This document shows positions 1 to 64,000 of a DNA stretch of 64,000 nt, piece by piece (the stretch's first letter is position 1; every line of letters starts with the position of its first letter). Where the stretch lies: NCBI RefSeq assembly GCF_019880225.1, contig NZ_CP082284.1, positions 620,001 to 684,000 on the forward strand. Reading direction: 5' to 3'. Under the pieces are notes generated by a model. The model was not told the origin of the DNA, did not search any database, and saw nothing but the letters and a program-made list of their open reading frames with translations. Source of the DNA: Halobaculum rubrum (GTDB lineage: Archaea > Halobacteriota > Halobacteria > Halobacteriales > Haloferacaceae). The position numbers and the translations under genes are program-made.

Positions 1-113
1 CCGCCTCGCAGCATCTGAACATATCCCGCGTGAAACCAGATGGCGTTGGACAATCTATTTCCAGAGACCCGTCGTTTTCCCGCGACTGCATCCGCGTCAT
101 TTGAATATATAAT

Positions 114-124
114 TTGCACCAAAT
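114..124 (+). promoter_or_regulatory. TATA-like box before the TA-like module
   Basis: An AT-only stretch (aatatataatt) stands out in GC-rich surroundings about 34-44 nt before the ATG at 158. The spacing fits a haloarchaeal promoter with a short leader. It also argues against the in-frame TTG at 128, which would leave no room for initiation. Confidence 0.5.
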
Positions 125-157
125 TATTTGAGCTGTCGGATCCAAGAGCCAGTACGG

Positions 158-697
158 ATGGCTCAACCTAATTCGGGGTCGTGGACGGAGCGTCTGAGCG
201 GGCGTGAGCGCGTTCGGCACGTCGTGGAGCTGCTGGACAAGCCAACGCCGGTGCAGGAGATCGCAGATCAGGCGGACGTCTCGCGCGCGACAGCCGACGA
301 TGAACTCCAGCGACTGCAGAGTGACGACTGGGTCACGGAAACGACGGTCGACGGGACGAAAGCCTACGACCTGAACCCCGTCCGGATGCTCTTCGACGAA
401 GTGACGGACCTGATCGAGGCTCACTCACGTGACGAACTGGAGAGCCAGCTCACGGAGCTGAAGGAGGAACAGGAAGAGCTGGCGACGGAGTACGACGTTA
501 GTTCACTTGACGAGTTCCGGGAGCAACTCGCTGACGAGGAACTCTCGGCTGCGGAGCTTCGTGAGCGTCGCAACGTGATCGCCACGTGGGAAGCGATCAA
601 TACGGAACTCGGGCTCGTGAAACACGCCCTCCAACTGTATGATGATGTTATCGAGCTCTCTTCACCGCGGACCGACTCTCCCTCGACACTCGCCTAA
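158..697 (+). CDS. DUF7342-type winged-helix protein (antitoxin-like regulator)
   Basis: This 179-residue acidic protein has an N-terminal winged helix (about residues 14-70, with a recognition-helix-like ADVSRATADDELQRL stretch). A charged helical segment follows (about 85-130), then a C-terminal helical region. The family resemblance is to haloarchaeal DUF7342 wHTH proteins, recalled rather than searched. I chose the ATG at 158 because the TATA-like box lies about 34 nt upstream. The stop codon overlaps the next ATG by one base (TAATG), so translation of the two genes is probably coupled. A DNA-binding, autoregulatory antitoxin paired with the following gene is an inference from layout; no function is proven. 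Confidence 0.7.
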   Translation: MAQPNSGSWTERLSGRERVRHVVELLDKPTPVQEIADQADVSRATADDELQRLQSDDWVTETTVDGTKAYDLNPVRMLFDEVTDLIEAHSRDELESQLTELKEEQEELATEYDVSSLDEFREQLADEELSAAELRERRNVIATWEAINTELGLVKHALQLYDDVIELSSPRTDSPSTLA

Positions 698-1209
698 TGG
701 TTGTCTTCCTCGCTAATCGAGCGAACGTGCAGAGCAAGCGGCTCCACGACCGCATCCGGAACCGACTCAGCTGTACGTTCGAGAACGTTCGACGGCGGCG
801 TGTCGAACCCCGCGAAGCCGGCTCGTACCGGGTCGTCGCCGACGTGAACCCGCGGCAGTTCTTGGACGACGACGACGAGTACCCGGTGACGGCTGCGCGG
901 ATCGAGATCGGGTTTCAACTACAGACTGGAGAGCAGCACGAGTACTACTGGTTCAACTGGATCGAGCCAGACCGAAGTCTGCTGGTTGGTTGGCATCAGG
1001 ACGACACGCACGATGACCTCGGCCCAGTGCATCTGCAAGTCAACGACGGCGCGACGCCCGTCGCCCACGAACCAGCGCAGTTCATCGACTCACATCCGCT
1101 GGACGTCGTCGAGCGCAGACCCACCTCGCTTCGAGACGCAGTCCTCGCTGTCGAGTGGGAGCAGGGACGACCCGTCGGACTTGATTCCGCTGCCACGGTA
1201 CGTGAGTAG
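697..1209 (+). CDS. TumE/DUF6516-like protein, putative toxin partner
   Basis: This 170-residue protein begins on the last base of the preceding stop codon. Its centre is rich in aromatics and histidines (HEYYWFNWIEP, LLVGWHQDDTHDDLGPVH), followed by DSHPLDVV. This pattern recalls TumE-like (DUF6516, PF20126) proteins, which sit beside small HTH proteins in toxin-antitoxin pairs. No signal peptide or membrane segment is visible. Family assignment is from pattern memory and needs an HMM search; toxin activity is inferred from gene pairing only. Its position next to a tRNA and a duplicated tRNA 3' end fits cargo of an integrated element. Confidence 0.6.
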   Translation: MVVFLANRANVQSKRLHDRIRNRLSCTFENVRRRRVEPREAGSYRVVADVNPRQFLDDDDEYPVTAARIEIGFQLQTGEQHEYYWFNWIEPDRSLLVGWHQDDTHDDLGPVHLQVNDGATPVAHEPAQFIDSHPLDVVERRPTSLRDAVLAVEWEQGRPVGLDSAATVRE

Positions 1210-1261
1210 GCCCGTATTTTGGTGAGTTCTGAGTGACACCAGAAGCCAGGTAGTCACTCAT

Positions 1262-1297
1262 GTACCTGAGTATGTACACGGGTACGTACCTGAGTAC
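1262..1297. repeat. GTAC-rich direct repeat
   Basis: The 11-mer gtacctgagta occurs at 1262-1272 and 1286-1296. Five GTAC tetramers fall within these 36 bp. It could be an iteron-like or operator-like site, or chance; nothing in the sequence decides this. Confidence 0.45.
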
Positions 1298-1436
1298 GCA
1301 TTCGAGATCCACTGCGCAGTACCACCTGTGTGGATCGAAGTGCACCCACAGTCGCAGCTCGCGGTCGGTGAATCGGCTCCAAGAAACCCTGGAAAATTGC
1401 CCGCGCAGCGCCGCAGGCATTTGAACTCTGTGTCTA

Positions 1437-1458
1437 ATGCCGCCTCCCCGATTTGAAC
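1437..1458 (-). repeat. Partial copy of tRNA-Phe 3' end (att-like)
   Basis: These 22 bp are identical to 1565-1586, which covers the acceptor 3' strand, T-stem 3' strand and part of the T-loop of tRNA-Phe. Identity stops abruptly on the tRNA-internal side. This is the usual form of an attachment-site duplication made by a tRNA-targeting integrase. Only 106 bp separate the copies, too little for a functional element, so it is either a deletion scar or one of several tandem att sites. Confidence 0.7.
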
Positions 1459-1565
1459 CTCCGGAAGACGGTCGCGCTCACTTCGTTCGCGCGCTGCGAC
1501 TTCCGTGCTCAAATCGGCTCGGCGTCGGTTTCTCGACGGTTCGCTCCGCTCGCCGTCTCAAAATA

Positions 1566-1639
1566 TGCCGCCTCCCCGATTTGAACGGGGGACAGCTCGA
1601 TCTTCAGTCGAGTGCTCTCCCAATCTGAGCTAAGGCGGC
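1566..1639 (-). tRNA. tRNA-Phe (GAA)
   Basis: On the minus strand a full cloverleaf folds: acceptor GCCGCCT pairing with AGGCGGC, D-stem GCTC/GAGC, anticodon stem CTCGA/TCGAG with loop CTGAAGA (anticodon GAA), T-stem CCCCG/CGGGG with loop TTCAAAT, and discriminator A. The length is 74 nt, with no intron and no encoded CCA. Its 3' end is duplicated downstream at 1437-1458. Confidence 0.97.
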
Positions 1640-1698
1640 GCGTCTCAACGAACCTCGGCGGTATGAAAAAGCGTTTCGAATCGTACGCGGGCCCGCGG

Positions 1699-2292
1699 TC
1701 ACAGCACCTGACGACGCTCCTTGAACGTGATCGTCACGTCGTCGGACTCAACGGTGGTGAGGATCGTGATCCACCCGTCGGCCTGCTGGATCTGATACCC
1801 CTCGGCGTACGAGAGCTCCACTCTGCTCGTCTCGGTGGTCGAAGCCCCCGGCGCGAGCGATCCCACATCGCGGGTCCCTTCCCACACCATGTCGCCGGAG
1901 TCGGTGGAGTTGCCGGCGAAGATCCGCGTGTAGACGCTGACGCCCGTCGCCGTCTCGTTGCGGTTGTTGTCGAGTTGGACGGTCACGTCCCGACAGGTCT
2001 GGCCGCACTCCTCGATGCTCTCCACGACGAACGTGTACGGCGGCACCGACTCGACGCTGGTCGTCCCGTCCGAGGTGGTCGTCTCACCGTCGCTCCCGCC
2101 GTCACTATCGCCGGACGAGCCGCCGGTATCGCCGTACACTGTCCCGGTCGACGCCGGCGTCTCGGTCACGGCGTCGGACGAGCCACCGCCGGTGTCGCCG
2201 AACGGACCGATCCCGGCGAGGAACGCCGCTGCGCCGCCGACCGCGACGGCGAGAACGACGATACCGACGACCGCGACCGCCTTCAGGTTCAT
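1699..2292 (-). CDS. Membrane-anchored secreted protein of unknown function
   Basis: The 197-residue protein starts with a hydrophobic segment (about residues 4-26) that acts as signal or anchor. A low-complexity Gly/Ser/Thr/Asp linker follows (about 32-80), then a compact extracellular domain (about 85-195) with a Cys pair (ECGQTC). The domain has a beta-rich look with the phrase GVSVYTRIFAGN, reminiscent of FxLYD-type domains, but this is weak. I used the ATG at 2292 because upstream codons in the frame are not protein-like and the hydrophobic helix then sits at the N-terminus. Specific function unknown. Confidence 0.75.
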   Translation of the reverse strand: MNLKAVAVVGIVVLAVAVGGAAAFLAGIGPFGDTGGGSSDAVTETPASTGTVYGDTGGSSGDSDGGSDGETTTSDGTTSVESVPPYTFVVESIEECGQTCRDVTVQLDNNRNETATGVSVYTRIFAGNSTDSGDMVWEGTRDVGSLAPGASTTETSRVELSYAEGYQIQQADGWITILTTVESDDVTITFKERRQVL

Positions 2293-2454
2293 CGCGACTT
2301 CCCCCCGCGAGTGCGTTCGTACATCGACGGGACGTAGCGTCCCTGTGGACAAAAGGAGACGGTGCCGTTCGTCCGGCTCGACCCGGGGTACCCCGAGTTC
2401 GGCGACTCGGGGACCGTCGGGCGTCAAGACGAGCGGACAGCGGGCACGGATCGA

Positions 2455-3801
2455 CTATCCGAGAACGACGGGAGCCGCGAGGATCCCCGCTTTTACGAGC
2501 AGCGACTGGATCCCGAGCAACAGCGTCCCCCAGATGGCGACCGGGATCACGATCCGTATCCACCACAGCCAGACCGCCGAGAAGCCGCTCCCGAACGAGC
2601 TCCCGAGGTTCAGCTCCGCGGCCAACTGGTCGTCGGCGACCCAGCCGACGAACAGCGAGATGAACAGCACCGCAAGCGGCAACAGGAGATTGAACACGAC
2701 GTCGTTGTACCAGCCGAGGGCCCCGGTGTCGAGCGCGGTCGGCACGCCGACGAGCGCGACGAACACGCCGAGGCCCACGGCCGTCGGGATCCGGTCGTAT
2801 CCGGTTCGGTCGGCGAGGAACGACGTGGGAACCTCGAGGAGGCTGATCGAACTGGAGAGCGCGGCCAACAGGAGTACGACGAAGAAGCCGAGGCCGATGA
2901 CCTGGCCGCCGGGAATCTGACTGAACGCGCCGGCGAGAGCCGTGAAGGCCGTGCCCGCCCCGCCGGAGGCGGGAATCGAGCCCTCGATCGCGAACAGGAC
3001 CGGGAAGACGACGAAGCCCGCCAGCAGCGCGACGAACGTATTCACGACGACGATCGCCGACCCGTCGGCCGGGAGGCTGTCGTCGCGTCCGAGGTACGAC
3101 GAGTAGGCGATCATCGCGCCGAACCCGAGCGAGAGGGTGAAGAACGCCTGCCCGACGGCCGGGGGTACGATCCCGGCGAGGTCGCCCGTGATCGCGCCCA
3201 CGTCCGGCGAGAGGTAGTACGCGTACCCCTCGCTCGCGCCGTCGAGGGTGCTTACCCAGACGGCGAGCCCGCCCAGAAGGACGAATATCGCGGGCACCAT
3301 CAGCTTCGTCGCGCGCTCGATGCCGTCGGTGACGCCGAGCGCGACGATCCCGATGGTCAGGGCCATGAACACCGCGTGGGCGGCGACCGCGATCGGACCC
3401 GCGGAGACGGTCCCGAAGTAGGCGCCGGCGTCGCCGAGGTATCCGCCGGTGACGCTGCCGACGATGTAGCTCAACACCCATCCCCCGACGACGCTGTAGA
3501 ACGCGAGCGTCACGAACGACGAGAGGACACCCAGGCCACCCACGAACGACCACTCGCCGAAGCCGAGCGCCCGGAACGCCTCGACGGCGTTGCGCTCGCT
3601 TCGCCGCCCGATGACGAACTCGCCGAGCATCACGGGGAACCCGATCAGAAACACCGCCACTAGGTAGACGACGAGAAACGCGGCCCCGCCGTTGGATGCC
3701 GTCTGAAAGGGGAACGACCAGATGTTTCCGAGCCCCACCGCGCTGCCGACGGCGGCGAGAATAAAGCCGACTCGTGACGTCCACGTCTCTCGCTCACGCA
3801 T
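2455..3801 (-). CDS. Sodium-dependent NSS/SNF family symporter
   Basis: This 448-residue polytopic membrane protein belongs to the neurotransmitter:sodium symporter family, which uses Na+ to import amino acids or related solutes. The N-terminus has the diagnostic TM1 signature (RVGFILAAVGSAVGLGNIWS) with the unwound GSAVGLGN segment for Na+ and substrate. About eleven or twelve hydrophobic helices follow, the usual bacterial/archaeal size. The start is the ATG at 3801, directly before RERETWTSRVGF; the longer frame upstream is unlikely. It is divergent from the malate:quinone oxidoreductase gene across a 182-bp spacer. The substrate cannot be told from sequence. Confidence 0.92.
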   Translation of the reverse strand: MRERETWTSRVGFILAAVGSAVGLGNIWSFPFQTASNGGAAFLVVYLVAVFLIGFPVMLGEFVIGRRSERNAVEAFRALGFGEWSFVGGLGVLSSFVTLAFYSVVGGWVLSYIVGSVTGGYLGDAGAYFGTVSAGPIAVAAHAVFMALTIGIVALGVTDGIERATKLMVPAIFVLLGGLAVWVSTLDGASEGYAYYLSPDVGAITGDLAGIVPPAVGQAFFTLSLGFGAMIAYSSYLGRDDSLPADGSAIVVVNTFVALLAGFVVFPVLFAIEGSIPASGGAGTAFTALAGAFSQIPGGQVIGLGFFVVLLLAALSSSISLLEVPTSFLADRTGYDRIPTAVGLGVFVALVGVPTALDTGALGWYNDVVFNLLLPLAVLFISLFVGWVADDQLAAELNLGSSFGSGFSAVWLWWIRIVIPVAIWGTLLLGIQSLLVKAGILAAPVVLG

Positions 3802-3983
3802 GGTTCGTCCGGACGAATTCCGCTGACGCTGATGATATCCTTCGGACCGTTGTACGTCGTGTCGTAGACGAAATATGACGGAACAGCTAGCGGTTCGTGC
3901 GCAACGATCGAGAGAGCAATAACGGACGCAAAGAAGATGAGTTATTTGCTTTCGGTGTCGCAGTCGACATAGCACCCACCACA

Positions 3984-5339
3984 ATGTCCGACACGTACGA
4001 CCTCGTTATCGTCGGCGGAGGTATCAGCGGTGCCTCGCTGTTGTACACGACGGCGAAGTTCACCGACATCGAGTCGATCGCGCTGATCGAGAAAGAGCCG
4101 GAGATCGCCGCGATCAACTCCCACCACACGAACAACTCCCAGACCCTGCACTTCGGGGACATCGAGACCAACTACACCCTCGAGAAGGCGGAGGAGGTGA
4201 AGGAGGGCGCCGAGCTGCTCGCCGGCTACCTCGAGAACCACGACGCGGACCGAGAGATGCACGCCAAGCGCAGCAAGATGGTGCTCGGCGTCGGTGACGA
4301 TGAAGTCGCGAAGCTGGAGCAGCGCTACCACGACAACGGGTTCGGGGACCTCTTCCCGAAGCTCCGACCGATCGGCCGCGACGAGATCGACGAGATCGAG
4401 CCGAAGGTCGTCGAGGGACGCGATCCGGACACGGAGATGCTCGCGCTGCAGACGCCCGACGGCTACGTCGTCGACTACGGGAAAACGACGAAGTCGTTTG
4501 TCGAGCAGGCCCGCGAGGAGGCGACCGTCGACGTGAAGACCGGGACCGAGGTCACTTCCGTCGAGCCGACACCCGACGGCTACACGTTCGAGACGTCCGG
4601 CGGTCGGGTCGACTCGCAGGTGGCCGTCGTCGCCGCCGGCTCGCACAGCCTCCAGATGGCGAAACGGCTCGGGTACGGCCAGAACAAGGTCCTGTTGCCC
4701 GTCGCCGGCAGCTTCTTCCTCGCCGACGACCTCCTGAACGGAAAGGTGTACACGCTGCAGATGAAGAAGCTCCCCTTCGCGGCCGTCCACGGCGACGCGG
4801 ACGTGCACGACCCGAGCGTGACGCGGTTCGGTCCGACCGCGAAGCTCGTCCCCGCACTCGAACGCGGGCGCCTCTCGACGGTGTCGGACTTCCTCGACGT
4901 GTTCGGCCTCAACGCGGCGTCGTTCCTCAGCTACGCCAACATCCTCGCGGACCGGATCCTCCTGCCGTACGTGCTCCAGAACCTCGTGTACGACCTCCCG
5001 GTCGTGGGGACGAAGCAGTTCCTCCCGGAGGTCCAGAAGGTCGTCCCGAGCGTCGAACTCGACGACATCGAGCGCGCCAAGGGGTACGGCGGGGTCCGCC
5101 CGCAGATCGTCGACACCGAGAAACGGTCCCTCGACATGGGCGAGGCGAAGATCGTCGGCAAGGACATCGTCTTTAACATCACGCCGTCGCCGGGTGCCTC
5201 GACGTGCCTGAAGAACGCGATGCGTGACACCCACACGCTGATGGACTTCTTCGACGGCGAGTACTCCTTCGACGAGGAGGCGTTCCGCGAGGAGACGATC
5301 GGGAACTTCCCGTACGCGGACGCCGCTCCCGCGGAGTAA
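3984..5339 (+). CDS. mqo: Malate:quinone oxidoreductase (FAD-dependent)
   Basis: This 451-residue flavoprotein would oxidise malate to oxaloacetate and pass electrons to the quinone pool at the membrane. The dinucleotide-binding motif GGGISG lies at residues 11-16, then INSHHTNNSQTLHFGDIETN, a block I associate with the epsilon-proteobacterial type of Mqo. A second FAD-binding stretch (VAVVAAGSHS) is in the middle, and GGVRPQI with SPGASTC near the C-terminus. No membrane helix is seen, as expected of a peripheral enzyme. The ATG at 3984 gives the normal N-terminus. It could be a related FAD oxidoreductase such as an L-2-hydroxyglutarate oxidase, but the NNSQTLHFGDIE block favours Mqo. Confidence 0.85.
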   Translation: MSDTYDLVIVGGGISGASLLYTTAKFTDIESIALIEKEPEIAAINSHHTNNSQTLHFGDIETNYTLEKAEEVKEGAELLAGYLENHDADREMHAKRSKMVLGVGDDEVAKLEQRYHDNGFGDLFPKLRPIGRDEIDEIEPKVVEGRDPDTEMLALQTPDGYVVDYGKTTKSFVEQAREEATVDVKTGTEVTSVEPTPDGYTFETSGGRVDSQVAVVAAGSHSLQMAKRLGYGQNKVLLPVAGSFFLADDLLNGKVYTLQMKKLPFAAVHGDADVHDPSVTRFGPTAKLVPALERGRLSTVSDFLDVFGLNAASFLSYANILADRILLPYVLQNLVYDLPVVGTKQFLPEVQKVVPSVELDDIERAKGYGGVRPQIVDTEKRSLDMGEAKIVGKDIVFNITPSPGASTCLKNAMRDTHTLMDFFDGEYSFDEEAFREETIGNFPYADAAPAE

Positions 5340-5463
5340 CTCCTCGCTCGGTACCTCGTCGGCGACGGTCCGGAACTGACGAAGTGGGCTCGGACGGGTT
5401 GGACGCGGTCACTGTCGTTCCCTGCTCACGAGTTCGCTTCGTTCCTCTCGTGTCGGCGGCAGA

Positions 5464-5489
5464 ACTGGGCTCGGGCGGAGTTGAACCAC
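5464..5489 (-). repeat. tRNA-Val 3'-end copy A
   Basis: Identical over 26 bp to 5788-5813, which spans two bases beyond the discriminator, the acceptor 3' strand, the T-stem 3' strand and part of the T-loop. It shares 28 bp with copy B. The rest of the tRNA is absent, so it is not a tRNA gene. Confidence 0.85.
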
Positions 5490-5515
5490 GCCGAGACGTT
5501 CCGGGTCGCTCGCGA

Positions 5516-5545
5516 CGCTCACGGGTCACTTCGTTCCCCGTTCGC
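5516..5545 (-). repeat. Dispersed ~30 bp intergenic repeat, copy 1
   Basis: On the minus strand this matches 13128-13158 and 48100-48130 with one difference in 30 bp. All copies lie between genes, next to other repeats. Core bases: GAACGGGGAACG, then AGTGACCCGTGAGCG. Confidence 0.75.
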
Positions 5546-5674
5546 ATCGAGGTCTCGCTTCGCTCGACCTCGTACCGCTCGCTTCCCGGGCTGCGACTCG
5601 TCTGGTTCAACACCGCTGACGCCATGCACGCGGCCACGGCTCCTCGCTTCGCTCGTCGCGGTGTGGCCGCGAGA

Positions 5675-5700
5675 ACTGGGCTCGGGCGGAGTTGAACCAC
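5675..5700 (-). repeat. tRNA-Val 3'-end copy B
   Basis: An exact 26-bp copy of 5788-5813, 211 bp from copy A and 113 bp from the tRNA itself. Same boundaries as copy A, so the duplicated unit has a fixed inner end. Confidence 0.85.
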
Positions 5701-5789
5701 GGTCGTTCCGCTCGCGGCGCTCGCTTCACTCCCTGCTTCAGACTCCGCCTCGCAGAACGTCCCGGCCCTCGCTCCGCTCGGCACTCGAC

Positions 5790-5862
5790 TGGGCTCGGGC
5801 GGAGTTGAACCACCGATCTCTTCCTTGTAAGGGAAGCGTCATAACCACTAGACCACGAGCCC
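5790..5862 (-). tRNA. tRNA-Val (TAC)
   Basis: The minus strand folds as a 73-nt tRNA: acceptor GGGCTCG/CGAGCCC, anticodon stem CTTCC/GGAAG with loop CTTACAA (anticodon TAC), T-stem GGTGG/CCGCC with loop TTCAACT, discriminator A. No intron, no encoded CCA. The 3' end is copied twice downstream. Confidence 0.96.
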
Positions 5863-5945
5863 GTACCCGGACACACCGGCCGCGCTCGAATAACGCTTAC
5901 CTTTTGCCCGATACGCTTTCCAGTTCCGCGCTCGACAGTACCCGT

Positions 5946-6440
5946 ATGACCGTCCGTCGCCGCGTCGCCCCCGCGCTCCTCGCGCTGCTGGTCGTGCTCG
6001 CCGGCTGCACCGGCACCGTCGCGAACGTCGCGAACGACGGCGAGTACGAGCGCACGACCGTCACCGTCGTCGACGGGAGCGGCACCGAACTCGGCAGCGT
6101 GGACGCGCGCGTCGCCGACACCTTCGACAAGCGCTACACCGGACTCTCCGACACCGAGTCGCTCGGGCCCGACGAGGGAATGCTGTTCGTCCACGACACC
6201 GAGGACCGGCACGCGTACGTGATGCGCGACATGGCGTTCCCGATCGACATCGTGTTCGTCGCCGCCAACGGCACGATCACCCGGATCCACCACGCGGAAC
6301 TCCCGCCCGAGGGAACGAGCGGGTCCGACCTCGCGCGCTACCGCGGAACCGGGAAGTACGTGCTCGAAGTGCCGTACGGCTGGACGAACGACCACGGCGT
6401 GTGTGAGGGCGATACCGTCGAGATCGCCGGCGACTACTGA
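5946..6440 (+). CDS. DUF192 family lipoprotein
   Basis: This 164-residue protein has an arginine-rich N-terminus, a hydrophobic core and a lipobox (LAGC, Cys21), so it is probably exported and lipid-anchored. The mature part is a DUF192 domain, with the typical phrases RYTGLSDTESLGPDEGMLFV and MRDMAFPIDIVFVAANG and a C-terminal GKYVLEVPYGW. DUF192 is a small beta-barrel domain without an assigned reaction. The ATG at 5946 places the signal peptide at the terminus. It lies just beyond tRNA-Val, divergent from it. Confidence 0.9.
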   Translation: MTVRRRVAPALLALLVVLAGCTGTVANVANDGEYERTTVTVVDGSGTELGSVDARVADTFDKRYTGLSDTESLGPDEGMLFVHDTEDRHAYVMRDMAFPIDIVFVAANGTITRIHHAELPPEGTSGSDLARYRGTGKYVLEVPYGWTNDHGVCEGDTVEIAGDY

Positions 6441-6542
6441 GCGTCGCCGCCGCGGGGCGTGGCGGAGGCGACCGCGCCGGACCCGGCTATGTTTCGGTTC
6501 GAAGCGAACCGTTTAGGGTGTTGGTGTCGCTGTGAATACGTA

Positions 6543-8474
6543 ATGAGTCATCCCTCCGACGAGGACGACCCCTTCGAGGATATCCGTGAGAAGACGGATA
6601 ATCCGATGAAGCGGTTGTTCTCGGAGTACGGGTCCAGGAACCTCCGGCACTTCGGGCTGGGCTTTTTCGGTAGCGTCGCCGCACGTGTGCTCGATCTGCT
6701 CCCGCCGCTTCTCCTCGGGATCGCGATCGACGCCGTGTTCGAGCAGAACATCCCGTTCGACCTCCCGTTGGTGCCCGCGAGCGTCATCCCGACGGGCCCT
6801 CGGGACCAACTGCTGTTCACCGTGGGTATCATCGCGTTCGCGTTCTTCGGCGGGTCGGTGTTCCACTGGATCCGCAACTACGGCTGGAACTCCTTCGCGC
6901 AGAACATTCAACACGACATCCGGACGGACACCTACGACAAGATGCAGCGGCTGAACATGGACTTCTTCGCCGAGAAGCAGACCGGCGAGATGATGTCCGT
7001 GCTCTCGAACGACGTGAATCGACTGGAGCGGTTCCTCAACGACGGCATGAACTCCGCGTTCCGGCTGTCGGTGATGGTGCTCGGGATCGCGGGAATCATG
7101 TTCTGGCTCAACCCCCGGCTGGCGATCATCTCGCTGCTTCCGGTACCCGTCATCGCCGTCGTGACCTGGAAGTTCATCGACGTGATCCAGCCGAAATACG
7201 CCGACGTGCGCAAGACGGTCGGCCACCTCAACTCCCGGCTGGAGAACAACCTCGGCGGCATCAAGGTGATCAAGACGTTCAACACCGAGGGGTTCGAGTC
7301 CGAGCGCGTCGACGACGTCTCGTACGACTACTACGACGCCAACTGGGACGCGATCACCACTCGGATCAAGTTCTTCCCCGCGCTGCGTGTCATCGCCGGG
7401 ATCGGGTTCGTCATCACCTTCGGCGTCGGCGGCCTCTGGGTGCTCGGCGAGGCGCCGTTCTGGCTGACTGGCGGCGACGAGTTGACCGTCGGCGTGTTCA
7501 CCACGTTCATCCTCTACACCCAGCGGTTCATCTGGCCGATGGCGCAGTTCGGCTCCATCATCAACATGTACCAGCGCGCCCGCGCGTCCAGCGCCCGCCT
7601 GTTCGGCCTGATGGACACGCCCTCGCGCATCGTCGAGGACCCGGCCGCCGAGGACCTCGTCGTCGACGACGGCGAGGTCGTCTACGACGACGTGACGTTC
7701 GGCTACGACGAGGAGGAGACGATCGTCGACGACATCAGCTTCGAGGTGGACGGCGGCGACACCCTCGCGCTCGTCGGCCCGACCGGGGCCGGCAAGTCGA
7801 CCGTCCTCAAGCTCCTCCTCCGGATGTACGACGTGAACGAGGGCTCGATCACGATCGACGGCCAGGACATCCGCGACGTGACGATCCCGAGCCTGCGGCA
7901 GTCGCTCGGCTACGTGAGCCAGGACACGTTCATGTTCTACGGGACGGTCCGCGACAACATCGCCTACGGCACCTTCGAGGCGGACGAGGAAGCGATCGTC
8001 GAGGCCGCGAAGGCGGCGGAGGCGCACAAGTTCATCACGAACCTCCCGGAGGGGTACGACACCGAGATCGGCGAGCGCGGCGTGAAGCTCTCCGGCGGGC
8101 AGCGCCAGCGGCTCTCCATCGCCCGTGCGATGTTGAAGGACCCGGATATCCTCGTGCTCGACGAGGCGACCTCCGACGTGGACACGGAGACGGAAATGCT
8201 CATCCAGCGCTCCATCGACAAACTCACCGAGGACCGGACGACGTTCGCCATCGCCCACCGCCTCTCGACGATCAAGGACGCGGACCAGATCATCGTGCTG
8301 GAGGACGGCCGGATCGCCGAGCGCGGCAGCCACGAGGAGCTGTTGAGCGAGGACGGCCTCTACGGGCACCTGTGGGGCGTGCAGGCCGGCGAGATCGACG
8401 AACTCCCGCAGGAGTTCATCGACCGCGCGGCGGAGCGGACCTCGCGGACCGAGGCGGAAGCCAGCGACGACTGA
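6543..8474 (+). CDS. ABC exporter, fused membrane and ATPase domains
   Basis: This 643-residue half-transporter has a six-helix type IV (exporter) membrane domain at about 30-330 and a nucleotide-binding domain at about 360-610. Walker A LVGPTGAGKST begins near residue 410, the signature LSGGQRQR near 516, Walker B ILVLDEA near 536, and a switch His in AIAHRLST. It should work as a homodimer exporting lipids, peptides or drugs; the substrate is not evident. The ATG at 6543 follows an in-frame extension that is not conserved-looking. It is probably monocistronic; a train of hairpins follows the stop codon. Confidence 0.93.
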   Translation: MSHPSDEDDPFEDIREKTDNPMKRLFSEYGSRNLRHFGLGFFGSVAARVLDLLPPLLLGIAIDAVFEQNIPFDLPLVPASVIPTGPRDQLLFTVGIIAFAFFGGSVFHWIRNYGWNSFAQNIQHDIRTDTYDKMQRLNMDFFAEKQTGEMMSVLSNDVNRLERFLNDGMNSAFRLSVMVLGIAGIMFWLNPRLAIISLLPVPVIAVVTWKFIDVIQPKYADVRKTVGHLNSRLENNLGGIKVIKTFNTEGFESERVDDVSYDYYDANWDAITTRIKFFPALRVIAGIGFVITFGVGGLWVLGEAPFWLTGGDELTVGVFTTFILYTQRFIWPMAQFGSIINMYQRARASSARLFGLMDTPSRIVEDPAAEDLVVDDGEVVYDDVTFGYDEEETIVDDISFEVDGGDTLALVGPTGAGKSTVLKLLLRMYDVNEGSITIDGQDIRDVTIPSLRQSLGYVSQDTFMFYGTVRDNIAYGTFEADEEAIVEAAKAAEAHKFITNLPEGYDTEIGERGVKLSGGQRQRLSIARAMLKDPDILVLDEATSDVDTETEMLIQRSIDKLTEDRTTFAIAHRLSTIKDADQIIVLEDGRIAERGSHEELLSEDGLYGHLWGVQAGEIDELPQEFIDRAAERTSRTEAEASDD

Positions 8475-8888
8475 GGCGAGGTCGAGGGAGCGGGCGCAGC
8501 GAGCGACCGAGACCTCGGAGGAACGGCGTTTACAAATCGCTCTGCGATTTGTGAGCTCACGAGACCACAGGTCTCGTGAACGGCGAGGTGTGCGCGGCGA
8601 AGCCGCGTGGCCCGAGCCGCCCACGATCGAGGCGAGGCTGACCCGCGAACCGAGCGAAGCAAGCGGGTGAACCTTCTTCAGCGATACCGCACCAGCACCG
8701 CCGATGCGCTAACCGAGACGGCGCGCCGGGACGCGGTTGCGTGGCCCGACGGCGCGTTCTGACGACCGATCCGGCATCCACACCGGCTCCGTCCCGCCCC
8801 GAGCACGGCCACCTGTTCGCCACCGTTCGAGCGACTGCGCTGGCGTCATCCGCGCCTTCTAAGTCGATCACCGTCGACGTCCCGGGTG
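8475..8888. other. Gene-free spacer with hairpin train
   Basis: The 414 bp between the ABC gene and pgk contain five successive inverted repeats in the first 200 bp (8477-8668), then GC-rich sequence leading to the pgk promoter. No convincing ORF was found. Confidence 0.6.
8477..8668. repeat. Train of five short inverted repeats
   Basis: Stems are: 8477-8483 with 8511-8517 (7 bp); 8532-8540 with 8544-8552 (9 bp, loop TCT); 8557-8566 with 8570-8579 (10 bp, loop ACA); 8593-8598 with 8602-8607 (6 bp, loop GAA); 8641-8646 with 8663-8668 (6 bp). The second and third are perfect and adjacent. They begin just after the ABC stop codon and could act in termination, RNA stability, or as a mobile repeat. 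Confidence 0.7.
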
Positions 8889-10112
8889 ATGAGTTCCTTC
8901 CGCACCCTCGACGACCTCCCCGCCGAGCAGCGCGTCCTCGTCCGCCTCGACCTCAACTCCCCGGTCGAGAACGGCGTCGTCCAGGACAACCGTCGGTTCT
9001 CCCGCCACGCCGAGACCGTCGCGGAACTCGCCGAGGCCGGCCACCGCGTCGCGCTCATGGCGCATCAGGGTCGCCCCGGGAGGGACACCTTCGTCTCGCT
9101 GGAGCAGCACGCCGACATCCTCGCCGATCACGCCGGCGTCCACGTGGAGTTCGTCGCCGACACCTTCCGCGATGAGGCGGTCGCCGCCGTCCGAGATCTG
9201 GACGCCGGTGACGTGCTCCTGCTGGAGAACACCCGAATGACCGACGACGAGCTGCCGGAGAAGGACCCCGAGGAACACGCCGCGAGCGACTTCGTCGGGA
9301 CGCTCGCGCCCGAGTTCGACGCGTACGTCAACGACGCCTACTCGGCGGCGCACCGCAAGCACGCCTCGCTCGTCGGGTTCCCGCTGACGCTCCCGAGCTA
9401 TGCGGGTCGCGTCATGGAGACGGAGTACGAAGCAAACACCGCCATCGCGGAACGGGAGTTCGACGGGAGCGTGACGATGGTCGTCGGGGGGACGAAGGCG
9501 ACCGACGTGATCGGCGTGATGGAGGCGCTCGACGGGAAAGTCGACGAATTCCTCCTCGGGGGCGTCGCCGGCGAGTTGTTCCTCCGCGCGGCGGGCTACC
9601 CCGTCGGCGAGGACGTGGACACCGAGCTGTTCGACGAGCAGTGGGACGCCAACGAGGAGACGATCTGCACGGTACTCGATGAGCGCCGCGACCAGGTGAT
9701 GCTCGCGTCGGATCTCGCCTACGAGGACGACGACGGCGAGCGCGCCGAGATCGCAGTCGACGATATCGTCGAGAAGACACAGTCGTTCCTCGACGTCGGC
9801 AGCGACACCGTCGCCGACTACGAGGCGATCGTCCGCGACTCCGAGGCTGTGTTCGTGAAGGGTGCGCTGGGCGTCTTCGAGGACGAGCGCTTCAGCGTCG
9901 GTACGGTGGGCGTGCTGGAGGCGATCGCCGAGACGGACTGCTTCTCGGTCGTCGGCGGCGGCGACACCTCCCGCGCCATCGGGATGTACGGAATGGACGA
10001 GGACGACTTCTCGCACGTGTCCATCGCCGGCGGCGCGTACATCCGCGCGCTCACCGGCGAGCCGTTGCCCGCGGTGGAACTGTTGATCCGAAGCGCGGAG
10101 CGCGACGCGTAG
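8889..10112 (+). CDS. pgk: Phosphoglycerate kinase
   Basis: This 407-residue cytosolic enzyme interconverts 1,3-bisphosphoglycerate and 3-phosphoglycerate with ADP/ATP. The N-terminal substrate site has VLVRLDLNSPV and MAHQGRPGR, the middle has LLENTRM and NDAYSAAHRKHAS, the hinge region VVGGTKATDV, and the C-terminal nucleotide site FSVVGGGDTSRAIGM. The length is usual for haloarchaeal Pgk. GTG at 8886 directly precedes the ATG at 8889; I prefer the ATG. The archaeal GAPDH lies nearby on the other strand, so the two adjacent steps of lower glycolysis/gluconeogenesis are encoded close together but not as an operon. Confidence 0.97.
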   Translation: MSSFRTLDDLPAEQRVLVRLDLNSPVENGVVQDNRRFSRHAETVAELAEAGHRVALMAHQGRPGRDTFVSLEQHADILADHAGVHVEFVADTFRDEAVAAVRDLDAGDVLLLENTRMTDDELPEKDPEEHAASDFVGTLAPEFDAYVNDAYSAAHRKHASLVGFPLTLPSYAGRVMETEYEANTAIAEREFDGSVTMVVGGTKATDVIGVMEALDGKVDEFLLGGVAGELFLRAAGYPVGEDVDTELFDEQWDANEETICTVLDERRDQVMLASDLAYEDDDGERAEIAVDDIVEKTQSFLDVGSDTVADYEAIVRDSEAVFVKGALGVFEDERFSVGTVGVLEAIAETDCFSVVGGGDTSRAIGMYGMDEDDFSHVSIAGGAYIRALTGEPLPAVELLIRSAERDA

Positions 10113-10186
10113 CCACGCCGAGCTCCCGCTGCGGTCGCGTCGGCGCAGGCAGATGATTGATTACGTGGCGTCGCGATCCGACGGTC

Positions 10187-10702
10187 ATGCTCGTCGGCGT
10201 CGTCTCCGACACCCACGACAACGCACGGTACGTCGAAGCGGCGATCGAGACGTTCGAGACCGCCGGCGTCGACGCGGTGATCCACTGCGGCGACGTGGTC
10301 GCGCCGTTCTCGGCGACCCCGTTCGATCCGGATGCGGTCGACGGCTCGGACGCCGACTGGGAGTTTCACGCCGTCCGCGGCAACAACGACGGCGAGTGGG
10401 CGCTCGCCGACGTCGTCGAGACGTTCGGAACCTACCACGGCGAGTTCGCGGAGCTGACGCTCGGCGGCACCGAGTTCGCCGTCTACCACGGAACCAGCGA
10501 GCCGATCGTCGACGCCCTGCTCGCGAGCGGGAGCTACGACTACGTCTGTCGCGGGCACACCCACGAGCGCGTCCACGAGGAGCGCGACGAGACGACCCAT
10601 CTCAACCCGGGCGGCGTGCCGATCCCCGGCCGGGAGGAGGAGCCCGCGGCGATGCTCGTCGACACTGCGTCCGGGGACGTGACCGTCCACAATCTGGGGT
10701 AG
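10187..10702 (+). CDS. YfcE/MJ0936-type metallophosphoesterase
   Basis: A 171-residue single-domain phosphodiesterase with the full calcineurin-like metal set: SDTHDN (residues 7-12), HCGDVV, RGNND, and GHTHERV near the C-terminus, ending with NPGGVPIPG. Members hydrolyse phosphodiester model substrates with Mn2+ or Ni2+; the natural substrate is unknown. The ATG at 10187 gives the canonical start MLVGVVSDTHDN. It stands alone, convergent with the GAPDH gene. Confidence 0.92.
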   Translation: MLVGVVSDTHDNARYVEAAIETFETAGVDAVIHCGDVVAPFSATPFDPDAVDGSDADWEFHAVRGNNDGEWALADVVETFGTYHGEFAELTLGGTEFAVYHGTSEPIVDALLASGSYDYVCRGHTHERVHEERDETTHLNPGGVPIPGREEEPAAMLVDTASGDVTVHNLG

Positions 10703-10776
10703 ACAACCGCGGCACGGGGACCGCTCCGCCGTTCTTCCGTCGCCTCGTTTCGCCCGCGTCCCGCGCGTTCGTGGAC

Positions 10777-10798
10777 GGCGGACCCCGGAGAGTCCGCC
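10777..10798. terminator. Hairpin between convergent genes
   Basis: A 7-bp inverted repeat (ggcggac ... gtccgcc) with an 8-nt loop lies between the phosphoesterase and GAPDH genes, which converge. The placement suits a bidirectional terminator, but there is no clear T-tract beside it. Confidence 0.35.
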
Positions 10799-10870
10799 GC
10801 CGTATTCCCGAGGCCTCCACGTCGGTCGGCTTCGCTTTGTTCGTGGGCGGCTCGGCCCGCAGACCTCGCC

Positions 10871-11947
10871 TCAGTCGTCGCTGTTGCTTTTCGGGACCAC
10901 TCGCTGCCGCTGCCCGTCGAACAGCGATTCGAGCCCGACGCCGAGCGTCTCGTCGGTCGTCGCCATGCTCGTCTCGCGGTCCTCCCAGTCGAGGAGCGCC
11001 CGGATCGCGTCGATGTTCTCCGGGATCACGTCCGACTCCTGGTGGATGGACTGGAACAGGTACAGGTCGCGGCCCTCCATCGACACCGAGTGTTCCCAGA
11101 TGCAGTTCTCCCAGAGGTCGCCCCGCGGGCGGCCGGTGTCCATCGCGAACTCCTTCAGCTTCCCCGTCCCGTCGATCCCCGTCTCCTCGGGGACGAGAAA
11201 CAGCCGCGGCTCCGCCGAGAGCAGGTCGCGCACCTCGTCGGCCGAGGGCGCCTCCTCGAGCGTCACGTTCACTGAGTGGAGATGCATCAGCGTCGCCGGT
11301 ACCTTCACGCCGAGCGTGTCGATGTCGACGTCGGGGATGATGGTGTTCACGTCCGGTCCGTGGTGAGAGGGGATCGTCACCGGGTCCGGGAGGATGTCGT
11401 TGATCGGGCCGCGGGAGGTTTGCCCGGGGTCGCCGCCGCGACGGACCAGCGTGACGCGCGATTTCTCGACGCCGTACGACTCGACCAGCGGCGTGAGCAG
11501 CCGCGAGAGTCCGGTCGTGTTACAGGAGACGACGCGGGCGGTGTCGACGTCGTCACTCCTCGCGAGGTCGTAGTTCGAGCGGGCGTTGAAGCTCACGTCC
11601 GCCACGTCGGCGTCCTCGCCGCCCTGGAAGATGGCGGGCGTGTCGTAGCGCTCGTAGAGTTCGCGGTTGTCGGCGCCGATGCCGGAGGGTGTCGTGTCGA
11701 CGATCACGTCGGCGGTCATCACCATGTCCTCGACCTCGCCGGCGAGGTCGATGCCGGCATCGTGGAACAGGTCCGCTCGCTCCGGGATCGCGGCGTACAG
11801 CGGGTACCCCTTCCGGACTGCCGCCTCCGCCTCGTAGTTCGGGCGCGTCTTCGCGACGCCCGTCAGCGCCATGTCGGGCTGTGCGGCCACCGCGTCGGCG
11901 ACGCGCTTCCCGATCGTGCCGTACCCGTTGACGCCAACCTGGATCAT
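10871..11947 (-). CDS. gap: Archaeal-type (type II) glyceraldehyde-3-phosphate dehydrogenase
   Basis: This 358-residue enzyme interconverts glyceraldehyde 3-phosphate and 1,3-bisphosphoglycerate with NAD(P). The Rossmann motif [13 protein letters not shown] opens the protein, the catalytic Cys142 is in SCNTTGLSR, and HHGPDVN plus a central RRGGDPGQ are typical of the archaeal class rather than the bacterial one. Haloferax has both classes; from memory the archaeal one is used in gluconeogenesis, so a gluconeogenic role is likely here. The start at 11947 is firm, and an AT-rich stretch (attaac) lies about 25-30 nt upstream. Confidence 0.95.
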
Positions 11948-12144
11948 TGTCGGATGGTCCCTCGTGGCCGAGGTTAATCGTTACGGGTCGAGTAATCAGA
12001 AAACTACTACAGAGCGAGTAAGCGCCGGAAATTCGGGGAACCGTCCGCCCTCGTGGCCGACGCCGGGTGCGGGGAGCAGCGGCTGGTGCGCCGGTCCGAT
12101 CGCCGCTCCGACAGGTCCAAATCGGATCGGAGCACAGCGTCGGT

Positions 12145-13089
12145 ATGGACGACGACCTCCGTTCCGCGGCAGAAACGGCGATCCACCAGTGTCTCGATCT
12201 GGGGGACGACGAGTCGCTCGCTGTCCTCACCGACGACAAGCGCGAATCGATCGGCGAGGCGCTGTATGCGGTCGCCAGCGACGTGACCGCCGACGCGAGT
12301 ATCGTCCGCTACCCGCCCGCCGCCCAACACGGTGAGGAGCCGCCGGCTCCCGTGGCCGCCGCGATGCGGGACGCGGACGCCTTTCTCGCGCCGACGACGA
12401 AGAGCCTCAGCCACACCCGCGCCCGCGGCGCCGCCTGCGACGCCGGCGCCCGCGGCGCGACGCTGCCGGGGATCACCCGCGACGTGTTCGTCGCCGGCCT
12501 CGACGCCGATTACGAGGCTATCGCACAGCACTGCGCCGACGTGCGCGCGCAGGTCGACGGCGCCGACGAGATCCGCGTCACGACGGAGGCGGGAACGGAC
12601 ATCACCTTCGAACCCGGAGACCGCGAGTTCCTGTCGGACACCGGCGACGTGAGCGAGCCGGGGTCGTTCTCGAACCTCCCGGCGGGGGAGGTGTTCGTCA
12701 GTCCAGAGGACGCGAACGGAACCTACGTCGTCGACGGGACGATGATGCCCCACGGGCTGCTTGACGGGCGGGAACTCCGCTTCGAGGTCGAGGACGGCTT
12801 CGTCACCGAGATATCCGACGGCGAGGTCCGCGAGCAGGTCGATGCGGCCGCCGAGGAGGTCGGCGAGGACGCGTACAACCTCGCGGAACTGGGCATCGGA
12901 ACGAACGTCGGCGTCACGGATCTGGTTGGCTCTGTGTTGCTCGACGAGAAGGCCGCCGGCACGGTACACATCGCCATCGGCGACGACGCGGGGATCGGCG
13001 GCGACACCGATGCGCCGCTGCACCTCGACGGGATCGTGACCGAGCCGACCGTGTACGCGGACGGCGAGGAAGTGGAACTTCCTCGGTGA
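12145..13089 (+). CDS. M29-like aminopeptidase
   Basis: A 314-residue protein resembling thermophilic M29 metallo-aminopeptidases (AmpS/AmpT). It has the family blocks FSNLPAGEVFVSPE, GTYVVDGTM, ELGIGTNVGVTDLVGS and DEKAAGTVHIAIGDD, with metal-ligand candidates Glu in PAGEV, His in TVHIAIG and His/Asp in LHLDGI. It is shorter than the ~400-residue family norm, with a reduced N-terminal domain. The ATG at 12145 is preferred over upstream Arg-rich codons. Its last 24 coding bases, with the stop codon, belong to a 25-bp repeat found again 158 bp downstream. Confidence 0.85.
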   Translation: MDDDLRSAAETAIHQCLDLGDDESLAVLTDDKRESIGEALYAVASDVTADASIVRYPPAAQHGEEPPAPVAAAMRDADAFLAPTTKSLSHTRARGAACDAGARGATLPGITRDVFVAGLDADYEAIAQHCADVRAQVDGADEIRVTTEAGTDITFEPGDREFLSDTGDVSEPGSFSNLPAGEVFVSPEDANGTYVVDGTMMPHGLLDGRELRFEVEDGFVTEISDGEVREQVDAAAEEVGEDAYNLAELGIGTNVGVTDLVGSVLLDEKAAGTVHIAIGDDAGIGGDTDAPLHLDGIVTEPTVYADGEEVELPR

Positions 13090-13099
13090 GCGAGCGGGG

Positions 13100-13124
13100 C
13101 GTGGCCGACCGAAGGGAGGCCACG
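13100..13124. repeat. Stem-loop repeat, copy 1 (CGTGGCC/GGCCACG)
   Basis: A 7-bp stem encloses the 11-nt loop GACCGAAGGGA. The same loop occurs at 48033-48057 with stem CGAGGCC/GGCCTCG: the third base pair is swapped from T-A to A-T, keeping the pairing. The 30-bp repeat starts 4 bp further on. Confidence 0.7.
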
Positions 13125-13127
13125 AGA

Positions 13128-13158
13128 GGCGAACGGGGAACGGAGTGACCCGTGAGCG
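13128..13158 (+). repeat. Dispersed ~30 bp intergenic repeat, copy 2
   Basis: 31 bp identical to 48100-48130 and 30 bp near-identical to the complement of 5516-5545. It lies in a gene-free spacer directly after the stem-loop. Confidence 0.8.
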
Positions 13159-13306
13159 GCGCAGCCGCGAGCAGGGGAGGCCGTAGACCTCCCGAACGTC
13201 GAGCGGTGAAACCGCAAGACGGGGAGGAAGTGGAACTTCCTCGGTGAGTGAGCGGTAGGGCTCGCGCCGAGGGAGGTCGCTGTCGACGGTGTGGACGGAC
13301 GGACGC

Positions 13307-13759
13307 TCAGTCGTCGCGCACCCCGGCTCGCCGTCTCGCGTCGCGCCGGGCGATCCCGAGGACGAACGCGAGTTTCAGCGCCATCGAGACGGCGCCGGCG
13401 ATGGTAGCTCGGACCGGCTGACGCCGGTAGGCAGCGTATACGGCGTAGGCGAACGGCGCCGCCGAGAGGCCGTTGAGCCGCTTCCACGGGCCGGGGTCGA
13501 GATCGTCGCGGAGCCAGGCGCGCTCGGCGTCGACGCCGCGGGTCATGACCGAGGGTCGGTCGGTCCCGCGGTCGACCCTCGGGAAGGCCACCGAGTTCAC
13601 CACCGTCCAGCCGAGTGCAACGGCGAGGAGCCGCCCGCTTCGGCGGTACACCGCGAGAAGGATCAGCGGAGTCGCGAGCAGCCGCGACCAGCCGCTCCTC
13701 GGATCGGCGTGGCGCTCCCAGACGGCGTCGATGTCGGCGAACCGTCGTCGGAGGGTCAT
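13307..13759 (-). CDS. Small membrane protein, DUF6653-like
   Basis: The 150-residue protein opens with DAVWERHADPRSGWSRLLATPLILLAVYRR, of which WERHADPRSGWSR resembles the entry motif of DUF6653 membrane proteins as I recall them. About four hydrophobic segments are spread through it (roughly 30-60 and 105-135). Arg-rich loops follow the helices. The ATG at 13759 is chosen because upstream codons are Ser/Arg-rich and unlike protein. No biochemical role is known to me. It may share an upstream region with the DUF7504-type gene, from which it is 58 bp distant. Confidence 0.7.
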   Translation of the reverse strand: MTLRRRFADIDAVWERHADPRSGWSRLLATPLILLAVYRRSGRLLAVALGWTVVNSVAFPRVDRGTDRPSVMTRGVDAERAWLRDDLDPGPWKRLNGLSAAPFAYAVYAAYRRQPVRATIAGAVSMALKLAFVLGIARRDARRRAGVRDD

Positions 13760-13817
13760 ACTCGCCGATACGCGGGGGTGAGAAATCTGCGTATCGCGGA
13801 CCGACGGCCCCAGCCGG

Positions 13818-14408
13818 TCAGCTGATCCGCCGGACCGCATCGAACAGTCCCTGCACCGTGGAGACCGTCCGCTCGTCGTGCGCCTTCGGGTCGAGGTAGA
13901 ACTGCGCGCGGGCGCCGGCGCGGTGGACACCGGTGACGAGCGTGTGGAGGAACCGGTAGGCCACGCCGAGGTCGACGTACTGGAGGAGCGCGGTCACCGA
14001 GTCGAACGCGACGAACAGGTTCCCCCGGCCGTTGGCCTCCTCCAGCGCGTCCTGCCACTTCATGCACAGTCCGGTGAGGTCCTGCGGGTGGGCTCCCTCG
14101 ACGGCGAAGGAGCCGCCGTCGGCGGCGACCCGTGGCCCGGGAACCTCGCCCGTTCCGGACGCGTCGACGACCATGTGACACGGCGGGGCGCCGACCTCGG
14201 CGCGCCAGCGTTCGTGCAGCGTGGCGGGGTCCGTGTCGTACGTGAACTCCACGACCGTGGGATGCTCGACGTACCCCGCGACCGCCTGTCGCTTCGCCGT
14301 CGTCCGTCGCTCCGGCCCCGGCGGCGTCAACACCAGCTCGGCCTTCGACGATCGCTCCCGCTCGTCCTCCCGGGGTCCCACTCCCTGTTGTGTCCCGCTC
14401 CGGCTCAT
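13818..14408 (-). CDS. KaiC/RecA-like protein, DUF7504-type
   Basis: A 196-residue protein with the C-terminal pattern of haloarchaeal RecA/KaiC-like DUF7504 proteins: LTGLCMKWQDALEE, LFVAFDSVTALLQYVD (Walker B-like), YRFLHTLVTGVHRAGARA, and DPKAHDERTVSTVQGLFDAV. No intact Walker A motif is visible, so ATP hydrolysis is doubtful. These proteins often accompany signalling genes, but here the neighbours are mutL (divergent) and a DUF6653-like gene. The true start is the ATG at 14408; the long open frame continuing to 17336 is antisense to mutL and is rejected. Confidence 0.8.
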   Translation of the reverse strand: MSRSGTQQGVGPREDERERSSKAELVLTPPGPERRTTAKRQAVAGYVEHPTVVEFTYDTDPATLHERWRAEVGAPPCHMVVDASGTGEVPGPRVAADGGSFAVEGAHPQDLTGLCMKWQDALEEANGRGNLFVAFDSVTALLQYVDLGVAYRFLHTLVTGVHRAGARAQFYLDPKAHDERTVSTVQGLFDAVRRIS

Positions 14409-14588
14409 CTGCGTATCCGAGGCGATGCGGAGGGAGTATTTAATCGGTCCGTCGAAGTTTTCAACACGTAGAATCGCGTGCGGGTGGAGCCGTATCGTGT
14501 CGACCGCGATCGGGGAGACAGTTCGGTTCGTTCGCGATCGCGGGTCCGAACACGGGATTGATACCCTTCGCCCCCGAGCGTTGGAGCG

Positions 14589-16994
14589 ATGACCGGGGAG
14601 ATCCGCGCGCTCGACGACCGTACCGTCCGCGAGATCGCCGCGGGCGAGGTCGTCGAGCGCCCCGCCTCCGTCGTGAAGGAACTCGTCGAGAACGCCCTCG
14701 ACGCCGGCGCGTCCAGGGTCGCCGTCGCCGTCGAGAACGGCGGCATCGACGGGATCCGCGTGCGCGACGACGGCGCGGGGATCCCCCCCGAGGAGATACC
14801 GATGGCCGTGGCGAAACACGCCACCAGCAAGCTCGACGGGATGGACGACCTCGATTCGGGCGTCGCCACGCTCGGGTTCCGCGGCGAGGCGCTCTACTCC
14901 GTCGGCGCGGTCGCGGAGCTGACCGTGCGCTCGCGGACCCCGGACGCCACCACCGGTGCCGAGCTGGTCGTCGACCACGGCGACGACGGCGAGGTGAGGC
15001 CGGCGGGCTGTCCCGTTGGCACGACCGTCGAAGTCCGTGATCTGTTCGGGCGCACGCCCGCGCGTCGGAAGTTCCTCAGGACGCCGGCCACGGAGTTCGA
15101 CCGCGTCAGCGCCGTCGTCTCGGCGTACGCGCTCGCGAACCCCGACGTCGCGGTGTCGCTGGAGCACGACGGCCGCGAGGTGTTCGCCTCGCCCGGCGAC
15201 GGGAACCGTCGCTCGGCTGTGCTCGCGGTGTACGGCCGCGAGGTCGCCGAGTCGATGGTGGACGTGGCGTACGAGTCCGACTCCGGGGAGGTGGCCGTCT
15301 CGGGGCTCGTCTCGCACCCCGAGACCACCCGCGCGGGCCGGGAGTACCTCACCACGTACGTGAACGACCGCTGGGTGCGCGACGGCGACCTCCGCGGCGC
15401 CGTCGTCGACGCCTACGGCGGCCAACTCGCCACCGACCGCTACCCCTTCGCCGTCCTGTTCGTCGACGTGCCGGCCGTCGCCGTCGACGTGAACGTCCAC
15501 CCGCGGAAGACGGAGGTGCGCTTCGACGACGACGCCGACGTTGTCGCGACCGTCCGCGAGGCCGTTCGGGCCGCGCTGCTGGAGCACGGCCTCGTTCGAT
15601 CGTCGGCGCCGCGCGGGCGCTCGGCGCCCGACGAGGCCGCCGTCGACCCCGAAGTCGTCGGCGGCGCCGGCACCGACCACGAGCGCGCCGCGAGCGACCG
15701 ACGGGAGGCGGACGGCACCGACGACCCGACCGACGCCGGCAACGCTGCCGACTCCGGCGACAGCCGCGACGACGGTGAAGCCGCCGACGCGACGAGCGCC
15801 GGCGCGGAGACTACCTCCTCCGTGCTCGACGCGTGGGGCGGGTCCGACGCCGCTGGTTCCGAGGATCCGGCCGACGCGCCGACCGACGGCGTGACGCCCG
15901 CCGCCGACGGCGCGGACGCCCCGAGCGACGCGGGTTCGAACGCGTCGGCCGACACGAGCGGAGCCGAGCCGACCGACACGGATACCACGGCCGACGACGA
16001 CGACGCGGCGTGGCGAGTCGACATCGGCGGCGACGCGACCGACCGACCGACGGACCACCCCGAGCGCGGGCGGACGGACGCGACCGCGGGCGGGGCGCCG
16101 TCGCCGCGCGCGTGGCAGTCCGACGGCGACGAGGCGGACGACGGCGACGGAGGGGACAACGACGGGCCGACGGACGGCGTGACCGTCGACACCGGTTCCG
16201 ACTCCGCGGCGTCGACGGCGCCGGACCGGAACCGGAGCCGAACGTGGGGTGCGCCCTCGCAGGCGACGCTCGCGGGCGGCACCACCGACGAGCGGACCGA
16301 ACACGACCGGCTGCCGGCGATGCGCGTGCTCGGCCAGTACGACGACACCTACGTCGTCTGTGAGACCGACGCCGGCCTCGTCCTGCTCGACCAGCACGCG
16401 GCCGACGAGCGCGTCAACTACGAGCGACTCCGGGGCGCCGTCGGCGACGGGGCGCCGACACAGACGCTCGCGACGCCCGTCGAGTTGGAGCTGACCGCCC
16501 GGGAGTCGGAGCTGTTCGAGACGTTCCGCGAGGCGCTGCGCGAGGTCGGGTTCCGCGCGGAGCGGCAGAAGGGCGACGCCGACGATGGAGACGGCGCCGA
16601 CGTGGGTGACCGCAGCGGGAACGACCACGCCGCTGCCCCCCCGAGCCACGCCGTCGCGGTGACGGCGGTCCCGGCGGTGTTCGACGCGACGCTGGACCCG
16701 GACCTGCTGCGGGACGTGCTCGCCGCCTTCGCCGACGAGGTAACCGCCGGCGACCGCCCCGTCTCGGAGGTCGCGGACGCGTTGCTGGCTGATCTGGCGT
16801 GTTACCCGTCGGTTACCGGCAATACCTCGCTCACCGAGGGCAGCGTGGCCGACCTGCTCGACGCGCTCGACGACTGCGAAAACCCCTACGCGTGCCCGCA
16901 CGGCCGTCCGGTGATCGTGGAGTTCGGGCGCGAGGAGATCGAGGAGCGGTTCGAGCGCGACTACCCCGGCCACGGCGAACGACGCGCGGAGTAG
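14589..16994 (+). CDS. mutL: DNA mismatch repair protein MutL, endonuclease type
   Basis: This 801-residue protein has the GHKL ATPase at about 1-335 (E33 and N35 in [15 protein letters not shown] at 59-64, TLGFRGEAL near 94). A very long Asp/Ala/Thr linker (about 355-570) follows, then the C-terminal dimerisation/endonuclease domain with [12 protein letters not shown] from residue 601 and a zinc-site CPHGRP from 769. The nicking site therefore looks intact, as in bacteria without MutH. It would act with MutS, which is not in this window. The linker is longer than is usual for MutL and consistent with halophilic composition. Confidence 0.96.
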
Positions 16995-17109
16995 ACCCGA
17001 ACGGGTCGGACCACCGCGACCGCGACGTCGACGCCGACGGCCGAACGGGGACGATTCGCGGCGAAGCGCTTCCAGACCCTTCTTGGTGGCCCCGGCCGTC
17101 GCCTCGCGC

Positions 17110-18063
17110 ATGACCGATCTCGTCACGTTCGGGGAGACGATGCTGCGGCTCTCACCGCCGCAGGGGACCAGACTGGAGACGACCGAGGAGTTCGACGTGC
17201 GCGTCGGCGGCGCCGAGAGCAACGTCGCCGTCGCGGGCGCGTCGCTGGGGCTGGATTCGGTGTGGCTCTCGAAGCTCCCGCGGTCCCCGTTGGGACGCCG
17301 CGTCGTCGGCGCGCTACGGGCCCACGGCGTCCGCACGGGCGTCGCCTGGGACGACGACGCGCGCCTCGGTACGTACTACCTCGAACACGGCGGCGAGCCC
17401 CGCGGCACGAACGTCGTCTACGACCGCGCCGACTCGGCGGTGACGACGGTGACGCCCGAGGAGCTCCCGTTAGGCGTCCTCGACGACACGACCGCGTTCC
17501 ACACCACGGGGATCACGCCGGCGCTGTCCGAGGCCGCCGCCGAGACGACGCGGGCGGTGCTCGAACGCGCGGAGACCGCGGGGGCCACGACGAGCCTCGA
17601 TCTGAACTACCGGAGCAAGCTGTGGAGCCACGCGGAGGCCCGAGCGACGCTGACGGGCCTGTTCGAGCACGTCGACGCGCTGTTCGTCGCGAAGCGGGAC
17701 GCCGAGACGGTGCTCGACCGCGACGGCGAGGCCGTCGAGATCGCCCACGGGCTGGCGACCGACTTCGACCTCGAGACGGTCGTCGTCACTCGGGGCGACA
17801 GCGGCGCGCTCGCGCTCCGCGACGACGAGGTGTTCGAACAACCGGTGTACGAGGCCGACACGCTCGACGCCATCGGCACCGGCGACGCGTTCGTCGGCGG
17901 CTTCCTCTCGAAGCGCTGCGATGGCGGAAGCGTCGACGAGGCGCTGGAGTGGGGCGCCGCGACCGCGTCGCTCAAGCGGACGATCGCCGGCGATCTCGCG
18001 GTCGTCACTCCGGCGGAGGTCGAGCGAGTGATCGACGAGAGGGACGGCGGCATCTCGCGGTGA
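17110..18063 (+). CDS. kdgK: PfkB-family sugar kinase, probable KDG kinase
   Basis: A 317-residue ribokinase-family protein. It begins [15 protein letters not shown] with the [15 protein letters not shown] substrate block, has [11 protein letters not shown] in the middle and the ATP/anion-hole motif GTGDAF at 256-261 (catalytic Asp259). The 2-keto-3-deoxygluconate kinases share [14 protein letters not shown] and the overall length, so KDG phosphorylation in the haloarchaeal semi-phosphorylative Entner-Doudoroff route is the best assignment. A fructokinase or another PfkB kinase is the main alternative. The ATG at 17110 fits the family start. Confidence 0.82.
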
Positions 18064-18114
18064 AACCGACGGTCCGATCCCGGGGAGCGGACGACCGGAC
18101 GGGGACTCCGACGC

Positions 18115-18795
18115 TCACGGGCGTCGGGAGCCGCGGCCGCGCGTCGACCGGCGTCGTGGTGCGCCCTCGGCGTCGGTCGTGCCGTCGTCGCTCGCGTGCT
18201 CCAACGCGGTCGCGTACGCCTCCCTGACCGCCGAGAACGCCTCCCGACTCCCGCCCTGGTCCGGGTGGGTCTCCTTCACCTTCTCGCGGTAGGCCCCTTC
18301 GACGGCCTCCTGGTCGGCGGTCGTCGGCAACTCGAGGGTGTCGAACGCGGCGGCGACCGCGCTCGACGCCGCCGGTTCGGGTCCGAGGTGAACGTCGGCT
18401 ACCTCGAACGGGAGCCGGCGACCGAGGTGGCGCCCGGGCATCTCGTGTTCACAGAGGATCACGCGATCGGTGCGCTCCTCGTCGTCCCGGATCGTGAAGT
18501 ACGCGTGCACGTCGAAGGTGAGGGCCACGTTCCGCTCGGGCAGATAGAAGGCGACACGGGTTCCGTCGAGTTCGACGTCCTCAAGGAACCGCTCGTCGAT
18601 CCGGCGGAGGTACTCGCGGATCTCGGCCGCTCGGCGGAGCGACCCCTGGTCGGGGCCGCCGGAACGCGCCGGCGGATCGGGGAACAGTCGGTTCGCCGCG
18701 AGGAAGACACTCGCGACGCCGGCGGAGGCGACCACGCCGGCAGCGACGCCCCACACGAGCCACCCCGGCAGCGCCGCGAGCCACTCACCGAACAC
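18115..18795 (-). CDS. Membrane-anchored J-domain protein
   Basis: The 226-residue protein has an N-terminal transmembrane helix (about 12-36) and a middle domain of unknown type (about 55-145). A J-domain-like C-terminal part (about 150-210) includes DQEAVEGAYREKVKETHPDQ, which keeps the HPD tripeptide needed to stimulate Hsp70. It ends in an Arg-rich tail. It would recruit DnaK to the membrane; partner and substrate are unknown. The frame starts at a GTG (18795); other starts nearby are possible. Confidence 0.8.
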   Translation of the reverse strand: MFGEWLAALPGWLVWGVAAGVVASAGVASVFLAANRLFPDPPARSGGPDQGSLRRAAEIREYLRRIDERFLEDVELDGTRVAFYLPERNVALTFDVHAYFTIRDDEERTDRVILCEHEMPGRHLGRRLPFEVADVHLGPEPAASSAVAAAFDTLELPTTADQEAVEGAYREKVKETHPDQGGSREAFSAVREAYATALEHASDDGTTDAEGAPRRRSTRGRGSRRP

Positions 18796-18960
18796 ACCCG
18801 CGATTGGCGACGACCGCTATTGAACCCCTCGCCGCCGGCCGGGTCGAGCGGTCCGTCACGACCGCGATCGGACTGGACCTGGCGGATCGACCAGCTATCG
18901 CTCGGGGGACGAGCAGCGCGATCGAGAAGGGAGCGACCGGTCGTGTCGACGCGGCCGGCT

Positions 18961-19221
18961 TCAGATCATCCCGTTGTCCTTCAGCCCCTCGATGACGTCG
19001 TCGACGAGCGTCTCGACGTCCTCGTAAGGGAACTCCTGACTGGAGCCCAGCTTCGCGGCCAGCTCCATCGCGGTGACCGAGAAGTCGCCGGACTCGAACT
19101 TCGTCCCCGGGCCCTGCGGCAGCGCGGGCACGAGGTCCATCTGGCTCGACACCGGGAAGTCGGCGCCGGAGAACGCGTCTGTGAACTGCTCGCGGAGGTC
19201 GGCCTCGACGTCGTCGGACAT
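18961..19221 (-). CDS. MTH865-like family protein
   Basis: An acidic 86-residue protein beginning MSDDVEADLREQFTDAF, with SGADFPVSSQMDLVPALP and a C-terminal helix (YEDVETLVDDVIEGL). This matches the small EF-hand-like MTH865 family (PF07747) of archaea, whose role is unknown. The ATG at 19221 gives the family start; an alternative ATG lies two codons upstream. It is divergent from the M42 peptidase gene and separated from it by 127 bp. Confidence 0.85.
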   Translation of the reverse strand: MSDDVEADLREQFTDAFSGADFPVSSQMDLVPALPQGPGTKFESGDFSVTAMELAAKLGSSQEFPYEDVETLVDDVIEGLKDNGMI

Positions 19222-19348
19222 ACGCATACAGCGGGGCGATGGCCGCAAAAACGTTCCGGAACCACGGAGAACTCCGGGAGAGTTTTCACAGCCGGCGGTC
19301 CGGGCCGGAACCCCGGCGATTAATCCAGACCGGGCCGAACGTGCGTCC

Positions 19349-20401
19349 ATGGCGTTCGATTTCGACTTCGACCTGCTTCGCGAGTTGACCGAGGCCAGCG
19401 GCGTGCCCGGCTACGAGGACCGCGTCCGCGACCGCGTTCGCACGGTGTTCGAGGACGCCGTCGACGAGGTCCGCACCGACGCGATGGGCAACGTGATCGG
19501 CACCGTCGAGGGCAGCGGCGACTACGAGGTCGCCGTCGCCGCCCACATGGACGAGATCGGGTTCATGGTGAAGCACGTCACCGACGACGGCTTCCTCAAG
19601 GTCGACGCGCTCGGCGGCTGGGACCCCCGCGTGCTGCGCGCCCAGCGCGTCCGCGTCCACACCCAGCAGGGCGACCTCACGGGAGTCATCGGCTCGGTGC
19701 CGCCGCACACGCTCTCCGAGGAGGAGCGCGAGAAGGACGACGCCGTCGAGGACGTCGTCATCGATCTCGGGCGCGAGGCCGAGGTGGTCGAGGAGATCGT
19801 CTCGGTCGGCGACCTCGTGACGATGGAGCAGTCGACGGTGCAGATGGGCGACACGGTCACCGGGAAGGCGCTCGACGACCGCGTGTGCCTGTTCGCGATG
19901 CTGGAGTCCGCCCGCGAGCTGGAGGACCCGGAGGCGACGGTCCACTTCTGCGCGACGGTGCAGGAGGAGGTCGGCCTGCGCGGCGCGCAGGCGCTGGGCG
20001 TCGACGTGGACCCGGACCTGGCGGTCGCGCTCGACGTGACGATCGCCTCGGACACCGCCGGCGTCGCCGAGGACAAGCAGGTGACCCGGCTGGGCGACGG
20101 CGCGGCAGTGAAACTGAAGGACAGCTCGGTGATCACGAACCCGAAGGTGACACGGCGCCTGCGCGACGTGGCCGAGGCCGAAGGGATCGAGCACCAACTC
20201 GAGGTGCTTCCCGCGGGGGGCACCGACACCGCCGCCTTCCAGAAGGCGAACGGCGCGAAGCCGGTCGGCGCCGTGTCGATCCCGACGCGGTACCTCCACA
20301 CCGTCACCGAGACCGCCCACGGCGAGGACGTCCGCTCGACGATCGACCTGTTGACGGCGTTCCTCGCCAGCGAGGACGGCAGCCACGACTACTCGCTGTG
20401 A
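19349..20401 (+). CDS. M42 family metallo-aminopeptidase (TET-like)
   Basis: A 350-residue cytosolic dinuclear-metal peptidase, of the family that forms TET dodecamers and removes N-terminal residues from peptides. The first metal ligand is His66 in AAHMDEIGFMV. The catalytic Glu pair is in QEEVGLRGA (near 206), Asp in ALDVTIASDT, and the last His in IPTRYLHT. Length and order match the family. The ATG at 19349 precedes AFDFDFDLLRELTEASGVPG, the usual opening. Confidence 0.94.
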   Translation: MAFDFDFDLLRELTEASGVPGYEDRVRDRVRTVFEDAVDEVRTDAMGNVIGTVEGSGDYEVAVAAHMDEIGFMVKHVTDDGFLKVDALGGWDPRVLRAQRVRVHTQQGDLTGVIGSVPPHTLSEEEREKDDAVEDVVIDLGREAEVVEEIVSVGDLVTMEQSTVQMGDTVTGKALDDRVCLFAMLESARELEDPEATVHFCATVQEEVGLRGAQALGVDVDPDLAVALDVTIASDTAGVAEDKQVTRLGDGAAVKLKDSSVITNPKVTRRLRDVAEAEGIEHQLEVLPAGGTDTAAFQKANGAKPVGAVSIPTRYLHTVTETAHGEDVRSTIDLLTAFLASEDGSHDYSL

Positions 20402-20806
20402 GTCGACGGCAAAGCTCGCGGTGAGACGGCTGTCGAAGGGACCAGCCCGAGGACCCGCCCGATCACGACGCGAGTTCGGAGCGGTCCCCCCTGAGGGAGC
20501 CGCTCCCGGTCGGAGAACCGACCGTCGTGTGCCTCTCGTTCCCTCCCGCTCCCCGCCTCCGAATTCGGTGTCCCGGTGTTGTATCTATCGGAACGCCGAC
20601 ACTATATGCCAGACGGCTATCCGGTAGATCTCGGATACCGACACGGTTCGTGTTGACCCTCCGCCGTCCCGCGAACACGCGTCGATGGTGTCGGCCCGCC
20701 GGCAGCGACGGCGAGACGCCGGTGAGAACACGGGAGGTGTCGTGGCAGTTACTTGCGAGGTGGAGCGGAACGCAACGGGGACCGAACCGGGCGCAAGCGC
20801 GAGGCG
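20402..20806. other. 405-bp spacer, no gene recognised
   Basis: The M42 gene and the halocyanin gene converge here. Two adjacent hairpins lie at 20478-20524. A less GC-rich block at about 20570-20650 contains a TATA-like string (ctatatgcc) and a 6-bp inverted repeat (tatccg ... cggata). The ORFs seen are Arg/Pro-rich and unconvincing. A small RNA is possible but not shown. Confidence 0.5.
20478..20524. terminator. Two adjacent hairpins after the M42 gene
   Basis: The stems are ggagcgg/ccgctcc (20478-20484 with 20500-20506), then cggtcgg/ccgaccg with tetraloop AGAA (20507-20513 with 20518-20524). They lie 76 bp after the stop of the M42 gene. Termination or 3'-end protection is an inference. 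Confidence 0.4.
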
Positions 20807-21373
20807 CTACTCCTCGGGCGGCTCGTAGTCGCCGCCGTACTTCGTGAAGAAGAACGCGAGGCCGAGCGTCGACACCATCGCGATGAAGGAGGCGATGCCG
20901 AGGCTCTTCGCGGAGTCGGGCACCTCCGGGGGGCCGGCGGCCGTCGGCTCGGGGGTCGGGAGCTGTTCGACGACCTCGACGGTGCCGACCATTCCGAGCG
21001 ACTGGTGGGGCGCGCAGTAGTACTCGTAGGTGCCGGTCGTCTCGAAGGTGAACTCCGTCGAGAAGCCCTCGTCCTCCAGCGGCTCGTGGCCGCCCCACGA
21101 GGCGCCCTCGGGCTGGCTGTCGACGATGATGTTGTGGCCGTTCGACACCCAGTCGAACGTGACGGTCGTTCCCGGAGTCACGTACAGGGGTTCGTTAGTT
21201 CCGGGCGTGTACAGCAGCCCGTCGCTCCCGGCGCCGACCTCGACGGTTCCCTCGCCGTCCGCGGTCGCCTGTGCGGCTGCGGTTCCGGCGCCCGCCGCGA
21301 CCGCGCCCGCGGCGGCGGTCGCGCCCGCCGCCCCCCGGATGAAGCTCCGGCGGCTGAGCGTGTCGTCTTCCAT
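20807..21373 (-). CDS. Halocyanin-like blue copper protein
   Basis: This 188-residue protein has a Tat signal (RRSFIRG, residues 8-14, followed by an Ala-rich core), so it is exported folded. The type I copper site is intact: His80 (NGHNI), Cys120 and His123 (YYCAPH), Met128. After a Pro/Thr linker it ends in a transmembrane helix (about 157-178) and a short charged tail. It would carry electrons on the outer membrane face between respiratory complexes. The ATG at 21373 gives the complete Tat signal. Confidence 0.92.
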   Translation of the reverse strand: MEDDTLSRRSFIRGAAGATAAAGAVAAGAGTAAAQATADGEGTVEVGAGSDGLLYTPGTNEPLYVTPGTTVTFDWVSNGHNIIVDSQPEGASWGGHEPLEDEGFSTEFTFETTGTYEYYCAPHQSLGMVGTVEVVEQLPTPEPTAAGPPEVPDSAKSLGIASFIAMVSTLGLAFFFTKYGGDYEPPEE

Positions 21374-21563
21374 GCTCGCGGCTAGGCGTGTCCCGAACCT
21401 ATATCCGTCGATCGAATCCGTGTCGGCGGACGGCGCGGCGGCGGTGCGGATGCGGTCGCGGGAGCGGTACAGAAGCGGTCGCTGAAGCGGTGCGGAAGTC
21501 ACTGGCAGTTGTTCCGCGAGCGAGGCCGAAGGCCGAGCGAGCGGCCCTTTTGGCATGAACGGG

Positions 21564-21620
21564 TTTTAGGGGGGTTCGACGAGCGAGCGAACGGAGTGAG
21601 CGAGGAGGACCCCCCTAAAA
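21564..21620. repeat. Inverted repeat with 11-bp arms behind a glycosyltransferase gene
   Basis: The arms ttttagggggg (21564-21574) and cccccctaaaa (21610-21620) flank 35 bp of 'gagcgagcgaacggagtgagcgagg' type sequence, a composition seen in other spacers here. The right arm is 5 bp past the stop of the glycosyltransferase gene. It may be a terminator for that gene or an inserted repeat. Confidence 0.65.
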
Positions 21621-21625
21621 GAGGT

Positions 21626-22687
21626 TCAGAGCCAGCCGTACCCGTCGATCGCCGCCTCGTAGCAGTCCACCCACTCGTCGAGCACCTCGTCGTGGTCGAA
21701 GCCGGCGAACCCGTCGTTCCGTTCCCACTCCGGGAGGTCGCCACAGGCGACGATCTCGTCGGCCAGTTCCTGCGGCGAGGTGACCAGCCGACCGCGGTCG
21801 AGCCCCTCGACGAGCTCGTGTGCCGAGGAGCCTGCCTGGTACTCCACGATGCCGACGCAGCCGCACGCCAACGCCCACAGCAGCTCGGTCGCGAACGGCT
21901 CGTAGGTGGCCGTCTGCGCGAACACGTGCGAGCCCTTGAGCACCGGGACGAACTCTTCGTCGTCGAGATCGCCGAGGAAGTGCACGCGGTCGTCGATCCG
22001 GAGGTCCGCGGCCATCCGCTCGGCGTCGCCGCGGGCGGGACCGTCGCCGACGACCGCCGCGCGCCAGTCGCGGTCGCGCAGCTCCGCCAGCGCGAGGAGG
22101 AACTCGCCGACGTTCGCGTCGTCGTCGAGAGCGCGCGCCCACACCATGTCGAAGCGATCGTCGGCGTCGGCCGAGCGAACCAGATCGACGTCGATGCTCT
22201 CGGGGATCACGCGGACGTTCACGTCGCTGGCGCCGTGCTCGCGAACGGCCGTGCGAACCGTCTCGGAGGGAGCGATCACGTGGTCCGCGCGCGTCGCCGC
22301 CTTTCGGTACCTGCGGCCGGAGCCGCGCTCGGGGTCCCGCTCCCACCAGTCGAGGACGAGCGGGACCCGCAGCATCGCGGCGGTCGTCTTCGCGGTCGTC
22401 GCGTGTCCCGGCGGGACGGAGACGGCGTGGACCAGATCCGGGTCGACGCGGCGGAGGACGAACGGGAGCTTCGACCGGAAGCGCCCCGGCGAGGGGCGCT
22501 CGGTGACCGCGTGGTGCTCGATCCCGTCCTGTTCGAACTGGCCGATCTCGCCGCCCCACCACTGCGCGCACAGCCAGTGGACGTCGTGGCCGCGGGCGGC
22601 GAGGTCGGCGGCGACGCGACGCGTCCGACGGACCGCGGGTGTGTCCCGCGTTGCGACCGTGTCCATCGAAACCACCGCGACGCGCAT
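21626..22687 (-). CDS. Glycosyltransferase, GT4-like
   Basis: A 353-residue GT-B fold protein. The N-terminal half includes VATRDTPAVRRTRRVAADLAARGHDVHWLCA; the C-terminal nucleotide-sugar half includes VRVIPESIDVDLV, AVVGDGPARGDAERM, HFLGDLDDEEFVPVL and YEPFATELLWALACGC, the E(x7)E-type donor site of GT4 enzymes. No membrane segment is seen. It probably adds a sugar to a lipid-linked or exopolysaccharide acceptor; no pathway neighbours help. The start at 22687 is standard. Confidence 0.88.
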   Translation of the reverse strand: MRVAVVSMDTVATRDTPAVRRTRRVAADLAARGHDVHWLCAQWWGGEIGQFEQDGIEHHAVTERPSPGRFRSKLPFVLRRVDPDLVHAVSVPPGHATTAKTTAAMLRVPLVLDWWERDPERGSGRRYRKAATRADHVIAPSETVRTAVREHGASDVNVRVIPESIDVDLVRSADADDRFDMVWARALDDDANVGEFLLALAELRDRDWRAAVVGDGPARGDAERMAADLRIDDRVHFLGDLDDEEFVPVLKGSHVFAQTATYEPFATELLWALACGCVGIVEYQAGSSAHELVEGLDRGRLVTSPQELADEIVACGDLPEWERNDGFAGFDHDEVLDEWVDCYEAAIDGYGWL

Positions 22688-22841
22688 GTGCGATGGGCTA
22701 CCGGTTGGTGAATAAAAAGGGAGGCGATACTCCCCGGGGTCATCGATCGCCGGCGGTGGTCGTCTCCCGGCGCGCCGCTCGCCCGTCCGAACCCCTTCGC
22801 CGACCCGAACGTTTTCGATGCGCGCCCGGGACTACTACGTC

Positions 22842-24695
22842 ATGACCGACCCGACGTACGACATCGAGCGGTACCTGAACGTTCGCTCGGCCCACAGCGC
22901 CGCGTTCGCCCCGGACGGCACCCTCGCGTTCCTGATGGACACCACCGGCACGCCGCAGGTGTGGAGCCTCGAGGAGCCGGGCGCCTGGCCCGAGCAGCAC
23001 ACCTTCGACGAGGAGCGCGTCACGTTCGTGGACTGGTCGCCCGAGCGCCGCGAACTCGCCTTCGGGATGGACGAGGGCGGGAACGAACGAATGCAGTTGT
23101 TCCGGCTCGATCCCGACAGCGGAGTCGTCACCGAGCTGACCGGGATGCCCGAGGCGAAACACCGCTGGGGCGGCTGGTCCGACGACGGCGAGCGGTTCGC
23201 GTTCGCCTCGAACCGCCGCGACGAGTCCGTCTTCGACGTGTACGTACAGGAACGCGACGAGACCGGGGACGAGGCCGAGTTGGTGTACGAGGGCGACGGG
23301 TGGCTCTCGGTGGCGGGGTGGTCGCCCGACGACACGCGGCTGCTCGTCCACGAGGCTCGCGGGAGCTTCGATCACGACCTGCACGTGCTCGACATCGGGA
23401 CCGGCGAACTCACCCACCTCACCCCCCACACGACCGACGCGCGCTTCCAGAGCCCGGAGTGGGCGCCCGACGGCGACAGCGTGTACGTGTGCACGGATCA
23501 CGCCTCGGACACGCTCCGGCTGGAGCGCATCTCCCTCGGGAGCGGGGGCGATGGCGACGGGGACGGACCCGACGGCGACGGCGAGACGCTGGGCGACCTG
23601 TTCGTCGTCGAGGACGGCGGCGAGTGGAACGTCGACGGCGTCGTCGTCGACGAGGACACCAATCGCGTCGCCTACTCGCGCAACGTCGACGGCTACACGG
23701 AGATCACGGTCGGCGAGTTCACCGCGCGCGACCGGATCGACCCGTTCGTCGAGCCGGAGCTCCCGAAGTGCGTCGCCGGCGGCGCATCCTTCGGCCCCGA
23801 CGCCGACCGACTGGCCGTCACCGTCACCGGCAGCACCGTCAACACGAACACGTACGTCGTGGACGTGACGTCCGGCGAAGCGGCGCGGTGGACCCACGCC
23901 GCGACCGCGGGGATCCCCGAGGAGACGTTCGTCGAGCCGGAGTTGGTCCACTACCCCACCTTCGACGGCCGCGAGATCCCCGCGTTCTTCTCGACCCCCG
24001 ACGACGCGCCCGCGGGCGACACACCCGTCGTCGTCGACATCCACGGCGGCCCCGAAAGCCAGCGCCGCCCGTCGTTCAACGCCGTCAAGCAGTACTTCCT
24101 CAACAACGGCTACGCCGTGTTCGAGCCCAACGTCCGCGGATCCTCGGGGTACGGGAAGGCGTACGCCCACCTCGACGACGTGGAGAGCCGGATGGACTCG
24201 GTCGCGGACATCGAGGCGGCCGTCGAGTGGCTCCACGACCACCCCGCGGTCGATCCCGAGCGGATCGTCGCGATGGGCGGCAGCTACGGCGGCTTCATGG
24301 TGCTCTCGGCGATGACCGAGTACCCGGAGCTGTGGGCCGCCGGGATCGACATCGTCGGCATCGCCAGCTTCGTGACGTTCCTCGAGAACACCGGCGACTG
24401 GCGCCGCGAACTGCGCGAGGCCGAGTACGGCAGCCTGGAGGACGACCGGGAGTTCCTCGAGTCCGTCTCGCCGATCAACCACGCCCACGAGATCGCCGCG
24501 CCGCTGTTCGTCCTCCACGGCGCGAACGACCCGCGGGTTCCCGTCGGCGAGGCCGAGCAGATCGTCGAGGAGGCGAGCGAACACGTCCCCACACGGAAGC
24601 TGATCTTCGAGGACGAGGGGCACGGCTTCTCGAAGCTGGAAAACAGGATCGAGGCGTACCGCGCGATCGTCGAGTTCCTCCAGGAACACGTGTGA
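22842..24695 (+). CDS. S9 family serine peptidase (prolyl oligopeptidase type)
   Basis: The 617-residue protein has an N-terminal beta-propeller (about 1-370, repeats of the type AFAPDGTLAFLMD, GWSDDGERFAFAS, EWAPDGDSVYV). A C-terminal alpha/beta hydrolase follows, with nucleophile Ser481 in GGSYGGF, Asp563 in HGANDPRVP and His594 in GHGF. It resembles acylaminoacyl-peptidases/dipeptidyl peptidases that cleave short peptides. No signal peptide is seen, so it acts in the cytosol. An in-frame ATG at 22818 is possible; 22842 gives the family-like start MTDPTYDIERYL. Confidence 0.93.
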   Translation: MTDPTYDIERYLNVRSAHSAAFAPDGTLAFLMDTTGTPQVWSLEEPGAWPEQHTFDEERVTFVDWSPERRELAFGMDEGGNERMQLFRLDPDSGVVTELTGMPEAKHRWGGWSDDGERFAFASNRRDESVFDVYVQERDETGDEAELVYEGDGWLSVAGWSPDDTRLLVHEARGSFDHDLHVLDIGTGELTHLTPHTTDARFQSPEWAPDGDSVYVCTDHASDTLRLERISLGSGGDGDGDGPDGDGETLGDLFVVEDGGEWNVDGVVVDEDTNRVAYSRNVDGYTEITVGEFTARDRIDPFVEPELPKCVAGGASFGPDADRLAVTVTGSTVNTNTYVVDVTSGEAARWTHAATAGIPEETFVEPELVHYPTFDGREIPAFFSTPDDAPAGDTPVVVDIHGGPESQRRPSFNAVKQYFLNNGYAVFEPNVRGSSGYGKAYAHLDDVESRMDSVADIEAAVEWLHDHPAVDPERIVAMGGSYGGFMVLSAMTEYPELWAAGIDIVGIASFVTFLENTGDWRRELREAEYGSLEDDREFLESVSPINHAHEIAAPLFVLHGANDPRVPVGEAEQIVEEASEHVPTRKLIFEDEGHGFSKLENRIEAYRAIVEFLQEHV

Positions 24696-24844
24696 GCTCG
24701 ACGGTGCGGGGACGTGGCAGCGACTGCGGTACGCGCAACCGGAGAGCGTCGACCGATCCGGGTCCCTTCGGGCTGTCAAACCATCGCAGGCATGCAGACG
24801 AATGAGTTATCTCTTTGCGATCCATCAGATGACTTGAACGATCG

Positions 24845-26023
24845 ATGTCCTCCACGCACGACGCCCGCGTACTCGTTGCGGTGTCGGATCAGACGCCGAG
24901 TGACTACGGCGCGGACGTCGTCGAGGCCATCGAATCGGCGCTGAGCGCGACGGTTCTGCACAAACGCGGCGCCGTCGCCACGGAGTTCCTCCGCGAGCTC
25001 GGGCCGACGCTCGACTGCGTCGTCGTCGCCAGCCGAACGAACTGTGTGGAGACTCTCGCCGCCGCGGCGGGGGAGGTGCCGTTGATCGTCTACGGGGACG
25101 AGGTGCCGTCGGTGCCCGTGGACGAGGTCGTCGCCACCGACGGCGGGACGGACCTGCTCGCGCGCCGCGTTTCCGAGTGCATCGAGCGCGAGCGCGAGCG
25201 CAACGCCCTCACGGAGGCGAACGCGAAGCTGTCGGCGCTCAACACCTACACTCGCGAGTTGACCGGCTGTGAGACCGTCCGCGAGGTGAGCGACACGGTG
25301 GTCGAGGCCGTCACGAACGCCCTCGGCCACGAGGAGGTCGTCCTCGCCATGCTCGACGACGGGACGTTCTTCCCGTACGGTCATACGCTCCCGAACGATT
25401 ACGACGTCGAGGCCGACACCGACGAGGGGGTCATCGGACGCACGTACCGGACGGAGGAGACGCAGGTCGTCAACGAGTACGGCGCCGACCCCGACAAGAT
25501 CCGCGACGCGGATGACGTGGCCTCGGTGCTGAGTACCCCCGTCGGCGACCACGGCGTTCTCCAGGTGACGACCGATCGGAAGGGAGCGTTCGACCAGCAG
25601 GACGCCGAGTTCCTCGAGATCGTCGCCTCCCACGCGGCCGAGGCGCTCGCGCGGCTCGAACGGGAGTCGGAGCTCCGCGTCGAGCGCGACCGACTGCACT
25701 ACTTCTTCGACGGGATCCGGTCGCCGGCGGTGTACGTGGAGTCGAGAGACGGGAGCGAGCCGGTACTCGTGGAGGTCAACACGGCCTACGAGGCGCTGTT
25801 CGGCGCCGACGGCCTCGGCGAACCCGTATCGAACGCGTTTCCGACGGAGACGGAACGCGAACTGTTCGGCGCCGAGGGACCCGATACGGTCGTTCATCGC
25901 GACATCACCCGCGAGACGGTCGACGGCTCGGCAGACCTCGTCGTGGGTGTGGTCCCGGTTCCGCTCTCTGGGGTCGAAACAGGGGCGTTCGGACTGTATG
26001 CGACCGATGTCGAGTTCCCGTAG
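24845..26023 (+). CDS. GAF/PAS-domain sensory protein without output domain
   Basis: A 392-residue soluble protein. The N-terminus (about 1-115) looks like a degenerate receiver. A short helical linker is followed by a GAF domain (about 130-275; ETVREVSDTVVEAVTNAL to AEFLEIVASHAAEAL) and then a PAS-like domain (about 285-390; LHYFFDGIRSPAVYVESRDG). No histidine kinase and no C-terminal bacterio-opsin-activator HTH follows. It may pass signals by protein contact or be a shortened member of the haloarchaeal GAF/PAS regulators. The ATG at 24845 lies about 45 nt after a TATA-like ttatct. Confidence 0.8.
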   Translation: MSSTHDARVLVAVSDQTPSDYGADVVEAIESALSATVLHKRGAVATEFLRELGPTLDCVVVASRTNCVETLAAAAGEVPLIVYGDEVPSVPVDEVVATDGGTDLLARRVSECIERERERNALTEANAKLSALNTYTRELTGCETVREVSDTVVEAVTNALGHEEVVLAMLDDGTFFPYGHTLPNDYDVEADTDEGVIGRTYRTEETQVVNEYGADPDKIRDADDVASVLSTPVGDHGVLQVTTDRKGAFDQQDAEFLEIVASHAAEALARLERESELRVERDRLHYFFDGIRSPAVYVESRDGSEPVLVEVNTAYEALFGADGLGEPVSNAFPTETERELFGAEGPDTVVHRDITRETVDGSADLVVGVVPVPLSGVETGAFGLYATDVEFP

Positions 26024-26128
26024 CAGGGTTCGGTCCGAACGCCGGCGAGTTCGGCGAGCCCGAGCGGACTCGGCGAGGCATCACGGACGTCCGTTAAAGT
26101 CAACACCGGCGCCGTCCAACTGAGAGCC

Positions 26129-26554
26129 ATGAGTACACAAGAGCGCGAGGAGGGGCGGCAGATCCGCTGTCTCATCGCGAAGGTCGGTCTGGACGGTCAC
26201 GACCGCGGCGCGCACGTCATCTCGCGGGCGTTTCGCGACGCCGGCTTCGAGGTCATCTACTCGGGATTGCACCGCGCGCCCGACGAGATCGTGCAGGCGG
26301 CCGTCCAGGAGGACGTTGACGTCCTCGGCATCTCGATCCTCTCGGGGGCGCACAACACGCTCGTCCCGAAGATCGTCGAGGGCCTGAAGGAGTACGACGC
26401 CTTCGAGGACACGCTGATCCTCGTCGGCGGGATCGTCCCCGACGACGACCGCGACGAGATGCTCGAAATGGGCGTCGGCGCCGTCTTCGGCCCGGGCACC
26501 CCGATGGAGGAGACGATCGAGTTCGTCCGCGAGAACGTCCACGATCGCGAGTGA
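26129..26554 (+). CDS. Methylmalonyl-CoA mutase small (B12-binding) subunit
   Basis: This 141-residue protein is a stand-alone cobalamin-binding domain. LDGHDRGAHV (residues 21-30) supplies the Co-ligating His24, followed by VLGISILSGAH and ILVGGIVPDDD, the SxL and GG B12 contacts. It partners the catalytic large subunit in converting methylmalonyl-CoA and succinyl-CoA; the large subunit is not in the window. Its stop overlaps the ATG of the MeaB-type gene by one base (TGATGA), so the two are co-translated. Confidence 0.93.
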   Translation: MSTQEREEGRQIRCLIAKVGLDGHDRGAHVISRAFRDAGFEVIYSGLHRAPDEIVQAAVQEDVDVLGISILSGAHNTLVPKIVEGLKEYDAFEDTLILVGGIVPDDDRDEMLEMGVGAVFGPGTPMEETIEFVRENVHDRE

Positions 26555-27618
26555 TGACGGCCACAGGGACGGAGTCTGCGCTGGTCGACGACCTGCTCGA
26601 CGGGAAACACCGGGCGCTCGCGCGCGTCATCACGAAGATCGAGAACCGCTCGCCGGGGTACCGCGACATCGTCTCCGCGCTCCACACGCACACCGGGACC
26701 GCGGACGTGATCGGGATCACGGGCAGCCCCGGCGCCGGCAAGTCGACGCTGGTCGACAAGCTGGCGAAAACGTACCGCGACCGCGGCGAGACGGTCGGCG
26801 TCATCGCGGTCGACCCCTCCTCGCCGTACACCGGCGGGGCGGTGCTGGGCGACCGCATCCGGATGGCCTCGAACGTCGGCGACATGGACGTGTTCTTCCG
26901 GTCGATGTCCGCCCGCGGCACGCTCGGCGGGCTCTCGACGGCCACGTCGGACACGGTGAAGGCGCTCGACGCGTTCGGCAAGGACAAGGTGATCATCGAG
27001 ACGGTCGGCGCCGGACAAAACGAGGTCGACATCGTGAAGACCGCGGACACGGTGTGCGTGCTCGTCCAGCCGGGGTCGGGCGACGACGTACAGATGCTGA
27101 AGGCGGGAATCCTCGAGATCGGCGACGTGTTCGTCGTCAACAAGGCCGACATGGACGGTGCCGAGCGCACCGTCGCCGAGCTGGAGGAGATGATACATAT
27201 GCGCGAGAACCCCGCCGCGGGGCTGAACACCGGCCACCACGGCCCCGTCGACGACGAGGAGATGGAGCAGGTCGCCCTCGACGACCCCGACGAGGAGGTG
27301 TGGGACCCGCGGGTCATCGAGACGATCGCCACCGACGCCACCGGCGTCGAGGAGCTGATCGACACGCTCGCCGACCATGCCGCGTGGCTCCGCGAGACCG
27401 GGCAGATCGACGACCGGGCGCGCACGCGCTACACCGAGGAGATCCGACAGTTGATCCGCGCCGACACCGCGCGGCTGCTGGAGGAGGTGATCGAGGCCCG
27501 CGGCGGGATCGACGCGTTCGTCGAGGACGTGCTCGCGAAGGAGACGGACCCGTACAGCGTGGCCGACGAGTTGGTCGGGCCGGTGCGGGAGTGTGTGGAC
27601 GGGGAGTTGGAGCGGTGA
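26554..27618 (+). CDS. meaB: MeaB/ArgK-type GTPase, mutase chaperone
   Basis: A 354-residue G3E GTPase with P-loop GSPGAGKST from about residue 57, then VIAVDPSSPYTGGAVLGDRIRM, FIRSM-like FFRSMSARGTLGG, ETVGAGQNEVDI and NKADMDGAE for guanine recognition. MeaB proteins protect and reload B12-dependent methylmalonyl-CoA mutase. The one-base overlap with the B12-binding subunit supports that partner. A GTG three bases upstream of the ATG is the only other likely start. Confidence 0.94.
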   Translation: MTATGTESALVDDLLDGKHRALARVITKIENRSPGYRDIVSALHTHTGTADVIGITGSPGAGKSTLVDKLAKTYRDRGETVGVIAVDPSSPYTGGAVLGDRIRMASNVGDMDVFFRSMSARGTLGGLSTATSDTVKALDAFGKDKVIIETVGAGQNEVDIVKTADTVCVLVQPGSGDDVQMLKAGILEIGDVFVVNKADMDGAERTVAELEEMIHMRENPAAGLNTGHHGPVDDEEMEQVALDDPDEEVWDPRVIETIATDATGVEELIDTLADHAAWLRETGQIDDRARTRYTEEIRQLIRADTARLLEEVIEARGGIDAFVEDVLAKETDPYSVADELVGPVRECVDGELER

Positions 27619-27746
27619 GCCGCCCCGTTCGTCCGTAGCGACGGGCGAGGGCAGTCTCTTCGCGCGGCCCGTTCCGCTGGCCGGTCGTCGGGTGGACGGA
27701 ACGGAGCGACGGAGACCTTCGAACCGGGACGGACCGAACTACCCCG

Positions 27747-28679
27747 TCAGAGGTACGCGAACCACTCCTCGTGGTCGTCGGTGCGACGCTCCACGAGGTC
27801 GAAGAACGCGGTCTGCAGTTCCTCGGTGACCGGCCCGCGCGAGCCGTTGCCGATCTCGACGTTGTCCACCTGCCGGATCGGCGTGACCTCCGCCGCCGAG
27901 CCGGTGAAGAACAGCTCGTCGGCCGTGTTCAGCTCGCCCCGCGAGATGCTCACGTTGTCGTGGACGGTGTAGCCGCGCTCGCGCGCCAGTTCTATCACCG
28001 TGTTACGGGTAATTCCGTCGAGGATCGACTCCGAGAGCCCGGGCGTGAAGATCTCGCCGTCGCGCACGAGGAAGATGTTCTCGCCGGGACCCTCCGCGAC
28101 GTTGCCCTCCTTGTTGAGGACGATCGCCTCCTTGTAGCCGTTACGGCGGGCCTCCTCGCCCGCGAGCAAGGAGTTGACGTACAGCCCCGTCGTCTTCGCG
28201 TTCGTCGGGATCTGCGAGGAGGAGTGCTTGCGCCACGAGGACACCATCGCCTTGATGCCGTTCTCCAGCGCGTCGTCGCCGAGGTAGGTCCCCCACGGCC
28301 ACGCCGCGATGGCGACCTCGGTGGGACAGTCGCCGGGCGAGACGCCCAGGCTGTGGTAGCCGTAGTAGGCGATGGGGCGCACGTACGCCGACTCGAGGTC
28401 GTTGCGGCGGATGACCTCCATCGTCGCCTCGGTCAGCTCTTCCCGGGAGTAGGGGATCTCCATGTCGTACGGCTTCGTCGACTCGTAGAAGCGGTCGAGG
28501 TGCTCCTCCCAACGGAACACCGCCGTCCCCTCCTCGGTGTCGTACGCGCGCACGCCCTCGAAGACGCCCGTGCCGTAGTGCAGTCCGTGTGTGAGGACGT
28601 GCGTCGTCGCGTCCTCCCAGTCGACGTACTCGCCGTTGTGCCAGATGGTGTCGACGTCCATCTCCGCGAAGCCAGCCAT
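27747..28679 (-). CDS. ilvE: Branched-chain amino acid aminotransferase
   Basis: This 310-residue fold-type IV PLP enzyme makes or degrades Leu, Ile and Val by transamination with 2-oxoglutarate. It shows HGLHYGTGVFEGVRAY, the PLP Lys162 in NAKTTGLYVNS, GPGENIFLV and the C-terminal ELFFTGSAAEVTPI. The ATG at 28679 gives the family N-terminus; it has a TATA-like box 25-32 nt upstream, so the transcript is probably leaderless. Confidence 0.96.
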   Translation of the reverse strand: MAGFAEMDVDTIWHNGEYVDWEDATTHVLTHGLHYGTGVFEGVRAYDTEEGTAVFRWEEHLDRFYESTKPYDMEIPYSREELTEATMEVIRRNDLESAYVRPIAYYGYHSLGVSPGDCPTEVAIAAWPWGTYLGDDALENGIKAMVSSWRKHSSSQIPTNAKTTGLYVNSLLAGEEARRNGYKEAIVLNKEGNVAEGPGENIFLVRDGEIFTPGLSESILDGITRNTVIELARERGYTVHDNVSISRGELNTADELFFTGSAAEVTPIRQVDNVEIGNGSRGPVTEELQTAFFDLVERRTDDHEEWFAYL

Positions 28680-28703
28680 ACGCGAGCGCAGGATTTGCCG
28701 GAC

Positions 28704-28711
28704 AATAAATA
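28704..28711 (-). promoter_or_regulatory. TATA-like box of ilvE
   Basis: TATTTATT on the minus strand, 25-32 nt before the ilvE ATG, fits a leaderless haloarchaeal promoter. The whole ilvE-nhaC spacer is markedly AT-richer than the genes. Confidence 0.6.
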
Positions 28712-28801
28712 CCACAGAAACGCCCGGCGGGTCTCTCCGTTCGCGGCCACCATCGGGACTGCCGGACCGCATTTACGACCATGAATAATAAACTCGTGTG
28801 G

Positions 28802-28809
28802 TTTAATTA
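28802..28809 (+). promoter_or_regulatory. TATA-like box of nhaC
   Basis: TTTAATTA lies 24-31 nt before the nhaC ATG at 28833, again the spacing of a leaderless transcript. Confidence 0.6.
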
Positions 28810-28832
28810 CCTCAAAGAATTACTCGTCGGCG

Positions 28833-30272
28833 ATGAATACGCAACCGCCACGCGCCGACGGAGCCGACGGCGACGCACGGCGGCCGACGCTCGGGGAGGC
28901 GTTCGTGCCGCTGGCGGTCGTCGTCGCCTCGTTGGGCGTGGGCTCGGGGCTGCTCGGACTCGCCCCGCACGGACCGCTGCTGTGGAGCATCGCCTTCGCC
29001 GGACTGTTCGCGCGCTACCGGCTCGGCTACGACTGGGACGGCGTGTACGACGCCGCCGAGGGCGGCCTGCGGATGGGGATGCAGGCGATCCTCATTCTGT
29101 TCGTCATCTACGGACTGATCGCGACGTGGACCAGCGCGGGAACGATCCCCGGGCTGATGTACTACGGGCTGGGACTGCTGTCGCCGCAGGTGTTCCTCCC
29201 GGTGACGGCCGTGCTCGCGGCCGTCGTCGCCTTCGCGATCGGCTCGTCGTGGACGACCGTCGGGACGCTCGGCGTCGCCTTCATCGGGATCGGGAGCGGG
29301 CTGGGGGTGTCGGCGCCGATGACCGCCGGCGCGATCGTCTCCGGCGCCTACGCCGGCGACAAACAGAGCCCGCTGTCGGACACCACCAACCTCGCGGCGG
29401 CGGTGACGAACACCGACCTGTACGACCACATCAACGCCATGCGCCTCGGCACCGCCGTCGCGCTCGGGCTCTCGGTGGTCGGCTACGCGGTCCTCGGCGC
29501 CTTCGTCGTGAGCGGGTCGGGCGGCGACACCGCCGCGATCACCGAGCCGCTGGCGTCGACGTACGCGCTGGGCCCGCTGGTGTTTCTCCCCCTGGTGGTC
29601 ACGTTCGGCCTCGCGATCCGCGGGTACCCGGCGCTCCCGTCGCTGGTCGCCGGCGTGTTCGCGGGCGCCGGGACGACCGTCCTCGCGCAGGGTCGCTCGT
29701 TCACCGCCTCATGGGACGCATTCCTGAACGGCACCGCCCCGGAGACCGGAAGCGAACTCGTCAACGGACTGCTGACGACGGGCGGGCTCGCGGGCTCAGG
29801 GTGGACGATCGCCGTCGTCGTCGCGGCGCTCGCGCTGGGCGGCCTGCTGGAGGGCACCGACGTGCTCGCCGTCGTCGCCGACCGCCTGGCTGGCGTGGTG
29901 TGGTCGCGCAACTCCCTCGTCGTCGGCACCGGCGGCGCCGCGCTCCTCACGAACGCGTTCACCGCCCAGCAGTACATGAGCATCGTCGTCCCCGGCGTGA
30001 GCCTCCGGGAGCTGTACGACGAGTACGGCCTCGAGTCGCGGGACCTCTCGCGGGCCGTCGAGGCCGCCGGCACCCCAACCGGGCCGCTGTTCCCGTGGCA
30101 CGCGGGCGCCGTCTTCATGGCGGCGGCGCTCGGCTTCGAGTCGTCGTGGGCGTTCGTTCCGTACTACTTCTTCGGGCCGCTGTCGGTGCTGGCGCTGGTC
30201 GGGATGGCGCTGGCGGGCCGGGCGACGACGCCGACGGAGGCGCCGACGGGGGCCGCACCCGCGGACGACTGA
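28833..30272 (+). CDS. nhaC: NhaC-family Na+/H+ antiporter
   Basis: A 479-residue membrane protein with about eleven or twelve helices. It carries the NhaC signature around GAYAGDKQSPLSDTTNLAA and AFAIGSSWTTVGTLGVAF, and a paired GNAFTAQQYM-like motif (TNAFTAQQYMSIV). It exports Na+ in exchange for protons, useful for keeping internal Na+ low in brine. The start follows a leaderless promoter. Its final coding bases (30227-30249) are part of a 23-bp repeat found again just behind the stop codon. Confidence 0.93.
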   Translation: MNTQPPRADGADGDARRPTLGEAFVPLAVVVASLGVGSGLLGLAPHGPLLWSIAFAGLFARYRLGYDWDGVYDAAEGGLRMGMQAILILFVIYGLIATWTSAGTIPGLMYYGLGLLSPQVFLPVTAVLAAVVAFAIGSSWTTVGTLGVAFIGIGSGLGVSAPMTAGAIVSGAYAGDKQSPLSDTTNLAAAVTNTDLYDHINAMRLGTAVALGLSVVGYAVLGAFVVSGSGGDTAAITEPLASTYALGPLVFLPLVVTFGLAIRGYPALPSLVAGVFAGAGTTVLAQGRSFTASWDAFLNGTAPETGSELVNGLLTTGGLAGSGWTIAVVVAALALGGLLEGTDVLAVVADRLAGVVWSRNSLVVGTGGAALLTNAFTAQQYMSIVVPGVSLRELYDEYGLESRDLSRAVEAAGTPTGPLFPWHAGAVFMAAALGFESSWAFVPYYFFGPLSVLALVGMALAGRATTPTEAPTGAAPADD

Positions 30273-30300
30273 CGCGGGACGCCGACGGAGGCGCCGACGG
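30227..30300 (+). repeat. Pair of 23-bp direct repeats, first in the nhaC 3' end
   Basis: Bases 30227-30249, inside the last codons of nhaC, recur exactly at 30278-30300, starting 5 bp after the stop codon. The unit is itself semi-repetitive (gccgacgg twice), so slippage is a possible origin. Confidence 0.75.
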
Positions 30301-30315
30301 AGTTCCGAGATCGGC

Positions 30316-30729
30316 TCACGACGCCAGGAGGACGACGGCGACGCCGGCGAGGACGATCCCGAGCGCCTTCCTGATCGTGACCGGCTCGCCCAGAACGACG
30401 ATGCCGAGGATCGCACCCACGACCAGGAACAGCCCGAACACCGGAACCACGACGCTGACGGGACCCGTCGAGAGCGCGCGGAAGTACCCGACGACGGCGC
30501 CGGCCAGACACACCCCGGCCGCCAGCGAGAACTGAACCGACCGGCTCGTCAGCGACGCCGCCGACCACTCGCCGAACAGCGCCGCGACGACCGTCGAGCC
30601 GACCGCCAACGTGACGATCGCGATCGGCATGACCGTGAACGGCGGGAGGTCGTTCGTCGCGATCTTGATGAACAGAAACGAGAAGGCGTACGAGATCATC
30701 GCCGCCACGGTCCACAGGAGGTAGCTCAC
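30316..30729 (-). CDS. Single-EamA-domain DMT transporter
   Basis: A 137-residue protein with four hydrophobic helices forming one EamA half-domain (FLFIKIATNDLPPFTV; YFRALSTGPVSVVVPVFGLF; GEPVTIRKALGIVLAG). Full EamA transporters have two such halves, so this one should dimerise, as small multidrug-resistance type proteins do. Substrate unknown. The start is GTG at 30729. Confidence 0.85.
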   Translation of the reverse strand: MSYLLWTVAAMISYAFSFLFIKIATNDLPPFTVMPIAIVTLAVGSTVVAALFGEWSAASLTSRSVQFSLAAGVCLAGAVVGYFRALSTGPVSVVVPVFGLFLVVGAILGIVVLGEPVTIRKALGIVLAGVAVVLLAS

Positions 30730-30885
30730 GGGTTCTCTCCCTCAGCATGCGTGCGTGTCGTCGGTCCGATCCACTGTCCCATGCAGTAGCCCACCCGCTC
30801 GATGGCTGATAAAAACAGGCGCCCGCCGGCTCAGCGACGGGGACGGGAGGACGCGGAGAACGGCTGCCGGGATTCGACCGCCGGC

Positions 30886-31560
30886 CTATCGCAGCGCCTC
30901 GACCAGTTCCTCGCCCTCGACGTAGGGGAAGCCGTGGCGCTCGGCGTACTCCCGCGCGGCCGCCGGCGACAGCGCCCCGCCGGTCTCGTCGTCGAGCATC
31001 TCGCAGACGACGACCGCGGGCGGCCGGTCCGTCTCGGCGGCCATCGCGAGCCCCAGCTCCGTGTGTCCCAAGCGATCCGAGAGGCCGTCGGGCGCGCCGC
31101 GGAGCACGTGAACGTGGCCGGGCGTGCGGAACTCCGCGGCGAACGCCTCCGGATCGTAGTCGACGCCGGCGTCGACGGCCGAGGCCATCGAGGCCAACTC
31201 CGTGATCGTCAGCGCCCGGTCGTCGTCGGTGATCCCGGTGAAGGTGTCGCGGTGGTTCACCGGCAGCGAGAACGACGATCGGTCGTCGTACGCGAGGTCG
31301 TGGCTCGCGGCCGCCGGGTGGTCGATCCGGTCCTCGAGGAACGGGAGGCCCGCGGCGTCGGCGACGGAATCGGAGACGGCGACGCAGATCAGCCCGCCGG
31401 CGTCGTTGCGCATGCGCGCCACGTCCGCCGGGGCGACGGCGTTCGCGGGGTACACCAGATCCGTCTCCCCCTCGCGGTCGTCGAAGTCGTGGACGAGCAC
31501 CGGACCGCCCGCGCGAAACGCCGCGAGCGCGCGGTCCAGCCGGCCGGCCTGACTGCTCAC
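30886..31560 (-). CDS. ribB: 3,4-dihydroxy-2-butanone-4-phosphate synthase
   Basis: This 224-residue enzyme converts ribulose 5-phosphate into the four-carbon precursor of riboflavin. It shows [14 protein letters not shown] (the acidic metal/substrate loop), [13 protein letters not shown], and the C-terminal [20 protein letters not shown] and [10 protein letters not shown]. The start is a GTG at 31560 whose GTGA overlaps the stop of rbkR, so the two riboflavin genes are translationally coupled. The longer open frame upstream runs inside rbkR and is rejected. Confidence 0.94.
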
Positions 31561-32312
31561 GCCGACCCCCCGGACTCCGCGGCTCCGGTCGGCCGCCCCG
31601 TCCCGTCGGCCCGCTCGGCGTCGGTGACACGGACGTGCACCTCGTCGCCGTCGTCGAGTCCCAGCTCCTCGCGCAGCTTGGCGGGCGCGATGACCTCCAG
31701 TTGGTCCTCGTCGTGGTGGGTGCGATCGGGGACGATGACGTGGACCGGCTCGAACGCCTCGCCGTCGGCGACCACCTCGGCGGCGTAACACGTCGCGGGG
31801 CCGAACGTCCGCTCGTCGTCCTCCCAGCCGTCGATGGGGACGCCCTCGACGGAGTCCAGTCCCGCGCGGGCGCGGACGGCCGCCTCCGACAGCGAGACGT
31901 TCAGCGTGCCCGGAAACGGCTCGTAGCCGAGGCGCTCGACGAACTGCTCGTGGTAGCCCGGCAGCTGGATGTAGTGGCGCCCCTCCCCCATCCCGGAGGT
32001 GACCGTCCCCGCGAGACTGAGTCCCGCATCCCCCTCGAACAGGCGGCGATAGTCCGTGTACTCAGCGCGCAGCCGTCGTTCCCCCGCGTCGGTCACCGTG
32101 ACCCACTGTCCGTCGCCCACGACGTCGCGGTCGAGCAGCCCCGCGGCCTCGAGCCGCTGGAGCCGCCGGGACGCCGTCTGACTGGAGGCGTCCAGTCGCT
32201 CGCCCAGCGTCGAACAGGAGACCTTCACCGACTCGCGAACTCCCCCTCGGAGCGCGACCGTCTTCAGCGCCGCCACCTCGTCGTGGCCGACGGTCGTCGT
32301 GGAAGTACTCAT
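31557..32312 (-). CDS. rbkR: RbkR: wHTH regulator fused to CTP-dependent riboflavin kinase
   Basis: The 251-residue protein joins an N-terminal winged helix (about 10-85; [18 protein letters not shown]) to a DUF120-type riboflavin kinase domain (about 95-230; [26 protein letters not shown], and a C-terminal [20 protein letters not shown]). In archaea this fusion makes FMN from riboflavin with CTP and represses riboflavin genes. Here it is directly coupled to ribB. The ATG at 32312 is three codons inside the longest frame. A GCATA-N10-TATGC inverted repeat lies about 31-50 bp upstream. Confidence 0.95.
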
Positions 32313-32342
32313 TACCCGCACGTCGGTTCCCGCGGCCCAAAA

Positions 32343-32362
32343 GCATACCGAATACGATATGC
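32343..32362. promoter_or_regulatory. Inverted repeat at the rbkR-ribB promoter, candidate RbkR operator
   Basis: GCATA, ten bases, then TATGC forms a perfect 5+5 inverted repeat 31-50 bp before the rbkR ATG, overlapping where the TATA element should lie. An autoregulatory RbkR site is an inference; I do not rely on a remembered consensus. Confidence 0.45.
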
Positions 32363-32545
32363 ATAACAGAATCGTTACGTGGCATCACGCGACCACGCGT
32401 CGTACCGGAACTCTGGCCGCGACATACCAAAAGGCGTCGGTGTCGACGGGTCGGTCGTCTCCGAGAGAAACGCGGACGCCGGCGGCGACGCCGTCGCCGG
32501 GGCGGTTCGGAAACCCATTTATCGGCGGCGGGGGAAGCCACGCGC

Positions 32546-34324
32546 ATGTTCAGACAGTTCCGGTCGGCCGTGGCGGCGGCGCTGACGGACGCGCTCGCCG
32601 ACCTCGGCTACCCGACCGACGACCTCGGCATCGAGGACCCGCCCGACGGCGTCGACGCGACGCTGGCCTCCAGCGTCGCGTTCCGGCTGGCGAGCGAGGC
32701 GGGCGCACCCCCGCCGCAGGTCGCCGCCGAGGTCGCCGAGGCGGTCGACGTGGCCGGCACGGAGTACCTCGCGCGCGTCGACACGAACGGCCCGTACGTG
32801 AACTTCCTCGTGGACGACGCGTACCTCGCGGACACGCTCGACGCCGCCCGCGACGCCGAGTACGGCCGGCTCCCGCCGAACGGCGAGTCGGTCGTCGTGG
32901 AACACACCTCGGCGAACCCGACGGGGCCGGTCCACGTCGGGCGGGCGCGCAACCCGATCATCGGCGACGCGATCGCCAACGCCGTGGACTACGCCGGCTA
33001 CGACGTGGACCGTCACTACTACGTCAACGACGCCGGGCGACAGATGGCGATCTTCACGTGGGCCTACGAGACGTTCGACGAGTCGGAACTGCCCGAGCCG
33101 GCCCGCGAGAAGGACGACTACGACCTCGTCCGCTACTACCGCAAGGGCAACGAGGTACTGGAGGAGGGCGACGAGGAGGCGGTCGAGGCCGCCGAGGCGG
33201 AGATCTCCTCGATCCTGCAGGGGCTGGAGTCGGGCGACGAGGAGACGTACGAGCGCGTCGGCGAGGTCGTCGACACCGTGCTCGCGGGGATGGAGGAGTC
33301 GCTCGCGCGGTTGCCCGCGGAGTTCGACGAGTTCGTCAAGGAGACGCGCTTCATCCGCGACGGCTCCAGTGACGAGGTCGCCGAGCGCCTGAAGGAGCTC
33401 GACGAGTCCGTCCTCGAGGAGGGCGCCTGGCAGGTCGACCTGACCGAGTACGGCTACGAGAAGAAGCTCGTGTTCCTCCGCTCGGACGGCACCTCGCTGT
33501 ACACCACCCGCGACCTCGCACACCACGAGTGGAAGTTCGAGCACTACGACCGCGCGGTGACAGTGCTCGGGGAGGACCACAAGCTGCAGGCCGGCCAGCT
33601 GGGGGCCGCGCTCGATCTCCTCGGCAACGACACCGACCGGCTGCGGTCGACGTTCTACTCGTACGTGAACCTCCCCGAGGGGAAGATGTCCACGCGCGCG
33701 GGGACGGCAGTCAACCTCGACGACCTGCTCGACGAGGCGATCGACCGCGCCCGCGAGGAGGTCGAGTCCCGCATGGACGACCGCATCCGCGACGACGACC
33801 TCACCGAGGCGGACGTCGAGCGCATCGCCCGACAGGTCGGCATCGGCGCCGTTCGCTACGATATCGTCAGCAAGCAGCCGACCAAGTCGATCACCTTCGA
33901 GTGGGACCGCGCGCTCGACTTCGAGGCGCAGTCGGCGCCGTACGTGCAGTACGTCCACGCGCGGTGTTGCGGCATCGTCGCGGAGGCGGGGGGGACGGAG
34001 TCCCCGGACGGCGAGCGGCTCGCCCCCGACGCCGCCGTCGATCCCGAGACGCTGTCGACGCCCGAGGAGCGCGACCTGCTGAAGGTCGTCGCGCGCTTCC
34101 CCGCCGTCGTCGAGCAGGCGGCAGAGGACTTGGAGCCACACCGCGTCGCCACCTACACCCGCGAGTTCGCCGAGACGTTCAACGCCTTCTACCGGGAGTG
34201 TCCCGTGCTCACCGCCGACGACGAGGCGACCCGTGAGGCCCGCCTCGCGCTCGTCGCCGCCGCGCGACACACCGTCGCGAACGCGCTCGACGTGCTCGGC
34301 GTCGAAGCGCCCGAATCGATGTAA
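32546..34324 (+). CDS. argS: Arginyl-tRNA synthetase
   Basis: This 592-residue class I enzyme charges tRNA-Arg. It has the N-terminal additional domain (about 1-110), the HIGH-like HVGRARN near residue 131 after [10 protein letters not shown], the KMSK-like KMSTR from residue 380, and a C-terminal anticodon-binding domain (about 455-592; [14 protein letters not shown] and [19 protein letters not shown]). Length is normal. The ATG at 32546 matches the family start ([12 protein letters not shown]). Confidence 0.97.
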
Positions 34325-34376
34325 GAAGGGAGAACGCCGCAGCCGCTACTTTCGTCCCCGTCCTCGGATCGGTTGG

Positions 34377-34520
34377 CTACGCCAGCGCCGGCAACAGCGT
34401 GGCCGGCGTGATCAGACTCCCGCCGACCGAGAGCACCGCGATAGCGCCCAGCCCGAGCGCGAGGACGATGAAGACGAGGATCCACCAGATCGGCACGGAG
34501 TCGTTGCCTGCTTCGCTCAT
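34377..34520 (-). CDS. 47-residue single-helix membrane protein
   Basis: A small ORF encoding MSEAGNDSVP, then WWILVFIVLALGLGAIAVLS and a short tail. It is one strong transmembrane helix with an acidic short N-terminus. It lies 56 bp after the MinD-like gene on the same strand, so it may be co-transcribed. No family is recognised; a role beside the MinD-like ATPase is only suggested by position. Codon use and a clean ATG support it as real. Confidence 0.6.
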   Translation of the reverse strand: MSEAGNDSVPIWWILVFIVLALGLGAIAVLSVGGSLITPATLLPALA

Positions 34521-34576
34521 ACTCGTGAGAGGCGGGGGCGACGAAAAGAAACTCCCGATTCGAGTCCCGGGGACGG

Positions 34577-35953
34577 CTACGACGACCGGAACAGCCGGCC
34601 GAAGAAGCTGCCCTTGGTACGGTCGTCGTCCTCGTCGTCCTCGTCGTCCTCCGACTCTTGCTGTTTCGCCTGCTCGGTTCGCTCCGTGCTCTGTTGCGCG
34701 AACGGGATCACGTCCTCGCCGATCTCCGCGGACTCGCCCGACTCGGCGTCCTCGACCGTCGGCGTTCCGGCCTGATCGCCCCGGTGCGGCCCGTACTCGT
34801 CGTCCTCGAGCACCGTGCTTCGGGCCGCCGTCGCGGCGTCGTCCTCCGCGTCGTCGCCGTCGTCGTCGAGAATGACCGCGTCGTCGACCGTCGGCTCCGA
34901 CTCCGTCTCGGCCTCGGCGTCCGCATCGGCCTCGGCGTCCGCATCGGCCTCGGCGTCCGCATCGGCCTCGGCGTCGACCTCGGATTCGGCGTCCACGTCG
35001 GCGGCGTCCGTGTCCGTCTCGGAATCCCTGTCCGGCTCGGCCTCCGCCGCGGTGGCCTCCGCTGCGGCGTTCGCCGCGTCGGGCTCGGCGGGGTCGTCGG
35101 CCCCCCTCTCTGACTCGGCCGGTTCCGCTTCGTCTGTCGCCTCCGACCCCTCGTCCACGTCCGGCAGATCGAGCGCGGCCTCGGGGTGCTCGTCGGTCGC
35201 GGCCGCCGCCCCGTACTCGGGGTCCTCGGGTGCGTCCTCGGCGTTGTCGGGGGTGACCGCCGGGCGGATCGGCTCGCCGGTGAGCGAGGAGGCGAGCGAC
35301 CGGTACGCCGCCGCCGCGTCGCTGTCGGGCGCGTACGCCGAGAGGGGGCTGCCGGCCGCCTGCGCCTCGGCGACCAGCGGGTCGTCCGGGATCGCGCCCA
35401 GCACCGGCACGTCGATGTCGCCGGTGTCCTCGTCGCCTTCGGCCTCGTTGAGCGCGAGGCCGACGACCTCGCCGCCCAGCTTCGCGGTGAGGTCCTGGGT
35501 CTTGCGGGTGTTGGCGAGTCCGTCCCGCGTCGGCGTCGACACGAGGAGGACGCCGTCGGCGACCGACAGCGGGAGCGCCGTCTGGTGGGTCAGGCCGGCG
35601 CCCGTGTCGACGATCACGTAGTCGACGCCCGTGATCGCCTCGAGCACGTCGACGATCTCCTCCGGCTCGGCCTTCCGGAAGTGGTCGAGGCTGTCGCCCC
35701 CCGGAAGCACCGCGAGGCCGTGCGGTCCCTCGCGGGTCGCCTCGGCGGGGTCGGCCTCGCCCGCGAGCACGTCGTGCAGCGTCACCGCCCCGGGGTCGAC
35801 CCCGAGCGACGGGCCGAGGCTGGCCGACCCGAGGTCGGCGTCGACGGCGACCGTCTCGTAGCCGGCGGCCGCGAGCGTGGCCGCGAGGTTGGCGGCCGTG
35901 GTCGTCTTGCCGACGCCCCCCTTGACGCTCGCGACGGCGTAGATCTTCGGCAT
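34577..35953 (-). CDS. minD4: MinD-family ATPase with long acidic tail (MinD4-like)
   Basis: The 458-residue protein has a MinD ATPase at about 1-240 (deviant Walker A KGGVGKTT at 11-18, VDADLGSASL, VIVDTGAGL). A very acidic tail of about 200 residues follows, with a DADAEA repeat, ending in a basic-hydrophobic segment KGSFFGRLFRSS that could bind membrane. In Haloferax volcanii MinD4 has a similar C-terminal extension and positions archaella and chemosensory arrays at the poles; the argS/prf1 context also agrees with my memory of that locus. Orthology is likely but untested. Confidence 0.85.
   Translation of the reverse strand: MPKIYAVASVKGGVGKTTTAANLAATLAAAGYETVAVDADLGSASLGPSLGVDPGAVTLHDVLAGEADPAEATREGPHGLAVLPGGDSLDHFRKAEPEEIVDVLEAITGVDYVIVDTGAGLTHQTALPLSVADGVLLVSTPTRDGLANTRKTQDLTAKLGGEVVGLALNEAEGDEDTGDIDVPVLGAIPDDPLVAEAQAAGSPLSAYAPDSDAAAAYRSLASSLTGEPIRPAVTPDNAEDAPEDPEYGAAAATDEHPEAALDLPDVDEGSEATDEAEPAESERGADDPAEPDAANAAAEATAAEAEPDRDSETDTDAADVDAESEVDAEADADAEADADAEADADAEAETESEPTVDDAVILDDDGDDAEDDAATAARSTVLEDDEYGPHRGDQAGTPTVEDAESGESAEIGEDVIPFAQQSTERTEQAKQQESEDDEDDEDDDRTKGSFFGRLFRSS
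34911..34976. repeat. 18-bp tandem repeat coding the acidic tail
   Basis: Three full copies of an 18-bp unit (gcctcggcgtccgcatcg) and a partial fourth lie inside the minD-like gene and encode DADAEA. The DNA units are nearly identical, which points to recent slippage and likely length variation among strains. Confidence 0.9.
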
Positions 35954-36048
35954 TTACCGTGGCTACGGCGGTCACACGTGATAAATGTGGGCCCCCTCAC
36001 TCGGGTATTCAACAGGTACTTACCCCGCGGCGGGCCTAGTAGCCCGTA

Positions 36049-37314
36049 ATGAGTAGCGACGCCCAAGAGGGCCAACCGAGCGAGGACCGGCGGAAGTACG
36101 AGTTCCGAAAGGTCCTCGACGAACTCGACGACTTCGAGGGCTCGGGGACCCAACTCGTCACGATCTACATCCCCGACGACAAGCAGATATCGGACGTCGT
36201 CGCCCACGTCACCCAGGAGCACAGCGAGGCGTCCAACATCAAGTCCAAACAGACGCGGACGGCCGTCCAGGACGCGCTCACCAGCATCAAGGACCGCCTC
36301 CGCTACTACGACACGTACCCGCCCGAGAACGGGATCGTCATCTTCTCCGGCGCGGTCGACTCCGGCGGCGGCCAGACCGACATGGTGACGAAGGTGCTGG
36401 AGTCGCCGCCCGAGCAGATCCAGTCGTTCCGCTACCACTGCGACTCGAACTTCCTGACCGGGCCGCTGGAGGACATGATGACCGACAAGGGCCTGTTCGG
36501 GCTCATCGTCCTCGACCGGCGGGAGGCGAACGTCGGTTGGCTCAAGGGGAAGCGCGTCGAGCCCGTCAAGTCGGCCTCCTCGCTGGTTCCCGGCAAGCAG
36601 CGGAAGGGTGGCCAGTCCGCTCAGCGGTTCGCCCGCCTGCGTCTGGAGGCCATCGACAACTTCTATCAGGAGGTCGCGGGGATGGCGAACGACCTGATGG
36701 TCGACAAACGTCACGACCTCGAGGGCATCCTCGTGGGCGGTCCGTCGCCGACGAAAGACGAGTTCCTCGACGGCGACTACCTTCACCACGAGCTACAGGA
36801 CCTCGTGCTCGGGAAGTTCGACGTGGCCTACACCGACGAGTCGGGCCTGTACGACCTGGTCGACTCCGCGAGCGAGGTGCTCGCCGACCAGGAGGTGATG
36901 AAGGACAAGCGGGAGATGGAGGAGTTCTTCGAGAACCTCCACACCGGCGACAAGGCGACCTACGGCTTCGAGCAGACCCGCCGCAACCTCATCATGGGCT
37001 CGGTCGAGCGCCTGCTCCTGTCGGAGGACCTCCAGGACGACGTCGTCACCTACACCTGTCCGAACGGCCACGAGGAGCGGGAGGTCGTCGAGCGGCGCCA
37101 CTCCACGCCCGACCACGAGTGCGAGGAGTGCGGGGAGACGGTCCCCGCGAGCGACGCCGGCGAGCGCGAGGACGTCGTCGAGCACCTCATCGACATCGCC
37201 GAACAGCGCGGCACGGACACGAAGTTCATCTCCACCGACTTCGAGAAGGGCGACCAGCTCATGGACGCCTTCGGCGGCGTCGCCGGCATTCTCCGCTACT
37301 CCACGGGCGTGTAA
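36049..37314 (+). CDS. prf1: Peptide chain release factor aRF1
   Basis: The 421-residue factor recognises all three stop codons and releases the peptide. It has NIKS at residues 63-66 for stop-codon reading, GGQ at 187-189 for peptidyl-tRNA hydrolysis, and a C-terminal zinc-type Cys cluster (CPNGH, CEECGE). Length and domain order match archaeal aRF1. The ATG at 36049 follows an AT-rich promoter shared with the divergent minD-like gene, 95 bp apart. Confidence 0.97.
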   Translation: MSSDAQEGQPSEDRRKYEFRKVLDELDDFEGSGTQLVTIYIPDDKQISDVVAHVTQEHSEASNIKSKQTRTAVQDALTSIKDRLRYYDTYPPENGIVIFSGAVDSGGGQTDMVTKVLESPPEQIQSFRYHCDSNFLTGPLEDMMTDKGLFGLIVLDRREANVGWLKGKRVEPVKSASSLVPGKQRKGGQSAQRFARLRLEAIDNFYQEVAGMANDLMVDKRHDLEGILVGGPSPTKDEFLDGDYLHHELQDLVLGKFDVAYTDESGLYDLVDSASEVLADQEVMKDKREMEEFFENLHTGDKATYGFEQTRRNLIMGSVERLLLSEDLQDDVVTYTCPNGHEEREVVERRHSTPDHECEECGETVPASDAGEREDVVEHLIDIAEQRGTDTKFISTDFEKGDQLMDAFGGVAGILRYSTGV

Positions 37315-37392
37315 GCCGATCCGTCGGTTCGATCGTCGCCCGACCGTTCTCCGTCCCCCGCGCGTCCTCCCTCCGCCCTCCTCTCCCGGGCG

Positions 37393-38280
37393 TCACTCGC
37401 CGCCCGTCTGAACCAGCACGACGCCGACGACCACCAACATGCCGCCGGCGATCATGGGCGGCGTCACCGACTCGCCGAGGAACGCGGCGCCCAACGCGAC
37501 CGCCACCGCCGGCTCCGCCGTCGAGAGCACGCCCGCCCGGCCGGCGCCGACGCGCGCCAGTCCAGCGAAGAACGCGACCATCGCGAACGCGGTCGCGACG
37601 ACGCCGAGCGCGACGACCGCCCCCCAGCCGGCGGCCGTCGACGGGAGCGTGATCGCGTCGGTGAGCGCGGCCACGATCGCCAGCGACACGGCGGCCGCGG
37701 GGGCGACGTAGGCGGTGAGCACGCGCTCGTCGGTCGTCTCCAGCGTCACCCGCGAGACGACGATGTACGCCGCGTACAGTCCGGCGGCCGCAATGGTCGC
37801 GGCGGCGCCTATCGGGTCGAACGCGCTCGCTCCGGTCCAGGAGATGAGGACCACGCCCCCGAGGGTCAGCCCCGCGGCGATGACAGTCCTGCTCCCCACC
37901 CGCTCGTCGAGGAACGCCGCCGCGAGCGCGACGACGAACAGCGGGTACGTGTACAGGAGCACGGCCGCGAGCCCGGCACTCATGCGCTCGACGCCGACGA
38001 AGAACCCGTAGCTGACGCCCGCGTAGCCGACCGCGCCCAACGCGATCGCGGTGAGCGTCTCACGAGCCGGCAACCCGAGCGCGGGAGCGGTGCTCCCGGT
38101 CGCCGCTCGAAAGCCGAGCGATCCGGCCCAGAGGACGAGTGACCCGACCGCAAACCGGAGCGCGAGCGCCGACGGCACGGACAGCCCCGCCCGGAACGCC
38201 ACCTCGCCGAGCACGCCGAGCGTGCCGAAGGCGGCCGCCGACGCGAGCACGAGGAGGCCGCCGGTCGTCTCGCTGTCCAT
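37393..38280 (-). CDS. EamA/DMT family transporter
   Basis: A 295-residue protein with ten hydrophobic helices arranged as two EamA repeats (first GGLLVLASAAAFGTLGVLGE, second from about residue 150 with IAAAGLYAAYIVVSR, ending AFLGESVTPPMIAGGMLVV). It would export or import small metabolites; the substrate is not evident. It sits convergent with prf1 and 60 bp downstream of the DUF6276-like gene, on the same strand. Confidence 0.9.
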   Translation of the reverse strand: MDSETTGGLLVLASAAAFGTLGVLGEVAFRAGLSVPSALALRFAVGSLVLWAGSLGFRAATGSTAPALGLPARETLTAIALGAVGYAGVSYGFFVGVERMSAGLAAVLLYTYPLFVVALAAAFLDERVGSRTVIAAGLTLGGVVLISWTGASAFDPIGAAATIAAAGLYAAYIVVSRVTLETTDERVLTAYVAPAAAVSLAIVAALTDAITLPSTAAGWGAVVALGVVATAFAMVAFFAGLARVGAGRAGVLSTAEPAVAVALGAAFLGESVTPPMIAGGMLVVVGVVLVQTGGE

Positions 38281-38340
38281 CGGTTCTCGTTCGGGCCGGA
38301 GGTCGACCGCCGGGATACGTCTTGTCGTTCGCTCCGCCGG

Positions 38341-38781
38341 TCAGTGACCGTCCAACAGGGAGTCGAGCTGGCGAACCCGCCGGTCGAGATCGAAGTCGGG
38401 GACGAGCTCCGCCTCGCGGACCGCCTCGACCAACCGGTCGAACGCGAGGGCGGTGTCGACGCCCTCGCGCTCGGCGTGGTCGCGAAGCGCACGCGCGGAC
38501 GCCTTGTGCAGCGCGATGGACGGCAGCGTGCCGATCAGCAGTGCGAACGCCGCGCCGCCGTCGCCGCCGGGGAACGACTCGTGGACGCGCTCGAACTCCG
38601 GGGCGTCGCCGCCCGTCGCCTTGCTCCCGTCGGTGTCTGCGGCTTCGGTACCCTCGACGGCGTCGACCGCGAGACAGCGGGGACAGATGCTCGCCGCCGC
38701 GGCTTCCTCGGGCGCGTGTGCACGGAGAGCCTCGGGAACGGGGAACGTGACGACGACGGTGTCGCAGCGAGGACAGGTCAT
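38341..38781 (-). CDS. Zinc-ribbon protein, DUF6276-like
   Basis: A 146-residue protein with two Cys pairs near the N-terminus (CPRC at 3-6 and ICPRCLAV near 33), one zinc ribbon. A hydrophobic segment (AAFALLIGTLPSIALHKAS) and a C-terminal acidic helical part (VPDFDLDRRVRQLDSLLDGH) follow. It resembles the haloarchaeal DUF6276 family from memory; function unknown. It is on the same strand as the ATP synthase genes, 78 bp behind atpD, and may be read through from them. Confidence 0.78.
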   Translation of the reverse strand: MTCPRCDTVVVTFPVPEALRAHAPEEAAAASICPRCLAVDAVEGTEAADTDGSKATGGDAPEFERVHESFPGGDGGAAFALLIGTLPSIALHKASARALRDHAEREGVDTALAFDRLVEAVREAELVPDFDLDRRVRQLDSLLDGH

Positions 38782-38859
38782 ACGCGGCGTCGCGGGCGAG
38801 CCGACATAAAATCCGGGGCGGCGTCGATCGAGACGGCGGCGGTCGGCGGGGCGGCGGCG

Positions 38860-39570
38860 TCAGTCGTCGCTCTCGGCGACGCCCGCCTCGATCGCTTCCG
38901 CCTCGGCCTCCGCGGCCGCCTCGGCCTCCTCCTCTTCCTTCTCCTCTTCTTCTTTCTTCGCTTTGATCTTCTTGAGCCGGAAGATCTCCTCGCGTTCCTG
39001 CTCCTCGAGCTTCTGTTCGATGTACTCCTTGTTTTCGTTGAGGTCGGGCAGGAGCTTGAACTCCAGGGCGTTCACGCGGCGCTTGGTGGTCTCGATCTCC
39101 TCGAGCATCTTCTTCATCGCCGTCTCGACTTCCGCCGCGAGGATGATCGACTCCAGCAGCTCCTCGTAGGCGTCGGCCGCCTCGTCGATGCGGGCCGAGG
39201 AACCGAGCACGCCGTAGCCGCGCTCGTCGAGGTCCTTGCGCACCTTCGAGGACTCTATCTGCGGGACGACCACGCCCATGATGTTCTTCGACTGAGTGGT
39301 GATCTCTGGATGCTCCTTCAGCGCCGCGGCGGCGCCGCGGACGGCCACGTCGCCCTCCATCGCGCGCGCCTTGTTGATCTTCTCTTGGGCGATGTCGTAG
39401 TCGCCCTCGAGCTTGTCGCGGACGTCCTGTGCCTGATCGAGGATGTCCATGAACTCCATGATGAGGCCGTCGCGCTTCTGTTCGAGCGTGTCGTGGCCCC
39501 GCTCGGAGAGGTCGATCCGGTCCTCGATCTCCATGAGGTTCTTCCGGGTCGGTTTGACGTCGTTCGCCAT
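38860..39570 (-). CDS. atpD: A-type ATP synthase subunit D (central stalk)
   Basis: The 236-residue rotor-shaft subunit couples the membrane ring to the catalytic head. It starts with the family block [33 protein letters not shown], forms a long coiled coil, and has the second conserved block [19 protein letters not shown]-like ([16 protein letters not shown]). The C-terminus is an unusually long Glu/Ala/Lys tail. It is last in the cluster and separated from atpB by 170 bp containing a T-tract and AT-rich sequence, so it may have its own promoter. Confidence 0.96.
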
Positions 39571-39716
39571 AGTCTTACGCGAGCGTTGCGCGGCGAGGGT
39601 GTTAATCCTTGTTAGTCGGCGTGCGCGCGCGACGGGCGGATCCGTTCATCACTCGACCGCGGGTTCGGCCTGCAACGTGGCGACTGGCCGTTGTGAGGGT
39701 CGATCCGTACGGTCCG

Positions 39717-39721
39717 AAAAA
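39717..39721 (-). terminator. T-tract after atpB
   Basis: TTTTT on the minus strand within GC-rich sequence, about 20 bp after the atpB stop. Archaeal terminators are often short T-runs, so some transcripts may end here and leave atpD to its own promoter. Confidence 0.35.
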
Positions 39722-39740
39722 CGACGGAGCGGCGGCGCGC

Positions 39741-41171
39741 TCAGTCCGCGGAGACTTCCTCGGCCTCGGCGTCCGACGCGGCCGCGTCCTCGCGGTAGTG
39801 CTCCTCGATGAGGTCCTCGTCGACGCGGTTCAGCTCCGTCCGCGGCAGCGTCGACAGCAGGTCCCAGCCGAGTTCGATCGTCTCGTCGATCGTCCGGTTG
39901 GTGTCGAAGCCCTGCTCGACGAACTCCTCCTCGAAGGCGTCCGCGAAGTCGAGGTACTTGTTGTCGCGCTCGGAGAGCGCCTCGCGGCCGACGATGTTCA
40001 CGAGGTCGCGGAGGTCCTCACCTTCCGCGTACGCCGCGTACATCTGGTCGGACACGTCGGCGTGGTCGGCGCGGGTGAGACCCTCGCCGATACCGTCGTC
40101 CATCAGCCGCGACAGGCTGGGGAGGACGTTCACCGGCGGCTCGATCCCCTGGCTGTGCAGCGGGCGGTCCATCATGATCTGCCCCTCGGTGATGTACCCC
40201 GTCAGGTCGGGGATCGGGTGCGTGTCGTCGTCACCCGGCATCGTGAGGATGGGGATCTGCGTGACCGAGCCCTCGCGGTCCTTGAGACGACCCGCGCGCT
40301 CGTACAGCTGCGCCAGGTCGGTGTACATGTAGCCGGGGTAGCCACGCCGACCGGGGACCTCCTCGCGGGCTGCGCCGATCTCGCGCAGCGCCTCACAGTA
40401 GTTGGTCATGTCCGTCAGGACGACGAGCACGTGGTACCCCTTGTCGAAGGCGAGGTACTCGGCGGTCGTCAGCGCGAGCCGCGGCGTGACCGTCCGCTCG
40501 ACTGCGGGGTCGTCCGCGAGGTTCATGAAGACGACCGAGCGCTCCAGCGCGCCCGTCCGCTCGAAGTCCTGCATGAACTCGTTGGCCTCCTCCTGCGTGA
40601 TGCCCATCGCGCCGAAGATCACCGCGAACTCCGAGTCGTCGTCCTCGCCCTCGCCCGCTTCCTCCGGAACGGTCGCTTGGCGGGCGATCTGGAGCGCGAG
40701 GTCGTTGTGCGGCAGGCCCGAGCCCGAGAAGATCGGGAGCTTCTGGCCGCGCACGAGCGTGTTCATCCCGTCGATGGCGGACACGCCCGTCTGGATGAAG
40801 TCCTCGGGGTACTCCCGACTGTACGGGTTGATCGCGGCGCCGACGATGTCGCGGCGCTCGTCCGGGACGATCTCCGGGCCGCCGTCGATCGGGTTGCCGG
40901 AGCCGTCCATCACCCGACCGAGGAGGTCCTCGGTGACGGGCATCTTCAGCGTCTCGCCCAGGAACCGGACCGAGGCGTTGCGGTCGATGCCGGTCGTTCC
41001 CTCGAACACCTGGATGGCGACGATGCCGTCCTCGCTTTCGAGGACCTGGCCGCGCTTCGTCTCGCCGCTCGGCGTCTCGATCTCGACCATCTCGTCGTAG
41101 CCGATGGGCTCGTCGACCTCGGCGAACACCAGCGGGCCGCTGACTTCCGTGATTGTTTGGTACTCTTTCAT
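39741..41171 (-). CDS. atpB: A-type ATP synthase subunit B (non-catalytic)
   Basis: The 476-residue regulatory subunit alternates with A in the head. It starts [21 protein letters not shown] and contains [35 protein letters not shown] and [22 protein letters not shown]. The P-loop of catalytic subunits is replaced by SGSGLPHN, as expected. It follows atpA by 3 bp, so the two are tightly coupled. Confidence 0.98.
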
Positions 41172-41174
41172 GGT

Positions 41175-42938
41175 TCAGTAGAGCGAGCGGATCTGCTCGG
41201 TGATATCCGATTTCAGTTCGTCGACGAACGCCTCCCAGTCCTCCTGGGTGGCGATCCGGTTGAGCTTCGGCGCCGCGTCGATGGCGGTGATGTCCTCGAT
41301 GGGGACGCCCGCGTCGAGCGCGTCGAACGCCTCGTCGTTGTACGTCTGGATCGCCGTGAGGATGGCGTACGTTTTCTCGGGCGGACAGTACATGTCCACG
41401 TCGATGAAGGCGTTCTGCTGGAGGTACCCCTCACGTAGGTACCGCGCCACCTCGAGGATGAGCCGCTGGTCCTCCGGCAGGGCGTCCTTCCCGACGAGCT
41501 GGACGATCTCTTGGAGTTCGCCCTCCTCGTCGAGCGTGTCGACGGCCCACTGCCGCCGCTCGGCCCAGTCCTCCGCGACGTTCTCCTGGAACCACGGGTC
41601 GAGCTGGTCCTGGTACAGCGAGTACGACTCGTTCCAGTTGATCGCCGGGAAGTGCCGGCGCTCGGCGAGGTCGGCGTCCAGCGCCCAGAACGTCTTCACG
41701 ATACGCAGCGTGTTCTGGGTGACCGGCTCCGAGAAGTCGCCGCCGGGCGGGCTGACCGCGCCGATCGCGGAGACCGACCCCTCGGTGCCGTTGAGGTTCT
41801 CGAAGTAGCCGGCGCGCTCGTAGAACTCCGCCAGGCGGGCGGCGAGGTACGCGGGGTACCCCTCCTCGCCGGGCATCTCCTCCAGGCGCGAGGAGATCTC
41901 GCGCATTGCCTCCGCCCACCGCGAGGTGGAGTCGGCCATCAGCGCCACGTCGTACCCCATGTCGCGGTAGTACTCGGCGATGGTGATGCCGGTGTACACG
42001 CACGACTCGCGGGCGGCGACGGGCATGTTCGAGGTGTTCGCGATGAGCGAGGTGCGGGCCATCAGGGAGTTCCCGTTCTTCGGGTCTTCCAGTTCGGGGA
42101 AGTCCTCGATGACCTCGGTCATCTCGTTGCCGCGCTCGCCGCAGCCGACGTAGACGACGATGTCGGCGTCGGCGAACTTGGCGAGGCTGTGTTGCGTGAC
42201 CGTCTTCCCGGAGCCGAACGGCCCCGGGATCGCCGCGGTACCGCCCTTGGCGATCGGGAAGAGGCCGTCGAGGATGCGCTGGCCCGACACGAGCGGCTCG
42301 CGGGGCGTTCGCTTCTCGATGGTCGGTCGCTTCTCGCGGACCGGCCACTCCTGGTGCATCGTGATCTCCTCGCCGTTCTCGAGCGTGACGACGGGCTCGT
42401 CCACGGTGAACTCGCCCTCCTCGACGCTCTCGACGACGCCGCCCTCGTAATCCGGCGGCACCATGACCTTGTGGTCGATGGTGACCGTCTCGGGGACGAC
42501 GCCGACGATGTCGCCGGCCTCCACGCTGTCGCCGGCCTCGACCTCGGGAGTGAACTCCCACTCCTTCTCGAGGTCGATGCCGGGCGCGTCGACCCCGCGG
42601 TCGAGGAACGCGCTGTCCATCTTCTCCTCCAGCACGTCGAGCGGGCGCTGCACGCCGTCGTAGATGGCGTCCAGCATCCCCGGCCCCAGGTCGACGGAGA
42701 GGGGTTCGCCCGTGTTCTCGACTGGCTCCTGGGGCGCGACCCCGGAAGTCTCCTCGTACACCTGAATGGTCGTGACGTCGCCCTCGATCTCGATTACCTC
42801 GCCCATCAGTCCTTCGTCGCCGACGTAGACGACGTCGTTCATTCGGGCGTCGAGGTCGACAGCTTTCACGACCGGGCCGCTCACGCTCTTGATGCGTCCG
42901 GTTCCTTCGGTCGTCTCGGTTTCGCTTGCCTGACTCAT
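41175..42938 (-). CDS. atpA: A-type ATP synthase subunit A (catalytic)
   Basis: The 587-residue catalytic subunit makes ATP. It has the A-type P-loop GPFGSGKT at residues 239-246, [10 protein letters not shown], the long non-homologous region typical of A/V types (about 110-200), and [16 protein letters not shown]. There is no intein, although one is known at this P-loop in some archaea. It lies 4 bp after atpF and 3 bp before atpB. Confidence 0.98.
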
Positions 42939-42942
42939 GTGT

Positions 42943-43266
42943 TCACTCCTCCTCGTCCATCAGGTCGATCCCGATGGCTCGCTTGATCTGTTCGCGTAGG
43001 CCGCTCCCGGCGCCGCCGCCGAGGGTGACCAACACCGGTTCCACGCTCCCCTCGACGTCCCGGCGGACGGTCCGCGAGAGGTGTTCGAGGTCCTCGTCGA
43101 GCATCACGACGATCCCGACGCCGTCGTCCGCGAGCGTCTCCTCGACCGCCTCGTCGAGCCGCTCGTCCTTCTCGTCGTCGGGGACGTTCTCGCACTTCCG
43201 GACGCCGGCGAGCCGGAACCCGGTGGTGAACTCGGGACTGCCGATCACCGCGATCTCCTGGCTCAT
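42943..43266 (-). CDS. atpF: A-type ATP synthase subunit F
   Basis: A 107-residue central-stalk subunit with [20 protein letters not shown] at the N-terminus and [12 protein letters not shown] in the middle, then the [12 protein letters not shown] stretch. Its ATG overlaps the stop of atpC by four bases (ATGA), indicating coupled translation. Confidence 0.95.
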
Positions 43267-44315
43267 ATAATCACCAACTCGGACTCGATCTCCTCGGGGC
43301 CGAGTCCGGCCTCCTTCCCGCGCGCGATGGCGCGGATGTTGTCGACCTCGCGCTCCTTCGCGAGCACGTACGACACGACGGGCGTCACCGACAGCGGATG
43401 GATCAGCCCGAGCGAGTCCGCGTACTCGAGCAGTGCCGCCTCCAGCGCGTGCTCGAACGCGATGAGGCTCTCGGCCCCCTCGAGTTCGGTGAGCGCGTCG
43501 GAGAGCCGGTCACCGTACCGCGACTCGCGGACGCGACCGATCAGCTCGTCGGTGTTCGACGCCAGCTGCTGGAGCTCCGCGGCCGAGAACAGGACGCCGC
43601 CCTCGATGAAGTACTCCGACGAGTCGATGTCGGCCCCCGAGCGCGCCAGCCGCAGCGCGTTGATCGCGTTTCGGAAATCGATCTCCGCCTCGAGGAACTC
43701 GCGGTACTCCGACAGCGCCTCGCCGGAGAGATCGTCGGTTCGAAGCAGATCGTAGTACGCGCGATCGACCGCGTTCTCCAGCGGCACCAGCACGCCCTCC
43801 GACTCGTAGTCGTCGAGGGCGTCCGCGAGCGCGTCGCCGAACACCGTCGACGACAGCGCCTCGACGGCCTCCTCGATGCTGCCCGCGTCGAGCAGCCGGT
43901 CGAGCAGGCGGTCGTCGAACTCGCCGGCGCGGATGAGGTCGTCCGCGACGGCCTCGCGCCCGGTGTCCGAGTAGATGCCGCGCAGCACGGTTTTCACGTT
44001 CCACACGTCGAACTTTCGAAGGTAGCGGGCGACCTGCCCGTACAGCGTCCCCTCACACCAGCGGAGGATGTCCTCGAAGTCCTCGGCGAGGCTCGCGTTC
44101 AGCGCGTACTCGATGAGGTCGACGCCCGAGAACCGCGACCCGAGCGCGTTGATCTCCGCCTCGTACGCCGGCGATTCCTCCATGAACCGGGCGATCTCCG
44201 CCGGGCTCATCCTGACCAGTTTCCGGTAGTCGTCCTCCTCGAACAGCGACGCCCGCCGCGATCGGACGCGGGCGTTCACGTACTCGGGGTTCGACGTGCC
44301 GGCGTAACTACTCAT
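43263..44315 (-). CDS. atpC: A-type ATP synthase subunit C
   Basis: The 350-residue funnel-shaped subunit connects the central stalk to the proteolipid ring. It is mostly helical and shows repeated VNARVRSRRASLFEEDDYRKLV-type helix pairs (short form VRSRRASLFEEDDYRKL) and an NVKTVLRGIY motif. It overlaps atpE by 8 bases and atpF by 4. Confidence 0.95.
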   Translation of the reverse strand: MSSYAGTSNPEYVNARVRSRRASLFEEDDYRKLVRMSPAEIARFMEESPAYEAEINALGSRFSGVDLIEYALNASLAEDFEDILRWCEGTLYGQVARYLRKFDVWNVKTVLRGIYSDTGREAVADDLIRAGEFDDRLLDRLLDAGSIEEAVEALSSTVFGDALADALDDYESEGVLVPLENAVDRAYYDLLRTDDLSGEALSEYREFLEAEIDFRNAINALRLARSGADIDSSEYFIEGGVLFSAAELQQLASNTDELIGRVRESRYGDRLSDALTELEGAESLIAFEHALEAALLEYADSLGLIHPLSVTPVVSYVLAKEREVDNIRAIARGKEAGLGPEEIESELVII

Positions 44316-44892
44316 CGTCGAACAGTCGGTCGCTCAGCTCCTTGAGGTTGTCCTCCCAGACGGCCTCGAGAACCGAGTCGAACGTATTGTTCACACGGAC
44401 GCGCGACTCCTCGCTCTCGACGACCACGCCGCCGAGACAGTCGCGCTCGCCGGCGAACGACCACCCGTCGTAGTCGGAGAGGACGTCCGTCAGCAGGTCC
44501 TCGTCGTCGGCGCGCCCGTAGACGGACACCGTCTCGCCGTCGTCGAACTCGGGGGCCGCCGCGTCGAGCAGAGCGCGGGTCAGCTCCTCACGCTCGTCGC
44601 CCTCGAGGTCGACGATGGCCGCCTCGGTCCGCTCGCGCACGTCGGCGAGCACGTCGCGGCGCGCCTCGAGTCGCTGCTGTTTCGCCTCCAGTTTCGCCGC
44701 CGAGAGCGTCTGTTCGCGCTCCTGTTCGATCTGCCGCTCGACCTGCTGTTCTCGTTCCTGGACGATTCGTTCGGCCTCCTCCTCGGCCTCCGAAACGACC
44801 TCCGCGGCGCGCTCCTCGCCCTCTTCGCGGATGTCCTCCGCACGCGCGCGGGCTTCGTCACGGATGTCTTCGACGACAGTCTCCAAACTCAT
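44308..44892 (-). CDS. atpE: A-type ATP synthase subunit E (peripheral stalk)
   Basis: The 194-residue peripheral-stalk subunit has a long charged coiled coil at about 8-100 (EVVSEAEEEAERIVQERE), then a globular head (about 105-194) with LGGVVVESEESRVRVNNTFDSVLE, the conserved E-subunit block. It pairs with AtpH to form the stator. It starts 20 bp after atpK. Confidence 0.96.
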   Translation of the reverse strand: MSLETVVEDIRDEARARAEDIREEGEERAAEVVSEAEEEAERIVQEREQQVERQIEQEREQTLSAAKLEAKQQRLEARRDVLADVRERTEAAIVDLEGDEREELTRALLDAAAPEFDDGETVSVYGRADDEDLLTDVLSDYDGWSFAGERDCLGGVVVESEESRVRVNNTFDSVLEAVWEDNLKELSDRLFDDE

Positions 44893-44912
44893 GATGAAAG
44901 GGAGGAAGCGGT

Positions 44913-45173
44913 TTAGACCAGGAAGATGGTGACCAGTGCGAGAATGACGAGTGTCTCCGGGAGGACCGTGAAGATCAGCCCGGACACGAACAGGTCCTCG
45001 TCCTCGGCGACGGCCCCGATCGCGGCCGAACCGATGCCGCGCTCCGCGTAGCCCGCGCCGAACGCGGCGAGGCCCACCGCGAGCGCCGCCGCCGCGTTGG
45101 CGGTGAGGGCGGGGGAGCTGGATCCGGTCTCCTGCAGTACAACGTTGCCGACTTCGGATGCGATTTCGAGCAT
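44913..45173 (-). CDS. atpK: A-type ATP synthase proteolipid subunit K (c ring)
   Basis: An 86-residue two-helix hairpin. The first helix follows LTANAAAALAVGLAAFGAGYAERGIG, the loop has AAIGAVAEDEDLF, and the second helix carries the ion-binding Glu in LPETLVILAL. A short N-terminal extension precedes helix one. The gene has its own TATA-like element 57-66 nt upstream, which may give the extra transcription needed for a multi-copy ring subunit. Confidence 0.95.
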   Translation of the reverse strand: MLEIASEVGNVVLQETGSSSPALTANAAAALAVGLAAFGAGYAERGIGSAAIGAVAEDEDLFVSGLIFTVLPETLVILALVTIFLV

Positions 45174-45204
45174 GGTATTCGGTAGGCGGATTGCCTAACT
45201 CCGG

Positions 45205-45239
45205 ACAGGTCTCTTTGCACCTGTGGAGTGCATAAAGGT
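45205..45239 (-). promoter_or_regulatory. Promoter and leader hairpin of atpK
   Basis: On the minus strand ACCTTTATGC (45230-45239) resembles a TATA box. Just downstream, in the presumed leader, a 6-bp inverted repeat (acaggt 45205-45210 with acctgt 45219-45224) can fold. A 195-bp gap separates atpI from atpK while most of the following atp genes overlap or nearly touch. Confidence 0.5.
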
Positions 45240-45368
45240 TCCCAAAGAGAGCGACGAGAGTCCGAAATACGGACGTGTGACGCGTCGCTGGGCGTGTGAA
45301 CTACCCACACTGTCTCGCGACGGTCGCGGCGAAAAACGGGCCGGAATCGGGCCGACAGATCGCTCCGT

Positions 45369-47609
45369 TTACTCGTCGGCGGTGAACCGACGGACGCGAC
45401 CGAACGGCTCGTACTCCGTGCCGCCGCCGTCGAAGAACTTCGAGAAGAACTCGTAGTACTCCAGACGGACGGCCTGCAGGCCGGCGGAGGTCACCCCGAG
45501 CGCGAGCACGAGCACGTGCCCGATCACCAGGATGAGCAGTCCGCCGACGAGCGCCGCCACGCCGCCGTGGGCGAGCCCGGGGAACAGGATCGCCTCGGCG
45601 CCGTACTCGGCGGCGTAGTACTCGGGCCCGTGCGAGAGCATGTAGTGGTACTCGCCTTCGGTCTCGTACACGCCGAAGAACAGGAGGTTGACGACGAACG
45701 CCATCCCCGCCTTGGCGAGCAGCACCGCGGCGATCCGGGTGTAGCTCAGCACGTTCACGAGCACGTCGAAGATCTCCAGGATCTCGGCGGGCGCGCCCAG
45801 CAGGAGCAGCAGCGCGCCGACGAGGAACATCGCGAATCCGGCGTAGCCGACGACGGCCGGGAAGCCGGTGAAGCCGAGCGCGAACGCCGCGGGGGCGTCC
45901 GAGCTGACGCCGTCGAACACCGTGTAGATGAACTCGGGCGCGGTGCCGGCCGCGGCATCGCTGAACACGAGCAGCCAGAGGCCGTTCATGCCCAGCAGCC
46001 ACGAGGCCTTCTCTGTGATCGCCGCCTTCGCCCCGTGGAACTCGAGTTCCTCGAGGAAGCCGAAGACGTAGCCGACGTTGAGGTGAACGAGCGCGACGAG
46101 CGTCGAGACGACGAGCCACGCCTGTGCCCAGTAGAGGTCGGCCGGCTGGAGTCCCTTGTGTATCGGGGCGCTGTGGAGGCCGACCACGCCCTCCCAGAAG
46201 TACGTCGAGATGAGGTGGAGCCCGAAGAGCTCGCCGTACAGGACGCCGAATATCGCGGTGAAGATACCGGCCGCGATGGTGACGCCGCCCATGGACTTGA
46301 ACGCCGGCGAGTCGAAGTTCGAGTACAGGTAGTAGCCGATGAGCCCGTAGAGGATACCGTATCCGAGGTCACCGATCATGAACCCGAAGAACGCCGGGAA
46401 CGTGAGAAACAGGACGATCGTCGGGTCGAACTCGCGGTAGTTCGGGCGCCCGACCGCCTGCACGAGCACCTCGAACGGCGAGACGAGCCCGGGGTTGTCC
46501 TGTACGACCGGGGGGTCGTCGTCACGCATGACGACCGAACCGCCCGATCCGTCGGCGACCGCGCGTCGCTGCTCGGCTTCGTCCTCGTCGCTCGCCTCGA
46601 CACCCTCGTCGGGGCCGGCGTTCTCGACCGTCGGCGGCACGTCCTCGCGGACCTGTACCTCGCCGTCGGCGCCGAAGGCGGCGCGTTCGATCTCCTCGAC
46701 CTCGACGTGGCTGCCGACGGCGTCCTGCACCGCCGACTTGAATTCGGTGTAGCGTTCGGTCGGGATCCACCCCTCGGAGACGAACGCGTTGCGCGTCGTC
46801 GCGTACGACAGCGGGGCCTCGGATTTCTGCACTTCGATCGCGAGTTTCTCCTCGGCGGCCAGCAGGAAGCCGGACGCGTCCGCCCGCATCGAATCGAGTT
46901 CGCTCTCGACGGACTCGAGATCCGACTCCAGCGACTGGCGCTCGCGTTCGAGGTCGCGGACGTACGCCTCGGGAGAGACGCTGTCGCCCTCGACGTCGGG
47001 GACGTCGAGGGCGGCGAACTCGGCGTTCACCAGCGCGTCCGCGAGCGCGTTCTCGTCTGCGTCGCGCTCGGGGTGCGCGAAGACGGCGAGGACGCCGTCG
47101 CCGAACACCCGATACTCGGTGAGCGCGGACGCGTCGAGAACGGCTCGCTCGACGGTCTCCCGGTCGCCCTCGCCGACCGCGACCTGCACGGAGTCGTACC
47201 CCTGCAGCAGGTCGAGGTCGATACCCAGCTCCGCGAACGGCTCGATCGCCTCGACGCGCTCCTCGACGGAGCGGAGCTCCGAGCGGATCTCGTTGCGTCG
47301 GTCGTCGAGCGCGTTGACCTCCTCGCGAAGCTCCTCGAGCTCTCCGGTCAGCTCGTCGTCGAGGACGCGGGTCGGCCCCGCGTCGTCGCTTTCGACGCCG
47401 AGGATGGACTTCAACGAACGAACGGTGACCAGCTTCTGGGCCGCGTCCTCCGCGCCCGACTGGGGGTTGCCCTGAACGAACCCCTCCCAGCCGCCGCCGT
47501 ACTCGGTGACGTGTAGAAGGTTCAGCTCGTGAACCGCCTCGACGACCTGCTCCATGTACGCCTTGGAGCCGGTCACCGAGACCTTGCTCATCCGCTCAGG
47601 CCTGAGCAT
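45369..47609 (-). CDS. atpI: A-type ATP synthase subunit I (membrane stator, a-like)
   Basis: The 746-residue subunit has a cytoplasmic half (about 1-390) with coiled coils and a membrane half with about eight helices (about 400-725) that forms the proton half-channels. Conserved blocks include FPAFFGFMIGDLGYGILYGL and VLSYTRIAAVLLAKAGMAFV with the essential Arg. An acidic, poorly conserved stretch is inserted near 320-375. The ATG at 47609 (LRPERMSKVSVTG) overlaps atpH by 14 bases; a second ATG at 47591 is possible. Confidence 0.96.
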   Translation of the reverse strand: MLRPERMSKVSVTGSKAYMEQVVEAVHELNLLHVTEYGGGWEGFVQGNPQSGAEDAAQKLVTVRSLKSILGVESDDAGPTRVLDDELTGELEELREEVNALDDRRNEIRSELRSVEERVEAIEPFAELGIDLDLLQGYDSVQVAVGEGDRETVERAVLDASALTEYRVFGDGVLAVFAHPERDADENALADALVNAEFAALDVPDVEGDSVSPEAYVRDLERERQSLESDLESVESELDSMRADASGFLLAAEEKLAIEVQKSEAPLSYATTRNAFVSEGWIPTERYTEFKSAVQDAVGSHVEVEEIERAAFGADGEVQVREDVPPTVENAGPDEGVEASDEDEAEQRRAVADGSGGSVVMRDDDPPVVQDNPGLVSPFEVLVQAVGRPNYREFDPTIVLFLTFPAFFGFMIGDLGYGILYGLIGYYLYSNFDSPAFKSMGGVTIAAGIFTAIFGVLYGELFGLHLISTYFWEGVVGLHSAPIHKGLQPADLYWAQAWLVVSTLVALVHLNVGYVFGFLEELEFHGAKAAITEKASWLLGMNGLWLLVFSDAAAGTAPEFIYTVFDGVSSDAPAAFALGFTGFPAVVGYAGFAMFLVGALLLLLGAPAEILEIFDVLVNVLSYTRIAAVLLAKAGMAFVVNLLFFGVYETEGEYHYMLSHGPEYYAAEYGAEAILFPGLAHGGVAALVGGLLILVIGHVLVLALGVTSAGLQAVRLEYYEFFSKFFDGGGTEYEPFGRVRRFTADE

Positions 47610-47928
47610 CTACCGCCTCCTCGAACCGTTCCACCGCGAACTCGACGACATCGTCGACCCGGTCGCTCGCCTCGTCGACGAGTTCGTTCCGCTCGCGGCG
47701 GCCCGCCGCGATAGTCTCCTCCCGGTTCTCCTCGATCTGTTCGCGTGCCTCGTCGAGGCGCTCCTGCTCGATGCGGTCAGCCTCGGCTTCGGCCTCGGCG
47801 ACGATCTCGTCGGCCTCCGATCGGGCCTCCGAGATCCGCGCCTCACGGTCGGCCTCAGCCTCGGCGACGATCTCCTCGGCATCGGCTTCGGCCTCCTTCA
47901 CGCGTTCGAGAACTTCGGGTCTCGGCAT
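47596..47928 (-). CDS. atpH: A-type ATP synthase subunit H (peripheral stalk)
   Basis: A 110-residue, almost fully helical protein with the heptad/hendecad pattern of the AhaH stalk (EADAEEIVAEAEADREARI, DEIVAEAEAEADRIEQE). It forms a right-handed coiled coil with subunit E. It is the first gene of the atp cluster, so the main promoter should lie just above 47928. It was annotated as real because composition, place and length match AhaH. Confidence 0.93.
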   Translation of the reverse strand: MPRPEVLERVKEAEADAEEIVAEAEADREARISEARSEADEIVAEAEAEADRIEQERLDEAREQIEENREETIAAGRRERNELVDEASDRVDDVVEFAVERFEEAVDAQA

Positions 47929-48032
47929 GGATACTCGTCGTCTGTGGGTTATCCCACGTCGATATAAGGTGTTTGCGGAACGCAGGCGTCGGCGGCGTTG
48001 TCGAGGGAGCGAGCGTGCGCGGTCGAGCGAGT

Positions 48033-48057
48033 CGAGGCCGACCGAAGGGAGGCCTCG
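48033..48057. repeat. Stem-loop repeat, copy 2 (CGAGGCC/GGCCTCG)
   Basis: Seven-bp stem around the loop GACCGAAGGGA, identical in loop to 13100-13124 but with one compensated base pair in the stem. A 30-bp repeat unit follows 2 bp later, as in the other copy. Confidence 0.7.
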
Positions 48058-48059
48058 AT

Positions 48060-48130
48060 GCGAGCGGGGAGTGGAACGACCCGCGAGCGAGACCGCGACG
48101 GCGAACGGGGAACGGAGTGACCCGTGAGCG
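48060..48130 (+). repeat. Dispersed ~30 bp intergenic repeat, copies 3a and 3b
   Basis: Unit 3b (48100-48130) is identical over 31 bp to 13128-13158. Unit 3a (48060-48089) is a diverged version with the same start (GCGA) and end (GAGCG). An 11-bp spacer lies between the two 30-bp units. Two related units side by side suggest local duplication. Confidence 0.75.
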
Positions 48131-48224
48131 AAGCGAGCGACGGAGACAACGAACCACGACGGCGAGGTCCCTGTGCCGAGCCGTCCAGTAGCAAGGTTGC
48201 CGAGCGAGACCGCGACGGCGAACG
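48084..48224 (+). repeat. Pair of 24-bp direct repeats
   Basis: The same 24 bp occur at 48084-48107 and 48201-48224, 117 bp apart. The core is gcgagaccgcgacggcgaac. The first overlaps units 3a and 3b. Confidence 0.8.
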
Positions 48225-48264
48225 CGGCGAACCGGTAATAAAGGCGACTCCGGTCGAGGGCGAT

Positions 48265-49683
48265 TCAGCGAGCGCGAACGTCCCGGGCCGCCTTGCGAAC
48301 GCCGCGTCCGATCGCTTCGCGCGCGGCGAAGGCCTCGCCGAACGCCCAGCCGAGGAGAACGATCAGCCCGGCCACGGCGCCCGCGAACTGCCACGACCCC
48401 ATCCAGACCGGCCGGATCCACGGCGTCACGCCCGACCAGGTGTCCGCGAACGCGACCGCGGGGCCGGCGAGGACCGTTCCGGCGAAGGTGTTCTGGACGG
48501 CGGCGGCGAACGTGAGCGAGTCCCCCGTTCCCTCGATGAGTCCCGCGGAGCCGTAGATCTGGTAGCTGCCGGTCACGCCCTGGTCGGCCATCGTCGGGCC
48601 GTTCGACTCGTCGCCGGTGCCGATCCGCTCGGCCTCGTAGGGACCCCACGTGGCGTAGTACTCCCAGACGATCTCGCCGCGCGGCGTCACTTCGATGACA
48701 CGGTGGTTCAGCGAGTCGGTGATGAGCGTGTTCCCGTTCGGCAGCCGATCGGCGTCGCGAGGCCAATCCAGTTGGCCGGTGCCGACCTCCCAGGTCTCGA
48801 CCCACTCGCCGTCGCGGCGCTCGTACTCGACGACCCGGTCGTTTTCGGAGTCGGCGACGAGGATCGTGGGGTTGCCGTCCTCGCTGACGAGCCAGTCCGG
48901 GTTGTGCTGCTCGTGCATCACGTCGTAGTTGTCGTCCTCGCCGAGTCGGTAGTCGATCTCCTTGGTGGATCGGTTCACCACGATCGCCTGATCGAAGTTA
49001 CGCGGGGAGACGAGGTACTGTCCCTCCGCGATACGGTCCACGTCGTTGACGTGCGTCCAGTCCTCGTTGAACCCGCCGTCCGTGGAGTTCGGGTAGTGGT
49101 TCCTGAACGTCCACTCCCAGACGATCTCGTCGGTCGACCGGTTGTACACGAGGATACGGTCGTCCGAGCGCTGTGCCTCCTCGTTCCACTCGCGCATGTT
49201 CGCGATGAGGAGGTTCCCGTTCGGCAGCATGTCCACGTCGTGGGTGTCCTTGAAGTCGAAGCGCTCGGTCCACACCGGCTCGCGCGTCTCGCGGTCGATC
49301 TCCGCGACGGTCGTGCCGCCTGGATTGGTGCCGACGACGAGGAGGTTCCCGTTCGGGAGGGGGTCGACGTCGTAGAACCACCGCGCGTTCTGGTTCGACC
49401 CGTCGTACACCCAGTCGGTCGACCCGTTGGGCGTCACCTGTACGAGGCGAGCGGGCTTCTTCTGATTGCCCTGGCCCTGGAAGTGAAAGCCCTGGATCGC
49501 GACGACGGTGGAGCCGTTCGCCTCAGAGGAGACCGTGCCGGCCTCGAGCCCGACGGTGCCGGGCGTCCCGGTGTCGCTCGGCGAGATCGCCTGCACGGCG
49601 GCGGGGGCGAACAGCCCCAGCACGACCAGCGCGACGAGCGCGCGGGCGGCCGTCCGCCTGGAGACGGGGAGGGAGGAAGCCAT
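48265..49683 (-). CDS. Exported arylsulfotransferase-like beta-propeller protein
   Basis: The 472-residue protein has an N-terminal signal (Arg-rich, then ALVALVVLGLFAPAAVQA), a propeller with repeated xLPNGNxLI motifs (DPLPNGNLLVVG, DMLPNGNLLIAN, RLPNGNTLITDS), and one C-terminal transmembrane helix (about 432-455). The repeats and HDVDMLPNG/ NPDWL-type phrases fit arylsulfotransferase (ASST) family proteins. Whether it transfers sulfate is not certain, because the catalytic His cannot be assigned from sequence alone. The domain should face the outside. Confidence 0.8.
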   Translation of the reverse strand: MASSLPVSRRTAARALVALVVLGLFAPAAVQAISPSDTGTPGTVGLEAGTVSSEANGSTVVAIQGFHFQGQGNQKKPARLVQVTPNGSTDWVYDGSNQNARWFYDVDPLPNGNLLVVGTNPGGTTVAEIDRETREPVWTERFDFKDTHDVDMLPNGNLLIANMREWNEEAQRSDDRILVYNRSTDEIVWEWTFRNHYPNSTDGGFNEDWTHVNDVDRIAEGQYLVSPRNFDQAIVVNRSTKEIDYRLGEDDNYDVMHEQHNPDWLVSEDGNPTILVADSENDRVVEYERRDGEWVETWEVGTGQLDWPRDADRLPNGNTLITDSLNHRVIEVTPRGEIVWEYYATWGPYEAERIGTGDESNGPTMADQGVTGSYQIYGSAGLIEGTGDSLTFAAAVQNTFAGTVLAGPAVAFADTWSGVTPWIRPVWMGSWQFAGAVAGLIVLLGWAFGEAFAAREAIGRGVRKAARDVRAR

Positions 49684-49792
49684 ACCCCGAACGGCGGGAT
49701 GTGGGATGGAAACTCTTGTGCTCCGGTCCGGCGGCGTGAGAACGGTACGTCGTCGCGGGGAAGTCGACCGGCCCCGAACCCGGGCGGTGGCC

Positions 49793-51199
49793 TCAGACTG
49801 CGCCAGCGAGGACGCCGCTCGTCCGGACGAAGAAGTACACGACGAACGCGCCCGCGAGCACCCAGTGGCCCGGCCGTGTCTCGTCGACGCGGCCGGCTGC
49901 GAGCTTCACGAGCGGGTAGGTGACGATGCCGGCGGCGATCCCGTACGCGATCGAGTAGGTGAACGGCATGACGAGCACTGTCATCCCGGCGGGGATGGCA
50001 GCCGTCAGGTCGTCCCACCCGACCTCGACGACGTTGCGCAGCATCACGACGCCGATGACGACCAGCGCGATGTGGCTGGCGTACAGCGGGATGGCCGCCG
50101 CGAGGGGGACGACTGCCAGCGCCGCGAGGAACAGCAGCGCGACGACGAGCGCGGTCATCCCGGAGCGACCGCCCTCCTCGACGCCGACGGCCGACTCGAT
50201 GTAGGTGGTCACCGTCGAGGTTCCGAGCATCCCGCCGACGGTGGTGCCGACGGCGTCGGCCATCAGCGGCTTGTCGATGTCGGGCAGGTCGCCCTCCTCG
50301 TCGAGGAAGCCCGCGACCTGCGAGACGCCGACGAGCGTGCCGGCGGTGTCGAAGAAGTCGACGAAGAAGAACGTGAACACGATCAGCGAGAAGACGAACG
50401 CGTCGACGTCCTGCAGACCGGTGACGAACGCCCCCGCCAACGGCGAGATGTCGTACGTCGCCTGCGCCGAGAGGTTGCCGACGAGCGCGTCGGCCGAGCC
50501 GAAGCCGAACTGCGCCGCGAGGTAGCCGAGCACGGTCGTGAACAGGATACCGACGACGACCGAACCGGTGACGCCGCGGGCGTACAGCCCGAACGTGAGG
50601 AACAGCCCGAGGATGGAGACGATCGCGACGGGGTCGGAGGCGACCGACCCCAGCGTCACGAGCGTCGCGGGGTCGTCCACGACGATGCGCATCGCGTCCA
50701 GTCCGATGATGGCGAGGAACAGGCCGATACCGGTGCCGACCGCGAGCTTCACCGGCGTCGGGAAGACGTTGATGACGTACTCGCGGGCGCCGACGGCGGT
50801 GAGGACGATGAAGAGGAGCCCCTCGACGACGACGGCCGCCAGCGCCGTCTCCCACGGAACGCCGAGCGCGCCGACGACGGTGAACGCGAAGAAGGCGTTG
50901 AGCCCGAGACCGGGCGCCTGCCCGAAGGGACGTTTCGCGTACAGCGCCATGATCAGTGTCGCCACCGCGGCGGCGATGAGCGTCACCACCGCGACCATCT
51001 GCAGCGTCTGTGCGTACGAGACGCCGTCGAGGATGATTCCCGGCTTCTCGCCCTCGATTCCGACGAGGATGCTCGGGTTCACGAAGACGATGTAACTCAT
51101 CGTCAGGAACGTGGATATTCCGGCCACGACCTCGGTCCGGAGATCCGTCCCGAGCTCGTCGAACTCGAAGTACTCCGCCAACTGCTGTTGCAGCCCCAT
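49793..51199 (-). CDS. NCS2-family nucleobase permease (AzgA/PbuG-like)
   Basis: A 468-residue membrane protein with about thirteen or fourteen helices, of the adenine/guanine/hypoxanthine branch of NCS2. It opens with FDELGTDLRTEVVAGISTFLTMSYIVFVNP and has KRPFGQAPGLGLNAFFAF and FVDFFDTAGTLVGVSQ, then LGTSTVTTYIESAVGVEEGGRSG, all typical of AzgA/PbuG permeases. The ATG at 51199 gives MGLQQQL. An HTH-phosphoribosyltransferase gene lies upstream on the same strand, which suggests purine control. Confidence 0.92.
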   Translation of the reverse strand: MGLQQQLAEYFEFDELGTDLRTEVVAGISTFLTMSYIVFVNPSILVGIEGEKPGIILDGVSYAQTLQMVAVVTLIAAAVATLIMALYAKRPFGQAPGLGLNAFFAFTVVGALGVPWETALAAVVVEGLLFIVLTAVGAREYVINVFPTPVKLAVGTGIGLFLAIIGLDAMRIVVDDPATLVTLGSVASDPVAIVSILGLFLTFGLYARGVTGSVVVGILFTTVLGYLAAQFGFGSADALVGNLSAQATYDISPLAGAFVTGLQDVDAFVFSLIVFTFFFVDFFDTAGTLVGVSQVAGFLDEEGDLPDIDKPLMADAVGTTVGGMLGTSTVTTYIESAVGVEEGGRSGMTALVVALLFLAALAVVPLAAAIPLYASHIALVVIGVVMLRNVVEVGWDDLTAAIPAGMTVLVMPFTYSIAYGIAAGIVTYPLVKLAAGRVDETRPGHWVLAGAFVVYFFVRTSGVLAGAV

Positions 51200-51209
51200 G
51201 TCGCCACAC

Positions 51210-51261
51210 TTGTGCATACTTCACTTAACGATTCGGCTTTAAGTCGCCAATATATGCACAA
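51210..51261. promoter_or_regulatory. Inverted repeat upstream of purine permease
   Basis: TTGTGCATA (51210-51218) and its exact inverse complement TATGCACAA (51253-51261) flank the presumed promoter, with centres 43 bp apart (about four helical turns). A looping operator for the nearby HTH-PRTase regulator is an inference. A GTGCAAGTAT string in front of that regulator's own gene looks similar. Confidence 0.45.
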
Positions 51262-51372
51262 ATATGGATATTCTCTGACGAGAACGCGTCACACTGTCGA
51301 GGGGTTGGCCGCGACGACGATTCGGCTGTGATCTACTCCTGAGGGCGAGACGACGCTCGCGAACGGTCCGCC

Positions 51373-52086
51373 CTACTCGAACCGCGTCAAGGCCCCGACC
51401 GGGGCGTCGGTGATCTCGGCGGCCCGTTCGGTTCCCTCGTCGCCGACGGCGATGAGCGTGAACACGCCCGTCACCTCGGCGTCGGCCTGCAGGGCGATGT
51501 CGAGCAGGAGCTCCTGCGTCTCGCCCGACCGAATGAGGTCGTCGACGACGAGCACGGACTCGCCGGCGTCGATGGCGCCCGCCGGGAGGTAGTACGTCAG
51601 CTCGATGCCGCTTGCGAGGCGCTGGCGCGACTCGATGAACTCCTCGACGGCCGTCTCTTTCGACTTCTTCGCGTAGGCGACGCGGGCGTCGAAGTGACTC
51701 GCCATGGCGGCACCCAGTGTGATCCCGTCGGTCGCGGCCGTGAGCACCACGTCGGGCGTCTCGAAGTCGAACGACTCGGCGGCGACGGGCGCCACCAGAT
51801 CGAGGAACGGCTGGTCGAAGACGACCCCCGAGTTGTCGACGTATCCCTCGTCGTCGAAGCCGATGCGGGCCTCCAGTTCGGCGGCGAGCGTCTCGCGACC
51901 GATGCCGCCGACGACCTCCTGAGCGCGCTCGGAACCGGGGAGGACGTGTCCGTTGACGTACCGGTTCAGATCGCCCGCGGGCAGGCCGGTCACCTCCGCG
52001 AGCTCGTCGTACGTTCGCGTCTCCTTCAGCGTCCGCAACACGGCGACCGCCTGCAACTGCAGGGCGGCCTTCTCGGCCCTGTTCAT
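51373..52086 (-). CDS. HTH-phosphoribosyltransferase regulator, likely purine-responsive
   Basis: This 237-residue protein has an N-terminal helix-turn-helix (about 15-60; YDELAEVTGLPAGDLNRYVNG) and a type I PRTase domain with PRPP loop VLVVDDLIRSGET (about 178-190) and DGITLGAAMASHF. The arrangement recalls PurR of Bacillus, where PRPP controls DNA binding, and haloarchaeal GfcR, though the N-terminus is not like GfcR as I remember it. The nucleobase permease 173 bp downstream on the same strand supports purine regulation. It may also retain enzyme activity. Confidence 0.8.
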   Translation of the reverse strand: MNRAEKAALQLQAVAVLRTLKETRTYDELAEVTGLPAGDLNRYVNGHVLPGSERAQEVVGGIGRETLAAELEARIGFDDEGYVDNSGVVFDQPFLDLVAPVAAESFDFETPDVVLTAATDGITLGAAMASHFDARVAYAKKSKETAVEEFIESRQRLASGIELTYYLPAGAIDAGESVLVVDDLIRSGETQELLLDIALQADAEVTGVFTLIAVGDEGTERAAEITDAPVGALTRFE

Positions 52087-52288
52087 AGATCTATGCTCGT
52101 TCGTGCAAGTATGAACACTTCGGATTCGATCACGAATCGATTCCGCAGAGTTGCGTATGTATGGTCACTCATTTCGCGTTCGAGGACGCCAGCCGGTTAC
52201 CGAGATAGGAAGGTGCGATTCCAGGGGGAGGCAGTCAGCAGAACCGACACGACAGGACCGGATCCGGAGAAACGGGGTCGACGAGCCG

Positions 52289-52834
52289 CTACTCGTCCTC
52301 GAGGAGCCGGGTCGCCGTCAGCAACGACTCCAGCTCCACGTCGTGTTCGGCGAGGAGTTCCGCAGCCCCCTCCTCGCGGTCGACGACGACGAGCACCTTG
52401 TTCACCGTAGCACCCGCCTCGCGCAGCGCCTCGACGGCGTCGAGCGCGGACTGGCCGGTCGTGGCGATGTCCTCCAGGACGACGACCTCCTCGCCCTCGT
52501 CGAAGGTGCCCTCGATACGGTTTCCGGTGCCGTACTCCTTGGCGGCCTTCCGGACGATGACGTACGGCGAGCCGGTCTCGACCGCGGTCGCGGCCACGAG
52601 CGGGACGGCGCCGAGAGCGACGCCCGCGAGTGTCGCCTCGCCGACGCGCTCGGCGTACGCCTCGGCGACGAGTCCCAAGCACGTGGGGTCGGTCTCGAAG
52701 CGGTACTTGTCGACGTAGTAGTCGCTCGTCCCGCCGTGGGAGAGTTCGAACTCGCCGAACAGGACGGCCTCCGCGTCACGAAGCGCGGCGATCAGCTCCG
52801 CGTCGGTGACGGTGTCGTCGGTGGTGTCGCTCAT
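52289..52834 (-). CDS. pyrE: Orotate phosphoribosyltransferase
   Basis: A 181-residue PRTase that joins orotate to PRPP to give OMP in pyrimidine synthesis. It shows [53 protein letters not shown] and the PRPP loop [11 protein letters not shown]. Length and order match archaeal PyrE. The ATG at 52834 is clean. It lies next to the HTH-PRTase gene but is separated from it by 202 bp. Confidence 0.96.
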
Positions 52835-52948
52835 GCCCGAGGGAGGCGCGCGACGCCGCGAAAGGCTATCGGTCCGCGGTCGAAGCGAGTGTCGTCCCGG
52901 AGGAGGGCAGGTTTGCAGATCCCGGTGTCGCGTTCGCGGCCGTGTTCG

Positions 52949-53461
52949 TCAGTTGGCGGCCTCACACCGCTCGACGACGCTGGCGGGGATCGGCGCGTCG
53001 ACCTCGTAGGCGCCGACGGTGTGGTCGGCCGCACGGCCCTCGAAGACCACGCGGTACGTCGCCCCCTGCGTCGGACACGCGAGCGCGCTGCGTCCGGTGA
53101 TCCGGGCCTCGCCCACGTCGGTCCGGAGGTCCGTCCACGGCACCTTCGTTCCCGCCTCGTCGACGACGACGACCCGCTCCACGGAGGGGACGACGCCGTC
53201 GCGGTGAGAGACCACGATGGCCGTGTCGTCCCCCTCGCCGTCGACGGAGAAAGAGAAGCCCTCGGGCCGGTCGATCGGCTCGCCGCCGAGTCCGGTCGCG
53301 ACGACGCCGCCGATCCCGGCGACGCTGGCGGCCGCAAGCAGCATGAACGCCATCGCGATAGTCGGAAACATGACCCGGACGTGCTCGCGTGGCGACAGCT
53401 CGTCCTCCTCCTCGACACCCTCGGGAGGACCGTCTAACTCGTCAGCGTCCGGTTCGCTCAC
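52949..53461 (-). CDS. Single-pass membrane protein of unknown function
   Basis: The 170-residue protein has a very acidic N-terminus (about 1-28), one transmembrane helix (about 33-58; VMFPTIAMAFMLLAAASVAG) and a soluble domain (about 65-170). That domain carries two Cys (SALACPTQG and VVERCEAAN) that could form a disulfide outside the cell. No family recognised. The start is a GTG at 53461; the frame extends further but upstream residues are not convincing. Confidence 0.68.
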   Translation of the reverse strand: MSEPDADELDGPPEGVEEEDELSPREHVRVMFPTIAMAFMLLAAASVAGIGGVVATGLGGEPIDRPEGFSFSVDGEGDDTAIVVSHRDGVVPSVERVVVVDEAGTKVPWTDLRTDVGEARITGRSALACPTQGATYRVVFEGRAADHTVGAYEVDAPIPASVVERCEAAN

Positions 53462-53573
53462 GTTCGGACCGCCGCGTGGATCCCTCAAAACCACATCGCC
53501 CCGATTCTCACACGTGAGTTCGGAGACGGCGTCGCGTGTCGTCGCCCGCTGCGGCGGCGTCGACCACATCGCT

Positions 53574-53645
53574 GCTCACCCGTCGTCACTCGCCCGCCGT
53601 CACTCACCCCTCATCGGTCACCCGTTGTCGCTCACCCGTCGTCAC
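53574..53645 (+). repeat. Pair of 16-bp direct repeats, second over the carS stop codon
   Basis: gctcacccgtcgtcac occurs at 53574-53589 and 53630-53645. The latter covers the end of carS (minus strand, stop at 53642-53644). Further degenerate 'tcaccc-gtc' units lie between them. Confidence 0.7.
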
Positions 53646-54190
53646 CACGGCTCGTTCTTCACGCCGATCACGTAGGCGATGACGTTCGTGACGACGTGCA
53701 ACAGCGGGGTCGCGACGAGGACGACCGCGAGGCGTTCGAGGGTAAACGTCTCGAACGTCCACGCGGGGGCGAGCACGAGCGCGAGCGCGAGCGCGCCGAG
53801 GACGAAGTCGAGCTGGTCGAGCCCGGGGAAGGAAGCCCCTCGCTCGCGACCCGACCGGCGCTTGAGGAAGGAGGCGCCGATGTCGCCGAGCATGGCGCCC
53901 AGCGCGAGTCCGAGCGCCGCACGCGGCGGGAACGTCGGCAGGTCGACGCCGGCGGCGGCGCCGACGGGACCGGCCGCCGCATTGAGCGCGAGCGCGAGCG
54001 CGACGCCCACGAGCGTGCCGACGGCGGTGCCGCGCCACGTCTTCCCGTCGCCGAGCACGCGTCGGCCCTCCCACGTCCGTCCGCCGTCGATCGGCGCGCC
54101 GCCGCCCGCGAGCACGGCGGCGTTGTTCGGGACGTACGCCGGCAGCATCGCCCACAGCGCGCCCGCGACGAGTGCGACCAGTGCGACCAT
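53642..54190 (-). CDS. carS: CDP-archaeol synthase
   Basis: This 182-residue membrane enzyme activates unsaturated archaetidic acid with CTP in ether-lipid synthesis. About five helices are present, with the family loop motif GDGKTWRG preceded by [10 protein letters not shown] and a later [17 protein letters not shown]. These are the marks of CarS (PF01864). It is divergent from putA across 157 bp. Confidence 0.95.
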
Positions 54191-54347
54191 CGGGTACCGC
54201 TGGTTCGCGTTCGGTGTTAAGTTGGCGGGGTTTTGAGGCGCCTGCGTGTGGCGAACGGCGGCGACCCGACGCGATCGACGCGGCGGATGCCGTGAAACTC
54301 GAGACCGCGAAACTCAAGACACGCGGCCGGCAAGCGTTGGCATCGAC

Positions 54348-55187
54348 ATGATCCCGCCCATCGCCAGTCGCTTCGTCGCGGGCGAGACGCCGGCGGCGGC
54401 GTTCGACCACGTCCGCCGCGCCAACGAGGACGGCGTGCAGGTGATACTCAACCTCCTCGGCGAGCACTACCGTGACCGTTCGGCCGCGGACGCCGACGCC
54501 GACGCGTACGCCTCCCTGATCCGAGACCTCGGCGGAACGAACCTCGACGCCTGTGTCTCGGTGAAGCCCTCACAGCTCGGCATCGACGTCGGCGACGAGG
54601 TGTTCCGCGAGAACTTCCGGCGGGTCGTCGAGGTCGCCGACGAACACGACGTGTTCGTCTGGTGTGACATGGAGGACGCCGACACGACGGACACGACGCT
54701 CGACGCGTTTGAGACGCTGGCCCGCGAGTTCGACGGCGGCGTCGGGCAGTGCGTGCAGGCGAACCTCCGTCGCACCCGTTCGGATCTCGACAGGCTGGCG
54801 GACGTGCCCGGGAAGATCCGGCTCGTGAAGGGTGCGTACGACGAGCCCGAGTCGATCGCGTACACCGACAAAGCCGACGTGAACGAGGCGTACCGAGAGG
54901 ATCTGGAGTTCCTGTTCAAGGAGCGCGACGACGGCGTCGCCGTCGGCAGCCACGATCCGGCGATGATCGCGCTCGCGGCGGAGCTGTCGGCCGAGCACGG
55001 CGCCGACTACGAGGTCCAGATGCTGATGGGCGTCCGCGAGGACGAACAGCGCCGGCTCGCGAGCGAGGGCGTCGAGACGTGGCAGTACGCACCCTACGGG
55101 GACAAGTGGCTCTCGTACTTCTACCGTCGCGTGCGCGAACGCAAGGGGAACGCCCTGTTCGCCCTCCGGGCGGTCCTCGGCGTGTGA
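54348..55187 (+). CDS. putA: Proline dehydrogenase
   Basis: A 279-residue FAD-dependent TIM-barrel enzyme that oxidises proline to pyrroline-5-carboxylate. It has the monofunctional short form: FVAGETPAAAFDHVR, VSVKPSQLGID, WCDMEDADTT, VGQCVQANLRRT, IRLVKGAYDEPE, and the C-terminal YAPYGDKWLSYFYRRVRER with the substrate-binding Arg pair. The ATG at 54348 is chosen over a longer Arg-rich frame. Confidence 0.94.
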   Translation: MIPPIASRFVAGETPAAAFDHVRRANEDGVQVILNLLGEHYRDRSAADADADAYASLIRDLGGTNLDACVSVKPSQLGIDVGDEVFRENFRRVVEVADEHDVFVWCDMEDADTTDTTLDAFETLAREFDGGVGQCVQANLRRTRSDLDRLADVPGKIRLVKGAYDEPESIAYTDKADVNEAYREDLEFLFKERDDGVAVGSHDPAMIALAAELSAEHGADYEVQMLMGVREDEQRRLASEGVETWQYAPYGDKWLSYFYRRVRERKGNALFALRAVLGV

Positions 55188-55295
55188 GCGGCCGCGGTCG
55201 ACGCCGGAGCAGCGACCGCCGACCCCCAGCACGTGCACCGACGCCGTGTAGAAGGGCTGATATGGCCCCGTCCCGGAAAGGGAATCGAACGTCGA

Positions 55296-55940
55296 ATGTC
55301 CACGTGGAAGCGCGATTTCGCGAGCGGGCTGGTCGTTGTCACGCCGCTTCTCGTTATCCTCTTCGTCGCGAACTGGTTGTACACCCTCCTGTCGGCGCTC
55401 CCCTTCGTCCCGACGATCACCCCGGAGAACCCGGATCCGCAGTACCTCGCCCTGTACGAGTTCGCCGAGGTGATCACCGCGCTCGTGGTGTTCGTTCTGT
55501 TGGTGTTCTCCGCGGGGTACCTCATGCGGACGACCGCCGGACGGCTCGCCGAGGGGGTCCTCGACGACACGATCAACCGCGTTCCGGGGCTTCGCGTCAT
55601 CTACAACGCCTCGAAGTTGGCCGTCGAAACGGCCCTCACGGGAACCGAGGACCTCCAGACGCCCGTGAAACTGGAGCCGTGGAACGGGATGCGGATGACG
55701 GCGTTCAAGACCGGAAAGACGACCGACGACGGTCGCGAGGTCGTGTTCCTGCCGACGGCGCCGAACATCACCACGGGTTACGTCATCGAGGTCGATCCCG
55801 ACGACCTCCAGGAGACCGACGAGAAAGTCGAGGAGGCGCTCACCCGTATCCTCTCGGCCGGCTTCGGCGAGGCCGCCACCGGAGCGACCGCTCCCGACGA
55901 AACCGCCGTCGACGACATCGACGGCGCCACCGAGGACTGA
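55296..55940 (+). CDS. DUF502 family membrane protein
   Basis: The 214-residue protein has two transmembrane helices (about 9-29 and 55-78) and a cytoplasmic or external C-terminal domain. It shows the DUF502 blocks RDFASGLVVVTPLLVILFV, INRVPGLRVIYNASKLAVE, VKLEPWNGMRMTAFKTG and VVFLPTAPNITTGYV. No reaction is known for the family. The ATG at 55296 gives the standard STWKRDF start. Confidence 0.9.
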   Translation: MSTWKRDFASGLVVVTPLLVILFVANWLYTLLSALPFVPTITPENPDPQYLALYEFAEVITALVVFVLLVFSAGYLMRTTAGRLAEGVLDDTINRVPGLRVIYNASKLAVETALTGTEDLQTPVKLEPWNGMRMTAFKTGKTTDDGREVVFLPTAPNITTGYVIEVDPDDLQETDEKVEEALTRILSAGFGEAATGATAPDETAVDDIDGATED

Positions 55941-56040
55941 ACGCCTGGAGCGCCGCGCAGTCGGCGTTCCGCGTGGGCCGATCGCCTCTCCGCGTGGGTC
56001 GAACCGAACCGTGAAGTACGCCGCCGGCGGTGCTCGGGAC

Positions 56041-56517
56041 ATGCACGACGGCCCGACCGACGGATCCGACCCGATCGACGCCGCCCACGTCGACTTGCTG
56101 CAGGCGTTCATCGAGAGCCACGGCTTCCTCTCGTGGCTCGATCTGACCGTCGAGGAGCTCGACCGCGGCCGGATCGTCATGTCCGTTCCGTACGACGAGA
56201 AGCTGGTCAACCCCGGGTCGCCGGTCGGCTCCATCCACGGCGGTATCGCGGCGACGCTGGTGGACACCGCTTCCGGGTTCGCCCTGCGGTCGACGTTCGA
56301 CGACCCGACGACCGGGTCGCTGGCGACGACCGACCTCAACGTCACGTACCTCCGTCCAGCCACCAACGACCTCCTGGTCGAGGCGGAGGTGTTGCGCACC
56401 GGCGGCTCGATGGGGTTCACCGATACGCTGGTTTCCAGCGTCGCTCCCGACGGCGATCAGAAGGACGTCGCCGTCGGCCGCACCTCCTACCGTCTGTTCC
56501 GGGACGGCGGGGAGTAG
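56041..56517 (+). CDS. PaaI-type hotdog thioesterase
   Basis: A 158-residue single hotdog domain. NPGSPVGSIHGGIAATLVDTASG carries the HGG(x)n-D/E active site of the 4HBT/PaaI group (short form GSIHGGIAATLVDTASG), and LATTDLNVTYLRPA follows. It should hydrolyse an acyl-CoA in the cytosol; the acyl group is unknown. The start is the ATG at 56041; a GTG 30 bp upstream is an alternative. The next gene follows after 50 bp. Confidence 0.9.
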   Translation: MHDGPTDGSDPIDAAHVDLLQAFIESHGFLSWLDLTVEELDRGRIVMSVPYDEKLVNPGSPVGSIHGGIAATLVDTASGFALRSTFDDPTTGSLATTDLNVTYLRPATNDLLVEAEVLRTGGSMGFTDTLVSSVAPDGDQKDVAVGRTSYRLFRDGGE

Positions 56518-56567
56518 TCGCCCGAGCAATCCTTTTCCGCCGGCCCGTCGAACCAGCATACGATCGG

Positions 56568-57863
56568 ATGCACCGAGACGAGCCCGTCGAGTACGAGCCG
56601 GTGAGCGTGAAGGCCGTGTTGGCCGAGATGAAAGACACCGCGGAGCTGCTCATCGACCTGTCGTACTCGGCGGTGCTCCACGGGAGTCCCGAGCTCGCCG
56701 CGGAGGTGCTGACGCTCGAATCGCGGATGGACGTCCTCCAGTTGCAGGCGCGCATGAGCGTGATGATGGCCGCGCGCTCGCCGGAGGACGTCGAGGACCT
56801 GGCGCCCGTGTTGGGCGTCATCGGCGCCGCGGAGAAGATCAGCGACGCCGCGGGCGACATCGCGAAGGTCGTGCTCGAGGAGGTGGGGCTTCCCGACGCG
56901 ATGCGCGCCGCGCTGCCGGAGGCCGTCGAGACGCTCGTGCGCGTTCCCGTAGCCGACGACTCCCCGTACCTCGGGCGGACGCTCGAGCACATCAACATGG
57001 AGACCGAGACGGGCGTCCGCGTCATCGCCGTCCGCCGCGAGCAGGCGACCGGCAAGGCCGGCTGGATCACCAACCCCGGCCGCGACACGGATCTCCGGGC
57101 GGACGATACGCTGATCCTCCGAGGGTTCGAGGAGGGGCTTCGGGAGGTGTACGAGGCGGCCTCCGGGGAGCCGTACGAACCGCTCGAGGCGCCGGACCCC
57201 GCAGTCGAGGACCTCGAACGCGCCGTCGACTCCATCGTCCTGATGAAGAACATGAGCGAGCTCGCGGTCGATCTGGCCTACGGCGCCGTGCTGTTCGACA
57301 GCCGCGGCGTCGCCGAGGAGGTCGCCGAGCTGGAGGCGGAGGTGGACGCGCTCAAGTCGCGCTTCGAGGCGTGGACGCTCCGGGCGGCCGCCCGCGTCGA
57401 CGACCCGGTGTCGCTGCGGGGACTGGTGCACCTCGCGTCGGCGACCGAGGTGATCAGCGACGCCGCCCTCGAGATCAGCGAGGGCGTCCTTCGCGGGCTG
57501 AAAGCGCACCCGGTCGTCGCGGAGGCCGTCGAGGAGTCCGACGAGATCATCGTCCGCGCGGTCGTCGCTCGGGGCTCGGAGCTCGCGGACGCGACGCTCG
57601 GCGACCGGGAAGTGAAGACGGAGACGGGCATGCGCGTCATCGCCGTCCGTCGCGGTCGCGGGGACGCCGACGCGGGCGGAGACGGACCCGACGGCGAGTC
57701 GGCCGCCGCCGGCGACGGCGACGACGGCGGCGAGTGGATCGTCTCGCCGGGCGCGGGGACGCAGCTCCGTGCCGGCGACGTGCTCATCGCGAAAGGCACC
57801 CGCGCGGGCGCCGAGCGGTTCACGGCGATGGCCGGCTCCCCGCAGGAGTTCGACGGCGACTGA
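56568..57863 (+). CDS. Tandem PhoU-TrkA_C regulatory protein
   Basis: The 431-residue soluble protein is a direct internal duplication. Each half has a PhoU-like helical part (about 10-105 and 220-305) and a TrkA_C domain (about 120-200 and 330-420), with the phrase TETGVRVIAVRR / TETGMRVIAVRR in both. TrkA_C domains sense c-di-AMP or nucleotides in K+ transport systems, so control of a K+ channel or transporter is likely, but none is adjacent. The second TrkA_C has a Gly/Asp-rich insertion. Confidence 0.88.
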   Translation: MHRDEPVEYEPVSVKAVLAEMKDTAELLIDLSYSAVLHGSPELAAEVLTLESRMDVLQLQARMSVMMAARSPEDVEDLAPVLGVIGAAEKISDAAGDIAKVVLEEVGLPDAMRAALPEAVETLVRVPVADDSPYLGRTLEHINMETETGVRVIAVRREQATGKAGWITNPGRDTDLRADDTLILRGFEEGLREVYEAASGEPYEPLEAPDPAVEDLERAVDSIVLMKNMSELAVDLAYGAVLFDSRGVAEEVAELEAEVDALKSRFEAWTLRAAARVDDPVSLRGLVHLASATEVISDAALEISEGVLRGLKAHPVVAEAVEESDEIIVRAVVARGSELADATLGDREVKTETGMRVIAVRRGRGDADAGGDGPDGESAAAGDGDDGGEWIVSPGAGTQLRAGDVLIAKGTRAGAERFTAMAGSPQEFDGD

Positions 57864-57870
57864 CCCCGGA

Positions 57871-58293
57871 TCACGAGTCGCGGAGGCCGCCGTCCGCGAC
57901 GGAGCGATCGGCGGCCTCGTCGAGCGACGCTCCGCACATCGGACACGCCCCCGGGCGAGACGAGCGAAGCGTCGCGCAGGCGGAACACAGCACGAGGCCG
58001 GGAGCCCGGCGCGGGCCGTCCCCGTCGCGCTCCTCCGCCGCGGGTGTGCGCGCCGGCGAGGCGCTCGCTCGCGATCGGGCATCGTCGACCGCAGCCGTCG
58101 GGTCCATCCGCAGCACCGCGTCCTCCGCGGTCGCGCCGTCCTCCGCGGCCATCCGCATCGTGTGCTCGATGAGCACGTCGTTTCGGAGCCGGTCGAGGAG
58201 GCGGAGCAGCCCGAGAAACGCGAGCGTCGGCACGAGACACGCCACTCCCGTGAGGAGGAGCCGGACGACCGGGTCGGCCGCGATCCCAGCCAT
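57871..58293 (-). CDS. Membrane protein with C-terminal zinc ribbon
   Basis: A 140-residue protein with one or two N-terminal helices (about 7-33), an acidic linker, and a C-terminal zinc ribbon with two Cys pairs (LCSACATL and ACPMCGASL). Small haloarchaeal proteins of this plan are common and uncharacterised. It converges with the PhoU-TrkA_C gene with only 7 bp between. Confidence 0.75.
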   Translation of the reverse strand: MAGIAADPVVRLLLTGVACLVPTLAFLGLLRLLDRLRNDVLIEHTMRMAAEDGATAEDAVLRMDPTAAVDDARSRASASPARTPAAEERDGDGPRRAPGLVLCSACATLRSSRPGACPMCGASLDEAADRSVADGGLRDS

Positions 58294-58351
58294 GCGGGTC
58301 GATCACGTTCCACACGGGCTTGGCGGTTTCGGCCCGGGACCGACGCGCCCC

Positions 58352-58690
58352 TCAGGAGGAATCGCCGGCGCGGAGCGCGCGAACCGCCGCGATGACAGTC
58401 AACACGGCGGCGACGAACAGCGTCGTCGCCGACGCGAGCACGAACGCGAGCAGCAGGAAGTAGCCGTCCGGACCGAGCACGGGGTACTCGCGGGTGCCCC
58501 CGGCCGGACCGAGCAGTTCGAGCGCCCGCACCGCGTACACGACGACTGCGAGCGCGACGCCGACGACCGCCCCGACCGCCGCGTTGCGTTTCACCGACAG
58601 CGTCTCCAGCAACCCCGCGATCGGGGGACGGTCCGGACGCGACTCGGCGGGGTCGGACCGGTCACCGGCCTCGCGTGACTCCTCGCTCAC
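58352..58690 (-). CDS. Two-helix membrane protein, hypothetical
   Basis: A 112-residue protein with an acidic N-terminus and two hydrophobic helices (about 37-60 and 78-105) around a short loop, LGPAGGTREYPVLGPDGY. It resembles small haloarchaeal DUF7536-type proteins from memory only. Two GTG starts are possible (58711 and 58690); no ATG fits. Confidence 0.65.
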   Translation of the reverse strand: MSEESREAGDRSDPAESRPDRPPIAGLLETLSVKRNAAVGAVVGVALAVVVYAVRALELLGPAGGTREYPVLGPDGYFLLLAFVLASATTLFVAAVLTVIAAVRALRAGDSS

Positions 58691-58790
58691 AGTCGGCGTT
58701 GGGGCCCCCACCTCAAATCCCCGTCGCCCCGCGACGCGAGCGGCGAGCGCCGTGCACCGGTCCGGGCACCGAACGCCGACCCCTGGGGTC

Positions 58791-60152
58791 TCACGCGTTC
58801 GCGTACGCGGCGAACTCCCGGCCGCGCAGGAGGAAGAACGCGACCCCGACGAGGCCGACGACCGTCGCGAGCGTGAACGCCACCTCCGGCGAGCGACCGT
58901 AGATCCACCCGCCGACGAGGGCGCTCGGAACCGTGACCACGTTGCGGACGAGGTAGTACGTCCCCGTGACGCGGCCGCCGGCGTCGGCCTCGGCCGGGCC
59001 GACGATGAGCGCCTTGTGCGCGGGAAGCCCCGCGAACCGGAGCCCGGAGAACGCGAACAGCGCCGCCAGCACCGTCGCGTCCGGGGGCGCGAAGATCAAC
59101 GTCACGGGGAACACCGCGTAGACGGCGAAGCCGAGCGCGACCACCGGCTTGAGGCCGACCGACCGCGCGAGGCGCGCGACGGGCACCATCGTCAGGAGAG
59201 CGACGGCCATCTCGATCCCCAACAGGACGCCGAAGTACGCCTCCGGCGAGAGATCGCCGACGACGGGGAGCCTCGCGCCCACGGCGAGCACGTCGACGAC
59301 GACGCGCACGAAGAACACGTACACCATCCCGTTGGCGAAGCGGACCAGCGTGTCGCCGACGAGCAGCGGGCGCAGGGTGTCGGGGAGCGATCGGAGGTCG
59401 TCAACGACCATGCCGACGCCCTCGAACGACTTCCCGATGGAGTCGTTGGACGCGTCGTACAGCGCGAACTGCGCGACGGTGGCGATCCCCCCGACGAGCG
59501 CCGCCCCGAGCAACACGAGCCGGAAGCCCTCGGTGAACGCGGACACTGAGAGCACGCCGGCGACGAGCAGCGGACCGAGCAGGAACGCCGTCCGCCGGAC
59601 CGTCTCGGTGGCTGCAAAGCCCGAGGCGAGCCGGTTCGGCGGCACCGACTGCTTCACGATCGCGAAGGTCGCGCCGAGACCGAACGACTTCCACGCCTGC
59701 GAGAGAAACAGCCCCACAAACACCAGGACGACCGCGAGGTTCGTCGGCCCGACGGCGACGGTCCGGAACGGGTCCGCCGCCCACCACACGAGGAATCCGA
59801 GCGTCGAGGCGAGTCCGAACAGCGTGAGCGAGGTGCGCGATCCGAGCCGGTCCGACAGCGCGCCCCCGGGGTACGGGAACGCCGCCGAGACGAGGTTGCC
59901 GACGGAGCCGTACGCCCCGAGCGCGAGGCTGGACGCGCCCAGCACCGCGAGATACTGCGGGAGGTAGCGGCCGGTCGCCTGAAAGCCGAGGCTGAACGCG
60001 AACATCGCCAGCGACAACACGAGCACGTCGCCGGGGAGCGCTCGAAGCTGTCGGAACGCGTCGAACGGGTCGGGATCGCCGTCGTCGCCGGGGCTATCGG
60101 CGTTTCCGCCGGCGCGACCGGTGTCGGCTCCCTCGCGGCCGTCGTCCGACAT
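58791..60152 (-). CDS. MFS transporter
   Basis: A 453-residue protein with an acidic N-terminal tail and about twelve helices in the major facilitator plan. The loop 2-3 motif is GGALSDRLGSRT, close to the consensus GxLaDrxGrkr. An acidic cytoplasmic loop splits the two halves (about 220-235). Substrate unknown; drug or metabolite efflux is typical. The ATG at 60152 is preferred to a longer frame starting in the spacer. Confidence 0.9.
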   Translation of the reverse strand: MSDDGREGADTGRAGGNADSPGDDGDPDPFDAFRQLRALPGDVLVLSLAMFAFSLGFQATGRYLPQYLAVLGASSLALGAYGSVGNLVSAAFPYPGGALSDRLGSRTSLTLFGLASTLGFLVWWAADPFRTVAVGPTNLAVVLVFVGLFLSQAWKSFGLGATFAIVKQSVPPNRLASGFAATETVRRTAFLLGPLLVAGVLSVSAFTEGFRLVLLGAALVGGIATVAQFALYDASNDSIGKSFEGVGMVVDDLRSLPDTLRPLLVGDTLVRFANGMVYVFFVRVVVDVLAVGARLPVVGDLSPEAYFGVLLGIEMAVALLTMVPVARLARSVGLKPVVALGFAVYAVFPVTLIFAPPDATVLAALFAFSGLRFAGLPAHKALIVGPAEADAGGRVTGTYYLVRNVVTVPSALVGGWIYGRSPEVAFTLATVVGLVGVAFFLLRGREFAAYANA

Positions 60153-60317
60153 CCACGCTGTGTGCGAGCGGCGCCGGCAAAACGATACCGACGGGCGGAC
60201 GCCGCCCCCGACCACCCGTCACGCCACCCGATCGGCGACCGCTGCCGCCGTCGCGGACGGTCGACATCGGCCGGCAGAACCTGAATTACTTTACCCGCCC
60301 CCGAGGAAGGGATGTCC

Positions 60318-61664
60318 ATGGGACTATTCGATCGGCTCCGCGGGGACGACGATCCCCGAGTCGCGTTCATCGGTATCGACGGGGTGCCGCACTCGCTGCT
60401 TGCGGATCATCCCGACCGGTTCCCGAACTTCGCCGCGCTCGCCGACGAGGGGACGGCCGCCGCCATCGACTCGATCGTTCCGCCGGAGTCGTCCGCCTGC
60501 TGGCCGGCGCTCACGACGGGCGTGAATCCGGGGGAGACGGGAGTGTACGGCTTCCAGGACCGAGAGATCGGGAGCTACGACACGTACGTTCCGATGGGCC
60601 GTGACGTGCAGGCGACGCGCATCTGGGACCGGATCGCCGACGACGGTCGCGACGCGACCGTCCTGAACGTCCCGGTGACGTTCCCGCCCCAGCGCAACGT
60701 CCAGCGGATGGTCTCCGGGTTCCTCTCGCCGGGCGTCGACAAGGCCGCCTACCCCGACGACCTGCGCGACTACCTGGACTCGATCGACTACCGCATCGAC
60801 ACGAACGCCAAGCTCGGGCACAACGAGGACAAATCGGAGTTCCTCGACGTCTCCCACGAGACCCTCGACAAGCGGTTCGAGGCGTTCAGCCACTACCTCG
60901 AGCAGGACGACTGGGACCTGTTCTTCGGCGTCTTCATGACGACCGACCGGGTGAACCACTTCCTGTTCGAGGACTACGCCCGCGACGGCGAGTACTACGA
61001 GGAGTTCATGGAGTTCTACGAGAAGGTCGACGACTACGTCGGCGAGATCCGCAACATGCTCCCCGAGGACGTGACGCTCGTCGTCGCCTCCGACCACGGG
61101 TTCACCGTCCAGGACTACGAGGTCGAGATCAACCAGTGGCTTCAAGACGAGGGGTGGCTCTCCTTCGAGGACGACGACCACGAGGAACTGAGCGACATCG
61201 ACGACGACACGCGGGCGTACTCGCTCATCCCCGGCCGACTCTACATCAACCTCGAGGGGCGCGAACCTCGCGGGTCGGTGCCGGAGCAGGACTACGACGC
61301 CGTCCGGGACGAGCTGAAAGCCGAGATCGAGGCGCTCGAAGGCCCCGACGGCACGCCGGTGGCCAAGCGCGTCGTCGAGAAGGAGGAGGCGTTCCGCGGC
61401 GACCACGACGACATCGCGCCGGACCTGACGATCATCCCGAACCACGGGTTCGACCTGAAGGCGAAGTTCAAGCCGCACGACGACGGCGTTTTCTCGACTG
61501 GCCCGCGCAACGGGATGCACAGCTTCGAGAACGCGACCCTGTTCGTCGACGAGCCCGACGCGTCGATCGCCGACGCGGACCTGTTCGACATCGCGCCGAC
61601 GATCCTCGAGCTGATGGACGTGGATCACGCCCGCGCCGACTTCGACGGCGCCAGTCTCGTCTAG
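60318..61664 (+). CDS. Alkaline-phosphatase-fold phosphodiesterase/nucleotide pyrophosphatase
   Basis: The 448-residue enzyme has the metal site of type I phosphodiesterases: FIGIDGVPHSLL near the start, PPESSACWPALTTGVNPGETG with the nucleophile Ser/Thr region, TTDRVNHF and VVASDHGF later, and DIAPTILELMD near the C-terminus. No signal peptide, so probably cytosolic. Members remove phosphate or split nucleotide-diphosphate bonds; the substrate is unknown. An ATG two codons upstream (60312) is equally possible. Confidence 0.88.
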   Translation: MGLFDRLRGDDDPRVAFIGIDGVPHSLLADHPDRFPNFAALADEGTAAAIDSIVPPESSACWPALTTGVNPGETGVYGFQDREIGSYDTYVPMGRDVQATRIWDRIADDGRDATVLNVPVTFPPQRNVQRMVSGFLSPGVDKAAYPDDLRDYLDSIDYRIDTNAKLGHNEDKSEFLDVSHETLDKRFEAFSHYLEQDDWDLFFGVFMTTDRVNHFLFEDYARDGEYYEEFMEFYEKVDDYVGEIRNMLPEDVTLVVASDHGFTVQDYEVEINQWLQDEGWLSFEDDDHEELSDIDDDTRAYSLIPGRLYINLEGREPRGSVPEQDYDAVRDELKAEIEALEGPDGTPVAKRVVEKEEAFRGDHDDIAPDLTIIPNHGFDLKAKFKPHDDGVFSTGPRNGMHSFENATLFVDEPDASIADADLFDIAPTILELMDVDHARADFDGASLV

Positions 61665-61682
61665 CGCGGCCGTACGACCGCC

Positions 61683-62309
61683 TCACCCGAAGTTCTCGAT
61701 CTTCGCGTCGCTGGCATATCCGGCCGCCTCCAGCGCCGCGGTCGCCTCGTCGACGAAGTCGGCGAAGCCGTAGACGAACACCTGCTCGCCGTCACGGTCC
61801 GTCACCGCCGCCGCGACCGCGTCGTCGACGGCGCCGTCGGTGACGACGACGCTCGCGCCTCGCTCGCGCAGGTCGTCGAGGCGCTCCGTGTGGGCCGGCT
61901 CGTCGTCGCGGTAGACGACGGCGGCCTCGTTGCCCGCCGCGAGCGTGGCCTCCGCGATGGCGACCGCGGGACCCACGCCGGGACCCCCCGCGAGAACGAC
62001 CGCGCGCGCCTCCCCCTCGTAGTAGTCGTCGCCGAACGGGCCGGTCATCTCGACCTCGTCACCCTCGGACAGCGCCGCGAGGTGCGCGGAGAAGTCGCCG
62101 CCGTCGAGGCCGACGGTCGTCTCGTAGGTGTTGTCGGTGTCCGGCGAGGAGATCGTGTAAAACCGGGACTCCTCCTCGCCGTCGACGACGGCGGTGAGTC
62201 GCACGAACTGCCCGGGCTTCCCGTCGAATCCGGCGGGCGAGTCGAGCGTCACCGCGACCGTGTCGGGACCGACCTCCGTGACGGACCGCACCGCGACTGT
62301 GGCGTCCAT
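61683..62309 (-). CDS. Ferredoxin reductase-like FAD/NAD-binding protein
   Basis: This 208-residue flavoprotein has an FAD domain with PGQFVRL and SRFYTISSPDTDNT, a GPFGDDYYE loop, then an NAD domain starting VVLAGGPGVGPAVAI and ending in FVYGFADFVDEA. It passes electrons between NAD(P)H and a partner such as ferredoxin or an oxygenase. Its C-terminus lacks the usual Trp/aromatic stack. The ATG at 62309 is well placed. It is divergent from the korA-like gene. Confidence 0.9.
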   Translation of the reverse strand: MDATVAVRSVTEVGPDTVAVTLDSPAGFDGKPGQFVRLTAVVDGEEESRFYTISSPDTDNTYETTVGLDGGDFSAHLAALSEGDEVEMTGPFGDDYYEGEARAVVLAGGPGVGPAVAIAEATLAAGNEAAVVYRDDEPAHTERLDDLRERGASVVVTDGAVDDAVAAAVTDRDGEQVFVYGFADFVDEATAALEAAGYASDAKIENFG

Positions 62310-62603
62310 GGAGGCGGTTCCCGCGCCGGGTACCCGAAGCTGTCGCTTCGCGGCGCCGATAGTCGTCGCTCGTCGAACTCCGCTCGTACGCCTGTCGTCA
62401 CGGACCCACGCGGCGACGCCGGTCGGTGCAATTCCTGCCGTGAGGGAGACAGAACCGATCGATCGTCGGTCGAGTGGCCGAGAGACGGTCGTTCGATTCA
62501 ACGTTTATATAATTATACACCGTTTCGGAAATCAAAACGCCAAAAATTCGCACTCACCCCATTCAGAAGGCTTTTCCACCGACCGTGGGAAGGAGTTACC
62601 AGT
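62310..62603. promoter_or_regulatory. Divergent promoter region before korA-like gene
   Basis: A clearly AT-rich tract includes tttatataattat (62504-62516), a likely TATA box about 88-100 nt before the korA-like ATG. A Shine-Dalgarno-like AGGAG (62591-62595) lies 8 nt before that ATG, so this gene probably has a leader, unlike most here. No ORF lies in the 294 bp. Confidence 0.6.
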
Positions 62604-64000
62604 ATGCCAGCGGACTTCAACTGGGCCATCGGCGGAGAGGCCGGCGATGGCATCGACTCCACCGGGAAGGTCTTCGCGCAGGCGCTCTCCCGTGCGGGTC
62701 GACACGTCTTCACGTCGAAGGACTTCGCCTCCCGGATCCGGGGCGGCTACACCGCGTACAAGGTACGTACGTCAACCGAGAAGGTCCGGTCGGTCGTGGA
62801 TCGACTGGACGTCCTCGTCGCGCTCACGCCCCGAACGATCGAGGAGAACCTCGACGAGCTCCACGAGGGCTCGGTCATCATCTACGACGGCGAGCGGACC
62901 ACGATGGCCGACGTCGAGATCCCCGAGGGGATGGTCGGACTCGACGTCCCGCTCAAGCGTCTCGCGGAGGACGCCGGCGGCGCCGTCATGCGCAACGTCG
63001 TCGCGCTGGGCGCCGCCTGTGAGGCGACGAGCTTCGACATCGAGCACCTCGACTCCTCGCTGAAGAAGCACTTCGGCGACAAGGGACAGTCCATCGTCGA
63101 CAACAACAAGCAGGCGGCCCGGCTCGGTCAGGAGCACGTCCGGGACAACTACCCCGACGCCGACCTCGACTACGACCTGGATACGACCGACAACGACTAC
63201 ATCCTGCTCAACGGCGACGAGGCGATCGGCATGGGCGCCATCGCGGCCGGCTGTAAGTACTACGCGGGGTACCCGATCACGCCCGCGACGGACGTGATGA
63301 CGTACCTGAAGGGCCGCATCGAGCACTTCGGCGGCCACGTCGTCCAGGCGGAAGACGAGCTCGCGGCGATCAACCTCGCGCTCGGCGCCGCGCGCGCCGG
63401 CGCCCGCTCGATGACCGCCACCTCCGGCCCCGGCATCGACCTGATGGCCGAGACGTTCGGCCTGGTGGCGACCTCCGAGACGCCGCTCGTCGTCGTCGAC
63501 GTGATGCGCTCGGGTCCCTCCACGGGGATGCCGACCAAGCAGGAGCAGGGCGACCTCAACATGATGCTGTACGGCGGGCACGGCGAGATCCCGCGGTTCG
63601 TCCTCGCGCCCACCACCGTCAACGAGTGCTTCTGGAAGACCGTCGAGGCGTTCAACCTCGCCGAGAAGTACCAGACACCGGTGTACCTCGCGGCCGACCT
63701 CGCGATGGCGGTCACCGAGCAGACGTTCGAGCCGGACGCGTTCGACATGGACGCCGTCGAGATCGACCGCGGCAAGGTCGTCGACGAGGAGTCCATCGCC
63801 GACCACCAGACCGAGTCGGGCGGGTTCAAGCCCCACGAGATCACCGAGGACGGCGTCTCCCCGCGCGCGATACCCGGAACCGAGGGCGGCGCCCACATGT
63901 CCACCGGGCTGGAACACGACGAGCAGGGCCGCCGGACCGAGGACACCGAGATGCGCGTCGAGCAGGTCGACAAGCGCAACCGGAAGATCGAGACCGCCCG
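62604..64000 (+). CDS. korA: 2-oxoacid:ferredoxin oxidoreductase alpha subunit (partial), korA-like
   Basis: The first 465 codons of a gamma-alpha fused subunit are present; the gene runs off the window. The gamma domain (about 1-185) has IGGEAGDGIDSTGKVFAQAL and SKDFASRIRGGYTAYKVR. The alpha domain (about 200 on) has GMGAIAAGCKYYAGYPITPATDV, VVQAEDELAAINLALGAARAG and TATSGPGIDLMAE. It decarboxylates 2-oxoglutarate or pyruvate with reduction of ferredoxin. I favour the 2-oxoglutarate enzyme from resemblance to halobacterial KorA, but PorA is not excluded; the beta subunit should follow. Confidence 0.88.
   Translation, partial: MPADFNWAIGGEAGDGIDSTGKVFAQALSRAGRHVFTSKDFASRIRGGYTAYKVRTSTEKVRSVVDRLDVLVALTPRTIEENLDELHEGSVIIYDGERTTMADVEIPEGMVGLDVPLKRLAEDAGGAVMRNVVALGAACEATSFDIEHLDSSLKKHFGDKGQSIVDNNKQAARLGQEHVRDNYPDADLDYDLDTTDNDYILLNGDEAIGMGAIAAGCKYYAGYPITPATDVMTYLKGRIEHFGGHVVQAEDELAAINLALGAARAGARSMTATSGPGIDLMAETFGLVATSETPLVVVDVMRSGPSTGMPTKQEQGDLNMMLYGGHGEIPRFVLAPTTVNECFWKTVEAFNLAEKYQTPVYLAADLAMAVTEQTFEPDAFDMDAVEIDRGKVVDEESIADHQTESGGFKPHEITEDGVSPRAIPGTEGGAHMSTGLEHDEQGRRTEDTEMRVEQVDKRNRKIETA

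Follow-up and report, generated by a model that had tools for sequence, protein, structure and literature searches.

Two adjacent hairpins, H1 and H2 (Table 1), in a 64-kb stretch of Halobaculum rubrum DNA (the window; GC content, 68.7%) probably represent a haloarchaeal family of miniature noncoding mobile DNA elements, ~60 bp in length, in which hairpins are arranged head to tail. The window is haloarchaeal by its GC content, and a named Halobaculum saliterrae locus has ~92% aligned identity to its genome over 4.1 kb. Members of the family share one anatomy, have covarying stems, and are present nearly throughout the order; they are found in arrays, at sites that are filled, empty, or occupied by remnants among congeners, and as near-identical copies at unrelated loci. 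A preliminary description of this site had reported a stem-loop followed by a 30-bp repeat. The observation was real yet undersized, in that the stem-loop and the 30-bp unit together form one apparently mobile doublet, whose sites in congeners are in some cases filled and in others empty.

Anatomy of the doublet

H1 and H2 are built on one plan, stem-GA-XY-GNA-Y'X'-GA-stem', with tandem G·A mismatches and a GNA triloop. H2 has in addition a second GA/GA pair outside its 5-bp stem, and the 3' GA of this pair is present in 38 of 38 H2-like model matches, which were chosen by their 5' GA. Together, H1, a spacer of 4 to 6 nt, and H2 make a doublet of ~60 bp that runs in a single direction, and the invariant core lies on one strand, the GA strand.

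The stem-loop with the loop GACCGAAGGGA is found, as reported, at both 13 kb and 48 kb (both on the + strand), and one of its stem pairs indeed changes from T-A to A-T. The loop itself had been called invariant, and this does not hold: it is GA-XY-GNA-Y'X'-GA, in which XY and the middle loop base N vary while the structure is kept. The 30-bp repeat follows the stem-loop at 13 kb as described. At 48 kb the adjoining unit is instead an 81%-identical variant, and the exact unit is present 41 bp later. The further 30-bp unit reported at 5.5 kb is also there (minus strand), together with a stem-loop of its own that was overlooked because its core, GAGCGAAGCGA, differs.

Table 1. Hairpins and associated copies (window positions, except the last row, which gives cluster positions)
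Feature	Position	Strand	Sequence or remark
H1	13100-13124	+	CGTGGCC-GA-CC-GAA-GG-GA-GGCCACG
H2 (the 30-bp unit)	13129-13157	+	GC-GA-ACGGG-GA-AC-GGA-GT-GA-CCCGT-GA-GC; nested tandem G·A
Gene-end copy, left of doublet	13060-13097	+	holds perfect GGA-triloop palindrome CGAGGAAGT-GGA-ACTTCCTCG
Further GNA-triloop hairpin	13156-13168	+	GCGGC-GCA-GCCGC; directly 3' of H2
Second gene-end copy	13218-13255	+	95% identical to 13060-13097; older copy, judged from congeners
H1 copy	48032-48058	+	TCGAGGCC-GA-CC-GAA-GG-GA-GGCCTCGA
H2 variant	48060-48088 (unit to 48090)	+	GC-GA-GCGGG-GA-GT-GGA-AC-GA-CCCGC-GA-GC
Second H2 at 48 kb	48101-48129 (unit to 48130)	+	matches unit at 13129
H1 copy	5548-5572	-	CGAGGTC-GA-GC-GAA-GC-GA-GACCTCG
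H2 copy, GAA loop	5517-5545 (unit from 5516)	-	downstream, in its own direction, of H1 at 5548-5572
Single hairpin	1473-1493	-	CGCGC-GA-AC-GAA-GT-GA-GCGCG; adjoins tRNA-Phe
Clusters with ACGGCGTTCACAAATCGC repeat	1595555 (L105), 1364719 (L098), 1506921 (L102), 1724451 (L110), 954039 (L091)		

Several other features lie close to these hairpins. The end of the M29 peptidase gene is duplicated on the two sides of the 13-kb doublet and forms a GGA-triloop palindrome. Stretches resembling tRNA 3' ends repeat around the doublet at 5400-5862 (minus strand), downstream of tRNA-Val, and such pieces likewise flank the hairpins of clusters 1559136, 1654687, and 2271244. A tRNA-Gln called by ARAGORN inside the peptidase gene (12267-12359, minus strand) has no Rfam support and is probably false.

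Excess of the motif, family size, and covariation

The genome has 17 occurrences of the loop sequence GACCGAAGGGA, compared with a single one of the reversed control. An 864-kb sample of the genome, scanned with counts that double by strand, has 32 loci that combine a stem of ≥7 bp with two mismatched positions; the mismatches are GA/GA in 14 of them, each of which carries a GNA triloop. Every one of the 23 GA/GNA hairpins with a stem of 5 bp or longer is intergenic, in a sample of which called genes cover 86.5%; the three with 4-bp stems all lie within genes. These gene calls are from a caller trained on acidic ORFs, two earlier versions having been discarded since they picked antisense ORFs. 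When GANNGNANNGA was searched for with no requirement for pairing (intergenic fraction, 13.5%), the 163 intergenic sites had excess pairing at both inner and outer positions, while no such excess was detected at 551 genic sites or for the control motifs. A census of the loops on all stems of at least 8 bp showed little contrast, as most of what it captures is palindromes in coding sequence.

A covariance model built from 22 hairpins has 139 matches in this Halobaculum genome at an E value of ≤1 and 115 at ≤0.006, the latter forming 57 clusters. The possibility raised in the preliminary description that the copies first seen are the only ones in the genome is thus eliminated. The 22 model rows were preselected for pairing, and covariation counts derived from them are therefore biased. 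An unbiased test used a pattern in which the letters were left free at three places: one stem pair, one inner pair, and the middle of the loop. It returned at least 80 loci; those used were 77 haloarchaeal loci (96 copies), and 3 loci with 3 copies from other taxa were excluded. Among the haloarchaeal copies listed, the two variable pairs are Watson-Crick in 91/96 and 90/96, compared with expected values of 30.3 and 33.6; all four pair types occur at the stem position, and G·T pairs are scarce (3/96 and 0/96). The 43 distinct sequences among those listed include 38 and 37 that are Watson-Crick at the two pairs.

The picture is the same in an alignment fitted to the model, with 150 matches (94 distinct) out of 180 found: 9 of 9 pairs have double-sided changes, slid controls are far lower, and G·T is rare. 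The GA/GA mismatches are invariant in 94/94 distinct copies aligned by this model, which itself favors them. The GNA loop is present in 92/94 distinct copies of the same model-fitted alignment, which places the predicted fold within the d(GNA) minihairpin definition. Both the covariance model and the covariation tests support the earlier view of a dispersed repeat whose pairing is conserved by compensation. Stems broken without compensation, which had been named as evidence against that view, do occur in part: the orthologous copies of two congeners (L124 and L125) have uncompensated core changes, indicating that single copies decay though the structure of the family persists.

Orientation, arrays, and relations between clusters

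Multiple copies are present in 29 of the 57 clusters, and none of these 29 has copies on both strands. An H2 starts within 16 nt after an H1-like hairpin in 35/56 cases, mostly with a gap of 4 nt, and precedes an H1-like hairpin in 8. Alignments between clusters (≥45 bp, ≥85% identity) number 129, with array-internal repeats counted repeatedly, and cover 48 of the 57 clusters. Tandem arrays were observed near 1995020 (L113; a 77-bp period repeated 7 times) and near 2718537 (L119; a 70-bp period repeated 4 times). A second type of doublet is located after CGAAG, in the loops of GNA hairpins at 402668, 1724451, 1766474, and 2135154. A separate palindromic repeat, starting ACGGCGTTCACAAATCGC, adjoins the hairpins of some clusters (Table 1), which have 67 to 107 bp of it in common at ~86 to 91% identity.

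Filled, empty, and remnant sites among congeners

A 63-bp in-frame doublet in mutS (an NCBIfam equivalog) is missing from 9 of 10 congeners, in which the site is empty; the locus of the tenth is unaligned there. In ogg (OGG-like by assignment, as it scores under the NCBIfam cutoff and above the Pfam cutoffs), a 60-bp in-frame doublet corresponds to clean empty sites in 8 of 10 congeners and to 18-bp remnants in 2. Over 81 bp, the mutS and ogg inserts share 95.1% identity, and the two sites have flanking letters in common, TCGCCGA on the left and CGAG on the right. The hef gene contains in-frame copies, and 4 of the 11 species have variants at a single site.

Eleven species were compared at the 3' site of the M29 aminopeptidase gene. 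The doublet or its H2 is present in four of them (our own locus, L124, L125 with two, and L128), a truncated doublet is found in L129, and six species have none. When L128 is compared with L132 and L133, the difference appears as a ~62-bp insert with an 8-bp direct repeat at its sides. At the 48-kb site the congeners are too diverged for the boundaries to be read. Over 90 positions, clusters 1724451 and 2135154 have 4 differences, which consist of a compensated stem pair (2), a restored pair (1), and the loop base N (1), all of them neutral or favorable to the structure.

Since the mutS and ogg inserts are near-identical and sites are filled, empty, or remnant among congeners, we conclude from these sequence comparisons that the copies are mobile or recently dispersed. 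No constant target duplication was found: mutS has a 2-bp ambiguity, the aminopeptidase site has the 8-bp direct repeat, and the second doublet type has CGAAG at both ends. On reading of the mutS and ogg inserts, no terminal inverted repeats were seen in either. Copies in or overlapping genes of the repair type are those of mutS, ogg, hef, and an Lhr-type helicase, which is a small and unplanned count; the remaining overlapped genes are metabolic or have no assigned function.

Passive spread without a dedicated enzyme is quite unlikely. In this scheme, doublets would be copied through template switching guided by microhomology or through short gene conversion, and palindrome correction would keep the arms complementary. 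Exact tandem arrays, such as the 7 copies of the 77-bp period, and the position of the aminopeptidase insert between 8-bp direct repeats are consistent with such a process. So are the flanks that mutS and ogg have in common around the insert, which as sequences would fit homology-guided copying and a transposase equally. However, palindrome correction should erase GA/GA too, and GA/GA is invariant in the 94 distinct copies of the model that favors it. Covariation is, in addition, family-wide and extends over many genera.

A folded DNA strand is favored over RNA

Forty-five of the 57 clusters are clear of called ORFs, and 12 overlap them. The intergenic clusters comprise 13 sense and 13 antisense clusters between tandem genes, 10 in divergent regions, and 9 in convergent regions. 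An unlikely alternative to a DNA element is that the hairpins act in transcripts as structured RNA (in 3' untranslated region stability, termination, or processing), the DNA copies being merely sites of a module. In agreement with this, 11/22 sense intergenic clusters, compared with 0/22 antisense ones, start no more than 11 bp past a stop codon, and in Haloferax volcanii a hairpin close to a 3' end is able to terminate transcription (PMC7237163, in part). Part of the skew toward stop codons may come from the sharp 5' end and unsharp 3' end of arrays. The 77 named loci also have a sense bias (19 sense-sense versus 7 anti-anti). This bias is weak evidence, since the caller used for these mixed-species loci was noisy: of 79 clusters, it placed 26 within ORFs and 9 at their edges.

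The calculated energies for 13096-13160 are -31.5 kcal/mol for the GA strand versus -22.8 kcal/mol for the other strand as RNA, and -15.1 versus -13.0 as DNA. The preference of RNA folding for the GA strand is strong (z, -4.1 to -5.7), and DNA folding shows such a preference less clearly. Set against an action in transcripts are the even 13:13 split in tandem regions of our own genome, the 10 clusters in divergent regions, the near absence of G·T pairs, and the in-frame copies in mutS, ogg, and hef. No Rfam covariance model matches at the site, and we therefore rejected a known RNA family.

The preliminary description had left open whether RNA or a cruciform matters, and the evidence leans toward DNA. 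We favor folded single-stranded DNA on three grounds: the equal numbers of sense and antisense clusters between tandem genes (13:13), the scarcity of G·T pairs, and the agreement of the core with the published rule for DNA minihairpins. Sheared tandem G·A pairs would stack beneath a GNA minihairpin. GNA and GNNA loops on at least two G-C pairs are reported to form extraordinarily stable DNA minihairpins, and GCGAAGC melts at ~78°C (excerpted text of PMC4686876).

We suggest that the GA strand, whenever it is single (in a replication gap, a transcription bubble, or an extruded cruciform), would fold into d(GCGAAGC)/GNA-type minihairpins stacked on sheared tandem G·A pairs. A putative structure-reading enzyme or recombination process would recognize this fold and copy the doublet to new sites. 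If active copies are chosen by shape, the stems could drift as long as they stay paired.

Distribution and candidate movers

At an E value of ≤0.01, 182 of 195 genomes of the order have matches. In a draw from the phylum, 73 of 294 genomes match; these are 50 of the 53 listed as members of the order and 23 of the 241 others. The 23 have 1 or 2 hits each, mostly weak, with the exception of G389 (20 hits). This is the only genome from outside the order with many matches; its assembly is fragmentary, and it represents either contamination or a sister lineage. The copy numbers in the order and phylum runs are lower bounds because few candidates were scored per genome. Four haloarchaeal plasmids match, and in the two that were inspected the hairpins lie between divergent genes. 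We rejected an origin from viruses or phages, as a 23-letter pattern had no match in viral contigs and the window doublet had none in phages.

The near universality of the family in the order, along with the single strand orientation of each cluster, would also be expected of protein-binding sites for chromosome organization (gyrase, SMC, or similar) that are selected locus by locus. We regard this as very improbable: at the three sites that are best resolved, the 11 congeners differ in whether a copy is present, and by eye the clusters have no consistent chromosomal strand.

The Y1 transposase family PF01797 is present in 115 of 195 genomes, and the hairpins are found in 74 of the 80 genomes that lack it. 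We therefore rejected mobilization by RAYT/IS200 as a general cause. No recurrent transposase or neighbor gene was found among 120 flanking or overlapping genes (commonest 25 of 219 Pfam families). Observations that go against the reading of the family as mobile DNA elements are the absence of Y1 transposase from these hairpin-bearing genomes, the lack of a recurrent transposase, the shared mutS and ogg flanks, the lack of a constant target duplication, imperfect strand neutrality, the clearer preference of RNA folding for the GA strand, and uncompensated decay. A more specific proposal is tentative and, in our judgment, rather doubtful. In it, a mobile element of nearly all haloarchaea would be recognized in its folded, single-stranded DNA form through a natural GNA minihairpin with sheared tandem G·A pairs and would be moved by an enzyme specific for that structure, other than RAYT and IS200/IS605; the loops of the first doublet type would serve as targets for the second.

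Relation to known repeats and significance

The label that fits best is a REP-like element family of new design, which is neither GTAG/CGTC REP nor REPIN. Bacterial REPs are described in PMC3733652 (in excerpt) as short, multicopy, imperfect, and mostly extragenic palindromes with alternative complementary stem residues and some copies in genes, all of which resembles what we find here. According to the same excerpt, the in-gene copies are often in replication or repair genes, and the cleavage of single-stranded REP by RAYT is affected by mismatches close to the loop. In contrast to these, the haloarchaeal element is archaeal, has an invariant GA/GNA core, is independent of Y1, and has no tag: within 12 nt, GTAG occurs in 2 (5') and 1 (3') of 115 copies, and CGTC occurs in 3 (5') and 2 (3') of 115. 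As in REPINs, where compensatory changes are common, a doublet rather than a single hairpin seems to be the replicating unit (PMC3116915, in part). A REPIN is an inverted doublet that forms one hairpin, whereas here there are two head-to-tail hairpins and 0/29 mixed-strand clusters.

Haloquadratum SMR-A and PATEs (PMC3119063, portions on these elements) are likewise haloarchaeal and transposase free, and the mobilizer of SMR is unknown. SMR-A inserts within the palindromes of other elements, which is comparable to the second doublet type in GNA-hairpin loops. By the same portions, SMR-A is ~110 bp with terminal inverted repeats and PATEs relate to IS605 ends; our element is ~60 bp, and no terminal inverted repeat was seen in the inserts read. 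The palindromic elements of Rickettsia also insert in frame into genes (PMC10969869, in part); they are ~150 bp and from another host, and we set them apart by description, not by sequence. The d(GCGAAGC)/GNA minihairpins share the GNA loop on at least two pairs. In the excerpted text of PMC4686876, however, they are parts for chemistry and aptamers, with no natural repeat. None of the titles and abstract openings retrieved from the open-license literature describes the present element, which is weak evidence of absence.

If this reading is correct, archaea would have a counterpart of bacterial REP with a different, chemically defined hairpin, and the GNA DNA minihairpin would have a natural setting. 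With covariation, empty sites, and near-identical copies at hand, culturable and genetically tractable hosts would allow a test of what moves repeats of this kind in the absence of a dedicated transposase. The in-frame copies in mutS, ogg, and hef bear on genome stability.
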